From the NCBI RefSeq assembly GCF_012034175.1, contig NZ_JAATEJ010000024.1, positions 62,001 through 126,000 on the forward strand: a DNA stretch of 64,000 bases, written 5' to 3'. Positions 1 through 64,000 of the stretch are shown here, piece by piece; the stretch's first letter is position 1; every line of letters begins with the position of its first letter. Source of the DNA: Actinacidiphila epipremni (GTDB lineage Bacteria > Actinomycetota > Actinomycetes > Streptomycetales > Streptomycetaceae). A program made the position numbers and the translations under genes. The notes beneath the pieces are model-generated. The model was not told the DNA's origin. It worked only from the letters and a program-made list of their open reading frames with translations, and made no database searches.

Positions 1-2
1 TC

Positions 3-320
3 GTCGTCGACTTCGCGGGCATGGGCACGACGACCTCCGACGCCGTCGACGTCGTACGCCGGCTCGGCCGCGTCGTCGTGGTCGGCCTCGGCTCGCAGAC
101 CACGACGATCTCCACCGGGGCCCTGGTCGGCAAGAGCGTGGAACTGCGCGGCTCGTACGGCGCGAGCAAGGAGGAGTACCGCGAGGTGCTCGGCCTCATC
201 GCGGACGGCCGGATCACCCCCGCGGTGGAGGAGATCCCCTTCGCCGACCTCAACGACGGCCTCGAACGTATCCGCGCGGGAAAGGTCCGCGGCCGGCTGG
301 TCACCCGGCCGGGAGCCTGA
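3..320 (+). CDS. Zinc-type alcohol dehydrogenase, C-terminal fragment cut by the window edge
   Basis: The frame is open from the first bases and ends with TGA at 318-320, so only about the last 105 residues are present. They contain the end of a Rossmann strand (VVVVGLGS), the family's TGALVGKSVELRGSYG stretch and a C-terminal DGLERIRAGKVRGR segment. This is the usual end of medium-chain NAD(P)-dependent dehydrogenases. The zinc-binding and catalytic N-terminal part lies outside the window, so the substrate cannot be judged. The gene is unrelated to the CHAT operon that follows after about 140 bases. Confidence 0.8.
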   Translation, partial: VVDFAGMGTTTSDAVDVVRRLGRVVVVGLGSQTTTISTGALVGKSVELRGSYGASKEEYREVLGLIADGRITPAVEEIPFADLNDGLERIRAGKVRGRLVTRPGA

Positions 321-461
321 CCCGCGGGGCCCGACCGGGAGCGACGGCCCCGGCCGCGTCCGAGCCCGGCGTTGTGGGAGAAAAGCCGCCACAGCCGGCC
401 AGCACGTCTAAACTCCCCTTATCGACAGCGGACTTGACCGCTACGGGGGACGGGGGGACAC

Positions 462-1376
462 GTGCCCGTATCACGTGGTGAGCCGGGCGGGGGCGCCGGC
501 TCGCCCACCTTCCAGGAGCAGGTGGACGCGTTGTGCGTGCCGCAGGCCGACGGCACCCGGCGGGTGGACGTCAGCGCCTTGCGGGCCCTCGTGGCGGCCG
601 ATCCCGAGCAGACCGCGGCCACCTGCAGGACATGCGTCACCCGCGCCAAGGAGCAGGGCAGGACCTGGCGGGGGTACGCCCAGATGGCGATGACGCTCGC
701 CGCGCTCTACGAGAGCGTCTTCGACGACGACATCCTGGCCGTATGGGTGACCGACGAGTTCGACCGCGCCGGGATCTCGGTGCCGAACCCCGCCGTCCGG
801 GTGGTCGATCCCAGGACCGGCGCCCTGTCCGACCCCGACGAGCGACCCGAGGAGGGTCCGGTCCAGATCGCGGTCGAGCGGCGGTTCATCGACGCGTGCG
901 ACATCCGCCCGCTGGTCGTCCACCTCTCCCACCAGCCGGACGGGACCGGCCCGGAGCAGCTGCGACGGCTGCGTGGGCGCCGGGGCCGGGTGCTGATCAC
1001 CTTCGACATCCCGGCGTCGGACCCCCGCGAGGTGTGGGAAGTCCCGGAGGTGCGCGATTACGTCGGCAGGCTCGCCGAGGCGATGCCTTACCTGCCCTAC
1101 TACTTCCTGCCCCGCGACTTCGGCACGCTGTTCACCTGGCTGGCCTGCCTGGCCCCGCCCGAAGCCTGGTCGCCGAGCGGCATCCGGCTGCTGCACCCCG
1201 ACGTCGTCCAGCAGGCCGCGCTGGCGGTGCACTCCGTCCGGAAGTTCGCCGCCTGGCTCGGCGACGATCCCGACGCGGTCGTGGCGACCGTCTTCTCCCC
1301 CCTGCCCGGGGAGTTCATGGCCTACGTCCACCGCGTCCAGGCCGAGCTGGACAGACGGCTCGGCGATGCCTCCTGA
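462..1376 (+). CDS. Unrecognised protein, first gene of the CHAT operon
   Basis: A 304-residue soluble protein with a GTG start, preceded by a G-rich Shine-Dalgarno-like run. I do not recognise a family. The first 110 residues look helical and include an ACRTCVTRA segment. The middle has beta-strand character (VQIAVERRF, RPLVVHLSH, RVLITFDIP). The C-terminal third has an aromatic stretch (MPYLPYYFLPRDFGTLFTWL). There is no signal peptide or membrane segment. The next gene starts 11 bases inside this one, so the two are translationally coupled. From position alone I infer a partner, sensor or regulator of the CHAT protein. That it is coding is well supported by codon bias and the coupled overlap; its function is unknown. 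Confidence 0.75.
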   Translation: MPVSRGEPGGGAGSPTFQEQVDALCVPQADGTRRVDVSALRALVAADPEQTAATCRTCVTRAKEQGRTWRGYAQMAMTLAALYESVFDDDILAVWVTDEFDRAGISVPNPAVRVVDPRTGALSDPDERPEEGPVQIAVERRFIDACDIRPLVVHLSHQPDGTGPEQLRRLRGRRGRVLITFDIPASDPREVWEVPEVRDYVGRLAEAMPYLPYYFLPRDFGTLFTWLACLAPPEAWSPSGIRLLHPDVVQQAALAVHSVRKFAAWLGDDPDAVVATVFSPLPGEFMAYVHRVQAELDRRLGDAS

Positions 1377-4164
1377 GGCCGCCGACGCGGTCGAGGCCGC
1401 ACGGCGGGTGCTGGACGGCCGGTCGTCCATGGCCGAGGCGGCCGGCCTCCTGCGGCGCCCGCTGCCCTCCGCGGCGCACCGGCACGTCCGGCACGGTGAG
1501 GTGCAGCAGCTCACGGAGATGATCGACCGGGCCGAGGACGCCGGCCGGGTCGAGATGCTCACCGAACTCGCCGCCGCAGCCGCCGCACCCGTCGCGGACC
1601 CGGTTCGCGCGCAGGTCCTGGCCCGCGGCGCGACCCGGCTGATGGCACTGCACGCCCCCGAGCCGGCCGTGGCCCTGCTGGCAGCGGCCCGCCCGCTGCT
1701 GTCCGGCGACGAGCTGATGCAACTGGAGACCGACCGGCTCCGGCTGCACGCCCTCTGCGACCTCGACGACCGCGCCGCCTTCGAACGCGACCTGCCGGGC
1801 GTGGCCGGGCAGGCCGAGCGGCTCGGCAGCGACTCCCAGCTGTGCATGGTCCTCTACGACCGGGCGGTCCTGGCAGCACGCGCCGGGGACGCCCCGTGCG
1901 CGCTGGAGAGCGTGCGGGAAGCCCGCCGGCTGCGCGCCCGTGTGCCGACGGAGGACGCATACGCGCACGCTCCCGACCAGTTCGCCCTCCAGCACGCCAG
2001 GATCGCCCGGCAGAACGGCCGGTTGGAGGAGGCGCTCGGCGCCCTGGAGGACATGCGGAAGCTCGCCCTCGCGGCCGGCCGGCACACCGAGGCGGCGTGG
2101 GCGCGCAGCGAACTCGGTATCACCTGGGACCTGCTCGGCGACAGCGGGCGGGCCGGGAAGCTGCTGCGGAGCGCCGCGGCCGAGGCGGAGCAGGCCGGGC
2201 GGGGCGACCTGGCGAGCCACTGGCGGCATGAGGTCGGCGACGGCGCGGACGGCGCGGACGGCGAGGACGGCCCGTCCCGGTACTGGCAGCGGGCGTCGGC
2301 CCTCATGCTCGGCACGACGGGCCGGGCCGAGGAGGCCGTGCCGCTGCTGCGCAAGGCGATCGCCGACGCCCGCGACGCGCACCACGCGGACCTGGAGGCC
2401 GACGCCCGCAACATGCTCGCCGCCGCGCTGGAGGAGTGCGGGCAGCCCGAGCAGGCGCAGATGGCGCTGCGGACGGCGATCGCCACCGCCCGCCGGTCCG
2501 GCGACGCACTGCGCGAGGTCCGCTACGGCACCAATCTCGCACGCGTCCTGATGTTCGACGGCGGCGTCGAGGAGGCGCAGCAGGAGATCGAGTCCGTGCT
2601 CGCCCTGGGGGAGCGGCTGCGGGCGAGCGCCGCGACCGTCGAGCTCAGCCAGAGCGTGGCCATCACGCTGGCCCGCGCGTACGACACCGCGATCCTGATC
2701 GCCGCCGGGATGCACAAGACCGCGAGGGAACTGGGCGAGGACGCGAGCCCGCAGTTCGCGGCCTTCGCGCGCACCCGGCCCGACGCGCTGGTGCGGATGG
2801 GCCAGCGGGCCCGGGCCGCCACGATGACCGAGGCCCTGCGGATCGGCCGGGTCGTGGAGGCCGACGGGGGCTCGGCCCCGGAGCTGGTCTCGGCGATGCT
2901 CGACCTGCGGGCCGGCGAGGCGGCGGTCCAACTGGCCGCCGCGCGCGTGGAGGATCTCTCCCCCGCCCTGGCGGCGCGCGACCGGAGCGCCGCGCGACTG
3001 CGGGAGGCGGCCGGCTCGGCCGGGGTGTCCCTGACGGTCGGCTCGGTCCCGGTCGGGCGCGACGACCTGGCGGCTGCCCTCGCGCCCGACGAGGTCCTGG
3101 TCGACCTGCTCACCGTCCCCGAGGGCGTGGTCGTCACCATCCTCACGCCGGCCGGGGAGTCCGCGGTCGAGATCGTCCGGTGGCCGGAGGACGACCGGCG
3201 CCGCATGGTCAAGCAGATGGAGCGCGCCTGCCGCGAGCGGGTGCGCGCCCACCGCGACGACGTCGTCGAGACCCGGCTGGCGGTCGAGGCCGCCGTGGAC
3301 GCCCTGGACGCGGTGCTGCTCACCACCGTGGCCGACACCGTACGGGCGGTGATGCCGATAGCGCCCCGGCGGATGCTGGTGAGTCCGGAGAACGAGCTCT
3401 TCCACCTGCCGTACTGGCGGCTGTCGGCCCGGCTCGACGACTGCACGGTGAGCATCCTGCCCACCCCGGGAGCGCTGCCGCTGCTGCGCGCCCGGCGCAG
3501 GGACGGGCGGCGGCCGTGGATCTCGGTGGGCGATCCGTCCGGGACGCTGCGCCACGCGGCGCAGGACCTCCCCGCCGGGCTCGGCTACCGGCCCTGCGCG
3601 CCGGAGACCGGCGCCCTGCTGCGTACGCTGCCGGCCGCCGGCCGGGTCCACTTCGCCTGCCACGGGCACTTCGAGCCGGGCAACTCGCTGCTGTCGGGGC
3701 TCGACGTCCGTGCCCCGGCCGGCCCGGCCGATCCGCTCGGGATGCCCCCGCCGGCCGGTCCGGACGCGCCCGGCCGCTTCACCGTGGCGCAGATCTCCGG
3801 CCGCCTGTACCTGCCGCACTGCTCGCTGGTGGTCCTGTCGGCCTGCACCTCCGGGCTGCCCCGGGTGCATCCCGCCAGTGAGTTCACCAGCCTGCCCGGG
3901 GCGTTCCTGATGTCCGGCGCCCGCAACGTCGTGGCGTCCCTGTGGTTCGCGCAGGACAAGGCGGCGGCGCTGCTGATGCGTGCCTTCTACGACGCGCTCG
4001 ACGGCAGTCCGTCCGCCGCGCTGGTCGCCGCCCGGCGGCGGCTGGCCGCGACCGGCAGGGCGGAGGCGGCCGAGCTCCTGGGCACCGACGACCTCCCGCC
4101 CTTCGACCCGCCGTTCGCGGAGACCGTGTACACCGACTGCTTCCAGCACTACGGAGTCGACTGA
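1366..4164 (+). CDS. TPR-CHAT protease-like protein
   Basis: A 932-residue protein. Residues of roughly 30-480 are alpha-helical repeats of tetratricopeptide type, with repeated alanine/leucine helices such as RAEEAVPLLRKAIADARDA. The C-terminal third is a CHAT domain, a caspase-like cysteine peptidase fold. It has the catalytic histidine in FACHGHF (His766) and the catalytic cysteine in VVLSACTSG (Cys827), followed by the usual GAFLMSGARNVVASLW segment. The dyad is intact, so it is probably an active protease. In other bacteria CHAT proteins act as TPR-regulated proteases that cleave a co-encoded effector (for example the type III-E CRISPR-associated protease and proteases beside bacterial gasdermins). 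Its stop overlaps the start of the next gene (TGATG), which marks that product as a likely substrate. Confidence 0.85.
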   Translation: MPPEAADAVEAARRVLDGRSSMAEAAGLLRRPLPSAAHRHVRHGEVQQLTEMIDRAEDAGRVEMLTELAAAAAAPVADPVRAQVLARGATRLMALHAPEPAVALLAAARPLLSGDELMQLETDRLRLHALCDLDDRAAFERDLPGVAGQAERLGSDSQLCMVLYDRAVLAARAGDAPCALESVREARRLRARVPTEDAYAHAPDQFALQHARIARQNGRLEEALGALEDMRKLALAAGRHTEAAWARSELGITWDLLGDSGRAGKLLRSAAAEAEQAGRGDLASHWRHEVGDGADGADGEDGPSRYWQRASALMLGTTGRAEEAVPLLRKAIADARDAHHADLEADARNMLAAALEECGQPEQAQMALRTAIATARRSGDALREVRYGTNLARVLMFDGGVEEAQQEIESVLALGERLRASAATVELSQSVAITLARAYDTAILIAAGMHKTARELGEDASPQFAAFARTRPDALVRMGQRARAATMTEALRIGRVVEADGGSAPELVSAMLDLRAGEAAVQLAAARVEDLSPALAARDRSAARLREAAGSAGVSLTVGSVPVGRDDLAAALAPDEVLVDLLTVPEGVVVTILTPAGESAVEIVRWPEDDRRRMVKQMERACRERVRAHRDDVVETRLAVEAAVDALDAVLLTTVADTVRAVMPIAPRRMLVSPENELFHLPYWRLSARLDDCTVSILPTPGALPLLRARRRDGRRPWISVGDPSGTLRHAAQDLPAGLGYRPCAPETGALLRTLPAAGRVHFACHGHFEPGNSLLSGLDVRAPAGPADPLGMPPPAGPDAPGRFTVAQISGRLYLPHCSLVVLSACTSGLPRVHPASEFTSLPGAFLMSGARNVVASLWFAQDKAAALLMRAFYDALDGSPSAALVAARRRLAATGRAEAAELLGTDDLPPFDPPFAETVYTDCFQHYGVD

Positions 4165-5009
4165 TGGCCGATCCTTCCCGTGCCTTCATCCGGGCCCTGA
4201 GCGGTGTGTGGGGCAGGGACTACTGGGTCACCTGGCATCCCTCGTCCCGCCGGGCCCTCGGCGACGTCGGCACGGTCGGGCCTTCCGGCCTGGTGCAGAT
4301 CGCGACGCTGCCCGGCGCCGATGCCGTCCCGTCCGGCCCCGGCCCGGGCTCCGGCTCCGACCCCGGCCCCGCGGGACGGGACAGCCTGACCTGGTACACC
4401 ACGGGGGCCGTCGACGTCACCTACGGCGGTACGGCGCAGGCGGCCGAGCCGACCGGGGCGCTGGCCGGTGCGCACGGGCGCGCGCAGGTGAGGTTCACCC
4501 GCAAGAACGCGCTGCTCGTGGCCTACCGGGGGCTGTCCGAGACCCGGCTCGCCGACCAGCCGCGCCTGGCCAGGGACTTGCTCACGCGTTACTGGGCCGG
4601 GGACTGGGACGCGGGCTGGTGCGTCGTCAGCCACCTGGTGACCGCGGCGTCCGGCACCGTACTCATGGCGGCCGGCAAAGGCGCCACGGCCGAACTCGCC
4701 GCCGGCGCCTCGCTCGCCGCCGGCCCCGCCGGACTCGCCGACCTCGCCGACCTCGCCGCGGAGGTCCGCGTGCACAGGTCGTCGGCCCTGCAATGCGAAC
4801 TGGTCGGCCGCGGGCTGACCCCCTTCTACCGGGTGCTCCGGCTGCGCCGCCGCTTCCTGCGCGGCATCGAGGTGTCCTACGGGGACGTCCGCGGCCCCTC
4901 CGACCGCCCGCCGCAGGTGCCGCCGGACATCCTGGAAGAGGTCGAGGACACCCCGGAGGCGGCCCTGGAGTCGCCGCCGCAACCGGTGCCGCCCGCCGAC
5001 GACGAGTGA
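4164..5009 (+). CDS. Candidate gasdermin-like pore-forming effector (substrate of the CHAT protease?)
   Basis: 281 residues; the ATG shares a base with the upstream stop. Residues 1-55 carry an N-terminal helix (FIRALSGVWG) then ALGDVGTVGPSGLVQIA. A Pro/Gly/Ser-rich loop follows at about 57-72, then beta-rich segments, then CVVSHLVTAASGTVLMAAGK followed by GATAELAAGA. A strand FYRVLRLRRR near residue 235 is followed by an acidic, proline-rich tail of about 40 residues. The order (N-terminal helix, long amphipathic beta segments around a small-residue AGK patch, a closing Phe/Arg strand, a removable C-terminal tail) resembles the gasdermin N-domain, and the neighbour is a CHAT protease. This is pattern reading, not a database match. 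The N-terminal cysteine that is lipidated in known bacterial gasdermins is absent. Alternatives are another beta-barrel toxin or an unknown regulator. Confidence 0.45.
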   Translation: MADPSRAFIRALSGVWGRDYWVTWHPSSRRALGDVGTVGPSGLVQIATLPGADAVPSGPGPGSGSDPGPAGRDSLTWYTTGAVDVTYGGTAQAAEPTGALAGAHGRAQVRFTRKNALLVAYRGLSETRLADQPRLARDLLTRYWAGDWDAGWCVVSHLVTAASGTVLMAAGKGATAELAAGASLAAGPAGLADLADLAAEVRVHRSSALQCELVGRGLTPFYRVLRLRRRFLRGIEVSYGDVRGPSDRPPQVPPDILEEVEDTPEAALESPPQPVPPADDE

Positions 5010-5131
5010 CGGCCGGCGGCCGACCCGGCGCCACCCGCCCGGCCCTGCGCGCGGAAGGCCGCCGCGCCGGACACGCCCGTTGACCGAGCCCCCGTACGCC
5101 GCGGTCGCCGCGTATTCTTGGTGGTGTCGTA

Positions 5132-5196
5132 CGGCGGAGGGGCTCGCCGTCATCCGCGGCGTCGTGCCGCCAACGGTCCCTACCTTCACAGGTAGG
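5132..5196 (+). promoter_or_regulatory. Diverged fluoride-type riboswitch before the second enolase
   Basis: The folding plan matches the fluoride aptamer. P1 is CGGCG (5132-5136) with CGCCG (5145-5149) around an 8-base loop. P2 is GCGGC (5156-5160) with GCCGC (5166-5170). A 4-base joiner is followed by GGTCCCT (5175-5181), which can form the pseudoknot with AGGGGC (5138-5143). The conserved core bases differ: the loop starts GAG instead of AUG and the joiner is CAAC instead of UGAU. The aptamer 3' strand also pairs in the hairpin CCTACCT (5179-5185) / AGGTAGG (5190-5196), which covers a Shine-Dalgarno (GGTAGGAG) before ATG 5203. This suggests translational control. A canonical copy sits upstream of the nearby MutS genes. 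Confidence 0.5.
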
Positions 5197-5202
5197 AGAG
5201 CC

Positions 5203-5496
5203 ATGCCCCCGTTTCCCACCCGCGCAGCGGCCCCAGCGCCGCGAGGCCCGCGCCTTGGTGCGCCCGGGGCCGGGCGCGGGACGCCGCGGCGCGGTGCGGG
5301 CGTGCGATCTTCCCCCGCCGGGTCTGCCCGGCTTCCTCGACGAAAGGCCGACCGTGTCCTTGCAGATCGTTACGCTGCGTGCTGTCGAAATCCTCGATTC
5401 CCGGTCGCGTCCGACGCTGTCGGTGACGGTGGGCCTGTCCGGTGGGGCGGTGGCGACCGCGGGGGTGCCGTCCGGGGCGTCGACGGGGTCGGGTGA
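5203..5496 (+). CDS. Possible 97-residue leader ORF overlapping the enolase start
   Basis: ATG 5203 has a very good Shine-Dalgarno (AGGTAGGAG) at the end of the riboswitch hairpin. The reading frame runs without a stop to 5496, overlapping the enolase start (5354) in another frame. The peptide is low in complexity and rich in Arg, Gly and Pro, and resembles no family I know. I think it matters, if at all, as a translated leader that couples the riboswitch-controlled ribosome entry site to enolase translation. It may be an artefact of GC-rich sequence. Confidence 0.25.
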   Translation: MPPFPTRAAAPAPRGPRLGAPGAGRGTPRRGAGVRSSPAGSARLPRRKADRVLADRYAACCRNPRFPVASDAVGDGGPVRWGGGDRGGAVRGVDGVG

Positions 5497-6622
5497 GGCG
5501 GTGGAGTTGCGGGACCTGGACCCGGCGCGTTACGGCGGGCAGGGCGTGCGTACCGCGGTCGGGCATGTCAACGGGGTGATCGCCGACGCCTTGCGCGGGC
5601 GGGAGTTCGCCGATCTGGCCGCCGTGGACGGGGCGTTGATCGAGCTGGACGGCACGCCGGACAAGTCCCGGCTGGGTGCCAACGCGGTCATCGGGGTGTC
5701 GATGGCGGTGGCGCGGGCCGCGGCGGTCGAGGCGGGGGTGCCGCTGTGGCGGTATCTCGCCCCGGTGGGTGTCGCCCCGCGGCTGCCGGTGCCGCACTTC
5801 AATGTGCTCAACGGCGGGGCCCATGCGCCCAACCCGCTCGACTTCCAGGAGTTCATGATCGCCCCGCTGGGCGCTCCGGACATCGCGGAGGCGGTACGGG
5901 CCGGCGCCGAGGTCTACGCGGCCCTGCGGAAGAGGCTGCGTGATGCCGGCCATGACACCGGGCTGGGCGACGAGGGGGGCTTCGCGCCCGCGCTGTCCCG
6001 GCCGGAGGACGCGCTCGACGTCATCGCGCAGGCCATCGCCGACGCCGGGTACCCGGCCGGCCGGGACGGGGTCGCCATCGCGCTGGACCCGGCGGCCAGC
6101 GAGTTCCGGCAGAAGGACGGCCGCTACCGTGTCGACGGTGAGCTGCTGGACAGCGGGGACCTGATCGCCCGCTACCGGAGGATCGTCGAGGACTACCCCG
6201 TGTGGAGCATCGAGGACGGCCTCGGCGAGGACGACCGGGAGGGGTGGGCGAGGCTGACCACCGACCTGGGCGGGCACATCCAGCTCGTCGGCGACGACAA
6301 CTTCGTCACCGACCCGGCGGTCATCTCCGCGGCGGTGTGCGACGGCATCGCCAACGCCTCGCTGATCAAGCCCAACCAGATCGGCACCGTGACCGAGACG
6401 CTGCAGGCGGTGGCCGTGTGCCGCGACGTCGGCTACGGGGCCATGGTCTCGCACCGCTCCGGCGAGACGGAGGACTCCTTCATCGCCGACTTCGCGGTCG
6501 CCACCGGCTGCGGCCAGCTCAAGTCCGGGGCGCCGGCCCGCGGTGAGCGCGTCGCGAAGTACAACCGCCTCGTCGAGATCGCCGCGGACAACCCGGACCT
6601 GCCCTACGGGCTGGGACGGTGA
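5354..6622 (+). CDS. eno: Enolase (second, fluoride-associated copy)
   Basis: A 422-residue phosphopyruvate hydratase (2-phosphoglycerate to phosphoenolpyruvate), cytoplasmic. The GTG start follows AAAGG and gives the usual N-terminus ([16 protein letters not shown]). All hallmarks are present: mobile loop [21 protein letters not shown], metal-binding IEDGL and GDDNF, catalytic LIKPNQIGT, and [10 protein letters not shown] phosphoglycerate mutase follows with a GTGA overlap, so the unit rebuilds the lower-glycolysis step 3-PG to PEP. Enolase is the classic fluoride target, and enolase genes are known members of fluoride-riboswitch regulons. I infer an inducible spare or fluoride-tolerant enolase besides the housekeeping copy, which is not in this window. 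Confidence 0.93.
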
Positions 6623-7368
6623 CACCGCGGCAGCCGCCCGGCGTCCTCGTCCTGCTGCGCCACGGGCAGTCCACGGCCAACGCCGGCGGGGTCTTCACCG
6701 GCTGGATCGACGTGCCGCTGACACCGGACGGCCGGGCCGAGGCGCTCGCCGCCGGGCGACTGCTCGGGGCCGCCGGCCTGCTGCCGGACGTGGCGCACAC
6801 CTCGGTGCTGCGCCGCTCCATCGTGAGCGCCGACCTGGTCCTCTCCGCGCTCGGCCGGGACTGGATCCCGGTCCGCCGCACCTGGCGGCTCAACGAGCGC
6901 CACTACGGCGCCCTGACCGGACGCCGCAAGGCCGAGGTGCGCGCGGAGGCGGGGGAGGAGCGGTACGCCCTGTGGCGGCGGTCCCTCGACGTCGCCCCAC
7001 CGCCCGCCGTACCCGGCACCGCACCGCCGGCCGGCGACCCGCGCTACGCCGGCCTCCCGCCGGACGCCCGGCCCGCGACCGAGAGCCTCGCCGACGTCCA
7101 GGCGCGGCTGCTGCCGTACTGGGCCGACCACCTCGCCCCCGACCTGGCCCGCGGCCGTACCGTCCTGGTCGTCGCCCACGGCAACTCCCTGCGCGCCCTG
7201 GTCGCCCACCTCGACGCCCTCCCCCCGGAGCAGGTCGCCGCCCTCAACATCCCCACCGGCATCCCCCTGCGCTACCGCTTCACCCCCGACCTGCGCCCCG
7301 CCGAACCCGCCCAGTACCTGGACCCGGAAGCGGCGACCCGCGCGGCCGAGGCGGTCGCCCACCAGTGA
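6619..7368 (+). CDS. gpmA: 2,3-bisphosphoglycerate-dependent phosphoglycerate mutase family protein
   Basis: 249 residues, GTG start overlapping the enolase stop. Histidine-phosphatase fold: the phosphorylated-histidine motif LRHGQSTAN near the N-terminus, then [15 protein letters not shown], the substrate loop [14 protein letters not shown], and the second catalytic histidine in [12 protein letters not shown]. These are signatures of the cofactor-dependent mutase that interconverts 3- and 2-phosphoglycerate, the substrate of the enolase before it. The region around residues 125-155 is a proline-rich insertion ([14 protein letters not shown]) that is not strongly conserved. It is co-transcribed with the enolase and ends just before the convergent small ORF at 7378-7563. 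Confidence 0.88.
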
Positions 7369-7377
7369 ACGCCCCGG

Positions 7378-7563
7378 TCACGCCGTCCGCGTACGCCCCA
7401 TGCGCCGCACCCTCAGGAGCAGCGGCAGCGCGGCGGCCTGGACGACGACGGAGAAGACGACGGCCCCGCTGACCGACCGGTCGTAGAGCACGCCGCCTCG
7501 CCCTCCGATGAGCAGCACGAACCGGAAAGCCGAGCGACGCGCGTGGTCCTGCGGGGACGGCAC
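7378..7563 (-). pseudogene. Fragment resembling the C-terminus of a cation/proton antiporter
   Basis: A 61-codon frame starting at GTG 7563 with GACGAGG upstream, directly after the MutS-like gene. The peptide has FRFVLLIGGRGGVLYDRS then VFSVVVQAAALPLLLRVRRM, which resembles the last two membrane segments of CPA-type Na+/H+ antiporters (GGLRG...LVQGLTLP). The rest of such a transporter is missing. Na+/H+ antiporters are among known fluoride-riboswitch-controlled genes, so this is probably a decayed member of the island. It could instead be a small membrane protein that happens to look similar. Confidence 0.35.
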
Positions 7564-7565
7564 GG

Positions 7566-9089
7566 CTACCTCGTCGACGACGGGGAGGCGTCGGGGCCGG
7601 GCGCTTCGCCGTAGATCTGGCGGTAGAGGTCGGCGCCGTCGGCGGTGGGTTGCGGGGGGCCTTCGGTGAGGTGGAAGGTGCGGGTGCCGTCGGGGCGGCG
7701 TTCGGCGCGCAGGAACAGGGCGTCGGGGCCGTACTGCTCGTGCAGGCTGGAGGCGAGGTCGTACAGGTGGGTGACGCAGACGATCTTCACGCCGGTCTCG
7801 CGCAGGGCGCGGAAGACCTGGCGGGCGATCTCGGAGCCCTCGCGTTCGTCGGTCGCGGCGAAGGACTCGTTGGACAGCAGGAGGCTGCCGGGGGTGAGGT
7901 GGTCGGCGATGGCGCTCATCCGGGCCAGCTCCTCGTCGAACTTGCCGCTGACCATCGCGGTGTCCTCCTCCCGGCGGAAGTGGGTGAACACCGCGTCGCG
8001 CAGGTCCGCGCGGAAGGCGTCGGCGCCGGTGAACATGCCGGCCTGCATCATGAGCTGGGCGAGGCCGACGCTGCGCAGGAAAGTCGACTTGCCTCCCTCG
8101 TTGGCGCCGGTGACGACCAGCAGGCCGCGCCCGTCGGCGTCGACGGTGTTGCCGACGACCGGCCCGTCGCGGCGCAGCGCCAGGCACACGTCGTACAGGC
8201 CCCGGCAGTTCAGCGCCGGGGTGCCGGCGGGCCGCGGCTGCGGGAAGCACACCGGGGAGTTCCGCGCGGCCAGCTCCTGGTGCAGGTTCAGGCAGGCGAC
8301 GTAGAAGCCGAGTTCGCGGCGCAGCATGGTGAAGAAGCCGAGGATGTGGTCGGCGGACCGGGCCAGCGCGTCGGCGGCCAGGGCGATGCCGCGCCCGCGC
8401 AGCTCGCCGAGGAACTGCGCGCCGGCCTCGTCGCGGTCCGGGACGCGGTAGGTGTACGAGGTGGGGTGGCCGCCGGTGAGGCGTTCGCGCCAGCCGGGCC
8501 GGGCGGGCGGTTCGCGCAGGACGTACCCGGTGCCGGCCAGGCCGCGGCCGAGGTGGGCGCTGATGTGGACGCCGCCGCGGAATCTCAGCCGGGTCAGGTG
8601 CTCCTCGACGGTGTCGAAGTAGGCGTCGTCGAGGTCGTCGGCGAGCATGGTGAAGAAGCGGCCGAAGCCGGGCGAGGCGAAGTCGGCGGCGTGCTCGTCG
8701 CGGATGTGCCGCAGCCGGTGCAGGTGGTCCACGAACAGGTCGAGCACCTGGACCGCGCGGGACAGGACGGAGTCCGCGGTGTGCAGGAAGCTGCCGAAGA
8801 CCCGCCGCTCGCGGGCGACGGCGCCGGCGGCGACCGCGTAGAGGTCGCGTACGACGTCGGGCCGGGCCAGCGCGTCGGCCAGGACCCCCTGGCGGTGCGC
8901 GATGACGCCGGCGTCGGGCACCGAGGTGAGCAGCACCCGGGAGGCGATGTCGCGCAGGTACGCGTCACCGCCGCCCATCGCGTCCAGCAGGGTGTCCAGG
9001 TCCAGGTCCCGGGTCAGGTCCGCCAGCTGCACGGGCAGTTCGGCCTGCCAGTCCGCGTCGTGGCCGGGGTGCAGCAGGAGCGTTTTCAT
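7566..9089 (-). CDS. MutS-like ATPase (copy A of a pair)
   Basis: 507 residues. ATG 9089 overlaps the stop of copy B (ATGA). The N-terminal 280 residues are helical and correspond to the MutS core/lever region. The C-terminus is the MutS/ABC-type ATPase: Walker A GANEGGKST, the switch region ARMSAIADHLTPGS, Walker B LLLSNESF, and the family's VTHLYDLA. The mismatch-reading N-terminal domain of true MutS (about 850 residues) is absent, so classical mismatch repair is unlikely. Shortened MutS homologues are known in fluoride-riboswitch operons, but their job there is not understood. It is the third gene of a unit that begins with the canonical riboswitch at 10899-10952. Confidence 0.85.
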   Translation of the reverse strand: MKTLLLHPGHDADWQAELPVQLADLTRDLDLDTLLDAMGGGDAYLRDIASRVLLTSVPDAGVIAHRQGVLADALARPDVVRDLYAVAAGAVARERRVFGSFLHTADSVLSRAVQVLDLFVDHLHRLRHIRDEHAADFASPGFGRFFTMLADDLDDAYFDTVEEHLTRLRFRGGVHISAHLGRGLAGTGYVLREPPARPGWRERLTGGHPTSYTYRVPDRDEAGAQFLGELRGRGIALAADALARSADHILGFFTMLRRELGFYVACLNLHQELAARNSPVCFPQPRPAGTPALNCRGLYDVCLALRRDGPVVGNTVDADGRGLLVVTGANEGGKSTFLRSVGLAQLMMQAGMFTGADAFRADLRDAVFTHFRREEDTAMVSGKFDEELARMSAIADHLTPGSLLLSNESFAATDEREGSEIARQVFRALRETGVKIVCVTHLYDLASSLHEQYGPDALFLRAERRPDGTRTFHLTEGPPQPTADGADLYRQIYGEAPGPDASPSSTR

Positions 9090-10624
9090 GACGCGATCCG
9101 TGCCTTGAGCTGCCGGTAGGTCAGCCGGTACTTCTCCGCGACGGACAGGGCGTGGGCGAGGCCGTCGGCGGGCCTGCGCACGACGCGGTACGTACGGTGG
9201 CCGGGGTCGTCGGGCGCCACGGTGCTGACCATGCTCACCGTGCTCGGCCCGAGCGAGGCGAGCTCGTCGACGAAGGTGACGCACACGCACAGCAGGTCGC
9301 GCGCGACGACGGCGCGCAGGACGCTCGTGCCCAGGAGCACGGCGTCGGCGAGGGTCGTCGAGGTGAAGACCTCGTTCATCACGACGACGCTGGACGGCGT
9401 GGCGCGCTGGAGGATCTCGTGGGTACGGACCAGGTCGTCGTACAGCTTGCCGCTGAGGTCGGCGAGGTTCTCGCCCTGCTCGAAGTGGGTGAAGACCTGG
9501 TCGCACAGGAAGAGCCGGGCCTGCGTACCGGGGACGGGGCACCCGAGGGCGGCCAGGTGGTGCAGCTGCCCGAAGGCGCGGGCGAAGGTGGTCTTGCCGC
9601 CCTGGTTGGGCCCGGAGACCACGATCACCCGCTCCGGGCCGGACAGCTCGACGTCGTTGAGCACCACCGGCGAGCCCTCGCGGACCAGCTTGGCGGCCAG
9701 GGCGAGGTCGAAGGTGTCGCGGACCAGGGTCTGCTTGGCGGTGTCGTCGACCTCCGGGAGGCAGAAGGCAAGACCTGCGGCCTTCAGCGGGGCGGTGAAG
9801 TCCAGATAGGCGAGATAGAACTGGATCTCCCGGTCGAACGCGGTCACCACCGGGTCCAGGAAGTCCCGGTGCGCCGCGAAGTGCGCGTCCAGCGCGGCGA
9901 ACGGCTCGGGGAAGAGCCGCGCCACCCGGTCCAGTACGGCCTCCTCGACGTGGTTCATGGCCAGGTTCGGGGCCGGCGGCGCCCGGTGGCCCGCGGTGTC
10001 CTCCTGCCCGAACCGCTCGAAGACCGCCACGACCCGGGCGCCGTAGTCGGCCTGCTCCTCGTATCCGCTCACGCGGACCCGGCCCCCGCTGATGTGCAGG
10101 CTGTAGCGGATCTCCGCCAGCCGCGCCCGCAGCGCCGCCGTGGACTCGGCCAGCGCGGTGAATCGGGCGTCGCCCGCATACGCGGCCAGGTACTCGTGCA
10201 CCGCGCGCAGCCCCGCCGAGCGCAGGTCCCGGCCCGCGAGCAGCGCGGTGACCTCGCGGACCGCCGCGCAGTAGGTGCCGATCGCGTCGACGAGCAGGCT
10301 CTCGCGCTGGTAGGGGTGGTGCAGCTCGCGCGCCTGCCGGACCTGCTGCCGCATGGCGCGCAGCCCCGCCCCGAAGGCGGCGAGCCCCGCGGCCAACTCC
10401 GGGTCCGCCAGGTCGCGGAAGACGTCCTGCCGGTGGGTGACGGTGGCCAGGGTGCGGATCGGGGTGTGGAAGAACGGCGCGAGCGCGTACTCCCCGCGCC
10501 CGGACACCAGCGCGCCGACCACCTGGTCCAGATGCAGGTCGGCGAAGAACGCCGGCTCCTGCGTCCGGGGAAGTTCCGCGTCAGCCGCGTCGGTGAACAG
10601 CACGCTCGGCGGCGCCGCGGTCAT
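9086..10624 (-). CDS. MutS-like ATPase (copy B of a pair)
   Basis: 512 residues. The ATG overlaps the stop of the small upstream ORF (ATGA). It has the same layout as copy A: a long helical core, then an ATPase with Walker A SGPNQGGKTT, a DQVFTHFEQGENLADLSGKL switch segment, Walker B SSVVVMNEVF and VCVTFVDELASLG. The two copies are clearly homologous but far from identical, so they probably form a heterodimer. Like copy A it lacks the mismatch-recognition domain. Translation is coupled down the whole unit by ATGA overlaps, so the riboswitch at the head should control both ATPases together. Confidence 0.85.
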   Translation of the reverse strand: MTAAPPSVLFTDAADAELPRTQEPAFFADLHLDQVVGALVSGRGEYALAPFFHTPIRTLATVTHRQDVFRDLADPELAAGLAAFGAGLRAMRQQVRQARELHHPYQRESLLVDAIGTYCAAVREVTALLAGRDLRSAGLRAVHEYLAAYAGDARFTALAESTAALRARLAEIRYSLHISGGRVRVSGYEEQADYGARVVAVFERFGQEDTAGHRAPPAPNLAMNHVEEAVLDRVARLFPEPFAALDAHFAAHRDFLDPVVTAFDREIQFYLAYLDFTAPLKAAGLAFCLPEVDDTAKQTLVRDTFDLALAAKLVREGSPVVLNDVELSGPERVIVVSGPNQGGKTTFARAFGQLHHLAALGCPVPGTQARLFLCDQVFTHFEQGENLADLSGKLYDDLVRTHEILQRATPSSVVVMNEVFTSTTLADAVLLGTSVLRAVVARDLLCVCVTFVDELASLGPSTVSMVSTVAPDDPGHRTYRVVRRPADGLAHALSVAEKYRLTYRQLKARIAS

Positions 10625-10851
10625 GCCCCGCCCCCGGGCAGCAGGACCCCGACCTCGTCGCAGGCCGCCTGGCCGGCGCCGGTGGGCTCGTCGAGCCGCG
10701 GGAGGACGGGCACCGCGATGAGCAGCGGCACGGTGAGGGAGGAGCAGGCCATCGCCGGCACCGGCGCCGCGAGGAAGAAGGGACCGGCAACCACCCGCCG
10801 GACGGCGGAAGTCCCGGCCGCGCCGTCGTATGTCGCGCGCAACGCTCTCAT
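10621..10851 (-). CDS. 76-residue hypothetical protein directly behind the fluoride riboswitch
   Basis: ATG 10851 has a strong Shine-Dalgarno (GGTGGAGG) five bases away, and its stop overlaps the start of MutS-like copy B. The peptide is hydrophobic in the middle (VVAGPFFLAAPVPAMA, LTVPLLIAVPVL) and ends in a glycine-rich tail. It does not look like a CrcB/Fluc channel, which is longer and has different motifs. It may be a small membrane protein, a decayed gene, or a leader ORF through which ribosomes enter the MutS pair. The riboswitch appears to act on this ribosome-binding site. Confidence 0.45.
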   Translation of the reverse strand: MRALRATYDGAAGTSAVRRVVAGPFFLAAPVPAMACSSLTVPLLIAVPVLPRLDEPTGAGQAACDEVGVLLPGGGA

Positions 10852-10871
10852 CGGGGCCTCCACCGGGACAC

Positions 10872-10893
10872 GGGCACCACGAACTCGGTGCCC
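10872..10893 (-). other. Stable hairpin between the riboswitch aptamer and its start codon
   Basis: GGGCACC and GGTGCCC form a 7-base-pair stem with an 8-base loop between the aptamer and the Shine-Dalgarno of the 76-residue ORF. No T-run follows, so it is not an intrinsic terminator. It probably brings the aptamer 3' strand and the Shine-Dalgarno close together so that they can pair when fluoride is absent. Confidence 0.6.
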
Positions 10894-10898
10894 TTGAT

Positions 10899-10952
10899 CG
10901 GTAGAAGCCATCAGCGGCGCACAACCGCGGTCGAAGGCGGGCCTCATCGCCT
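10899..10952 (-). promoter_or_regulatory. Fluoride riboswitch (crcB motif), canonical
   Basis: Read on the minus strand from 10952, P1 is AGGCG-ATGAGGCC-CGCCT, with the invariant AUG at the start of its loop. P2 is GCGG closed by CCGC. The joiner is the invariant TGAT. GGCTTC then pairs with GAGGCC of the P1 loop to form the pseudoknot, and the 3' end is TACC. This matches the fluoride aptamer of Thermotoga in architecture and core bases. The aptamer 3' strand CTTCTACC can also pair with GGTGGAGG, the Shine-Dalgarno of the ORF at 10851, which suggests that fluoride binding frees ribosome entry. Confidence 0.9.
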
Positions 10953-11076
10953 GCGTTCCATGCTGGGCGCGGGCCGTGGCACTGTCAACGCCCCCGGGGG
11001 CGTGTCGCGCGGATCGGCCGCCGCCGGGCGCTGTCGCCGCCCGGCACCCCGGGCTCCCGTAGGGTCCGGCCCGGCC

Positions 11077-11622
11077 TCAGGCGATGTCCAGCCAGACGCC
11101 GATCCAGGCGATGGCGACGCCGCCGATGCCCATGGCGACGGTCCAGACGGCCACCCGGCCGGCGAACAGCCGCCCCAGCAGACCGCCGAAGGCCGCGAGG
11201 GCGAGCACGCCCAGCACCACGACGATCCATGACACGTCCGGCAGCGCGGCCCCGACCAGCAGCGGCACGGCGGCGCCGAGGAAGCTCGCGGCGCAGGCCA
11301 CGGCGGTGGCGGCCAGGGACCTGGTCGCCGCGATACGGCCGAGCCGGGTGGTGGCCAGGTGCCCGCGGGCGGTGAGGTTCAGCTCGCGCGAGGCGCGTAC
11401 GAGGTTGGCGCGGCCCTCGGCGTACTCGGCGACGAAGACCGAGAACGCCGCGGTCACCAGCGCGGCCCCGCCGACCCGGAAGGCCAGCCCGTACGTGACG
11501 CGCGAGCCGCCGCCGACGAGCGAGCCGGCCGTCAGCGTCAGCGCGTTGAGCAGCCCGTCCACGGTCCCGAGCGTCAGGGGCAGCAGGAAGCGGGCGAGCA
11601 GGCGGCGCACCGGCTGGCTCAT
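11077..11622 (-). CDS. VIT family (CCC1/VIT1-like) membrane protein
   Basis: 181 residues with about five membrane segments. The first carries DGLLNALTLTAGSLVGG. The cytosolic part has the family-like acidic/basic FVAEYAEGRANLVRASREL. VIT/CCC1 proteins move Fe2+ or Mn2+ across membranes. Here the metal-binding glutamates are fewer than in plant VIT1, so transport activity is uncertain. The ATG overlaps the stop of the DUF211 gene (ATGA), so the two are one unit. It lies between the fluoride island and the siderophore locus; whether either controls it is unclear. Confidence 0.7.
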   Translation of the reverse strand: MSQPVRRLLARFLLPLTLGTVDGLLNALTLTAGSLVGGGSRVTYGLAFRVGGAALVTAAFSVFVAEYAEGRANLVRASRELNLTARGHLATTRLGRIAATRSLAATAVACAASFLGAAVPLLVGAALPDVSWIVVVLGVLALAAFGGLLGRLFAGRVAVWTVAMGIGGVAIAWIGVWLDIA

Positions 11623-11903
11623 CGCGAGCGCGGCGTCCCGTTCAGCAGGTAGTCGCCGGCCACGATCTCGTCGAAGCTGTGCACCACCGCGCCGGTGTGC
11701 TCGATCGCCCGCACCAGCGCCTCGACCTCGATGTCGTCCCCCTCGACCGTCATGTTCGTGCCCACGGTCTCGATGTCGATCTCCGTCACGGTGATGTTCA
11801 CCGCGTTCACCCCCGGCAGCGCCTCGACGATCCGCGCGAGGTCCACCAGATCGGGCTCACTGATCGCCTTGTCGACATCCATCACGAGCCGTCGGACCGG
11901 CAT
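11619..11903 (-). CDS. DUF211 domain protein
   Basis: 94 residues, start chosen at ATG 11903 where the conserved N-terminus MPVRRLVMDVDKAISEP begins. The hallmark stretches GVNAVNITVTEIDIETVGTN, EGDDIEVEALVRAIEHTGAV and HSFDEIVAG make the family clear. DUF211 proteins are small ferredoxin-like-fold proteins of unknown biochemical role, often found beside membrane or metal-related genes. It is translationally coupled to the VIT-like protein that follows, so I infer a soluble partner for that membrane protein. Confidence 0.88.
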   Translation of the reverse strand: MPVRRLVMDVDKAISEPDLVDLARIVEALPGVNAVNITVTEIDIETVGTNMTVEGDDIEVEALVRAIEHTGAVVHSFDEIVAGDYLLNGTPRSR

Positions 11904-12204
11904 GCGCGCGCTCCTCTTCTCTCCCGCCCGGGCGAACCCCGGCACGAGCGGCCCATTGTCCGATCGCGCGGCGCCGGCGCCGGCACGACACGCCAGGAAG
12001 CACTTAGCAGGGCCGGCGGACGGCAGCCGCGGTCGCGGGCCCCCGCTTGCCCCGGGCCTTGCACCCGCCGCTACGGCGCCGGATCGCGAAGGTGACCCGG
12101 CGTCATCGACACGGCACCAAAGTATGGTTAGGCTAACCTAAGTTCCTGACGTGGTGTCGAGCCGGCGGGCCCTGCCCGTCGTGCGATCTGGAGGACTTGA
12201 CGTC
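11904..12204. other. Divergent intergenic region between the DUF211 unit and the siderophore locus
   Basis: About 300 bases. It must contain the promoter of the minus-strand DUF211-VIT pair and, at its right end, the iron-regulated promoter of the siderophore genes with the iron box at 12123-12141. I see no gene, tRNA or riboswitch-like structure in the rest. Confidence 0.6.
12123..12141 (+). promoter_or_regulatory. Iron box (DmdR1/IdeR operator) before the dihydroxybenzoate genes
   Basis: TATGGTTAGGCTAACCTAA matches the 19-base actinobacterial iron-box palindrome TTAGGTTAGGCTAACCTAA except near the left edge. It lies about 130 bases before the dehydrogenase gene. Binding of the Fe2+-loaded DmdR/IdeR repressor here would switch the siderophore genes off when iron is sufficient. 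Confidence 0.9.
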
Positions 12205-12276
12205 GTGGTGAGCCGCTCTTCGATCCGTTGTGCCCGCCGGCGCGGCAACGCCGGGCGAGAGGCGGTGGCGCCGTGA
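12205..12276 (+). CDS. Possible 23-residue leader peptide coupled to the first siderophore gene
   Basis: A TGGAGG Shine-Dalgarno at 12189-12194 precedes GTG 12205. The frame encodes a short arginine-rich peptide ([17 protein letters not shown] then six residues) and its TGA overlaps the GTG start of the dehydrogenase at 12273 (GTGA). This is the arrangement used for translational coupling. The peptide has four arginines and one cysteine in its middle. It may instead be chance, as the region is GC-rich. Confidence 0.4.
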
Positions 12277-13067
12277 GCCCCGAGCGGGAACTCTCCGGCC
12301 GGGTCGCGCTCGTGACCGGGGCCGCCCGGGGGATCGGGGCCGCCGTCGTCGAGGCGCTGGCCGGCCGGGGCGCGCGGGTGCTCGCCGCCGACGTGGACGC
12401 CGAGCGGGTGGCGGCGCTGGCCGGCCGGAGCGAAGGCCGGGTCGTCGCCCGCGCGTTGGACGTGACCGACGCCGCGGCGGTGGAAAGCGCGGTCGCCGAG
12501 GCCGAGCGGACCCTGGGGCCTTTGGACATCGCCGTCAACGTGGCGGGCGTGCTGCGTATGTCGCCCGTGGTGGACCTCAACGACGCCGACTGGGCGGCGG
12601 TGTTCGCCGTCAACACCGGCGGTGTCCTGCACCTCTCGCGGGCCGCCGCCCGCCGGATGGTCGCCCGGGGCCGCGGCAGCATCGTCACCGTGGCCTCCAA
12701 CGCGGCCGGCGTGCCGCGCAGCGGTATGGCCGCCTACGCCGCCTCCAAGGCCGCCGCGGTGATGTTCACCAAATGCCTCGGGCTGGAGGTCGCGCCGTAC
12801 GGAGTGCGCTGCAACACCGTCTGCCCGGGCTCCACGGCCACCGACATGCAGTTCGCCCTGTGGGAGGGGACGCCGGGAGGTGCCGGCAACGGGCGGCGCG
12901 CGGTCATCGAGGGGGACCTGGCCTCGTACCGCACGGGCATCCCGCTGGGCCGGATCGCCGAGCCCTCCGACATCGCCGACGCCGTCGCCTTCCTGGCCTC
13001 CGACCGGGCCCGGCACATCACCCTGCACGACCTCTACGTGGACGGCGGCGCCACCCTGCGCGCCTGA
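12273..13067 (+). CDS. dhbA: 2,3-dihydro-2,3-dihydroxybenzoate dehydrogenase
   Basis: A 264-residue classical short-chain dehydrogenase. It has the NAD-binding GAARGIG near the N-terminus, NVAGVL, the catalytic serine region [13 protein letters not shown] and the YAASK active-site tyrosine/lysine, ending VDGGATLRA. The TDMQFALW segment is typical of the EntA/DhbA subgroup. It oxidises 2,3-dihydro-2,3-dihydroxybenzoate to 2,3-dihydroxybenzoate (DHB), the last step of catechol synthesis. GTG 12273 was chosen for its GAGAGGCGG site and overlap with the leader ORF. The AMP ligase and isochorismatase follow in the order usual for catecholate siderophore loci. Confidence 0.92.
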
Positions 13068-13144
13068 CCGGCGCGCGGCCCAGCCGTCCGCCCCGAGCCG
13101 TCCGCCGCCAGCCGTCCGCCACCGAACACCGCGGGAGCTTCGCT

Positions 13145-14821
13145 GTGACCACAGAACCCATGCCGGCCCGGCCCAGGGCGGTCCCGGCGCTGACCCCTGG
13201 CGTGGACGCGCCCACCTGGCCCGAGGAGTTCGCCGAGCGCTACCGCCGGGCGGGCCACTGGCGCGGCGAGACCCTCGGCGGCATGCTCCGCGCGCGGGCC
13301 GCCGCCCACCCCGACCGGATCGCCCTGGTCGACCCGCAGCCGGAGCGCCGCAGCTGGACGTACCGGCGGCTGGACGAGGCCGCCGACCGGCTCGCCGCCG
13401 GGTTCGCCGGCCGCGGGATCGGCCCTGGCGACCGGGTCGTCGTCCAGCTCCCCAACGTCGGCGAGTTCGTCGAAGTGGTGTTCGCGCTGTCCCGGATCGG
13501 CGCGCTGCCCGTCTTCGCGCTGCCGGCCCACCGCGACACCGAGATCGCGCATTTCTGCTCCCTGTCCGGGGCCGTCGCCTATGTGGTCCCGGACGTGCAC
13601 GCCGGCTTCGACCACCGCGAGCTCGCCGAGCGCGTCCGGCGGCGATCGCCCGCCCTGCGCGAGGTGTTCGTGGCCGGGGAGCCCGGCGCGCACACCGCGC
13701 TCGCGGACCTGCCCCGCGACCCGGCGGGGCCGCTGCCCGGCCCGGAGCCGCACGAGCTGGCCTTCCTCCAGCTGTCGGGCGGCACGACGGGCATGTCCAA
13801 GCTGATCCCGCGCACGCACGACGACTACCTCTACTCGGTGCGCGGCTCCGCCGGGATCTGCGGCGTCGGCCCGCGGACCCGCTTTCTCGTCGTCCTCCCC
13901 GCGGCCCACAACTTCCCCATGAGCAGCCCCGGTTGGCTCGGCACGCTGTACGGCGGCGGCACCGTCGTGCTGTGCCCGCAACCCGACCCGGCCACCGCCT
14001 TCGCGCTGATCGGGCAGGAGCGGATCACCATGACCGGGCTGGTGCCGCCGCTCGTCGCGCTGTGGACGGACGCCGCCGCGCGCGGTACGGGCGACCTGGG
14101 CAGCCTGGAGCTGGTCCTGGTCGGCGGCGCCAAGTACGGAGAGCAGGCGGCCCGCCGGCTCGAACCGGCGCTCGGGTGCAGGCTGATGCAGGTCTTCGGG
14201 ATGGCCGAGGGACTGGTCAACTACACCCGGCTCGACGACGATCCGGAGACGGTCGTCACCACGCAGGGCCGGCCGATCTCGCCCGACGACGAGGTCAGGA
14301 TCGTCGACGACGACGGCCGGGACGTACCCGAGGGCGAGTGCGGGCAGCTGCTCACCCGGGGCCCCTACACCATCCGCGGCTACTGGCGCGCCCCCGAGCA
14401 CAACGCCGCGGCCTTCACCGCGGACGGCTTCTACCGCACCGGTGACCTCGTGCGCCGTACGCCCAGCGGCCATCTGGTGGTCGAGGGCCGCGCCAAGGAC
14501 CAGATCAACCGCGGCGGGGAGAAGTTCGCCCCGGGGGAGATCGAGGACATCATCCTGGCCCACCCCGCGGTGCGCGACGTCGCCCTGGTCGCCGTGCCCG
14601 ACGAGTACCTCGGCGAGCGCACCCTCGCCCATGTGATCCTGCGCCCGGACACCGACCCGCCGACGCCCGCCCAGATCAAGGCGTTCGTACGGGAGCGCGG
14701 CGTCGCCGCCTACAAGATCCCCGACCTCGTCCGCTTCGTGGACGTCTTCCCGCACACCGGTGTCGGCAAGGTCAGCAGATCGGGGCTGCGGTCGGCCGCG
14801 GCCTCCCGCGAACAGCGCTGA
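13145..14821 (+). CDS. dhbE: 2,3-dihydroxybenzoate-AMP ligase
   Basis: 558 residues, GTG start with GGGAG eight bases upstream. An adenylate-forming enzyme of the EntE/DhbE type, with the P-loop-like [18 protein letters not shown], the aryl-acid pocket segment [13 protein letters not shown], the A5-like [21 protein letters not shown] and the C-terminal lysine region [13 protein letters not shown]...GKVSRSGL. It activates DHB (here perhaps 4-chloro-DHB) as the acyl-adenylate and loads it on the phosphopantetheine arm of the free aryl carrier protein at 18542. Whether its pocket prefers the chlorinated acid cannot be read by eye. Confidence 0.93.
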
Positions 14822-14836
14822 AAGGCCGGTCTCCGC

Positions 14837-15469
14837 ATGGCACTTCCCATCATCGCCTCCTACCCGTTCCCGGACGCCGGCCGGCTGCCGGCCAACCGGG
14901 TGTCCTGGACCGTGGACCCGCGCCGCGCGCTGCTGCTCGTGCACGACCTCCAGCAGCACTTCCTCGCGGCCTTCCCCGCCGGCGCGCCGCCGCTGCCCGG
15001 CATGCTGGCCAACACCGCCCGGCTGCTGGCGCGGGCCCGCCGCGCCGGGGTTCCGGTGGTCTACTCGGTGCAGCGCGGCGGCCAGACGCCCGAGGAACGC
15101 GGGCTCCAGCTCGACTTCTGGGGCCCGGGGGTGGCCGACGACCCCGAGGCGCTCGCGATCCCGGACGCGGTGGCCCCCGGGCCCGGGGACACGCTGCTGA
15201 CCAAGTGGAAGTACAGCGCCTTCGTCCGTACCGATCTCGCCGAGCGGATGCGGGAGCAGGGACGCGACCAGCTGGTGATCGCCGGGGTGTACGCGCACAT
15301 CGGCGTGATGACGACGGCGTGCGACGCGTGGATGCGCGACATCCGGGCCTTCGTCGTCGCCGACGCCGTCGCCGACTTCTCCCGCGAGGACCACGAGATG
15401 GCGCTGCGCTGGGCGGCCGGCCGCTGCGCCGTGGTGACCACGACCGATGAGGTCGTCGCACGTCTGTGA
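14837..15469 (+). CDS. dhbB: Isochorismatase without a carrier domain
   Basis: 210 residues. It has the EntB/PhzD-like N-terminus MALPIIASYPFP, the catalytic aspartate in LLVHDLQQHF, the lysine in LTKWKYSAF and GVYAHIGVMTTACDAWMRDI. It hydrolyses isochorismate to 2,3-dihydro-2,3-dihydroxybenzoate and pyruvate. EntB and DhbB usually carry a C-terminal aryl carrier domain. Here the protein ends right after the isochorismatase fold, and the carrier is encoded separately at 18542-18781. Confidence 0.92.
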   Translation: MALPIIASYPFPDAGRLPANRVSWTVDPRRALLLVHDLQQHFLAAFPAGAPPLPGMLANTARLLARARRAGVPVVYSVQRGGQTPEERGLQLDFWGPGVADDPEALAIPDAVAPGPGDTLLTKWKYSAFVRTDLAERMREQGRDQLVIAGVYAHIGVMTTACDAWMRDIRAFVVADAVADFSREDHEMALRWAAGRCAVVTTTDEVVARL

Positions 15470-15525
15470 CCCCGGCCGGCCCTGCCGTCCCCTCGGGCGC
15501 ATTGACCACCCCGTTGCGGATCAAC

Positions 15526-15544
15526 TAAGGTAAGCCTTACCTAA
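15526..15544 (+). promoter_or_regulatory. Second iron box, before the halogenase operon
   Basis: TAAGGTAAGCCTTACCTAA is a perfect 19-base palindrome apart from its centre and fits the DmdR/IdeR consensus. It lies about 135 bases before the halogenase start and marks a second iron-repressed promoter that should drive the halogenase, isochorismate synthase, carrier protein, reductase, binding protein, NRPS and exporter. Confidence 0.93.
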
Positions 15545-15679
15545 GTTCGATCACGGCTTGTGCGACACCCGGCCTCCCGTGCCGGCGGGCACGGGCCCTG
15601 TGCCAGGAACGACGGCCGCCTGCTGGCTCGGGCAGCCCATGAACCATCTGCCCCGGTGTCGACCCCAGGGAGAAACCTC

Positions 15680-17242
15680 ATGCCCACCCCCGAGCACGTC
15701 CCCAGCACCACCACGGCCGGCACCGCCGGTTCCTACGACGTCGTCGTGGCCGGCGGCGGACCTGGCGGTTCCACCACCGCCGCGCTGGTCGCGATGGCCG
15801 GCCACCGGGTCCTGCTGCTGGAGAAGGAGTCCTTCCCCCGCCACCAGATCGGCGAATCGCTGCTGCCCGCGACGATCCACGGTGTCTGCCGCTTCCTCGG
15901 GGTGACCGGCGAACTGGAGAAGGCCGGCTTCATGCCCAAGCGCGGCGGCACCTTCCGCTGGGGCGCCAACCCCGAGCCGTGGAACTTCCTGTTCGCCTAC
16001 TCCCCGCTCATGTCCGGGCCGACCTCCACCGCCTACCAGGTGGAGCGCATGAAGTTCGACAAGATCCTCCTCGACAACGCCCGCCGGGTCGGCGTCGAGG
16101 TGCGCGAGCAGTGCACGGCCGTGGCCGCGCTGCGCGAGGGCGGGCAGGTCGCCGGGCTGCGCTGGACGGACACCGACGGCCGGGCCCACGAGACCCGCGC
16201 CCGGTACGTCGTCGACGCCTCCGGCAGCAACAGCAGGCTCGCCCGCACGGTCGCCGACCGCCACTACTCCGACTTCTTCCGCAACGTGGCCCTCTACGGC
16301 TACTACGAGGGCGGCAAGCGGCTGCCGGGACCCGACGCCGGCAACATCCTGTGCTGCGCGTGGGACGACGGCTGGTTCTGGTACATCCCGCTCACCGACA
16401 CCCTCACCAGCGTCGGCGCGGTCGTCAACCGCTCCCAGATCGGCGCCCTGTCGCGCGATCCGGAAGCCGCCATGGCCCGGTTCGTCGAGCGCGCCCCGAT
16501 GATCAAGGACTACCTGAAGGACGCCGTACGCGTCACCGACGGCCCGTACGGCCGACTGCGCGTCCGCAAGGACTACTCGTACGCCATGGAGCGCTTCTGG
16601 CAGCCCGGCATGGTGCTGGTCGGCGACGCCGCCTGCTTCGTCGACCCGGTCTTCTCCACCGGCGTCCACCTGGCCACCTACGGCGGCCTGCTCGCGGCGC
16701 GCTCGATCAACAGCGTGCTGGGCGGGGGCCTGGCCGAGGAGCGCGCCTTCGGCGAGTTCGAGCGCCGCTACCGCCGCGAGTACGGGGTGTTCTACGAATT
16801 CCTGCTCGCCTTCTACGACATGCAGCACAACGAGGAGTCGTACTTCTGGCAGGCCCGCAAGGTCTCCCGCGCCGAGGCCACCGACCTGCGCGCCTTCGTC
16901 GAGCTGATCGGCGGCGTCTCCTCCGGCGAGTCGGCGCTGATCGACCTCGACACGCTCAAGGAGCGCTTCGGCAGCTCGTCGAAGGACCTCGCGGACGCGG
17001 TGACCCGCACCGGGCCGGCGCAGAGCGAGAGCGGGGAGCGGATGGGCGAGCTGTTCGGCACCCAGGTGGTCACGGAGGTCATGCAGGGCATGAACGAGAT
17101 CCAGGCCCGCGCCTCCATGGGCGGCGTGACCACGCTGGAGAAACCGCTGTTCGAGGGCGGCCTGGTGGCCTCTCCCGACGGCCTCGGCTGGGCCCTTCCC
17201 ACGCCGGCCGGTACCGGGGCCGAGCCCCAGGCCGGTGCGTGA
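15680..17242 (+). CDS. Flavin-dependent halogenase (predicted dihydroxybenzoate chlorinase)
   Basis: 520 residues, ATG with AGGGAG upstream. The FAD-binding GGGPGGSTTA lies near residue 30. FPRHQIGESLLPA is the usual halogenase segment. WFWYIP (residues 232-237) matches the WxWxIP signature that separates halogenases from monooxygenases. GDAACFVDPVFSTGVHLA is the second FAD motif. The long C-terminal part resembles CmlS/tryptophan-halogenase relatives that act on phenolic or carrier-bound substrates. In a catecholate locus the natural target is DHB, free or carrier-bound, giving chloro-DHB. A flavin reductase partner is not adjacent. The regiochemistry is an inference from known chlorocatechol siderophores. 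Confidence 0.85.
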   Translation: MPTPEHVPSTTTAGTAGSYDVVVAGGGPGGSTTAALVAMAGHRVLLLEKESFPRHQIGESLLPATIHGVCRFLGVTGELEKAGFMPKRGGTFRWGANPEPWNFLFAYSPLMSGPTSTAYQVERMKFDKILLDNARRVGVEVREQCTAVAALREGGQVAGLRWTDTDGRAHETRARYVVDASGSNSRLARTVADRHYSDFFRNVALYGYYEGGKRLPGPDAGNILCCAWDDGWFWYIPLTDTLTSVGAVVNRSQIGALSRDPEAAMARFVERAPMIKDYLKDAVRVTDGPYGRLRVRKDYSYAMERFWQPGMVLVGDAACFVDPVFSTGVHLATYGGLLAARSINSVLGGGLAEERAFGEFERRYRREYGVFYEFLLAFYDMQHNEESYFWQARKVSRAEATDLRAFVELIGGVSSGESALIDLDTLKERFGSSSKDLADAVTRTGPAQSESGERMGELFGTQVVTEVMQGMNEIQARASMGGVTTLEKPLFEGGLVASPDGLGWALPTPAGTGAEPQAGA

Positions 17243-18450
17243 GCCAGGTGCCCGTGTCCACGCTGACCCGCCCCCGCCCCGTGCACCGGCCCGCCGAGCT
17301 GCTGGCGGCCTATCTCACCGGCTCGTTCTACTTCTCCTCGCCGTACGGGACGCTGCTCGCCGACGGTGTGCGCACCCGGGTGCACGGCAGTCCCCGGCGG
17401 CGGGCCGCCGCCGCGGCCCGCGCCCTCGACGAGGCTGCGGCAGGCGGCGTGCCCGACCCCGTGGTGGTCGGCGCCCTCGGCTTCCGCCCGGACGCCGAGG
17501 CCAGCCTGCTGGTGCCCGCGGTCGTACGGCGGGCCGCCGCCCCCTCGGCTGCCGCGGCCCACCCGCCGGGCGGGCAGGCCCCCACCGGATGGACGGTACG
17601 GCTGCAGCCCGAACCCGACGGCTACGTCGGCGCGGTGGGCCGGGCACTCGACCTGATCGGGCAGGGGGCGCTGCGCAAAGTCGTGCTGGCCCGCTGCCTG
17701 AAGCTCACGGCGGCCGACCCGGTCGCCGTGACGTCCCTGCTGGCCGGGCTGGTGCGGGCCAACCCCGCGGCCTACGCCTTCGCCGCCGATGTCACCGCCC
17801 CCGGGGACCGCGCCCCGCGCACCCTGGTCGGGGCCAGCCCCGAACTGCTGGTCGCCCGCAACGGCGTGACCGTCACCGCCAACCCCCTGGCCGGCTCCGC
17901 GCCCAGGGCCGGCGAGGCGTCGGTCGACCGCGCCAGGGTCGCCGCGCTGCGCGACTCGGCCAAGGACCTCGGCGAGCACGCCCACACCGCCGGGCATGTC
18001 GCCGACGTGCTCGGCCGGTTCTGCACGGACCTCGACGTACCCGAACGCCCCGAGGTGATCGGCACGCCGACCATGTGGCACCTGTCCACCCGGATCAGCG
18101 GACGGCTGCGCGATCCGGCGGACCCGGACTGCTCGGCCCTCGGCCTGGCCGAGGCACTGCACCCCACACCGGCCGTCGGCGGGGTGCCGGCCGACCGGGC
18201 ACTGACCGCCATCGCCGCCCTGGAACCCCAGGACCGCGGCTACTACGCCGGGATGGTCGGCTGGACGGACCGGCACGGCGACGGCGAGTGGGCGCTGTCC
18301 ATCCGCAGCGCCGAGGTCTGCGACCGGACGGTACGGCTGTTCGCCGGCGCCGGCATCGTCGCCGACTCCGATCCGCGCGCCGAACTGGCCGAGACCGCGG
18401 CCAAGTTCCGCACACTGCTGGGCGCCCTCGGCTTCGAGGACCCGGTATGA
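17239..18450 (+). CDS. dhbC: Isochorismate synthase
   Basis: 403 residues, GTG overlapping the halogenase stop (GTGA). A chorismate-utilising enzyme: LRKVVLARCLKL, GASPELLVARNG, the NPLAGSAPR catalytic loop, and the C-terminal HPTPAVGGVPAD...GYYAGMVGW and LFAGAGIVADSDP stretches typical of EntC/DhbC. It converts chorismate to isochorismate, the entry step of DHB synthesis. Its position in the second iron-box unit rather than beside the other dhb genes means both promoters must fire to make DHB. Confidence 0.92.
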   Translation: MSQVPVSTLTRPRPVHRPAELLAAYLTGSFYFSSPYGTLLADGVRTRVHGSPRRRAAAAARALDEAAAGGVPDPVVVGALGFRPDAEASLLVPAVVRRAAAPSAAAAHPPGGQAPTGWTVRLQPEPDGYVGAVGRALDLIGQGALRKVVLARCLKLTAADPVAVTSLLAGLVRANPAAYAFAADVTAPGDRAPRTLVGASPELLVARNGVTVTANPLAGSAPRAGEASVDRARVAALRDSAKDLGEHAHTAGHVADVLGRFCTDLDVPERPEVIGTPTMWHLSTRISGRLRDPADPDCSALGLAEALHPTPAVGGVPADRALTAIAALEPQDRGYYAGMVGWTDRHGDGEWALSIRSAEVCDRTVRLFAGAGIVADSDPRAELAETAAKFRTLLGALGFEDPV

Positions 18451-18541
18451 GCACCCGCCGGGGACCCCGCCCGTCCCGGCACCACCCCTCCCCCCTGCCG
18501 CGCCGCCCCACCGCGGCGCCGCCACGAGTAGGAGCCCACTG

Positions 18542-18781
18542 ATGAGCGAGGGCCTGACGCCCGACCGTATCCGCGCGGACGTCGCCGAACTGCTCGGCTG
18601 CGACCCCTCCGACCTGGCCCCGGGCGAGAACCTGCGCGATCTCGGCCTGGACTCGGTGCGCCTGATGACCCTGGTCGAGCGGTGGCGCGCGGACGGCGCC
18701 GGCGAGCTGGAGCTGCCGGACCTGGCCGAGCGCCCCGAACTGGACCACTGGCTCGCCGTCCTGACGGGCCGTACGGCGTGA
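18542..18781 (+). CDS. Free-standing aryl carrier protein
   Basis: 79 residues with one acyl-carrier fold. The phosphopantetheine attachment serine is Ser38 in LGLDSVRLM. A Shine-Dalgarno (AGTAGGAG) precedes the ATG. It takes the place of the C-terminal carrier domain missing from the isochorismatase and should receive the (chloro)dihydroxybenzoyl group from the AMP ligase, then present it to the first condensation domain of the NRPS. The next gene overlaps its stop (GTGA). Confidence 0.9.
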   Translation: MSEGLTPDRIRADVAELLGCDPSDLAPGENLRDLGLDSVRLMTLVERWRADGAGELELPDLAERPELDHWLAVLTGRTA

Positions 18782-19638
18782 CGGACACCGGGCAGGGGCA
18801 GCGCCACCTGGAGCGGATCGCGCAGGTCCTGGCCGGGCGCCGCCCCGAGAAGGTGCGCTACCCGATCCGCATCCGCCGTACGGAAGTGGTCCGTACCGCG
18901 GCGGTCGGCGCCGGCCTGCTGCGCGTCACGCTCGGCGGACCGGGCACCGCGGGGTTCGAGGCGCACTCGCCGATCGACCACGTCAAGCTGCTCTTCCCCG
19001 ACCCCGACGGCTCGCTGCGCCTGCCGGAACCGGACGGTGACCTGCTGCGCTGGCCGCGCCCCCACCCCACGTCGCGGGAGTACACCGTACGGCGCCACGA
19101 CCCGGTGGCCGGCGAGATCGACATCGACATCGCCCCGCACGAGGGCGGCCTCGCCTCGGACTGGGCCCAGGCCGTACGGCCCGGAGCGGTCCTGCATGTG
19201 GCGGGTCCGCCGGGCGGCCTCATCGTCCCGGCCGCCTACGACCGCTACCTGCTGGCCGGCGACATCACCGCGCTGCCCGCGATCGCACGCTGGCTGGAGG
19301 AGCTTCCCCGGGACGCCAAGGGCTGGGCGTTCGTCGAGGTCGCCCGCGCCGCGGAGGAGATCGAGCTCGCGCCGCCCCGGGGCGTCGAGGTGCGCTGGCT
19401 GCACCGGGGCGACCGCCCGCCGGGCACCGGCGGCGCGCTGGCCCGGGCGGTCACCGCGCTGACCGTCCCGCCCGGCGAGCGGCTGTACGCCTGGATGGCC
19501 GGCGAGGCGGGCCAGGTCAGGCCGCTGCGCCGCTGGGTGCGCGACGAACTGCGCCTGGAGCGCAGCGACTACGAGATCACCGGCTACTGGAAGCGCGGCG
19601 TCGCGGACTTCGACGACGACCAGGAGCACGAGCACTGA
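18778..19638 (+). CDS. Siderophore-interacting protein (FAD-dependent ferric-siderophore reductase)
   Basis: 286 residues, GTG start overlapping the carrier stop. The SIP family pattern is clear: an N-terminal FAD-binding beta-barrel (IDHVKLLFPDPDG, SREYTVRRHDP), then GPPGG and YLLAGDITALPAIARWLEEL, and a C-terminal NAD(P)H domain ending YAWMAGEAGQVRPLRRWVRD and ITGYWKRG. Such enzymes reduce Fe3+ in the imported siderophore to release Fe2+ in the cytoplasm. For catecholates, whose redox potential is very low, a reductase of this type often works with hydrolysis or protonation. The gene sits where an iron-release function is expected. Confidence 0.92.
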   Translation: MTDTGQGQRHLERIAQVLAGRRPEKVRYPIRIRRTEVVRTAAVGAGLLRVTLGGPGTAGFEAHSPIDHVKLLFPDPDGSLRLPEPDGDLLRWPRPHPTSREYTVRRHDPVAGEIDIDIAPHEGGLASDWAQAVRPGAVLHVAGPPGGLIVPAAYDRYLLAGDITALPAIARWLEELPRDAKGWAFVEVARAAEEIELAPPRGVEVRWLHRGDRPPGTGGALARAVTALTVPPGERLYAWMAGEAGQVRPLRRWVRDELRLERSDYEITGYWKRGVADFDDDQEHEH

Positions 19639-19746
19639 CCAGCGGTGCCCCCGCGCAGATCCCCTCCCGGCGCCCTGCCGGGAGGCCATGGACCACGACG
19701 GGACCCGGCCGAGCCGGCCGGCCCCGCCCAGCAGAAGGAGTCGCAC

Positions 19747-20745
19747 ATGTTCACGCGCAGATCATCGGGCCTCGTCGGTGCCCTGGCACTGGCCCTGGCC
19801 CTCAGCGCGTGCGGGTCGTCGGACAACGGCACCGCGGCAGCGCCCCAGAAGGTCGAGACCCGGGTGTTCACCGCGGACAACGGCAAGGTCACCATCCCCG
19901 TCCACCCCGAGCGGGTGGTCGCCACCGGCTACGCGGTGCCCACCCTGATCGAGGCCGGCGCCCCCCTGGTCGGGATCTCCTCATGGCAGCGGGGCGAGGC
20001 CATGATGGACGCCGACGAGCTCGCCACCTACAAGAAGCTCGCCAGGGTCGCCGGCGAGCAGGCGTCGGAGACCAACTACGAGGCCATCGCCAAGGCCAAG
20101 CCCGACCTCATCGTCCTCGGGGTCCCGCTCCCCGCCCTCGGCGACATCGACGTCAAGCGGCTGACGGCGATCGCACCGGTGGTCGCGGTCGGACCGATGC
20201 TGCCCACCCAGTGGCGCGAGGTGTCCCGCAAGCACGCCGACGCCGCCGGGGTGCTCACCAGGTACGAGAGCGCGCAGGCCGCGTACGAGGCCAAGGCCGC
20301 GGAGCTGAAGAAGAAATACCAGAACGTCCTGCCGGCGCTGAAGCTGGGCCACGTCGGCGCCTACGGGGACACCTCCAAGGGCACGTTCCAGCGGGAGTTC
20401 AACGGCTCGTGGGGCACCAACGTGGCCCAGGACATCGGCGCGAACTACTACGGCAAGGTGAAGAAGCCGGGGCCCGGGTCCAAGTCGGTCAGCGAGTACC
20501 CGTCCATGGAGCAGCTCGGCGACTCCCTCGGCGAGGCCGACGCCATCACGTACTCCGTCAACTGCGACGGCAGCCTCCCCGATTCGGTCAAGGCCGTCGT
20601 CGGCTCCCGGCTGTGGCAGAACCTGCCGGCGGTCAAGAAGAAGATGACCTTCCCCATCGCCTGCACCGAAGCCGCCACGTACGGGGACGCCCTGAAGACC
20701 CTGGACGCGATCGACACCTCGTTCGCGCCGCTGCTGGAGAAGTGA
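19747..20745 (+). CDS. Siderophore-binding lipoprotein of an ABC importer
   Basis: 332 residues. An N-terminal signal with a lipobox (LALSACGSS) puts the mature protein on the outer face of the membrane as a lipoprotein. The fold is of the FecB/FepB class-III binding-protein type: [24 protein letters not shown], then a long central helix ([12 protein letters not shown]) and a C-terminal lobe. It should bind the ferric siderophore made here and hand it to a FecCD-type permease and ATPase. Those partners are not in the window, so import relies on genes elsewhere. Confidence 0.88.
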
Positions 20746-20818
20746 CCGGCCCCCGGCATCCCCCGCGCCGCCGGTGACCGTGGCGATCGTCGACCGGAGA
20801 CATTGCAAGGAGAGTGAG

Positions 20819-23800
20819 TTGACCACCCCACCCGTCCCCGCGGATCGACTGCTTCCCCTGACCGGTGCCCAGCTGGGCATCTGGCACGCGCAACGCCTGG
20901 AGCCGGAATCGCCGTACTACGTCGTCGGCGACGTCGTCGAGATATCCGGCGGCGCGGACCCGATCGACCCGCGGGCGCTGGCCGAGGCGGTCCGGGCGAC
21001 CACCCAGGAGGCCGAGAGCCTGCGCCTGCGGGTGTACGACACCCCCTCGGGGCCACGGCAGGCGGTGAGCGACGCCCCCGTCGGGCTGCCCCGGATCGTC
21101 GACCTCGGCGGCAGCGGCGACCCGGCGGCCGAGGCCGCCGCGCTCGTCGAGGCCGAGCGGGCGCGGGCCGCCGAGACCTGCCGTGCGATGGTGGACCGTC
21201 CCCTGTACTCGCCCGTCGTCATCCGGCTGTCCGACCGCGAGGTCTGGTACACCCAGATGGGCCACCACCTGGTCATCGACGGCTACAGCGGGGCCATGCT
21301 GGCGCGCCGCACGGCGGCCCACTACACCGCGCTGGTGCGGGGGACCGAGCCGCCACGGCCGCTGTTCGGCACGATCGAGGGCGTCGTCGCGGCCGACCGC
21401 GCGTACCGCGACAGCCAGGAGGCGGCCGTCGACCGCGCCTACTGGGTCGACCGCTTCACCCCCCTGCCCGACCTCGGGGAGACGCGCCCCCCGGCCGGCC
21501 CCTCCGGCCGCTCCCTGAGCGCCGGCACCGTCCTCGGCCCCGCCGGCACGGCAAGGCTGCGGGCCTTCGCGGACCGGGCGAAGGCCACCTGGGGCGAGGC
21601 GCTGATCGCCTGCTACGCCGCCTTCCTGCACCGCATGCTGGGCCGTACCGACGTGGTCTTCGCCCTGCCGCTCATGTGCCGGACCGCCTCCGTCGAACTG
21701 CGCACGCCGGCCATGGCCGTCAACGTGCTGCCCCTGCGGATACGCGTGCACCCCGAGGACGGATTCGCGGAGCTGACCGGGCGGGTGGCCGCCGCGCTCC
21801 GCGAGACGCGCAGGCACCAGCGCTACCGCGGTGAGGACCTGCCCCGCGACCTCGGCGCTCCCGGGGCGGGCGCGCTGCTGCACGGCCGCGGCATCAACCT
21901 CAAGGCGTTCGACCTGGCCATGGACTTCGCCGGCGCGACCGGGCGGATGCGCAACATCGCCGGCGGGCCGCCCGAGGACATGGGCCTGGCCGTGCTGCCC
22001 ACCCCCGACGGCGGGCTGCACCTCGGCTTCGAGGTGGACGCCCGCGACAACGACCAGGAGTCGGTCGACGGCAAGCTGGCCGGCCTGTGCACACTGCTGG
22101 ACGGCCTGCTCGACGGACGGCCCGTGGGCCGGATCCCCATGGGCGGCAAGGCGGCGGAGATCCCGGCCCCGTGGGTGCCCGAGGCCCTTCCCGGCACGCC
22201 GCTGCTCGTACCGGACGCCTTCGACGCCATGGCCGGCGCGGCCGATCCCGGGCACACCGCCCTGGTGTGCGGCACCGACCGGCTGACCGCCGGGGAACTG
22301 GCCGGGCGGGTGCACCGGCTGGCCCGCGCCCTGCGCGCCCGCGGTATCGGCCCCGACGACCTCGTGGCGCTGGCGCTGCCCCGCTCGGCGGACCTGGTGA
22401 CCGCCCTGCTGGCGGTCCTGGACGCGGGCGCCGCCTTCCTGCCGCTGGACACCGCCCATCCGCCGCGGCGGCTGCACGACATCCTCGACGACGCCCGGCC
22501 GGCCCTGGTGATCACCGCGGGCGCGGTCGACGGAGTCCCCTGGGAGACACTGCTGGACGAGGCGGAAGACCTCTGCGCGGCGCCCCTAAACCTCGGTGAA
22601 CTCGCCGCGCCCCGGCACCCGGAGCACCTGGCCTACGTCATCCACACCTCCGGGTCGGCCGGCCGGCCCAAGGGCGTGCTCGGCCGGGCCGGCGGTCTCG
22701 CGGCACTGCTGCACCACCAGCGCGCCACGGTCGTCGCCGAGGCGGAACACGCCGCGGGCCGGCAGCTGCGTGTCGCCCACACCTACTCCTTCGCCTTCGA
22801 CTCGGCCTTCGACCACCTCGTGTGGCTGCTGTGCGGGCACCGACTGCACCTCTACGACGCCGACACCGTCCGCGACGCCGACGCCCTGCTCACCGCCTAC
22901 GCCCGCGACGGCATCGACGTCGTCGACACCACACCCTCGATGGCCGCCGCCCTGGTCGACGGGGGCCTGCTGGACCTGCGGCCGACCCTGCTGGTCCTCG
23001 GCGGCGAGCCGACGCCCCCCGCGCTGTGGCGCCGTATCGCCGCCTGCGCGGTCACCGCCCGCAACATGTACGGGCCGACCGAGGCGACCGTGGACAGCAC
23101 CACGGCGGTCGTCGCCGGCGACGAGCCGACCATCGGCGCGCCGCTCGCGGGCACCCGCTGCTACGTCCTGGACCACGCCTTGCAGCCGGTTCCGCGCGGC
23201 ACGGCGGGCGAACTGTACCTGGCCGGGCCGCACCTGGCCCGCGGCTACCTCGGCGCGCCCGGCGCGACCGCGGAGCGCTTCCCGGCCGACCCCTACGGGC
23301 CGCCCGGGTCGCGGATGTACCGCACCGGGGACCTGGCCCGCTGGGTGACCGGACGCGGACTGGACTACCTGGGCCGGGCCGACGGCCAGGTGAAGGTCCG
23401 CGGCCACCGGATCGAGCTGGGCGAGGTCGAGGCCGCGCTCGCCGCCGTACCCGGAGTGGCCGCCGCCGCAGCCGCCGTACGGTCGGCCCGGCTGGTCGGC
23501 TACGTCGTGTCCGCCACCGTCACCGCCGAGGCGGTGCGCGCGGACCTGGCGGCGCGGGTGCCGGAACACCTGGTGCCCGCCGCCGTGGTCGTGCTCGACA
23601 CGCTGCCGCTCACACCCAACGGCAAGCTCGACCGCGCCGCGCTTCCGCTGCCGGCGGTCGCGGGCGGCGGAAGGGAGCCCCGCACCGAGCGGGAGCGGCT
23701 GCTGTGCGCCGCGATCGCCGAGGCGTTCGAGGTGGAAGAGGTCGGCGTGGACGACGACTTCTACGACCTCGGCGGGGACAGCATCACGGCGATCACGGTC

Positions 23801-26800
23801 AGCAGCAGGCTGCGGGCAATGGGGCTCGAACTGCGGCCCCGCGATCTGCTGGCCCGCCGCAGCTTCGCCTCGCTGGCCGCTTCCGCCGGCCGGGTCGAGC
23901 AGACCGGCGAGGCGCCCGACGACCCCAGCGGGCCGGTCACCGCGCCGCCCATCGTGCGGGGCCTGCTCGACGCGCACCAGGACGTGGACACCGTCGCCGG
24001 CTACGCCCAGTGGACGGTCCTGCGCGTGGACGCGCTCTCCCCGGACACCCTCCGCGCGGGCGTACGGACCCTCCTCGACCGGCACGACGCGTTGCGGCTG
24101 CGCGTCCACGACGGCGGCCTGGAGATCCTCCCCGAGGGCTCGGTGCCCGCAGTCGTCACGGAGGCCCGGGGCGTGGACGCCGCGACGGCCGCCCGGCGGT
24201 CGGCGGGCCGGCTCGACCCGCGGCGCGGCGACCTGCTGCGGGCCGAGCTGATCCGCACCGAGGACGGCGAGCCGGACCAGGTGGTCCTCGTCGTGCACCA
24301 CCTGGCGATGGACGGCGTCTCCTGGCGCATCCTCGTACCCGACTTGTACGCGGCCTGCACCGGCGGCGCCCTGGAACCGGTCGGCGCCTCCTGGCGGCGG
24401 CACACGGCGCTCCTGGCCGAGCAGGGCGCCACGGGGGCACGCCGTGGTGAACTCGCCCACTGGCAGGACGTCCTCGGCTCCGCGACCCGTATCGGACCCC
24501 GGCCGCTCGACCCGGCCCTGGACACGGTCGCCACCGCCCGCCGGACGGTCACCCTGGCCTCCCCGGCCGTCACCGAAGCCGTCCTGACCACGCTGCCGTC
24601 CGCCTACCGCGCCGGCGTCGACGAAGTGCTGCTGTCCGCGCTCGTCCTGGCCCTGCGCGAGTGGGGCGGCTTCCGTGACGCGGTCACCGTCACCCTGGAG
24701 GGCCACGGCCGCGAGCACCTCGACCTGGCCCGTACCGTCGGCTGGTTCACCAGCGAGTACCCGGTGCGCGTACCGGCTGCCGGCGACGTGCGGGAGGTGC
24801 TGCGCGCGGCGAAGGAAGCCAAGCGGGCGGTGCCCGGGCAGGGCCTCGGCTACGGCGTCCTGCGCCACCTCGACCCGGCCGGCGCGGGCCTGGCCGCCGT
24901 CCCGCCGCCCGACGTCCTGCTCAACTACCTGGGCCGCTTCGCCGCACCGCCCGGCACCGGATGGCGGCTGCCCGAGCAGGACGCCTTCCGGGTGCTCGAA
25001 CCCGGCGCCAAGGCGCTGGAGCAGGTCCTGGCACTCAACTGCTTCGTCCACGAGGGCGACGCGCCCCGGCTCGCCGTCGAGTGGACGGCCGCGACCGGCG
25101 TCGTCACCCCCGAAGCGCTGGCGGCCCTGCACGAGGCATGGGGCCAGGCGCTGGACCTGCTGGCCGGGCACGCCCGGCACGCCACCGGCGGACTGACACC
25201 GTCGGACCTCCCGCTGGTCGCGCTCGACCAGGCCGCCATCGACCGCCTGGAGCGCGCCGGCCGGATCCAGGACGTGTGGCCCGCCACCCCGCTCCAGGTG
25301 GGGCTGTCCTTCCACACCCTGGTCCGCGACGACCAGGACACCGACGTCTACGTGGTCCAGGCCGTGACGACACTCGAAGGCGCACTCGACCGCGACCGCC
25401 TCGCCGAGGCCGCACGGGAGCTGCTGCGCCGCAACCCCTCGCTGCGTGTCCACCTCGCCCAAGCCGGCGACGAGGTCGTACAGGTCGTCCCCGCCGGCGT
25501 CACCCTCGAATGGCGTCAGGACGACGACTTCGACACGGCCGCCCGCGCCGAACTGGCCCGCCCCTTCGACCCGTCCCGGCCACCCCTCATCCGCTTCCTG
25601 CTCTCCCGCGTCGGCCCGGCCACGCACAAACTGGTGATCACCAACCACCACGCCCTGCTGGACGGCTGGTCCATGCCGCTGGTCGGCCGGACTCTGCTGG
25701 GCATCTACGCCGAGCTGGGCGGCGGGCCCGCCGTGCCCGCCGGCCCCGACGTCGCGGAATACCACCGGTGGCTGGCCCGCCGGGACCGCGAGGCGTCCCG
25801 GGCCGCATGGCGGCAGGCACTCGACGGCGTCGACGGCGCGACACGGCTGGCACCCGCGACCGCCAGGACCGCCCTCGCCCGGCCCGAACGGGTGGCGGTC
25901 GAGCTGGGCGCCGACTTCAGCGGACAGCTGCGCGCCTTCGCCCGCGAGCAGGGCGTCACCTTGACCACGGTGCTCCAGACCGCGTGGGGCCTGCTGCTGA
26001 GCCGGCTCACCGGACGCGACGACGTCATCTTCGGCTGCCCGGTCTCCGGCCGTCCCGCCGACGTGGACCGCGTCGAGCTCATGATCGGGCAGCTCGGGAC
26101 CACCATCCCGGTGCGCGTGCGGTGCACCCCGGGGGAGACGGCGCACGACCTCATGGCGCGCGTGCACGCCCACAGCATCGCGCTGGCCGACCACCACCAC
26201 GTCGGCCTGCCCGAGATCCAGCGCCTCGCCGGCGCCGGCGAGCTGTTCGACACGATGCTGGTGATGGAGAACTTCCCGCTGTCCGACCGCAGCCGCACCC
26301 CGCTCGGCCCCGGCCTCGACCTGGCCGCAGTGGACATCACCGACGCCACGCACTACGCGCTGACCGTCATCGTGCTGCCGGGGCAGGACATCACGATCGG
26401 GCTCGGCTACCAGCCCGGCGTCCTCGGCGAGCAGCAGGTGCGCGACTACGGGCGCTGGCTGCACAACCTGCTGCGGGAGATCGTCCGCGACCCGCGGCGG
26501 CCCGCCGTCGCACTGCCGGCGCTGGACCCCGCCGAGCGGGAGCGGATGCTGCGGGCCGGCGCCGGCCCGGTGCCCGCCGAGCGGCGCGGCCACTGGCTGG
26601 CGGAGTTCGCCTCCTGGGTGCGCCGCAAGCCCGACGGCCAGGCGCTGGTGTGCCGCGACCGCAGCCTGACCTACCGGGAGCTGGACCGGGCGGCCAACCG
26701 GCTCGCGCACGCCCTGATCCGGCGCGGCGTCCGGCCCCAGGACCCGGTCGCCGTGCTGCTCGGGCGGGACATCGAGATGACGGTGGCGCTGTTCGCCGTG

Positions 26801-29800
26801 GCCAAGGCGGGAGCGGTGTACGTGCCGATGGACGCGAGCTACCCGCGCGACCGACTGGCGTACATGCTCGGCGACATCGCCCCGGCCGCGGCGGTGACGA
26901 CGGACGCGGGACTGCTCGCCGGGCAGGACATCCCGGTGGTGCGGCCGGACGACCCGGCCGCCCTCGCCGGCCTTCCCGACACCGACCCGGCCGGAGCACG
27001 CGCCGCGCTCACCGACGACGCGCTCGCCTACGTCATCTACACCTCCGGAACCACCGGACGGCCCAAGGGCGTCGGCATCACCCACCGCGGCGTCCCCGAC
27101 CTGATCGCCCTCCAGGAGGACGTGGTCGGGATCACCGAGCACGACCGCTACCTGCACTTCGCGTCGACGGGCTTCGACGTGGCCTTCTGGCAGACCATGG
27201 TGCCGCTGCTGTCCGGCGGCACCAGCGTGATCGCCCCGGAGGAAGTACGCGTCCCGGGCGACGAACTGCTCGACTACATCGTCGAGCACAAGGTGACCGG
27301 GGTGAACCTGCTGCCGTCGTTCCTGGCCGCGATGCCCGACGACCGGACCGTGCACCCCGACGTGCTCTTCGTCGTCGGCGCCGAACGCCTCGACCCGGAG
27401 CTCGCACGCCGCTGGGGCGCCGGGCGGCGGGCGCTGTTCAACGCCTACGGGCCCACCGAGGTCACGATCAACTCCGTGACGTGGGCGTACGACCCGGCCG
27501 ATCCCGGTCCGCTGCCGATCGGCCGCCCCGACCCCGGCGTCCGCGCCTACGTCCTGGACCGCGGCCTCCAGCCGGTCGGCTTCGGCGTGACGGGCGAGCT
27601 CTACCTCGCCGGGCCGAGCCTGGCCCGCGGCTACCTCGGCCGGCCGGGCCTGACCTCGGCCGCCTTCGTGGCCGATCCGTTCGGTCCGCCGGGGGAGCGG
27701 ATGTACCGCACCGGGGACCTGGTGCGGTGGCGGCCGGACGGACAGCTGGTCTTCCTCGGCCGCGCCGACCACCAGATCAAGATCCGCGGCTTCCGCGTCG
27801 AGCTCGGCGAGATCGAGTCCGCGCTGACCCGCCACCCCGAGGTGCGTGCCTGCGCGGTGGTCATGCGGGAGGGCCGGCTCGTCGGCTACGTCATCCCGGC
27901 CGACGGCGCCCGGCCCGGCCCCGCGACGCTGCGTGCCCACCTGGCCGGGCTGCTTCCCGACCACATGGTGCCCAGCGCCCTGGTGACGCTCGACCGCCTG
28001 CCGCTGAGCCCCAGCGGCAAGCTGGACGCCGCGGCCCTGCCCGCCCCGCAGACCGCGGCGGCGCGGCGACGGGATCCCGCGACCCCGGCCGAGACGGTGC
28101 TGCTCGGCGTCCTCAAGGACATCCTCGCCCGCGACGACATCGGCCCCGACGACGACTTCTTCGCCCTCGGCGCGGACAGCATCGTCTCCCTCCAGGTGGT
28201 CTCCCGAGCCCGCCGCCAGGGCCTCGCGCTGACCGCACGGGACGTCTTCGAAGCAGCGACGGTCGCCGGGATCGCCGCCCGGGCCCGCACCCTCACCGAG
28301 ACCGACAGCCCGGCCGTGGGCGACGCGCCGCTGACCCCCGTCATGCGGGACATGCTGCGCCGCGCGGGCGCCACCGCCGGCGGGTTCTGCCAGTGGACCG
28401 AGGTGTGCGTCCCGCCCGGCGGCGACGAGGACCTCTGGCGGACCGTGCTCGGCAAGATCCTCGCCCGGCACGACATCCTGCGTGCCCACCTGGCCGCGGA
28501 CGTCCTGCGCATCCCGCCGGCCGGCGCGGTGACCGGCGCCGACGTCCTGACCCGGGTCCCGGTGCCACCGCACCTGCCGGCCGGCGAACTGCGCGCCCTG
28601 ATCGACCGGCAAACCACCCGGGCGTGCGACGCGATGGACCCGCGCACCGGACCGCTGCTGCGCGCCGTCTGGTACGACGCCGGGCCCGACCGGCCGGGCC
28701 GGCTCGTCCTGGTCGCGCACCACCTCGCGGTGGACGGCGTGTCCTGGCGCATCCTGCTGGACGACATACGCGACGCCCACGCCGGCGGAACACCCGCCCG
28801 GCACGGCGTCTCCTTCCTGGCCTGGGCGCGCTCGCTGCGCGCGGCCGACCGCAAGGACGAACTGGCGCACTGGCAGCGGATGGTGCCGACCACGGCGCTG
28901 GCGGCCCGGCCGCTCGACCCGGACCGGGACACCGCGGCCACCTCCGCGCACCACGAGATCCACCTCGACGCCGCCACCACCCGCGCCCTGATCACCACAC
29001 TGCCCGCCGCACTGCGCACCTCACCGGACGCCGTACTGCTCAGCGCGCTGGCCCGGGCGGTACGGGACTGGCGCGGTGCCTCCCGGGTGCTGGTGGCCCT
29101 GGAGAGCCACGGCCGCCCCGACCACGCCGACCTGTCGCAGACCGTCGGATGGTTCACCGCCGTCCACCCCCTGCTGATCGAGGCGGCCGACGACCCCGCG
29201 GCCGTCGCGGAACGGCTGCGGGCCCAGGGCGACGGCCTCGGCCACGGCATCCTCACCTCGGCCGGCCTGCTGGACCCGGTCCGGCCGGAGATCGCCTGGA
29301 ACTACCTCGGCCGCTACCCGGGCGCCCCGGCCACGGAGACCGCGTGGCAGGCGCCGCCCGACGCCGGCCCGCTCGGCTCCGGCGCCGCGGACACCATGCC
29401 GCTGCCGTACGCCCTCATGGTCAACGCCCTGGTGCGCGACGACCGGCTCGGCATCCGGCTGACGTGGCCCGGCACGCTGCTCACGGCCGCCGAGGTCGAG
29501 CACCTGGGCGAGTGCCTGCGGACGTCCCTGCTCGCCGTCGCCGCCGCACCCGAGATCAGCGCGCTGGGCGATGGCCGGGCGGTCGCCGGCGTGCAGCCGC
29601 TGACGCCGCTGCAGGAGGTGATGCTGCGGCACTCGCGCACCGAACGGCCCGACCCCTACACGGTGCAGTCGGCCTTCTCCTTCACCGGATCGCCGGACGT
29701 CGGCGCCCTGCGCGCGGCGGGCGTGGACCTGCTGGCCCGGCACCCGAACCTGGGCGCCGCCTTCCCGGCCGGCTTCGCCGTCATCCCGCCCGCGCCCGAG

Positions 29801-30808
29801 CCCGGCTTCCGGGTGTGCGACGGGCCGGCCGAGGCGGTCCTCGCAGCAGACCTGGCCGAGCCCTTCGACCTGAGCACCGGCCCGCTGCTGCGCCTGACCG
29901 TGATCCGCCACCGCGCCGACCGGTTCGACCTGGTCCTGACCAGCCATCACGTACTGTCCGACGGCTGGTCGGCGCCCCGGATGCTCGGCGAGCTGTTCGC
30001 CCTGTACGCGGCGCGGCTGCGCGGCCGGGAGCCGTCCCTGCCCGCGCCGGTGCCGTTCGCCGACTACCTCGCCTGGCGGTCCGCCCACGACCCGGACCTC
30101 ACGGTGTGGGCCGAGGAGCTGGACGCGCTGCCCGAGGGCGACTACCTGAGCGCCGGCGACCCGGGGCCCGCCTGGCAGGAGCCCGCGGTGATCACCTTCG
30201 ACGCGGAGCTGGTCGCGGGGCTCACCCGCCTCGCCGCGGAACGGGGCCTGACCCGCAGCACCTTGGTGCAGGGCGCGTGGGCGATCCTGCTCGCCCGGGC
30301 CTGCGGCCGTGACGATGTCTGCTTCGGCGCCATGGTCGCCTGCCGGCCCCCGGAGCTGGCGGGCGTCGAGGAGATCATCGGGCTGCTCGCCAACACCGTG
30401 CCGGTCCGGGCGCGGCTGACCGGCACCCTCGCCGGCGTCCTCACCGGATTGCAGACCCGGCAGCAGGCCCTCGCCGAGCACCACCACGTGTCCCTCACCG
30501 ATCTGGAGCGGCTGACGGGACGGCGCAGGCTCTTCGACAGCCTCGTGGTGTTCGAGAACTACCCCGTCGACCGCGACCGGCTGCGCGAGCCCGCCCCGGG
30601 GCTCACCCTCGTCGGCACCCGCTTCCGCGAGGCCACCCACCACCCGGTGACCCTGACCGTCATGCCGGACGGCGACACCTGGACCGGCGTGCTCGCCCAC
30701 CGGGCCGGGGTCCGCGTCGACGGGATCGCCGGGGAACTGCTCGACCTGCTGCGCTCGCTGGGCGACCACCTCGACGGCGACATCCGCACCCTCCTGGAGC
30801 GACGATGA
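20819..30808 (+). CDS. Dimodular NRPS, C-A-T-E-C-A-T-E-C, no thioesterase
   Basis: 3329 residues from TTG 20819 (AAGGAG upstream). Domains: C1 (HHLVIDG, His149), which accepts the aryl group; A1 (about 465-950); T1 (Ser988); E1 (HHLAMDG from 1160, [18 protein letters not shown]); C2 (HHALLDG, His1610); A2 (about 1925-2415, A3 motif near 2071); T2 (Ser2454); E2 (HHLAVDG, His2634); and a last C3 (HHVLSDG, His3043) where the protein stops. By-eye pocket residues are D-S-D-D-V-G-M-V-D for A1, close to arginine codes, and D-V-W-N-V-G-A-I-N for A2, perhaps an ornithine derivative. Both residues would be epimerised to D. Release by C3 onto a free amine is inferred. The MFS exporter start overlaps the stop (ATGA). 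Confidence 0.93.
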
Positions 30809-32208
30809 CCAAGACCACCGCCGCACCGGCCCAGAAGGTCGACGCGGCGCTGCTCCGCGTCGCGTTCATCCTGGTGCTCGGCACGTTCATGGCGTCCGTC
30901 GACGCCACGATCGTCAGCGTCGGCATCGACACCCTGGCGCACGAGTTCGACGCCTCCGTCGCCGGGATCCAGTGGGTCAGCACCGCGTACCTGCTGGCCG
31001 TCGTCACCGCCGTGCCCGCCTCCGGCTGGCTCGCCGACCGCCTCGGCGGCCGGCGGGTCTGGCTGGTCGCGGTGGGCGTGTTCCTGCTCGGGTCCGCGCT
31101 GTGCGCGCTGTCCTGGTCGGTGCCGAGCCTGATCGCCTTCCGCGTCGTCCAGGGCCTCGGCGGCGGTCTGCTGCCGCCGACCGGGCAGGCGCTGCTCGCC
31201 CGGATCGCCGGCCCCGCCCGCACCGGCCGGGTGATCAGCGTCGTCGCCGTCGTGCCGCTGCTGTCGCCCGTGCTCGGGCCCATGGTCGGCGGCGGGCTGC
31301 TCGCGGTGGCCTCCTGGCAAGTGCTGTTCCTGGTCAACCTCCCGATCGGCGCCGCCGCGGTGCTGCTCGCCCGCCGCCACGTCCCCGTGGTGCCGCCGAC
31401 GCACCGGCGCACGCCCTTCGACGTCCGCGGCGCGGCGCTGCTGTCCCCGGGCCTGGCCGTCCTCGTCCTCGGCCTGACCGAGGTCGCCCACGGCCGTACG
31501 CTGCCGGCCGCCGTGGGAGTGACCGCCGGGCTGCTGATGCTGGCCGGCTTCGTCGCCCACGGCCTGCGGACCGGCGGCACCCCGCTGATCGACCCGCGGA
31601 TGTTCACCAGGCCGCCCCTGGGCGCGGCGGCCCTGGCCCTGCTCGTCCTGGGCGCGTCGGTGTTCGGCACCACCTTCCTGCTGCCGCTGTACTTCCAGGC
31701 CGGGCGCGGCCTGTCGGCATGGCAGACCGGCCTGCTCCTGGTGCCCCAGGGGCTGGGGGCCGCCGCCGGCTCGGTGCTGGTCCACCGCACGATCGACGCG
31801 GTGGCCCCGAGGACGCTGGTCATCACCGGCGTCCTGCTGGTCCTGGCCGGGACCGTGCCCTTCACCCAACTCGACCACGGCCTCCCGGACTCCGCGCTCG
31901 CCGCGGCGCTCGCCGTCCGCGGGTTCGGGATGGCCATGATCAGCGCCCCGGTGATGAACATCGTCTACAGCCGCATCGAGCCCCAGCAGATCGCCCGCGC
32001 CTCCGGAGCGCTCAACCTGCTCAACACCGTGGGCGGCTCCCTCGGAACCGCCGCCCTCGCCCTGGTGCTCCAGACCCGCCTGGACGCCCACCACCAGCAC
32101 GTCCCCGCCGCCTTCGCCGACACGTTCTGGTGGGTCGTCGCCCTCGCCCTCCTGGCCGCCGCCGGCACCACCCGCCTCCCCAGGACCCGCCCGACGAGCA
32201 GGCCCTGA
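30805..32208 (+). CDS. MFS exporter of the DHA2 family (siderophore efflux)
   Basis: 467 residues with about 14 predicted membrane segments. Early drug/H+ antiporter motifs are present: [14 protein letters not shown] (motif D1-like), [14 protein letters not shown] (motif A) and [19 protein letters not shown] (motif B), then [11 protein letters not shown] (motif C). It resembles EmrB/QacA exporters. Coupling to the NRPS stop makes it the likely export route for the finished siderophore. It ends 16 bases before the convergent amidohydrolase gene, with no clear terminator hairpin between. Confidence 0.9.
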
Positions 32209-32224
32209 CCCCGGACGGCGGCGG

Positions 32225-33055
32225 CTACCGCGCCGGCCAGCCGAGCCATTCGCTCAGTGCGCCTCCCGTCAGCAGCGCCACCACGTCCTCCGGCAGTCCC
32301 AGGGCCTGCGTGAAGAGGTGGACCGACTGCCGGTAGGTGCAGGGCAGCCGGGTGAGGTCGCTGCCCCAGAAGACGCGTCGCGGGCCGAAGGCGTCCAGCA
32401 GGCCGTGGACGAAGCCGTGCACGGAGCGGAACGGGTAGCCGTCGTCGGCGTAGCTCGGCAGGCAACTGGCCTTGAGGGCGACGTTGGGCAGGCGGGCCAG
32501 CGTACGTACCACGGCCAGCGCCGCGCCGAGGTCCGCGCCGCGGGCCCCGAGTGCGAGCCCGGCGTGGTCGACGGCGACGGGCAGCTGCGGGTGGCGCTCG
32601 GCGATCCGGCGGACCGCCGCCAGGCTGCCGGGCGCGTAGAGGGCCAGCGGGGTGCGGCGGGCGGCCAGCAGCGGCCAGAGCCAGTCGGCGGTGCCGTCGT
32701 CGAGCCAGGAGCGGGCGGCGCCGCGGGTGAACGTCAGCCGGACGCCCACCACGCCGGGTTGTTCCAGCAGGGCGTCGAGCTGCGCCGGCGGCAGCGGCGC
32801 GGCCGGCGGGAGGCGGACCATCACCGCCAGGCGCCCGGGGTGGGCGGCGGCCGAACCGAGCACGTAGTCGTTGCGGTCGCCCTCCCAGCCCGGCGGTACG
32901 AGCACCGCCCGGTCCACCCCGGCGGTGTCCATCTCGGCCAGCAGCTCGGCGACGCCGAAGGACCGCCGGTGCGCGTAGCCGGCGCCGCCCGGCGCCCAGG
33001 GGCGGGAGGGGGTCTCGGCCGGCCAGATGTGGACCTGGGCGTCGGTGACGGTCAT
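32225..33055 (-). CDS. Amidohydrolase-2 family (TIM-barrel) hydrolase or decarboxylase
   Basis: 276 residues, last gene of the minus-strand catabolic operon; its ATG overlaps the stop of the flavoprotein gene. The N-terminal metal motif is altered to DAQVHIW. VDHAGLALG and FWGSDLTRLPCTY are at the usual positions of the metal-binding histidine and aspartate. The family includes lactonases (for example 2-pyrone-4,6-dicarboxylate hydrolase) and metal-dependent aromatic decarboxylases. In a ring-cleavage pathway it could open a lactone or decarboxylate an acid. The substrate is unknown. Confidence 0.8.
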   Translation of the reverse strand: MTVTDAQVHIWPAETPSRPWAPGGAGYAHRRSFGVAELLAEMDTAGVDRAVLVPPGWEGDRNDYVLGSAAAHPGRLAVMVRLPPAAPLPPAQLDALLEQPGVVGVRLTFTRGAARSWLDDGTADWLWPLLAARRTPLALYAPGSLAAVRRIAERHPQLPVAVDHAGLALGARGADLGAALAVVRTLARLPNVALKASCLPSYADDGYPFRSVHGFVHGLLDAFGPRRVFWGSDLTRLPCTYRQSVHLFTQALGLPEDVVALLTGGALSEWLGWPAR

Positions 33056-34626
33056 CCGGCCGGCTCCCGCCGGGCCCGTACCGCGGCGGCGGCTGCGGAC
33101 CCGGCGACCCGCCCCGAATACAGGCACGGCCCGAGCATCGTGCCCTCGATGGCGCCGTGCCCGTTGATGTGCCCGCCGCCCATGCCCGCGACCTCCCCGG
33201 ACGCGAACAGGCCGGTGATGGTGGAACCGTCCGCGCGGCGCACCGCGCACACCTCGTCGGTGTGCACACCGCCCAGGTTCTTCTGCGCCAGCGGGAAGAA
33301 CTGCACGACGTGGAAGGGCCCGCGGGCAATCTCCCGCAAGCCGGCCAGCGGGCGGCCGAACGCCGGGTCGTGCGCAGCCCCCTCCGCGATCCGCGCGTTG
33401 AACGCCGCCACGGTGGCCTCGACAGCACGGCCCGGCAGCCCGGCGCGGTCCGCGGCCTCACACACGGTGTCACCGGTCGCCGCGTACGGGGACTCCCGCA
33501 GGAACTCCGCGGTCCGGTCGCGGTCGACGTCGTCGCCGGAGGCGTAGTAGCGGTCGCCGCGCAGCAGCAGCGTCCGCACCTCGTCCGCGTCGAAAACCGC
33601 CCAGCAGGTCTGGCCGGGCTGCCGGAAGATCGCCCGGCCGCCGGAACCGCCGCCGCTGAGCGCCTCGTTGTGGAAGCGCTCGCCCCGCCGGTTGACCCAG
33701 ATCGCGTTGCCGAGTCCGCGCACCGCCAGGCCCCTGGCGCTGGTGCCGCCGCCCAGCCGGTAGTTGGGGGTGCCGAACGGGTAGAACCAGACCTCGCCCA
33801 TGGCCGTGAACTGCGCGCCCGCGTCGGCGAGCAGCCGGTGGCCCCGGCCGTCGGCGTGCGGAGCGCCGCCGCTGAGGAACCGGGTGTCCTCGGGCAGGCC
33901 GGTGTGCGTGCGCACGGTGTCCGGGTTGTTGACGAACCCGCCGGTCGCGACGATTGCGGCACCGCAGCCGACCGTCTGCTCGGACCCGCCCCAGCGGACG
34001 GTCACCGCGCTCAGTTCTCCGCCGGGCCGCCCGCCGCCGTCCGGCCCCCCTGCCAGGACCAGCCCGGTCACCTCCGCTTCCAGGGCCGCACGCACGCCCA
34101 GCCGTCCGAGGTGCCCGACCAGGCACGCGGCGACCGCCTTGCCGCCGCCCACCGTACGGTGCCAGCGCGGGACCGAGTTGCCCTCCCGCCAGGACACCTC
34201 CGTCCAGTGCAGGCCCAGTTGCTCGAGCCAGCCGTACACCTCGCGGTTGCCGGCCTCCAGATAGCGCCGCGCCCAGCCGGTGTCGACCAGGTCGCCGCCG
34301 GCGGACAGCCAGTCCTGGTAGGCCAGTTCGACGCTGTCCTCGATGCCCTTCCTGGCCTGGAGCGGGGTGCCGGCGATGCAGATGCCGCCGCCCGCCACCA
34401 CCGCGGCGCCGCCGAGGGCCGGCTGCGCGTCGACGAGCAGTACGTCGGCTGGGTCGAGTCCGCCGGTGGTGACCGCCTCGATCGCCGCGCTCAGCCCGGA
34501 GGCGCCGCCGCCGACGACCAGCAGCTCGACGTACGCGGGAAGCGGCCTGACGCGCTCGGGAAGTGCCCGGGTGCCGGCGGCGGACCGGCCGTGTCCCGCG
34601 GGACCCTGGGGGAGTGGGATGCTCAT
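33052..34626 (-). CDS. FAD-dependent oxidoreductase of the fumarate reductase/ketosteroid dehydrogenase family
   Basis: 524 residues. The dinucleotide-binding motif LLVVGGGASGLSAAIEA starts near residue 33, and the FAD-binding AAIVATGGFVNNPD and the C-terminal VCAVRRADGSTITGLFASGEVAGMGGGHINGHG are typical of this family. PFHVVQFFPLAQKNLGGVHTD holds the usual substrate-domain residues. There is no Sec or Tat signal, so it is cytoplasmic. It probably introduces or reduces a C=C bond next to a carbonyl, as in urocanate reductase or 3-ketosteroid dehydrogenases. The hydrolase gene upstream ends six bases before this start. Confidence 0.85.
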   Translation of the reverse strand: MSIPLPQGPAGHGRSAAGTRALPERVRPLPAYVELLVVGGGASGLSAAIEAVTTGGLDPADVLLVDAQPALGGAAVVAGGGICIAGTPLQARKGIEDSVELAYQDWLSAGGDLVDTGWARRYLEAGNREVYGWLEQLGLHWTEVSWREGNSVPRWHRTVGGGKAVAACLVGHLGRLGVRAALEAEVTGLVLAGGPDGGGRPGGELSAVTVRWGGSEQTVGCGAAIVATGGFVNNPDTVRTHTGLPEDTRFLSGGAPHADGRGHRLLADAGAQFTAMGEVWFYPFGTPNYRLGGGTSARGLAVRGLGNAIWVNRRGERFHNEALSGGGSGGRAIFRQPGQTCWAVFDADEVRTLLLRGDRYYASGDDVDRDRTAEFLRESPYAATGDTVCEAADRAGLPGRAVEATVAAFNARIAEGAAHDPAFGRPLAGLREIARGPFHVVQFFPLAQKNLGGVHTDEVCAVRRADGSTITGLFASGEVAGMGGGHINGHGAIEGTMLGPCLYSGRVAGSAAAAAVRARREPAG

Positions 34627-34631
34627 CGCCG

Positions 34632-35867
34632 TCAGCCCTCGTACCAGTGCCGCTTGGCCGGCGCGTCCGGGCTGTACGGCCCGGTCCGCCCGCTCTCCAG
34701 GTACAGCACCTCGCCGGCGTGCGGCTGCGGCCTGCCGTCGAAGCGGTCGCGCAGCCAGTCGCAGGTGGTGGCGTGGACATCCGCCTCCCACAGCGCGCGC
34801 CGGCTGCCGCCCGACATCGAGGTGTGGTGGAACTGGTCGGCGTAGACCCAGAGCTCGGCGGGCGCCCGCATCGCGTCGTACATCTCGTAGACCGCTTCGA
34901 GGGGGCTGCGCGGATCGTACTCGCCGCTCACCAGCAGCGTCGGGACGGTGATCCGGCCGACGTGGTCGAGCAGGGTCATGCGGGAGGTGACCGCGTCGAG
35001 TTCGGCCTCGTCACGGGCCTGGGTGAGGTAGGCGAAGAGCTGCTTGAAGCGCGGGGACTCCTGCGTCATCAGGTAGTTCAGGTCGCAGTACGTCGCCCAG
35101 GGCGCGGCCACCGCGGTGATCCGGTCGTCGAGCGCGGCCAGCCGCAGCGCCCAGAACGAGCCGAAGCTCAGGCCGTAGACGCCGATCCGGCTGATCTCCG
35201 GGCGGGCCAGCAGCATGCCGACGGCGGCGGAGGCGGCGTGCTCGTAGCTGTCCGCCTCCAGCTTGATGCCGCGCAGGTTGCTCTCGCCCTGGCCGGGGCC
35301 GTCGAAGGAGAACACGTGCATGCCGCGCTGCGCGGCCTGGTTGAACGCGGGGTTGGGCCAGGACTCCTTGGTGACGTCGCAGCCGGGGATGAAGAAGACG
35401 CAGGGCGCGGGGCCCTCGGCCGGCGCCAGGTGCAGGTTGCCCGAGACCGTCACGCCGTTCCACTCCACGTCGATGTGCTCGATGCGGTAGGGGGCGTGCG
35501 AGCGTACCTGGTCGTAGCAGCGCAGCAGCGAGCCGTGCAGGTGGATCTTCTCCGGGCTGTTGCCGAACACGGTGTGCTGGGCCGCCATGAACGACAGCGC
35601 GGCCCGGTAGTAGAGGTCGGCCGCGGTGTGCTGGTGGCCGGCCGCGGACTCCTCGTGCGCCAGCTTCTCCAGCCGCGCGCCGGCCTGGCCGAGGTGCTTG
35701 GAGATCATCGCATGGCTGCGCACCGCGCGCGGAAGGTCGCCGCGGCCGTCGGGCTGGAAGTGGTAGACCCGGCCGGTCTCCTTGACCATCCAGTCGAACA
35801 CCCATTGCTGGTTGTCCCGTTGCAGCGCGATGCGCTCCATCGGTGTGCCGGTGTCGGGGTCGTTCAT
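34632..35867 (-). CDS. Alpha/beta hydrolase resembling 2,6-dihydroxypseudooxynicotine hydrolase
   Basis: 411 residues. A long helical N-terminal domain (about 130 residues) precedes the alpha/beta-hydrolase core, as in the C-C bond hydrolase of nicotine breakdown. Core motifs are FFIPGCDVTKESWPN (oxyanion region), the nucleophile elbow YGLSFGSFWALR, the acid VSGEYDPRSP and the histidine in ADQFHHTS. Members of this group split beta-diketones or related carbon-carbon bonds, and some are esterases. In this operon it may act on the product of the flavoprotein. The assignment to the subgroup is by the N-terminal cap and overall size. Confidence 0.83.
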   Translation of the reverse strand: MNDPDTGTPMERIALQRDNQQWVFDWMVKETGRVYHFQPDGRGDLPRAVRSHAMISKHLGQAGARLEKLAHEESAAGHQHTAADLYYRAALSFMAAQHTVFGNSPEKIHLHGSLLRCYDQVRSHAPYRIEHIDVEWNGVTVSGNLHLAPAEGPAPCVFFIPGCDVTKESWPNPAFNQAAQRGMHVFSFDGPGQGESNLRGIKLEADSYEHAASAAVGMLLARPEISRIGVYGLSFGSFWALRLAALDDRITAVAAPWATYCDLNYLMTQESPRFKQLFAYLTQARDEAELDAVTSRMTLLDHVGRITVPTLLVSGEYDPRSPLEAVYEMYDAMRAPAELWVYADQFHHTSMSGGSRRALWEADVHATTCDWLRDRFDGRPQPHAGEVLYLESGRTGPYSPDAPAKRHWYEG

Positions 35868-35912
35868 CTTCGGTCTCTCGCTTTCTGTTCCGGTCGGTGG
35901 GCGCCCGGCGGC

Positions 35913-36305
35913 TCACGCCGGGCGGGACAGCAGCTCCACCCGCACCTGGTCGGGGCCCTGGACGAAGGCCACGAAGACGCCGGGGCGCAACTCGCGCGGC
36001 CCACTGCTGATCACGGCGCCGCGGGCCCGCAACTGCGCTACGGCGTCCGGCACGCTTTCCACCCGCAGCCCCATGTGGTCGGAGCCGAACCGGGCCGGCC
36101 CCGGCGGGCCGAGCGATTCCCCGGCCAGCCGCGGACGCAGCAGCACCGTGACACCGCCGAGGTCGAGGGCCACCGTCGGCGCGGCCGGCGACCCGCGGCG
36201 CTCGGTCACCCGGGCGTCCAGCAGATCGACGAACCAGCGCTCGCTGGCGTGGATGTCCGTGCAGTAGACGTGCACGTGGTCGAACGAGTACCTCAGGGCT
36301 GCCAT
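35913..36305 (-). CDS. VOC (glyoxalase/extradiol dioxygenase-fold) protein
   Basis: 130 residues with a single pair of beta-alpha-beta-beta-beta modules. The likely metal ligands are His in FDHVHVYCTD, His in SDHMGLRV and Glu in VRVELLSRPA, the H-H-E set of VOC metalloenzymes. This suggests an isomerase, epimerase or small dioxygenase rather than a resistance protein. It lies between the hydrolase and the ABC transporter genes of the minus-strand operon. Confidence 0.82.
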   Translation of the reverse strand: MAALRYSFDHVHVYCTDIHASERWFVDLLDARVTERRGSPAAPTVALDLGGVTVLLRPRLAGESLGPPGPARFGSDHMGLRVESVPDAVAQLRARGAVISSGPRELRPGVFVAFVQGPDQVRVELLSRPA

Positions 36306-36351
36306 GGGGTTGTCCCTCCCTCGTCGCGCGCCGCCGCCCGGTCCGGCCCGG

Positions 36352-36699
36352 TCAGCTCTCGCCGATCGTCTTGACCTGCTTCACCCAGTACAGGTCGGCG
36401 ATCGTGTGCACCTGCGCGGCACCGATGTCGAGCACCTTGACGCTGGTGCCCTTGACGCCGGCCAGCGTGCCCAGTGACTGGAGCTTTTGGATGTTGAAGT
36501 ACTGCGGGCGCAGCGTGAGTTCCACCTGCACCGAGTAGGAGGGCTGACCCGCCCTGAGCTGCTCGCGCAGCGCCGGGCTGATCCGGGACGAGGACGTCAG
36601 GCGCCCGTACAGCGGCAGGGCGCCGAGGACCACCACGATCGCCAGCACCGGCAGCGCCAGCCGGACCAGCAGCCCCGTCACCGCGCGTCTGCGGCTCAT
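36352..36699 (-). CDS. Membrane-anchored 115-residue protein of unknown function in an ABC importer operon
   Basis: An N-terminal transmembrane segment (LLVRLALPVLAIVVVLGALP) follows an Arg-rich start, and about 80 residues then lie outside. The extracellular part has LRAGQPSYSVQVELTLRPQYF and a QVHTIADLYWVKQVKTIGES end. The ATG overlaps the stop of the upstream permease (ATGA), so it is made together with the transporter. I recognise no family. It may be an accessory to the permease or to the substrate-binding protein. Confidence 0.65.
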   Translation of the reverse strand: MSRRRAVTGLLVRLALPVLAIVVVLGALPLYGRLTSSSRISPALREQLRAGQPSYSVQVELTLRPQYFNIQKLQSLGTLAGVKGTSVKVLDIGAAQVHTIADLYWVKQVKTIGES

Positions 36700-37472
36700 A
36701 CCTGCCTCACCGTCCCCCAGCGCTGCACGGTCCGCCGTTCGATCGGGGCGAGGACGGCCATGTCGATGACGATCCACAGTGCGCCGATGACGATGATCCC
36801 GGCCAGGATCTGGTCGCCCCTGGCGTAGTTGCTCGCGTTGTAGATCAGGTAGCCGAGGCCGCTGGTGGCCGCGGTCAGCTCGGCGGCGATCAGCGCCCGC
36901 CAGCCGAAGCCGAAGCCGCCGCGGATGCCGGACATGATGAACGGCAGCGCGCCGGGCAGATACACCTGGAGGACCAGTTCGCGGCGCCCGCCGCCCAGCG
37001 TCTTCACCGCGTTCTCCAGCACCGCCGGCACCGAGCGGACGCCGAGCACGGTGTTGAAGAAGATCAGGAAGAAGATCGAGTTGACCAGGACGAAGGTGAC
37101 GGTCACCGTGCCGAGGCCGAACCAGACGATGGCCAGCGGGATCCAGGCGATACCGCTGATGGAGTTGAAGAACGACACCAGCGGCAGCAGGAAGTCCGAG
37201 ACCGGCCGGTTCAGCCCCGCCAGCAGCCCCAGGCCGACGCCGAGCACCAGGCTGACGGCCATCGCCAGCACCAGCCGCAGCAGGCTGGTGACGATGTCGT
37301 CCTGGAGCAGGCCGCGCGAGGCCAGGTCGGTGGTGGCCCGCCACACTTCGGGCGGCCCCGCCAGGACGTTGCGGTGCACCACGCCGGTCGCCGTGACCAG
37401 CCACCAGACCAGGCCGAGTACCGCGAACGGCAGCACGCCGAGCAGTTTCTCCGGATTGCGCAGTGACCTCAT
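36696..37472 (-). CDS. ABC importer permease (SsuC/TauC type), first copy
   Basis: 258 residues and about six membrane segments of the nitrate/sulfonate/taurine-importer permease family. The ATPase-coupling EAA loop is seen as ENAVKTLGGGRRELVLQVYL followed by PGALPFIMSGIRGG, and GWRALIAAELTAATSGLGYLIY follows. The ATG overlaps the stop of the second permease gene. Two different permeases plus one ATPase and one binding protein make a heterodimeric importer. Confidence 0.9.
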   Translation of the reverse strand: MRSLRNPEKLLGVLPFAVLGLVWWLVTATGVVHRNVLAGPPEVWRATTDLASRGLLQDDIVTSLLRLVLAMAVSLVLGVGLGLLAGLNRPVSDFLLPLVSFFNSISGIAWIPLAIVWFGLGTVTVTFVLVNSIFFLIFFNTVLGVRSVPAVLENAVKTLGGGRRELVLQVYLPGALPFIMSGIRGGFGFGWRALIAAELTAATSGLGYLIYNASNYARGDQILAGIIVIGALWIVIDMAVLAPIERRTVQRWGTVRQV

Positions 37473-38317
37473 CGCTGCTCCATCCCCCACCGGACGACGG
37501 TCTGCTGCTCGATCGGCCGCAGCAGCGCCCGGTCGATGAACACCCAGATCACGCCCATGAGGATCATTTCGAAGACGATGACCGGAGTGTTCCGGGCACC
37601 GCCGGACTGGAAGAGGAGATAGCCGAGCCCGCCGGCGTTGAGCACCATCTCGGCGGCGATCAGCGCCCGCCAGCCGTAGGCCAGGCCGAGCCGCGCGCCG
37701 AGCAGGATGCTGGGCAGCGCGCCGGGCAGCCATACATGGGTGAACAGGTAGAACCGGCCCGCGCCCATCGTCCGCAGCGCGTTGCTGTAGGCGATCGGCA
37801 GCGTCTGCACGCCGACCATGGTGTTGAAGGCGACCGGGAAGGTCACCGTGTAGAGGATCACCACCAGGACGGTCCGGGAGCCGAACCCCAGCCACCCGTT
37901 CACCAGCGGCAGCCAGGCGATGCCGGACAGCCCCTGCATGGTGTTGAGCAGCGGCCGGAAGGTCATGCTGACCAGCCGGTTCGAGCCGAGCAGCAGACCG
38001 ATCGGGGTGCCCACGGCGATCCCGATGGCACCGCCGAGGGCGATCCGCTCCAGGCTCTGCGTGGTGTAGTCCACGAGGACGCCGCTGCGGATCAGCGGGC
38101 CGACCGAGCGCACCGCCTGCGCCGGCGACGGCAGCACCGAGACGCCGAGCCCGAACACTGCCTTGACCGCCCACCACACGGCGACCAGTGCCACGAAGGG
38201 CAGCAGCGTCCTGCGCAGCGCGAGGAACGTCACGCGCCAGGCGGTTCGCCGGCGCGGGCCCGCCGGCAGCGCCGCGGTCGCCGACGAGGTGGCCGGCTGC
38301 GGCGCGGTCCCGGTCAC
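37469..38317 (-). CDS. ABC importer permease (SsuC/TauC type), second copy
   Basis: 282 residues, GTG start overlapping the stop of the ATPase gene (GTGA). It begins with a 25-residue Ala/Thr/Arg cytosolic stretch and has about six membrane segments, with the coupling loop SNALRTMGAGRFYLFTHVWL followed by PGALPSILLGARLG and then GWRALIAAEMVLNAGGLGYLLF. It is clearly homologous to the neighbouring permease over its full length, pointing to an old duplication. The pair should form the membrane channel of the importer. Confidence 0.9.
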   Translation of the reverse strand: MTGTAPQPATSSATAALPAGPRRRTAWRVTFLALRRTLLPFVALVAVWWAVKAVFGLGVSVLPSPAQAVRSVGPLIRSGVLVDYTTQSLERIALGGAIGIAVGTPIGLLLGSNRLVSMTFRPLLNTMQGLSGIAWLPLVNGWLGFGSRTVLVVILYTVTFPVAFNTMVGVQTLPIAYSNALRTMGAGRFYLFTHVWLPGALPSILLGARLGLAYGWRALIAAEMVLNAGGLGYLLFQSGGARNTPVIVFEMILMGVIWVFIDRALLRPIEQQTVVRWGMEQR

Positions 38318-39096
38318 CACAGCTCCGCCCGCACCGAGTTGGTGATCTCCACCCGCAGCGCGTTGAACGGCTCGTCGTGGGCCAGCGCGTCGTAGTCGCG
38401 TTCCTCGCGGGGAATCGGGACGTCGATGATCTCCTTGACCCGGCCGGGTCTGCGGGTCATCACCATGACCCGGTCGCCGAGGAACGCCGCCTCCTCCACA
38501 CTGTGGGTGACCAGCACGATGGTCTTCCCGGTCTGCATCGAGATCCGCAGCAGGTCCTTCTGCAGCGTCACCCGGGTCTGCGCGTCCACCGCCGCGAACG
38601 GCTCGTCCATCAGCATCACCGTCGGATCGGCGGCGAGCGTACGGGCCAGCGCGACCCGCTGCTTCATGCCGCCGGACAGCTCGTGCGGATACCGTTCCTC
38701 GAAGCCGCCCAGGCCGATCATGGCCACGAACCGCGCGACCACCTCGTCGCGCCGCGCCCTGGGGACGCGGGCGATCTCCAGACCCTGCCCGATGTTGCCG
38801 TTGACGGTGCGCCACGGCATCAGGCCCAGCTCCTGGAAGACCACACCGCGGTCCGCGCCGGGCCCGCGTACGGTGCGGCCGTTCACCAGGACCCGGCCCT
38901 GCTGCGGCCTGGCCAGCCCGGCGATGAGGCTGATGAGGCTGGACTTGCCGCAGCCGCTCGGCCCGACGACGCACAGCAGCTCGCCGGCGCGCACCTCGAA
39001 CGACACGTCGGTGAGCGCCACCACGGGCTCGCGCTCCTGGCTGCGGTAGGCGAAGTGCAGCCCGTCCGCGACGATCTTCGTGTCCGCGGTGCTCAC
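38314..39096 (-). CDS. ABC importer ATP-binding protein (SsuB/TauB type)
   Basis: 260 residues. Walker A GPSGCGKSS, the Q-loop FQELGLMPW, signature LSGGMKQRVALARTLA, Walker B VMLMDEPFAAVD and H-loop VTHSVEEAAFLGD are all intact. GTG 39096 was chosen because it overlaps the stop of the fumarylacetoacetase-like gene (GTGA); ATG 39108 is the alternative and adds four residues. It energises import through the two permeases downstream. Confidence 0.93.
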   Translation of the reverse strand: MSTADTKIVADGLHFAYRSQEREPVVALTDVSFEVRAGELLCVVGPSGCGKSSLISLIAGLARPQQGRVLVNGRTVRGPGADRGVVFQELGLMPWRTVNGNIGQGLEIARVPRARRDEVVARFVAMIGLGGFEERYPHELSGGMKQRVALARTLAADPTVMLMDEPFAAVDAQTRVTLQKDLLRISMQTGKTIVLVTHSVEEAAFLGDRVMVMTRRPGRVKEIIDVPIPREERDYDALAHDEPFNALRVEITNSVRAELW

Positions 39097-39962
39097 AGCG
39101 CCACGCATGCGTTGCGCAGCCGGCCGATGCCGGCCACATGGGTCTCCAGCACGTCGCCGGGCCGCAGATACTCCTGCGGGGTGCGGCCGTTGCCCACTCC
39201 GCCCGGCGTGCCGGTGGAGATGATGTCGCCCGGCTGGAGGGTCAGCACCTGGCTGATGTCGGCGATCAGGGTGGGGATGTCGAAGATGAACTGCGAGGTG
39301 TCCGAGTCCTGTTTGAGCACGCCGTTGACCGAGCAGGTGATCCGCCGGCCGCCCGGATCGCCGACCTCGTCCGCGGTGACCAGCCAGGGACCCATGGGGG
39401 ACGAGGCGTCGATGCTCTTGCCCTTGAACCACTGGTCGCCGTAGCGGTGCTGGATGTCGCGGGCGGTCACGTCGTTGAGTACGCAGTAGCTGTGGATGTG
39501 CTCCATCGCACGCTCCTTCGGGATGTGCCGGCCGGGTCTGCCGATCACCACGGCGAGTTCGGCTTCCCAGTCGTGCTTGCCGGTGAGGCTCAGATCCAGG
39601 CCGATACCGTCGGCCGGCCCGCACAGGCTGGTGACGGCCTTGGTGAACCACGCGGGGTGCTCGGGCATCCGGCCGTCGTTGCGGCCGTGGCTCGCGCCCT
39701 CCGCGATGTGCTCGGCGTAGTTGCGGCCGACGCACAGCACGTTGCGGGGCGGCACCGGGATCGGCGCCAGCAGCGTCACGTCGGCGAGGTCGTAGCCGCC
39801 GGACCCGGCGGCCACCGCGTCCTGCAGGCGGGCCGTGGTGCCCGCGTCCGCGGTGATCAGGTCCAGCATGGTCGGGCCGAGCGGTGTGACGTCGACGATC
39901 CGCTCGCCGACGACGACACCCACCCCCGTAAGGCCCTTGTAGTCGTAAGTTGCCAGGCGCAT
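39093..39962 (-). CDS. Fumarylacetoacetate hydrolase family protein
   Basis: 289 residues with a small N-terminal domain and the FAH fold. Metal-binding and catalytic features include LCVGRNYAEHIAE, HDWEAELAVVIG, LNDVTARDIQ, KSIDASSPMGPWLVT and PGDIISTGTPGGVG. Members hydrolyse acylpyruvates, decarboxylate oxaloacetate-like acids or hydrate dienoates at the end of aromatic meta-cleavage routes. Together with the C-C hydrolase and the VOC protein it suggests breakdown of a ring-derived diketo acid. It interrupts the ABC genes, lying between binding protein and ATPase. Confidence 0.9.
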   Translation of the reverse strand: MRLATYDYKGLTGVGVVVGERIVDVTPLGPTMLDLITADAGTTARLQDAVAAGSGGYDLADVTLLAPIPVPPRNVLCVGRNYAEHIAEGASHGRNDGRMPEHPAWFTKAVTSLCGPADGIGLDLSLTGKHDWEAELAVVIGRPGRHIPKERAMEHIHSYCVLNDVTARDIQHRYGDQWFKGKSIDASSPMGPWLVTADEVGDPGGRRITCSVNGVLKQDSDTSQFIFDIPTLIADISQVLTLQPGDIISTGTPGGVGNGRTPQEYLRPGDVLETHVAGIGRLRNACVAL

Positions 39963-40028
39963 GGGAATCCTCCGTGATCCCGCCGCGCCGCCCGGTGCGT
40001 CAGCCGGCCACCGGGCGGCACGCCGTCG

Positions 40029-41174
40029 TCACAAGCTGGGGCAGGACGACGGGATCGGGGCCAGATCGGAGAACAGCTCCGGATACTGCTGCTGCGCCTT
40101 CTGCATGAAGGACACGTCCATCGTCGACGCCGCGTCGACGTTCGCGGTGACGGCCTTCTGGTCGTAGAGCTTCTTGTTCTCGGCGTTGAAGCCCTGGACC
40201 GTGCAGCCGCTCAACCGCGGGTCGAAGTCCAGGGTCTTGATCGACGCCTGGGCGACGGTGACCGGCAGACCGGACACGAAGTCGGTGGCGATCTCGGCGG
40301 CGGCGTCGGGGTTCTTGCGGGTCCAGGCGTCGGCGTCGGCGATGGCCGCGGTGAGTTTCTCGATGACGTCCGGGTGCGACTGCACATAGCTGCGCTGCGA
40401 GGTCAGGCCGACTCCATAGGCGACGTAACCGCCGCCGCGCGAGATGAGCCGGGCCTGGGCGCCGAGCTGCTGCACGATCTGCGTCCCGTACGGCTCGGCG
40501 GTCGATATCGCGTCGACCTCACCCTGCTGGAGCGCCACGAGCTGGTTGCCGAGGGCCAGGTTGATGATCTTGACCTTGCCGAGGTCCACGCCCTTCTTGG
40601 CCAGGTACGTCCGCAGGTAGTCGTCACCGGTGCCGCCGACGAAGTCGCCGATCTTCTTGCCGACGAAGCTGGACGGGTCGTCCGCGGTGATGCCGCTCTT
40701 GGCGCTCGCCACCAGCGCCACCGACTTGTCGTCGTACGGGATCGTCGCGTCGCCCAGGATCGGCGCGTAGTAGACGACGTCGGTACCGCCGGCCGAGGTC
40801 GTGGTGACCGTGGTGTTGGCCGACGAGGTCGCCTGCACCGTGCCGGACTGGAGCGCCTTGCTCACCGCCGCGCCGTTGGCGAAGATCTGCAGCTTGGCGC
40901 GGATGCCGTACTTGAGGAACGTGCCGTTCTCGATCGCGGCGTAGAGGGCTACGGTCGACATGTTGCCGACGGCGCCGATATCGACCGGCACCGGTGCGGA
41001 CGACGCCGCACCGGACGACGTGCCGCCCTTCGAGGCCGCGGCGGACGCACCCGGCGTGCCGTCCGAGCCGTCGGAGCCGCACGCGGCGGCGGTGAGCAGC
41101 GCGGCCGTGACCAGGCCGGCGGCGAGTACCCGCGGGAGGTGCGAAAGGTGCCGGAGTCGTGAGGGGGAGGTCAT
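40029..41174 (-). CDS. Substrate-binding lipoprotein of the SsuA/TauA (NMT1) type
   Basis: 381 residues. A signal peptide with lipobox TAAACGS near residue 33 is followed by a Ser/Ala/Gly-rich tether of about 30 residues and a periplasmic-binding fold (GAVGNMSTVALYAAIENGTF, LQSGTVQATSS, GKKIGDFVGGTGDDYLRTYL, LQQGEVDAISTAEPYG). Such proteins bind sulfonates, nitrate, pyrimidine precursors or aromatic acids. The ligand here is unknown but should be the growth substrate for this operon. The ATG overlaps the stop of the BKACE-like gene. Confidence 0.9.
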   Translation of the reverse strand: MTSPSRLRHLSHLPRVLAAGLVTAALLTAAACGSDGSDGTPGASAAASKGGTSSGAASSAPVPVDIGAVGNMSTVALYAAIENGTFLKYGIRAKLQIFANGAAVSKALQSGTVQATSSANTTVTTTSAGGTDVVYYAPILGDATIPYDDKSVALVASAKSGITADDPSSFVGKKIGDFVGGTGDDYLRTYLAKKGVDLGKVKIINLALGNQLVALQQGEVDAISTAEPYGTQIVQQLGAQARLISRGGGYVAYGVGLTSQRSYVQSHPDVIEKLTAAIADADAWTRKNPDAAAEIATDFVSGLPVTVAQASIKTLDFDPRLSGCTVQGFNAENKKLYDQKAVTANVDAASTMDVSFMQKAQQQYPELFSDLAPIPSSCPSL

Positions 41175-42055
41175 GACGTCGGCACCTCGGCTCTGGCCGG
41201 CGACAGCCCCAGGATCTCCCGCGCCTGCGCGGGAGTTGCCACCGGACGGCCGAGGCGGGTGGCCAGATCGGCCATCATGGCGACCAGTTCGGCGTTGGAC
41301 GAGGCGCGGACCCCGGGCCGGATCTCCGGCCGGTCCTCCTTGCCGGTGCGGACATGACCGCCCTTGAGGATGGCGTAGGTGAGCAACCGGGTGTGCTCGT
41401 CCGGCGTGGTGGGCGTCACGACGAACTGCTTCTGCGGGTGGGCGAACGCGGTCAGGTGCCAGAGCGCGCCCTCGGGCAGCAGGTTGATCCGGTAGTCGAC
41501 CTCGGCCATCGTGCGCGGCGACCAGCCGCCGCCCTCGTGGTAGAGGCAGATGTTCACCCAGTACGGCGCCCGCAGCACGCCTTCCTTGATGAGGTAGTAC
41601 AGGTTCCAGGCGGCACCGGCGTGGAAGACCTCCACCTCCGGCAGGATGTCGTGCTCCAGGCAGAATCCGGCCATCTCGGTGAACTCCGAGCGCTCCCGGT
41701 GGTTGGCCGGGATGCCCTGTGACAGGAACTTGTCGTTGTCGCTCAACGTCATGGACAGCATGTCGATCCCGACCGCGTTCGCCAGCGCGATCCGGCTTTC
41801 GTTGGTCGCGGTCGTCTTGCCGACCTGCACGATCGCACCCGGGCACCGCTCGCGCACCCCGCGGATCACCTCGGTGCTGCGCTCGATGTCGAAGGACAGG
41901 TACTCACCGGGCCTGGCCGGCTTGAAGATGAGGTGCAGGTGGATGATGGCGGCGCCCGCACGGTACGCTGCTGCCGCCTCTTCTATGATCTGTTCCACCT
42001 GGTCGGGGCCTTCCGGCACCTGCGGGTCGTTCGATGTGATGATGAGTGGTCCCAT
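41171..42055 (-). CDS. BKACE-type (DUF849) beta-keto acid cleavage enzyme
   Basis: 294 residues, first gene of the minus-strand operon after its promoter region. The TIM-barrel family pattern is present: IITSNDPQVPE, AYRAGAAIIHLHLIFKP (normally HLHxRD), AIVQVGKTTATNES, LPEVEVFHAG and LKGGHVRTGKED. BKACE enzymes join a beta-keto acid with acetyl-CoA and split it to acetoacetate and a new CoA ester. The usual Arg-Asp after the HLH metal site is changed to Ile-Phe-Lys here, so the substrate may be unusual. Confidence 0.83.
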   Translation of the reverse strand: MGPLIITSNDPQVPEGPDQVEQIIEEAAAAYRAGAAIIHLHLIFKPARPGEYLSFDIERSTEVIRGVRERCPGAIVQVGKTTATNESRIALANAVGIDMLSMTLSDNDKFLSQGIPANHRERSEFTEMAGFCLEHDILPEVEVFHAGAAWNLYYLIKEGVLRAPYWVNICLYHEGGGWSPRTMAEVDYRINLLPEGALWHLTAFAHPQKQFVVTPTTPDEHTRLLTYAILKGGHVRTGKEDRPEIRPGVRASSNAELVAMMADLATRLGRPVATPAQAREILGLSPARAEVPTS

Positions 42056-42236
42056 GTGCTGTGCTCCTGACGTCACGGCCCCGCGGCACGGGCATGTGCC
42101 GGTACGACGCCGCTGAACCGGCGTCCGGGGGATGTGAACACGGTGGAGGGATAGGCGGATCGGGCATCGCTCCCGCCGGGCATGGCGGGTGACGACCGGG
42201 GGGTCGGGCGGCGGCGCGCTGGGAAGGTGGCGTCCG

Positions 42237-42258
42237 TCCGACTTACTGGGTTGTCGGA
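42237..42258. promoter_or_regulatory. Inverted repeat in the promoter region of the minus-strand catabolic operon
   Basis: TCCGAC (42237-42242) and GTCGGA (42253-42258) form a 6-base inverted repeat with a 10-base spacer. It lies in the 266-base gap between the BKACE-like gene and the end of the GntR gene. It could be the operator of that regulator, but only one copy is seen. Confidence 0.35.
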
Positions 42259-42321
42259 TTGCTGGGTGGCGGCGGCCCGCTGGGTGACAACTCACCGGGT
42301 GGCGGAGCCGCGCGGTCGCGG

Positions 42322-43026
42322 CTAGCCGGTGGGCTGTGCCGCTTGCGCGGCTTCCCTCGCCCTGGCCCTGACGAGCACGAGCGTCGGCTCCTTGTGCCGG
42401 CGGACGGCCGCCTCGATGGCTTCGCGGGGTGCGTTCGAGCGGATCAACCGGATGAGGTCCTGGTGTTCCTGGACCGACTGGTGCGAGCGCCGCTGCACGT
42501 CGAAGAACAGCGAGCGGCGGCCGATGTACGCGCGATCTGCCGTTCTGTGCAGCAGGTCGAGCAGCCACGCGTTGGGGCAGCGCTCGTAGCACGCGTGGTG
42601 GAAGCGGCGGTTGTGCCGGCTGACCTCGGCCAGGTCCCCGGCCTCGTCGGCGGCGATCATCGCCTCGTTGACGGAGTCGAGGACGGCGAAGTCGTCCTCG
42701 GTGAGAAACGGAGCGGCCAGCGCGGTCGCCGAGCCCTCCAGGATCGCCAGTGCTTCGAGGGTCTCACTGAGCAACTGGTAGTCCATGCCGATCACGGTGG
42801 CCCCGACATTGGCCTGATACGAGATCAGGCCGTCGGCTTCCAGCCGCCGCATCGCCTCGCGCACCGGGCCGATGCTGATCCCGGCCTCCGACGCGACCTG
42901 GCTCGCGGTGACGCGCGCCTGGGGCGGGTAGCGCCCCGACAGGATCGCGGACCGGAGAAAACGCAGGGCCTGGATGTCCTTGCTTTCTTTGCTCTCCCTG
43001 CTCATGGTCACCCGGTCGGCGGTCAC
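42322..43026 (-). CDS. GntR-family regulator with FCD ligand domain
   Basis: 234 residues from GTG 43026, chosen because GGGAGG lies eight bases before it. The winged-helix domain has RFLRSAILSGRYPP, VASEAGISIGPVREAMRRLEADGLI. The C-terminal FCD domain is all-helical and has candidate metal-binding His/Asp residues (SRHNRRFHHACYE, HQSVQEHQDLIRLI). FCD regulators usually sense an organic acid of the pathway they control. It lies directly upstream of the BKACE-led operon in the same direction and is the likely local repressor. Confidence 0.9.
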   Translation of the reverse strand: MTADRVTMSRESKESKDIQALRFLRSAILSGRYPPQARVTASQVASEAGISIGPVREAMRRLEADGLISYQANVGATVIGMDYQLLSETLEALAILEGSATALAAPFLTEDDFAVLDSVNEAMIAADEAGDLAEVSRHNRRFHHACYERCPNAWLLDLLHRTADRAYIGRRSLFFDVQRRSHQSVQEHQDLIRLIRSNAPREAIEAAVRRHKEPTLVLVRARAREAAQAAQPTG

Positions 43027-43189
43027 GCGGCTCACCTCCCGGGGCGGATGTTAGAAGATTTTGTTGAAGGCGACGTTAGGACTGCCCTTCGAACGTGTCA
43101 ACGGGTCGGTCCGAACAAGGTGTGAAAGCTGACGGGGGAGCCGGGCCACGGGGCCGCACCTTATGTGCCGCTGCGCTCGTTACCCGTGC

Positions 43190-43534
43190 ATGAAGAAGCT
43201 CCTCATCGCCTCTGTGCTGACCCTCGCCACTGTCGCCCCGGCGGTCCCCGCGTACGCCGCCTCCGCCGGTGGTTCCGCCCCGAGCAAGAGCCTCAGCAGC
43301 GGCGCGGGCAAGGTGCCGAAGTCGACGTCGGTCGCCGGCGAGCTGAACAGCGGCATCCAGGGCGTGAGCGCGGAGATGTTCATCGGCATCAAGGACACCC
43401 TCGTCGAGATCTGGGACCAGGCCGGAACGAGCTTCCCCGACGACAATTTCGTCGTGGCGATGGCCAAGGAGTACGTGTGCGGCGTCAAGCGCCACTTCGA
43501 CCTCGTCCCGAGGGACAGCCGCTGCAACAAGTGA
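43190..43534 (+). CDS. Small secreted protein of unknown function
   Basis: 114 residues. The start at ATG 43190 gives a clean Sec signal (KKLLIASVLTLATVAPAVPAYA) with an AYA-like cleavage site. The mature part of about 90 residues begins Ser/Gly-rich and has only two cysteines near its end (YVCGVKRHF and DSRCNK), which could form one disulfide. No family is recognised. It lies between two catabolic loci and seems to be transcribed on its own. Confidence 0.7.
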   Translation: MKKLLIASVLTLATVAPAVPAYAASAGGSAPSKSLSSGAGKVPKSTSVAGELNSGIQGVSAEMFIGIKDTLVEIWDQAGTSFPDDNFVVAMAKEYVCGVKRHFDLVPRDSRCNK

Positions 43535-43733
43535 GGCACCCGGTCGCGTCGGCCCCTGCCGACACCCGGCCCACACCTCCAGCCGGCTCGGCTACAAGGA
43601 TCCCGACGGTCCGTACGGCATCCACCGGCAAGGGCGCCGCGCACCGGCTGTAGGGGCTTGGCCGGGCGCATGACGTCCTGGTGGCGCGGAATCCCATGCC
43701 GGGTCTCGCAGGCGTCGTCTAGGGTCGGGGAGC

Positions 43734-44333
43734 ATGCGGCTGGTCGAGACGGAGATAGCCCGGCAGGTCTGGAAGGGCATGTCGTGCGGGTGCGGCGACT
43801 CGGCAGAGCACCTGGCCGGGGATCTGCTGCAACTCGCAGGCGGGAGATTCCGTCAAGAGCCGAGCCACGTCGGCTTCGAAGGGCATGTCTGGTCTCCGGC
43901 GGTCCTGTGGGAGCCGGCCCCCGCGGTGACGGCCGTCGCCCTCGCCGCCCTCGCGGACGATGTCCCAGCAACGGCACGCGAGTGGTTCCTCGACCTCCTC
44001 CAGCGCATGGTGGCGGGCGAGGCCACGGATCACGCGTCCGCCCGACGGGGACTCGACCTTCCGGAGCTGTGCCGGGACCTTGCCGTACGAGGTCTCTGGC
44101 TGCTTTACGAGGAGGTGATGTCGAATCGGTCCTCCGGGTCTGCCGGCACCGCCTTCGAGATCCTGACAGTGGTGGAGCCCGACAGGGCTCGCCTGCACCA
44201 TGTCCGGGAGATCGCGGCCGACTGGCTGCCCCTGTGCTGCCGGACCGGCCAGTGCGACGACGCGTGGCGCCCAGTGGCGGCAGCCGGCCGGGAGGGGGAT
44301 CCCGGCGCGAAGGCCGGCCCGCCGCCGCTGTGA
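43734..44333 (+). CDS. Hypothetical protein with cysteine clusters
   Basis: 199 residues with ATG 43734 after GGGGAG. It is predicted helical and soluble, with an N-terminal SCGCGDSAEH and a C-terminal LPLCCRTGQCDD, so two Cys-rich sites frame a helical core. This arrangement could bind a metal or form disulfides. The last 20 residues are low in complexity. I do not recognise a family, and neighbours give no hint. Confidence 0.6.
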   Translation: MRLVETEIARQVWKGMSCGCGDSAEHLAGDLLQLAGGRFRQEPSHVGFEGHVWSPAVLWEPAPAVTAVALAALADDVPATAREWFLDLLQRMVAGEATDHASARRGLDLPELCRDLAVRGLWLLYEEVMSNRSSGSAGTAFEILTVVEPDRARLHHVREIAADWLPLCCRTGQCDDAWRPVAAAGREGDPGAKAGPPPL

Positions 44334-44676
44334 CGTGTCGTGCAGCTGCCTTGACGTGGCCGCCGAACCGTTGGTTTTCCGTGAGCCGTACGGGCAGAGG
44401 CCCGAAGCGCGCCGATCGGATGGTCTGACGTTCTCTTCACGCTGCCCTGTCAGCGGCTGACGGCGGTTGCTCGGGTGCGGGGTGACCGGGTCACCCCGTC
44501 CTGTCGACGATGACGAACTCGCCCGCACCCCGGCCCGCCCGCGTCCGACCCCTTGGCAGGATTGTCAGACAGTCATATAGTCAGGCAATCGATCGCGGGA
44601 GCCGAGCCAAAGGGGGCGATATGGCGATCAGTCATGCCATCCCGTCGGGGTACATCACCGGCGAGCGGAGGCACCC
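44334..44676 (+). other. Intergenic region with the promoter of the second catabolic locus
   Basis: About 340 bases. The only clear structure is the pair of operator-like palindromes at 44561-44589. After them come CGCGGGAG and AAGGGGGCG runs and then the Shine-Dalgarno GGAGG just before GTG 44677. No gene or RNA is evident in the first 220 bases. Confidence 0.6.
44561..44589. promoter_or_regulatory. Tandem operator sites of the ATTGTCnGACAAT type
   Basis: Two copies, ATTGTCAGACAGT (44561-44573) and ATAGTCAGGCAAT (44577-44589), separated by three bases. Each is a near-match to the palindrome found perfectly at 59518-59530 before the GntR gene. They lie about 90 bases before the first gene of the second catabolic locus. 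Confidence 0.75.
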
Positions 44677-45471
44677 GTGACCGAGTACGAGATCGTCGTC
44701 GTCCGCTACGGGACGCGGCAGACGGTCCGCAGTGAGGTCTTCCTCAACTACGGCCTCTACGGCGAGCCGGACGCGCCGATCGGCATGGACTACTTCTTCT
44801 GGATCGTCCGCAACGACGAGCACACCTTTGTCGTGGACACCGGCTTCAGCCGGGCCGGCGGGGCGAACCGCAAGCGCACCACGCTCATCGACCCCGTCGA
44901 GGCGTTCGGCGCGCTCGGTGTCCAGCCGGCCGACGCGCCCACGGTGATCGTGACGCACGCCCACTACGACCACATCGGCAACCTCGACCACTTCGACCGC
45001 TCGCCGGTCGTGCTGGCCCGCGCGGAGGCCGAGTTCTGGGCCGGGCCGCACAGCCGCCGCGTGCAGTTCCACCACTCCGTGGAGGACGCCGAGCTCGCCG
45101 GGCTCGCCGCCGTCGTGGACAGCGGCCGGGCCGTCCTCTTCGACGAGCGGACCACCGTGGCCGACGGCATCGAGGTCATCCGCGTCGGCGGCCACACCCC
45201 CGGCCAGAGCGTGGTCCGCGTCCGGACCGCCGCCGGCCCCGTGCTGCTCGCCTCCGACGCCGTCCACTACTACGAGGAGAGCGAGAAGGCGATGCCCTTC
45301 GTGTCGGTCGCCAACCTGGTCGACATGTACGCCGGCTTCGACACCGTCGAGGCGCTGGCCGCGGGCGGCCAGGTGGTCAGCGGCCACGACCCGGGCACCC
45401 TGGACCGCTTCGGCCGCGACGGCGGCCCGCTGGGCGACGCCACCGCCGTGATCGGCAGGGCGCGGATATGA
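44677..45471 (+). CDS. Metallo-beta-lactamase-fold hydrolase
   Basis: 264 residues, GTG with GGAGG upstream. The zinc motif THAHYDHIGN (HxHxDH) is intact, with VVDTGFS before it and ASDAVHYYEE (metal-bridging Asp) and SGHDP later. It resembles the N-acyl-homoserine-lactonase-like branch of the fold. As the first gene of a CoA-dependent catabolic operon it more likely opens a lactone or hydrolyses a thioester of the pathway than quenches signalling. The next gene overlaps its stop (ATGA). Confidence 0.87.
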   Translation: MTEYEIVVVRYGTRQTVRSEVFLNYGLYGEPDAPIGMDYFFWIVRNDEHTFVVDTGFSRAGGANRKRTTLIDPVEAFGALGVQPADAPTVIVTHAHYDHIGNLDHFDRSPVVLARAEAEFWAGPHSRRVQFHHSVEDAELAGLAAVVDSGRAVLFDERTTVADGIEVIRVGGHTPGQSVVRVRTAAGPVLLASDAVHYYEESEKAMPFVSVANLVDMYAGFDTVEALAAGGQVVSGHDPGTLDRFGRDGGPLGDATAVIGRARI

Positions 45472-46337
45472 GCGGGGCACGCTTCGAGGGCAAGGTCGCC
45501 GTCGTCACCGGCGCCGGGGGCGGCCTCGGCCGGGGCAGCGCGCTGCGGTTGTCGCAGGAGGGCGCCCGTGTCGTCGTCGTCGACATCGACGAGGTCGCGG
45601 CCCGCCGCACCGCCGCAGAACTGCCCGGCAAGGCCGTCGCCGTGGCCGCCGACGTGGCCGACGAGGAGGCGACCGCCCGCTGGGACGCCGCCGCCGTCGA
45701 CGCCTTCGGCCGGGTGGACCTCTACCACCTCAACGCCGGGATCTTCGGCACCTTCGCGCCGCTGCCCGAGCTGAGCGCGGCCGAGTTCGACCGGGTGCAG
45801 GCGGTCAACGTGCGCGGCCAGTTCCTCGGGCTGCGGGCCGCCTTCCGGCGCTTCGCCGCCCAGGGCGGCGGCGGGGCGATCGTCCTGACCGCCTCCATCG
45901 CGAGCCTGACCGGAAGCGCCGACCTGCTGGCGTACCAGACCTCCAAGCACGCCACGCTCGGCCTGCTGCGCGGGGCCGCCCTGTACGGCGGGCCCATCGG
46001 GGTGCGGGTCAACGCGGTCGCCCCCGGCATCGTGCCCACCGACCTGTTCGCCGCGGCGGCCGGCGCGGTCGGCGGCAAGAACGACATGGAGCGGCGGGCG
46101 TCCACCACGCCGCTGCGCCGGGCCGGGACCCCGGCGGACATCGCGGCGGTGACCGCGTTCCTGCTCAGCGAGGACGCGGCCTACATCACCGGCCAGGTGG
46201 TCTCGGCCGACGGCGGCGCCAGCGTCGTCAACACCGTGCGCCCCTCGGGCGGCGCCGGGGCCTGGCCCACCCACGAACTGGACGAAGCGCTGTACGGCAC
46301 CGCGGTGCCGGCCGGCGCAGACGGAGGGACGGTATGA
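45468..46337 (+). CDS. Short-chain dehydrogenase/reductase
   Basis: 289 residues, ATGA overlap on both sides. Cofactor motif VTGAGGGLGRG with an acidic residue after strand two (VVVDID), which suggests NAD. LNAGIF, the serine in LTASIASL and the YQTSK catalytic pair are intact. The C-terminal extension (about 25 residues past the usual end VVSADGGAS) is rich in Gly, Ala and Pro. It probably oxidises an alcohol intermediate of the pathway. Confidence 0.88.
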   Translation: MSGARFEGKVAVVTGAGGGLGRGSALRLSQEGARVVVVDIDEVAARRTAAELPGKAVAVAADVADEEATARWDAAAVDAFGRVDLYHLNAGIFGTFAPLPELSAAEFDRVQAVNVRGQFLGLRAAFRRFAAQGGGGAIVLTASIASLTGSADLLAYQTSKHATLGLLRGAALYGGPIGVRVNAVAPGIVPTDLFAAAAGAVGGKNDMERRASTTPLRRAGTPADIAAVTAFLLSEDAAYITGQVVSADGGASVVNTVRPSGGAGAWPTHELDEALYGTAVPAGADGGTV

Positions 46338-47245
46338 GCGGACGGATCGGATTCATCGGCCTGGGCAACATGGGCGGGCGGATGGCCAGGCGGCTCGTGG
46401 AGAGCGGGCACGAGGTGCTCGGCTTCGACATCCGGGAGGGCCTTGCCGCCGACGTGGGCGCGCAGCCCGCCGCGAGCGCCGGCGAGGTGGCCGCCGCCTG
46501 CCGCACGGTGCTGCTGTCGCTGCCCGACAGCAAGGTGATCGAGAAGGTCGTCGGCGGCAGGGACGGTGTGCTCGCCCACGCCCGCGACGGCCAGGTGGTT
46601 GTCGACCTCAGCACCGCGAACCCGGCCTCCACCCGGGAGCTCGCCCGGCAGTTCGCCACCAGGGGCGCCGCCTTCCTCGACGCAGGCATATCCGGCGGCG
46701 CGGCTGCCGCCGACAAGGGCGCGCTCACCCTCATGGTGGGCGGCGACCCCGAGGCGCTGGAGGAGGTCCGCCCGGTCCTGGACGCCTTCTCCTCGCAGAT
46801 CTTCAGCCTCGGCGACAGCGGCGCCGGGCACACCGCCAAGGTCCTCAACAACTTCCTCAACGCCGTCGCGCTCGCCTCCACCGCCGAGGTCATGGTCGCC
46901 GGCAAGAAGGCGGGCCTGGACCTCGCGGTCCTGCTCGACGTGCTCAACGCCAGCTCCGGCGTCAACTTCGCCACCCTCAACCGCTTCCCGCGGATCATCA
47001 CCGGCGACTACCTGGAGGGCGGCCTGACCAACGCCCTGATGATGAAGGACGTCACCCTCTACGCCGACCTCGCCGCCGCCCTCGGCGTCTCCTCGCTCAA
47101 CGCCGGCGGCCCGCTGGCCAGTTTCGGGCTGGCGAACGGACTCGGCTACGCCGACCGGATCAGCAACACCGTCGTGGACGCGATCGGCGACATCTGCGGC
47201 GGGGTGCGGCTGCACACCGCGCCGGCCGAAGGGGGAGCGGCGTGA
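46334..47245 (+). CDS. 3-hydroxyisobutyrate dehydrogenase family enzyme, copy 1
   Basis: 303 residues, ATGA overlap with the dehydrogenase before it. N-terminal NAD(P)-binding GFIGLGNMGGRMA, the substrate-binding DAGISGGAAAADKG, the catalytic lysine in AGHTAKVLNNFLNA and a C-terminal MMKDVTLYADLAAALGV are all present. The family oxidises beta-hydroxyacids such as 3-hydroxyisobutyrate or tartronate semialdehyde. A second, diverged copy lies at 48055-49002, so two similar beta-hydroxyacids or both enantiomers may occur in the pathway. Confidence 0.9.
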   Translation: MSGRIGFIGLGNMGGRMARRLVESGHEVLGFDIREGLAADVGAQPAASAGEVAAACRTVLLSLPDSKVIEKVVGGRDGVLAHARDGQVVVDLSTANPASTRELARQFATRGAAFLDAGISGGAAAADKGALTLMVGGDPEALEEVRPVLDAFSSQIFSLGDSGAGHTAKVLNNFLNAVALASTAEVMVAGKKAGLDLAVLLDVLNASSGVNFATLNRFPRIITGDYLEGGLTNALMMKDVTLYADLAAALGVSSLNAGGPLASFGLANGLGYADRISNTVVDAIGDICGGVRLHTAPAEGGAA

Positions 47246-47637
47246 TCATCATGCCCGGCCGCTCGGCCCAGCTGCCCGACTCCGCGCAGAAGTCCGACAC
47301 CTTCACCGGCACCGTGTGGGCCGACCCGGTGCTGCCCGCCACCGACGGCGTCGTGATCAACACCGTCTTCTTCGCCCCCGGCGCCCGCACCTTCTGGCAC
47401 CACCACGAGCACGGCCAGATCCTGCACGTCCTCGCCGGCTCCGGCCTGGTCCGCAGCGACGGCGGCCCGGTGCAGCCGCTGCGACCCGGCGACGTGGTGT
47501 GGGTGCCGCCCGGCGAGCGGCACTGGCACGGCGCCGGCCCCGGCTCCTATCTCGTCCATCTCGCCATCTCGCTCGGCACCACGGTGTGGGCCGAGGAAGT
47601 CGCCGGTGCCCAGGGCGCCGGCCCCTGCCCCATGTGA
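47242..47637 (+). CDS. Cupin-fold protein
   Basis: 131 residues, GTG overlapping the previous stop (GTGA). Single cupin barrel with the metal-ligand motif FWHHHEHGQILHVLAG and the second motif VPPGERHWHGAG. Such small cupins are isomerases, dioxygenases or partner proteins, and are often found next to carboxymuconolactone decarboxylases, as here. The substrate is not known. Confidence 0.87.
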   Translation: MIIMPGRSAQLPDSAQKSDTFTGTVWADPVLPATDGVVINTVFFAPGARTFWHHHEHGQILHVLAGSGLVRSDGGPVQPLRPGDVVWVPPGERHWHGAGPGSYLVHLAISLGTTVWAEEVAGAQGAGPCPM

Positions 47638-47648
47638 GGACTCCTTCG

Positions 47649-48062
47649 ATGACGACACAGGCAACGCACGCCGAGACCTACGAGCGCGGGCTCGACCTGC
47701 GCCGCGCGGTGCTGGGCGCCGAGCATGTCGACCGGTCGCTCGGCCAGGTCAGCGACTTCACCCGCCCGGTGCAGGAACTCGTCACCGAGTACTGCTGGGG
47801 CGCGGTGTGGGGCCGCGAGGGCCTGGACCGCAAGACCCGCAGCCTGCTCAACCTCGGCATGCTCACCGCCCTGAACCGCTCGCACGAACTGGCCGTCCAT
47901 GTGCGTGGCGCCCGGACCAACGGCGCCTCGGTGGCCGAGATCCAGGAGGCACTGCTGCAGACGGCGATCTACGTCGGCGTGCCCGCGGCCCTGGAGTCCT
48001 TCCGTGTCGCGGAGCAGGTGCTCAGGGAACTGGGCGAGGTCGGGGAGGCCGGCGATGAGTGA
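47649..48062 (+). CDS. Carboxymuconolactone decarboxylase family protein, single domain
   Basis: 137 residues. The helical family pattern is clear: YCWGAVWGREGLDRKTRSLL followed by NLGMLTALNR, then ELAVHVRGARTNGAS and EIQEALLQTAIYVGVPAALE. It resembles true gamma-carboxymuconolactone decarboxylase in length and lacks the CxxC of the AhpD peroxidase branch. The beta-ketoadipate partner genes are missing around it, so it probably acts on a different lactone. The next gene starts eight bases inside it. Confidence 0.87.
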   Translation: MTTQATHAETYERGLDLRRAVLGAEHVDRSLGQVSDFTRPVQELVTEYCWGAVWGREGLDRKTRSLLNLGMLTALNRSHELAVHVRGARTNGASVAEIQEALLQTAIYVGVPAALESFRVAEQVLRELGEVGEAGDE

Positions 48063-49002
48063 GGCGCACGAAGAGGCCGGGGGCTCCGCGGGAGCGGGAG
48101 CCGCGGGCGCCGGGGGATCCGACGCGGTGGCCTTCGTCGGCCTCGGCAGGATGGGCCTGCCGATGGCCTGCCGGCTGGTCCGGGCGGGCGTGCCGGCGGT
48201 CGGCTTCGACGTCGGGCCCGTAGCCCGCGACGCCTTCGCCGCCGCCGGGGGAGCGGTGGCGGACTCCGCGGCTGCCGCGATCGCCGGGGCCGGGACCGTG
48301 ATCCTGATGCTGCCGGACTCCGGCGTGGTCGAGTCGGTGCTGGGCGACCCGCAGGTGGCCGCGGCGCTGCGGCCGGGCACGACCGTGGTCGACATGAGCT
48401 CCTGCGAGCCCGCCCGCACCCGGGCGCTGGCCGAGCGGCTGGCCGCGGCCGGCGTGGCGATGGTCGACGCGCCGGTCTCCGGCGGCGTGGCGCGGGCCGT
48501 CACCGGCGAGCTCGCGGTGATGGTCGGCGGGCAGGACGCTGACGTGGCGCGGGTCGAGCCCCTGCTGAAACGTTTCGGCACTCTGTTCCGCTCCGGCGGC
48601 ATCGGCAGCGGCCACGCCGTCAAGGCGCTCAACAACCTGATGTCGGCCACGCATCTGCTGGTCACCAGCGAGGCCCTGCTCGCCGGCCGGCGGTTCGGCC
48701 TGGACCCCGCCCGGGTGCTGGAGATCGTCAACGCCTCCAGCGGACGCAGCGGTTCCACCGAGAACAAGTGGCCCCGCTTCGTGCTGCCCGGCAGCTACGA
48801 CTCCGGCTTCGGCCTGCGGCTGATGCTCAAGGACATGCGGATCGCCGTGGACCTGGCCGAGCAGGTCGGGCTGCCGAGCCGGCTGGGCGCGGACGCCGTC
48901 GCGGTGTGGACCCGGGCCGCACAGGAGCTGCCGGCCGACGCCGACCACACCGAGATCGCCCGCTGGCTCGACGAGCACGCCCCGCCGTCCCCGGCCGCGT
49001 GA
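48055..49002 (+). CDS. 3-hydroxyisobutyrate dehydrogenase family enzyme, copy 2
   Basis: 315 residues. It begins with a Gly/Ala-rich 22-residue stretch before the cofactor motif AFVGLGRMGLPMA. DAPVSGGVARAVTG and the catalytic lysine in SGHAVKALNNLMSA are intact, with RLMLKDMRIAVDLAEQVGL near the end. It is homologous to copy 1 (46334-47245) but differs enough to have another substrate. Confidence 0.9.
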   Translation: MSEAHEEAGGSAGAGAAGAGGSDAVAFVGLGRMGLPMACRLVRAGVPAVGFDVGPVARDAFAAAGGAVADSAAAAIAGAGTVILMLPDSGVVESVLGDPQVAAALRPGTTVVDMSSCEPARTRALAERLAAAGVAMVDAPVSGGVARAVTGELAVMVGGQDADVARVEPLLKRFGTLFRSGGIGSGHAVKALNNLMSATHLLVTSEALLAGRRFGLDPARVLEIVNASSGRSGSTENKWPRFVLPGSYDSGFGLRLMLKDMRIAVDLAEQVGLPSRLGADAVAVWTRAAQELPADADHTEIARWLDEHAPPSPAA

Positions 49003-49082
49003 CCACCGTCCCCGTACCGGCAGCCCCGGCGGCCCCCTTCCCGACCGGGCCGGGGCGCCCACCGCACGAGAAAAGGCACACC

Positions 49083-49868
49083 ATGACACTCACCGCCCGC
49101 CAGGAAGAGATCAAGGCGCGGTTCATCGAGGTACGCGGGACATGGAGCCCGAGCTGGGAGTCGGTCCTGCGCCTCGACGCCGAGTTCCTCCTCGCCTACC
49201 TCGACTTCTCCGCCGTCCCCTGGCGGCAGAACCACCTGACGCCCCAGGTGAAGGAACTGATCTACATAGCCGTCGACGCCAACGCCACCCACATGTACCT
49301 GCCCGGGGTGCGCCAGCATGTGCGCGCCGCCCTGGACGCCGGCGTGCCGCCGGCCCAGATCATGGAGGTGCTGGAGCTGTGCGCCACGCTCGGCATCCAC
49401 GCGATGAACATCGGCGTGCCCGTGCTGGTGCAGGTCCTCCAGGACAAGGGCCTGCGCACCGGGCCCGCCCCGCTCACCGAGCGGCAGGAGCAGATCAAGG
49501 CCGACTTCACCGACAACCGCGGCTACTGGAACCCCTTCTGGGACGACATCCTCGAACTCGACCCCGAACTCTTCGCCGCCTACACCGAGTTCTCCTCGGT
49601 GCCCTGGCGCAGCGGCTCGCTGGAGCCGAAGGTCAAGGAACTCGTCTACATCGCCTTCGACACCGCGGCCACCCACCTCTACACCCTGGGCCTGAAGGCC
49701 CACATCGAGAACGCCCTGGGCTACGGCGCCACCCCCGAGGAGATCCTCGAGGTGATGGAGATCGCCTCCGTCCTCGGCATCCACGCGGTCACCGCCGCGG
49801 CGCCTATCCTCGACGAGGTCGTCGACGAGGTACGCACCTCGCAGCGCGGCGGCGGGACCGGGCGATGA
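49083..49868 (+). CDS. Tandem carboxymuconolactone decarboxylase-like protein
   Basis: 261 residues made of two homologous halves. Each has a TARQEEIKARF/TERQEQIKADF start, the pattern LDAEFLLAYLDFSAVPWR against LDPELFAAYTEFSSVPWR, then VKELIYIAVD against VKELVYIAFD, and a closing LGIHA. The halves were fused by tandem duplication. Each has conserved histidines in place of the redox cysteines of AhpD, which suggests decarboxylase or lyase chemistry. The enoyl-CoA hydratase overlaps its stop. Confidence 0.87.
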   Translation: MTLTARQEEIKARFIEVRGTWSPSWESVLRLDAEFLLAYLDFSAVPWRQNHLTPQVKELIYIAVDANATHMYLPGVRQHVRAALDAGVPPAQIMEVLELCATLGIHAMNIGVPVLVQVLQDKGLRTGPAPLTERQEQIKADFTDNRGYWNPFWDDILELDPELFAAYTEFSSVPWRSGSLEPKVKELVYIAFDTAATHLYTLGLKAHIENALGYGATPEEILEVMEIASVLGIHAVTAAAPILDEVVDEVRTSQRGGGTGR

Positions 49869-50746
49869 CGGCGACCCCGACCGGCCCCGCGGCCGGCCCC
49901 GCCGACCAGGCCGGACCCGCGCAGCAGGGCAGCGGCAAGAAGCAGCCCCCCGCGGACCTGTCCGGCACCGCCCCGATCCTCCTGACCCGGCATGGCGACC
50001 GGATCGCCCGCATCACCCTGAACCGGCCGCACAAGCGCAACGCCCTGGACCGGCAGGCCCGCCAGGCGCTGCGGGACGCGCTGGAGCAGTGCAGGGACGC
50101 CAGCGTGGTGGTGCTCACCGGAGCCGGCGGCACCTTCTGCGCCGGCATGGACCTCTCCCAGCTCGCCACCAGGTCCCGCGGCGACGAGGACGAGCTCAAC
50201 CACAGCTGGCGGATGGTGCAGGAGGACATCCGGCACCACCCCGCCATCGTCATCGCCTCGGTGGCCGGCTACGCCCTGGGCGGCGGCGCCACCCTGATCA
50301 ACACCTGCGACCTGGCCGTCGTCGCGGAAGACGCGCGGATCGGCACCCCCGAGATCGGCTTCGGCTTCTACCCGGGCCTTGCCGGGCCGGCCGCCCAACT
50401 GCGGCTGTCCGCCAAGCGCGCGGCATGGATGGTGCTCACCGCCGAGCGCATCGACGGCCGTACCGCCGAGGCGTGGGGCATGGCCAACCTCGCCGTGCCC
50501 GCCGACGAGTTGGACGCGCGGACCCTGGAACTGGCCGAGCGCGTCGCCGGGTTTGACCCGGTCGCCCTGGAGTGGTCGAAGAAGGCGCTCTGGCAGATCC
50601 CGATGCAGATCGGCGAGTGGCGCGCGGCCCTGGAGTTCGGCGCGTACGTCAACGCCGAGATCCACGCGCGCACCCGCTCCCACGAGGGCGCCCTGGACGG
50701 CTTCCTCGGCGGCGTCCGCCACCCCGGGCAGGGGGCCGACCGATGA
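49865..50746 (+). CDS. Enoyl-CoA hydratase/isomerase family protein
   Basis: 293 residues with a disordered first 40 residues rich in Pro, Gly and Gln. The crotonase fold has ITLNRPHKRNALDRQ, oxyanion-hole segments GAGGTFCAGMDLS and AGYALGGGATLINTCDLAV, and the catalytic-glutamate region RIGTPEIGFGFYPG. It may hydrate, isomerise or hydrolyse a CoA ester made by the CoA-transferase encoded next. It is linked to both neighbours by ATGA overlaps. Confidence 0.88.
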   Translation: MTATPTGPAAGPADQAGPAQQGSGKKQPPADLSGTAPILLTRHGDRIARITLNRPHKRNALDRQARQALRDALEQCRDASVVVLTGAGGTFCAGMDLSQLATRSRGDEDELNHSWRMVQEDIRHHPAIVIASVAGYALGGGATLINTCDLAVVAEDARIGTPEIGFGFYPGLAGPAAQLRLSAKRAAWMVLTAERIDGRTAEAWGMANLAVPADELDARTLELAERVAGFDPVALEWSKKALWQIPMQIGEWRAALEFGAYVNAEIHARTRSHEGALDGFLGGVRHPGQGADR

Positions 50747-53148
50747 CCGCGGAACCCACCGCCCCCGCGCCGCCGCGCCCGCTGCGGGTGCTGGAGCTGA
50801 CCGAGAGCGTCGCCGGCGGCGTGTGCGGGCGGCTGTTCGCCGGCCTCGGCCACGACGTCGTCCGCGGCGCCACCGACCCCGCCGACCCGCTGCGGCACCG
50901 CACCCCGGTCAACCCCGACGGCCTGTCGCTGGAGTTCGTCGCCGTCCACGCGGGCAAGCGCGGCCTGACCGCCGTGGACCCGGCGGGCCGGCTGCTCCCG
51001 GACGCCCGCGGCCTGCTCGACGACGCGGACGTCCTGGTGCTCGACGCCACCCCGAGCCGGGCCCGCGCGCTCGGCGTGGACCCGCACGAACTCGCCGCCG
51101 CCCACCCGGAGCTGGTCGTCGTGTGGATCACCGGCTTCGGCCCCGGCAGCCCGTACAGCGACCTGCCCGCCGACAGCCTGCTCGCCGAGAGCTACGGCGG
51201 CCTGGCCACCATGATCGGCGAGGCCGGGCGGCAGCCGCTCGCCCTCGGCGGCGAGCAGGCCGCGCACTGCGGGGCCGTCACCGGCTTCCTCGGCGCGATG
51301 CTGGCGCTGCTGCGCCGCGATGCCGGGCAGGGCGGCGACCTCGTCGAGGTGGCGCTGTGCGACGTGGCCGCGTACATGGACTGGAAGGGCGACGTCAACT
51401 GGTCGATGACCGGCACCGCCCCGGGCCGCGCGGTGCGCGACGAGGGCGACTGGCGGCTGGTGCGCGCGGCGGACGGATGGGTCGGCTACATCTTCCTGCC
51501 CCGGCACTGGCCCGCGGTGGTCGAGCTGGTCGGCGACCCGGCGCTGCGCGACCCCGCGCTCGCCTCGCAGGACGAGCGCACCGCCCACCCCGAGCGCTGG
51601 TGGCCGGTGATCGAGCGGTGGACCGCGCAGCTGCCCGCGCAGGAGGTCTACGCCCGCGCCCAGCAGCTCGGCCTGCCCTTCGGCTGGGTGGCTCGCACAT
51701 CCGACCTCGCCACCTGCGAGCAGCTGGCCGGCCGCGGCTTCCTCGACCAGGGACCGGCCGCCCGCGCCGGGAAGGTGCCCGCCGTCGGCGGCCCGCTGCA
51801 CGGCGCGGGGCTCGGCTGGGCATCCGGCCCGGCACCGGCCGCGAACGCGGGCACCGCCGGCTGGCTGCCGCGCGAGGAGCCCGCCGCGCACCCGGCCGCG
51901 GCCGGCCGGCTGCCGCTGGAGGGCGTCGTCGTCCTCGACTTCGGGACGATCACCGCGGGCGCCGCGGTCACCCGGTTGCTCGCCGACCACGGCGCCACGG
52001 TGCTGAAGGTCGAGTGGACCGACCGGCCCGACACCTTCCGCACCTGGAAGCTCACCGAGTCCCAGCTGCGCTCGGGCACGCCGCCCACCTCGCCGTACTT
52101 CCCCTCGAACAACGTCGGGAAGCTCGACGTGGCGATCGACCTGAAGACCGCCGAGGGGCAGCTGCTGGTGCGCGAACTGGCCCGGCACGCCCACGTGGTG
52201 GTGGAGAACTTCCGGGTAGGCGTGACGCGCAGGCTCGGCATCGACGCCGCGACGCTGCTGGCGGAGAACCCGCGCCTGGTGTACCTGTCGCTGTCCAGCC
52301 AGGGGCAGCAGGGCCCGGAGTCGGGCAACCGCTCCTTCGGCTCGACGCTGGACCTGCTCTCCGGCCTCGCCTCCGTCACCGGCTACCCCGACCGCGGCCC
52401 CACATGGTCCTCCTACGAGGTCAACTACCCCGACCAACTGGTCTCCCTCATCGGTGCGGCGGCCGTGGCCTACTGCGTGCAGCAGGATGTCACCGGGGCC
52501 GCACTCGACCTGTCCCAGCGCGAGGCGGTCAGCTGGACGCTGTCGGCGCAGATCGCCGACCACGTCGTCAACGGCCGCGACGCGCAGGTGACCGGCAACC
52601 GCAGGCCCGGGGCGGCGCCCCACGACACCTTCCCGGCCGCGGGCGAGGACCGCTGGCTCGCGGTCGCCTGCACCACCGACGCCCACCGCGCGGCACTCGC
52701 CCACTGGCTCGGCCGCCCCGGCCTCGCCGCGCGCGGCACGCACTGGTGGGACGGTCCTGAGGCGGCCTCGCTGGTCGCCGCCGCGACGGCCGCGCTGCCG
52801 CGCGACGAGGCCGTGGCCGCGCTGCTGGCCGCCGGCGTGCCCGCCGTGCCGGTGCTCACCGCCGCCGACCGGGCGGCGACCGCGCGGTTCACCGAGCGCG
52901 GCGTGACCCTCGGCGGCGACGGGCCGCCGGTGAAGGGCTCCCCGATGGTGTTCGCCCGCTACGCCCCGGCCGTGCGGCCGGTGGCGCCGGCGATCGGCGA
53001 GCACACCCGGGAGGTGCTGACCGGACTGGCCGGCCTGGCACCCGGCGACGTACGGCGCCTTGAGGACGCCGGCGCCGTCCACTGCGCCCGGCCGGCGGTG
53101 CCGGCCGGGGAACCGACGGACGCAAGGAAGGTGAGAGCCGGTGGCTGA
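50743..53148 (+). CDS. Tandem CaiB/BaiF-type (class III) CoA-transferase
   Basis: 801 residues, about twice the family's usual size. The first half (1-370) runs from LRVLELTESVAGGVCGRLFAGLG to a C-terminal lobe. The second half starts at about 380 with EGVVVLDFGTITAGAAVTRL and LADHGATVLKVEW, followed by VVVENFRVGVTRRLGID and RLVYLSLSSQG. The candidate catalytic aspartates lie in PADSLLAES and GSTLDLLSG. Class III transferases move CoA between carboxylic acids through an aspartyl-CoA thioester. A fused pair probably works as a built-in dimer. It should activate the imported acid. Confidence 0.9.
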   Translation: MTAEPTAPAPPRPLRVLELTESVAGGVCGRLFAGLGHDVVRGATDPADPLRHRTPVNPDGLSLEFVAVHAGKRGLTAVDPAGRLLPDARGLLDDADVLVLDATPSRARALGVDPHELAAAHPELVVVWITGFGPGSPYSDLPADSLLAESYGGLATMIGEAGRQPLALGGEQAAHCGAVTGFLGAMLALLRRDAGQGGDLVEVALCDVAAYMDWKGDVNWSMTGTAPGRAVRDEGDWRLVRAADGWVGYIFLPRHWPAVVELVGDPALRDPALASQDERTAHPERWWPVIERWTAQLPAQEVYARAQQLGLPFGWVARTSDLATCEQLAGRGFLDQGPAARAGKVPAVGGPLHGAGLGWASGPAPAANAGTAGWLPREEPAAHPAAAGRLPLEGVVVLDFGTITAGAAVTRLLADHGATVLKVEWTDRPDTFRTWKLTESQLRSGTPPTSPYFPSNNVGKLDVAIDLKTAEGQLLVRELARHAHVVVENFRVGVTRRLGIDAATLLAENPRLVYLSLSSQGQQGPESGNRSFGSTLDLLSGLASVTGYPDRGPTWSSYEVNYPDQLVSLIGAAAVAYCVQQDVTGAALDLSQREAVSWTLSAQIADHVVNGRDAQVTGNRRPGAAPHDTFPAAGEDRWLAVACTTDAHRAALAHWLGRPGLAARGTHWWDGPEAASLVAAATAALPRDEAVAALLAAGVPAVPVLTAADRAATARFTERGVTLGGDGPPVKGSPMVFARYAPAVRPVAPAIGEHTREVLTGLAGLAPGDVRRLEDAGAVHCARPAVPAGEPTDARKVRAGG

Positions 53149-54388
53149 CGCGACGAGCACCGTGCGCGGACTCATGGCAGCGGAGATGACCGCCGTCCCC
53201 GCCATGGTGATCCGGGGCGGCACCAGCAAGGGGGTCTACCTGCGCGGGCGCGACCTGCCCGCCGACCGCTCGCTGTGGGGCCCCTACCTGATCGACATGT
53301 TCGGCGCCCGCGACACCCGCCAGATCGACGGGATCGGCGGCGCGATGCCGACCACGAGCAAGTGCTGCATCGTCGAGGAGAGCGCCCGCCCGGACGCCGA
53401 CGTGGACTACACCTTCGCCCAGGTCGGCATTGGCGAGGAGCGGGTCTACTGGGACTTCAACTGCGGCAATCTCACGCCCGCCGTGGGTACGTACGCGATC
53501 CTGGCCGGCCTGGTGCCGGCGGTCCCGGGGCGCACCAGCGTGCGGGTCTACCAGACCAACACCCGCATGCTCCTGACCGTCGACGTCCCGACCGGACCGG
53601 ACGGCAGCCCCCTGGTCGCGGGCGACTTCTCGATGGCCGGGGTGACCGGGCCGGGGGCGCCGGTGACCACCGACTTCTCCCGGGCGATCGGCGCTTCGCT
53701 GGGCGGCGGGCTCTTCCCGACCGGCCGGCGCACCGATGTGATCACGGTGCCGGGCGTCGGCGAGGTGACCTGCTCGATCCTGGACCTGGCGAACATGTGC
53801 GTGTTCTTCCGGGCCGAGGACGTGGGCCTGACCGGCCTGGAGATGCCCGCGCAGGGCCCGCTGGGCGTCGCCGAGCGCTTCCACGCGGTGCGCCGGGCCG
53901 CCCAGGACCTGCTCGGCGTGGACCACGCCACGACCACGCCCTGGCCGGTCGGCTTCACCGCGGCCCGGGACTTCACGCTCTACGGCGGCGGGGACCTCGC
54001 CGCCGCGGACTACGACGTCGCGGTGCGGTTCGCCGGCATCCAACCGATGCGCGACACGCTCCACGAGGCGTTCCCGGGCACCGCGAGCTGCTGTACGGCG
54101 GTGGCCGCGGTGGCCGAGGGCACGGTCGTCCACGACCTGTACCCGCGGCGCAAGGAGGGCAGTGTGCTGCTCGCCCACCCCTCGGGCGTCTCGGTGGTCG
54201 AGGCGGCTGCGCACGAGGAGGGCGGCCGGTGCGTCGTCGACGCGGTCCGGATCGCCCGCACCGCCCGGCCGATCATGCGCGGGGAGGTGTTCGTGCGGAA
54301 GGCGGAGGTCGAGCGGCTGTGCTCGGTGATCCCCGCCGAGGACCGCATCCGGTCGGCGGTGCCGCCCGCCGGGTCGGCCCTCGGGTAG
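53141..54388 (+). CDS. PrpF family isomerase (aconitate/oxalomesaconate type)
   Basis: 415 residues, GTG start eight bases inside the previous gene. PAMVIRGGTSKGVYLRGRDL at the N-terminus, GIGGAMPTTSKCCIVEES, WDFNCGNLTPAVGTYAI (cysteine site) and MRGEVFVRKAEVE at the end mark the PrpF family, diaminopimelate-epimerase-like proteins that shift double bonds in tricarboxylates (2-methylaconitate, 4-oxalomesaconate). No methylcitrate genes are close, so a GalD-like tautomerase in ring-fission acid metabolism seems more likely. Confidence 0.87.
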   Translation: MADATSTVRGLMAAEMTAVPAMVIRGGTSKGVYLRGRDLPADRSLWGPYLIDMFGARDTRQIDGIGGAMPTTSKCCIVEESARPDADVDYTFAQVGIGEERVYWDFNCGNLTPAVGTYAILAGLVPAVPGRTSVRVYQTNTRMLLTVDVPTGPDGSPLVAGDFSMAGVTGPGAPVTTDFSRAIGASLGGGLFPTGRRTDVITVPGVGEVTCSILDLANMCVFFRAEDVGLTGLEMPAQGPLGVAERFHAVRRAAQDLLGVDHATTTPWPVGFTAARDFTLYGGGDLAAADYDVAVRFAGIQPMRDTLHEAFPGTASCCTAVAAVAEGTVVHDLYPRRKEGSVLLAHPSGVSVVEAAAHEEGGRCVVDAVRIARTARPIMRGEVFVRKAEVERLCSVIPAEDRIRSAVPPAGSALG

Positions 54389-54462
54389 CCGCTGGGCCAT
54401 CGCACCACGTCAGACCTATTGCTGTGCCTCCGTCCTGGGGCTACAGTCGGCACACTTCATAA

Positions 54463-54483
54463 ATTGTCAGCCTGTCAGACAAT
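54463..54483. promoter_or_regulatory. Operator of the ATTGTCnGACAAT type before the Liv-type importer
   Basis: ATTGTC (54463-54468) and GACAAT (54478-54483) stand at the ends, with an inner CCTGTCAGACAAT (54471-54483) that is a near-perfect copy of the palindrome. Two overlapping sites are therefore possible. It lies about 80 bases before the binding-protein start, in the 171-base gap after the PrpF-like gene, so the importer probably has its own promoter under the same regulator. Confidence 0.78.
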
Positions 54484-54559
54484 CTCTCAATCCTTCCCCA
54501 TCCTCCCCCATCCTTTCCAGGGACCTCGATGGGATGCGAAAGTCCACAAGGAGTCGGTG

Positions 54560-64000: not shown

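Follow-up and report, generated by a model that had tools for sequence, protein, structure and literature searches.

A putative fluoride riboswitch subtype with a swapped core pair, upstream of an enolase gene of Actinacidiphila epipremni and in many other actinomycetes

Background

Upstream of an enolase gene of the actinomycete Actinacidiphila epipremni lies a leader that can be folded like the fluoride riboswitch (crcB motif, Rfam family RF01734), with other bases in its core. Does such an RNA still sense fluoride, does it sense a different ligand, or is it a remnant or a fortuitous likeness? A preliminary description of this DNA, made from the sequence alone, had proposed a fluoride-type aptamer with an altered ligand core, acting either as a weaker fluoride sensor or as a sensor of another small anion or of a metabolite of lower glycolysis. 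Here we follow up that description in a window of 64,000 nucleotides (the whole stretch analysed, positions 62,001 to 126,000 of contig NZ_JAATEJ010000024.1) and in relatives of the element, and conclude that it very probably belongs to a large subtype of fluoride riboswitches that escapes the present Rfam model.

The crcB gene encodes a fluoride channel, and to our knowledge fluoride export is the only role described for it. Enolase is an enzyme inhibited by fluoride. In the known structure of the fluoride riboswitch, as set out in PMC11586693, A6 and U38 form a reversed Watson-Crick pair, and A40 and U48, the linchpin, a reversed Hoogsteen pair; a passage of PMC10687018 names the A6-U38 pair under another numbering. 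The Bacillus cereus switch became unresponsive when U41 was changed to A, according to PMC11077080.

Methods

The leader was used as a blastn query. An alignment of 35 copies including the window copy (A1) was turned into a covariance model, R1. This model and RF01734, whose Rfam cut-off (gathering score) is 34 bits, were run on 394 genomes spread evenly over the class; as a limited number of first-look candidates was scored per genome, the genome counts of both models are lower bounds. Covariation was calculated on a non-redundant set of 75 copies, taken from the R1 matches and the canonical RF01734 copies, in which both A40 and U48 were required. For the neighbour census, the first recognised gene with an ORF start within 600 bases was recorded for 144 copies. 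The gene references were checked with Pfam, except for the ABC-F reference, the small membrane protein (which belongs to no Pfam family) and the CrcB reference of locus L015. Minimum-energy folding cannot represent pseudoknots and was therefore left out as proof.

Results

Fold of the element in the window

The variant aptamer extends from position 5131 to 5187 on the plus strand, as delimited by the sequence, by R1 and by its relatives. P1 is formed by GGCG (5133-5136) and CGCC (5145-5148) around an 8-base loop, GAGGGGCU (5137-5144). A joiner (5149-5155) leads to P2, made of GCGGC (5156-5160) and GCCGC (5166-5170), which is followed on its 3' side by CAAC (5171-5174). The strand GGUCCC (5175-5180) can pair with loop positions 5139-5144 in an H-type pseudoknot of six possible pairs, two of them G-U. 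The linchpin bases are in place, with A40 at 5173 and U48 at 5181. P1, the 8-base loop, P2, the six-pair pseudoknot and the A40-U48 linchpin are all shared with RF01734, and the fluoride-type architecture put forward in the preliminary description is borne out.

The core departs from that of the family, and the changes reported earlier, AUG to GAG and UGAU to CAAC, had been read correctly. Positions 6 and 38 are G and C instead of A and U, and position 41 is C (5174) instead of U. The window copy scores 70.3 bits with R1 (E 4e-16), being itself among the 35 seed sequences of that model. The minimum-energy fold of 5131-5206 has a z of -2.2, and its aptamer part favours another long hairpin.

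A canonical fluoride riboswitch of the A6-U38 form lies 5.7 kb from the variant on the minus strand (10895-10960; 38.9 bits with RF01734). Two MutS_V genes, assigned by Pfam, are located downstream of it on the same strand (9089-10624 and 7566-9119).

Recurrence in actinomycetes and detection by the Rfam model

With the leader as query, blastn found a close copy of its core in the same genome (93%, on contig C40) and, in further members of the genus, weaker ones; some of the matches lie within the GC-rich 3' half and look fortuitous. The window element and a copy from another genus (L039) are 89% identical. The upstream regions of enolase orthologs alone had given an impression of no conservation, which was discarded; the closest relative of the enolase in this genus (G023, 76%; locus L040) has no R1 match. 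Scanning enolase leaders with loose descriptors of the architecture proved uninformative and was set aside, since GC-rich DNA matches such descriptors often.

Among the 394 genomes of the class, R1 matched at least 61 at E<=1e-7 and at least 67 at E<=1e-3, against at least 12 above the cut-off and at least 25 at E<=1e-3 for RF01734. Strong R1 matches and Rfam-level matches coincided in six genomes, and one kind or the other was present in 67, so that 55 of the 61 genomes matched by R1 at E<=1e-7 had no Rfam-level fluoride riboswitch. The G-C form is widespread in actinomycetes, and the standard family model misses it because the A-U contact is swapped for G-C.

In a run of the Rfam model, which the preliminary description had named as a check, the window element itself went unreported: within 2 kb RF01734 gave nothing at E<=10, and none of its 12 matches in the own genome, with scores down to 11.5 bits, lies at this position. 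Other variant loci scored weakly positive: with permissive filters, 16 of 20 reached 16.7 to 22.9 bits and four gave no match. Among the G6-C38 copies reported by the model, the best (G441) scored 32.5 bits and none reached 34. The likeness of the G6-C38 form to the family is real, yet below the cut-off.

R1 gave three matches in the own genome at E<=0.01, and the pairs are intact in each of them. Outside the class, 24 loci were fetched with R1 from a phylum sample of 346 genomes; 12 were complete, with full P1 and pseudoknot, all in the A-U form, and the other 12 were broken. R1 was also run on 63 of 80 fetched enolase loci, and none of the non-actinobacterial ones among them gave a match. 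Viral contigs gave no match to one strict pattern, which would miss the A7 subtype of the window because T was fixed at position 7. On plasmids the variant was found in three records, all from Streptomycetaceae.

The two forms can occur in one genome, and they share the same fetched locus in nine cases. On contig C40, a variant copy (13712-13769, minus strand) and a canonical-like element (13986-14049, plus strand; L232) stand back to back with about 215 bases between them; the latter scores 30.5 bits, under the cut-off, and lies upstream of an ABC-F-like gene named by reading. A G6-C38 copy at L123 (1507-1564, plus strand) has a 9-base loop and a C in place of U48, and is possibly decayed.

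A coordinated change of the core

Of 133 distinct R1 matches, 128 retained both A40 and U48, and 128 likewise had at least three P1 pairs and five pseudoknot pairs. The commonest core (G6, C38, A39, A40, C41, U48) was found in 99 of the 133 and canonical cores (A6, U38, G39, A40, U or C41, U48) in 16. Compared with RF01734, the variant has G6-C38 for A6-U38, and mostly A for G39 and C for U41.

In the covariation set, pair 6-38 is G-C in 44 copies, A-U in 29, A-A in one and A-C in one. It has the highest corrected mutual information of all column pairs at least four apart, followed by a P2 pair and by the pseudoknot pair 9-46. Matched 6-38 pairs were observed in 73 of the 75 copies, with a mean of 38 and a maximum of 54 after shuffling. 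Positions 39 and 41 correlate with position 6 as well, but in all four combinations, unlike position 38: G39A and U41C usually accompany G6-C38, and C41 is found in 8 of the 29 A-U copies too. Position 7 is A in 11 of the 44 G-C copies. The idea that the A-U contact of the core was replaced by G-C is upheld both by G6 and C38 in the window and by the covariation of the pair in relatives. Judged from these alignments, the altered core is a coordinated swap of A6-U38 for G6-C38.

The two forms cluster on a CrcB protein tree with 80 rows. Independent 6-38 swaps number two on its starred (well-supported) branches and three on all branches (sign test p 0.5), which is too few for testing the pair. 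The preliminary description had made its reading depend on conservation and covariation of the stems in related species, and this check did not refute it: P2, pair 9-46 and pair 6-38 do covary, with few independent 6-38 swaps shown.

Genes downstream of the two forms

Behind the 106 copies of the G6-C38 form in the census, the first recognised gene was crcB in 71, enolase in 11 (a share inflated because enolase loci were fetched on purpose), Usp in seven, a small membrane protein in three, a dynamin-like gene in two, and ABC-F, mutase-like and MFS genes in one each; none was recognised in nine. The 33 copies of the A6-U38 form were followed by crcB (8), MutS_V (6), pyrophosphatase (3), ABC-F, NUDIX or Usp (one each) or no recognised gene (13), and 5 of the 144 copies were of mixed form. 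CrcB identity was supported by Pfam at L237, L272 and L233. The variant also occurs on plasmid pFRL5 (Streptomyces sp. F8), upstream of an annotated crcB-DUF190-crcB-TSUP group. Like RF01734, the G6-C38 form precedes fluoride-response genes, among them crcB, enolase and Usp. The proposal of a lower-glycolysis metabolite or another anion as ligand was not supported, because the variant RNA mostly precedes crcB; fluoride is the best-supported candidate ligand of the G6-C38 form.

While crcB and Usp are common to both forms, MutS_V, pyrophosphatase and NUDIX genes were found behind 12 of 37 A6 copies versus 0 of 106 G6-C38 copies (Fisher p 2e-8). This bias may reflect function, inheritance or sampling, since the two forms came from different searches.

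In Curtobacterium and relatives (L074, L076, L080 and L088, at about 3050-3120), the variant is located upstream of a universal-stress-protein-like gene, identified as Usp by Pfam on L088 only, and has an A-ended P1 (GGCA/UGCC or GGUA/UGCC). The small membrane protein is two-helix-like and without Pfam family (L120, 1246-1521, minus strand; L039, 3295-3552, plus strand), and is possibly a new fluoride-response gene.

A hairpin covering the Shine-Dalgarno sequence

In the window, CCUACCU (5179-5185) can pair with AGGUAGG (5190-5196) in a hairpin spanning 5179-5196 on the plus strand, read from sequence and folding and matched by similar helices in relatives. AGGUAGG is part of the Shine-Dalgarno sequence preceding the ATG at 5203, and C46 to U48 (5179-5181) are common to this hairpin and the aptamer, which compete for them. 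Folded alone, the hairpin has a z of -2.5.

A second helix starting at C46 and reaching the Shine-Dalgarno sequence is possible in many R1 copies, and in many crcB leaders it is formed by CCUACUUGC with GCGAGUAGG; 12 of 128 R1 copies have no six-pair helix from C46 on. Among the 44 non-redundant G-C copies, 29 have their own helix of at least six pairs (46% with swapped partner strands), 18 one of at least seven (19% with swapped partners, p 5e-4) and 13 one of at least eight (8.1%, p 3e-5). The helix adjoins a Shine-Dalgarno sequence and start codon in 23 of these 44. For the A-U copies the excess is slight, with helices of at least eight pairs in 6 of 29 versus 10% with swapped partners. Transcriptional fluoride switches are nearly absent from Actinomycetota, as reported in PMC13273304. 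The helix excess and this report fit a translational ON switch, which the G-C form probably is.

The enolase leader

The enolase gene (5354-6622, plus strand; Pfam Enolase_N and Enolase_C), one of three enolase matches in the own genome, is followed by a histidine-phosphatase (phosphoglycerate-mutase-like) gene (6619-7368, plus strand; His_Phos_1) that overlaps its stop. The claim that the 3' strand pairs with the Shine-Dalgarno sequence holds for CCUACCU and AGGUAGG, but the covered sequence is not enolase's own, because the ATG at 5203 starts an out-of-frame ORF of 97 codons (5203-5496, plus strand; no Pfam family) that overlaps the enolase start at 5354.

At L039 and L041 a short ORF likewise overlaps the enolase start, with sequences unlike that of the window ORF, and a short ORF was read by eye in the leader 3' of the switch at L053, L054, L056 and L057. 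Counted together, 7 of the 11 enolase copies (3 computed, 4 by eye) have a short ORF, and not enolase, at the start codon under the switch, and translational coupling is possible for such leaders. At L048, L051, L060 and L066 there are 35 to 68 bases between the end of the switch and the enolase match. The leader of the window may act by translational coupling or by relief from Rho polarity.

Elsewhere in the window, a protein with a CHAT domain and a weak match to TPR (1366-4161, plus strand) adjoins a protein with a Crr6 match (462-1373, plus strand). An antiporter remnant suspected at 7381-7560 on the minus strand was rejected, as Pfam found nothing above its cut-offs there.

Discussion

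Could the core change have altered specificity, so that the RNA now binds a metabolite of glycolysis, for instance 2-phosphoglycerate, or a small anion other than fluoride? Variant classes of other riboswitches have switched ligand, as recounted in PMC7266159. Positions 6, 38, 39 and 41, near the pocket, are altered together, and the two forms coexist within a single genome and, in nine cases, within a single fetched locus. Against this, crcB, for which we know of no described role other than fluoride export, is the commonest gene behind the G-C copies (71/106) and also follows 8 of the 33 A-U copies, and we regard a changed ligand as improbable. Alternatively, the fluoride aptamer of the window might have decayed or become blind to its ligand, and now serve as a constitutive leader. 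Such decay would agree with a covered start codon that serves a short ORF whose sequence differs among relatives, with an A at position 7 in just 11 of 44 G-C copies, and with the missing R1 match at the nearest enolase relative in the genus. However, the window copy has kept all its helices, the pseudoknot, both bases of the linchpin and the anti-Shine-Dalgarno hairpin intact, and these parts match the copy in another genus (L039), which makes decay quite improbable.

The anti-Shine-Dalgarno hairpin is stable alone, as would be expected of a protein-bound leader or of a plain hairpin that mimics the fluoride fold. The conserved bases, however, lie in the loop, the pseudoknot strand and the linchpin and not in the hairpin, and RF01734 scores are weak yet positive in 16 of 20 variant loci; this explanation is very improbable. 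As for chance resemblance within GC-rich DNA, loose descriptors do match GC-rich leaders often (up to 162 overlapping matches per 460-base leader) and the minimum-energy fold is a different hairpin. The conservation found already contradicts it: R1 gives low E-values and just three own-genome matches at E<=0.01, with pairs intact in all, P2 and the pseudoknot covary, and the element sits before fluoride genes. Its probability is practically negligible.

From the fold potential, recurrence, covariation, gene neighbours and Shine-Dalgarno pairing observed, we infer a fluoride-dependent control of translation. In the presence of fluoride and Mg2+, C46 to U48 would be kept in the aptamer by the pseudoknot and the linchpin, leaving the Shine-Dalgarno sequence free and translation ON. 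Without fluoride, C46 to U48 and the following bases would pair with the Shine-Dalgarno sequence and translation would be OFF. In the window, the freed start codon would begin the short leader ORF, which runs into the enolase start. Because this ORF reads into that start, enolase and the mutase-like gene would probably be raised by coupling, supplying the enzyme that fluoride inhibits.

The 3' pseudoknot strand would be shared with the expression platform, as in RF01734. Translational fluoride riboswitches such as that of Pseudomonas syringae, named in PMC13273304, also act without an intrinsic terminator, a mode of control suggested for the variant by its Shine-Dalgarno hairpin; they are canonical members, whereas the core of the variant is swapped. 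In the ligand-changed variant riboswitches covered by PMC7266159 (guanine, adenine and 2'-dG; c-di-GMP and c-AMP-GMP), the parent fold was kept and core bases near the ligand were altered in coordination, as here. The ligand was switched in those cases, whereas the gene neighbours of the G6-C38 form point to an unchanged one. An exchange of A-U and G-C is also known for the Levitt pair 15-48 of tRNA, a reversed Watson-Crick tertiary pair; that RNA is unrelated, and the analogy with pair 6-38 concerns geometry only.

We found no description of the G6-C38 form in the titles and abstract openings of open-licence literature; an earlier notice is possible. With at least 12 versus 67 genomes of 394, the standard model seems to overlook most fluoride switches of the class. 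A review (PMC11139923) places about 15% of Fluc genes under riboswitch control, and an Rfam-based count of such genes would be an underestimate for this class. The natural swap of A-U for G-C in a tertiary pair beside the ion offers a direct way to probe the requirements of the fluoride pocket, and the G-C form supplies GC-rich, probably translational, putative fluoride sensors for actinomycete engineering.

More tentatively, and as a rather unlikely possibility, the two aptamer subtypes in one actinomycete cell could form a two-part fluoride response, split by genes and by thresholds or metal needs. The G6-C38 form would then drive export and the rescue of glycolysis (crcB, enolase) and the A6-U38 form repair and clean-up (MutS_V, pyrophosphatase, NUDIX), the swapped reversed Watson-Crick pair setting differing fluoride thresholds or metal needs.
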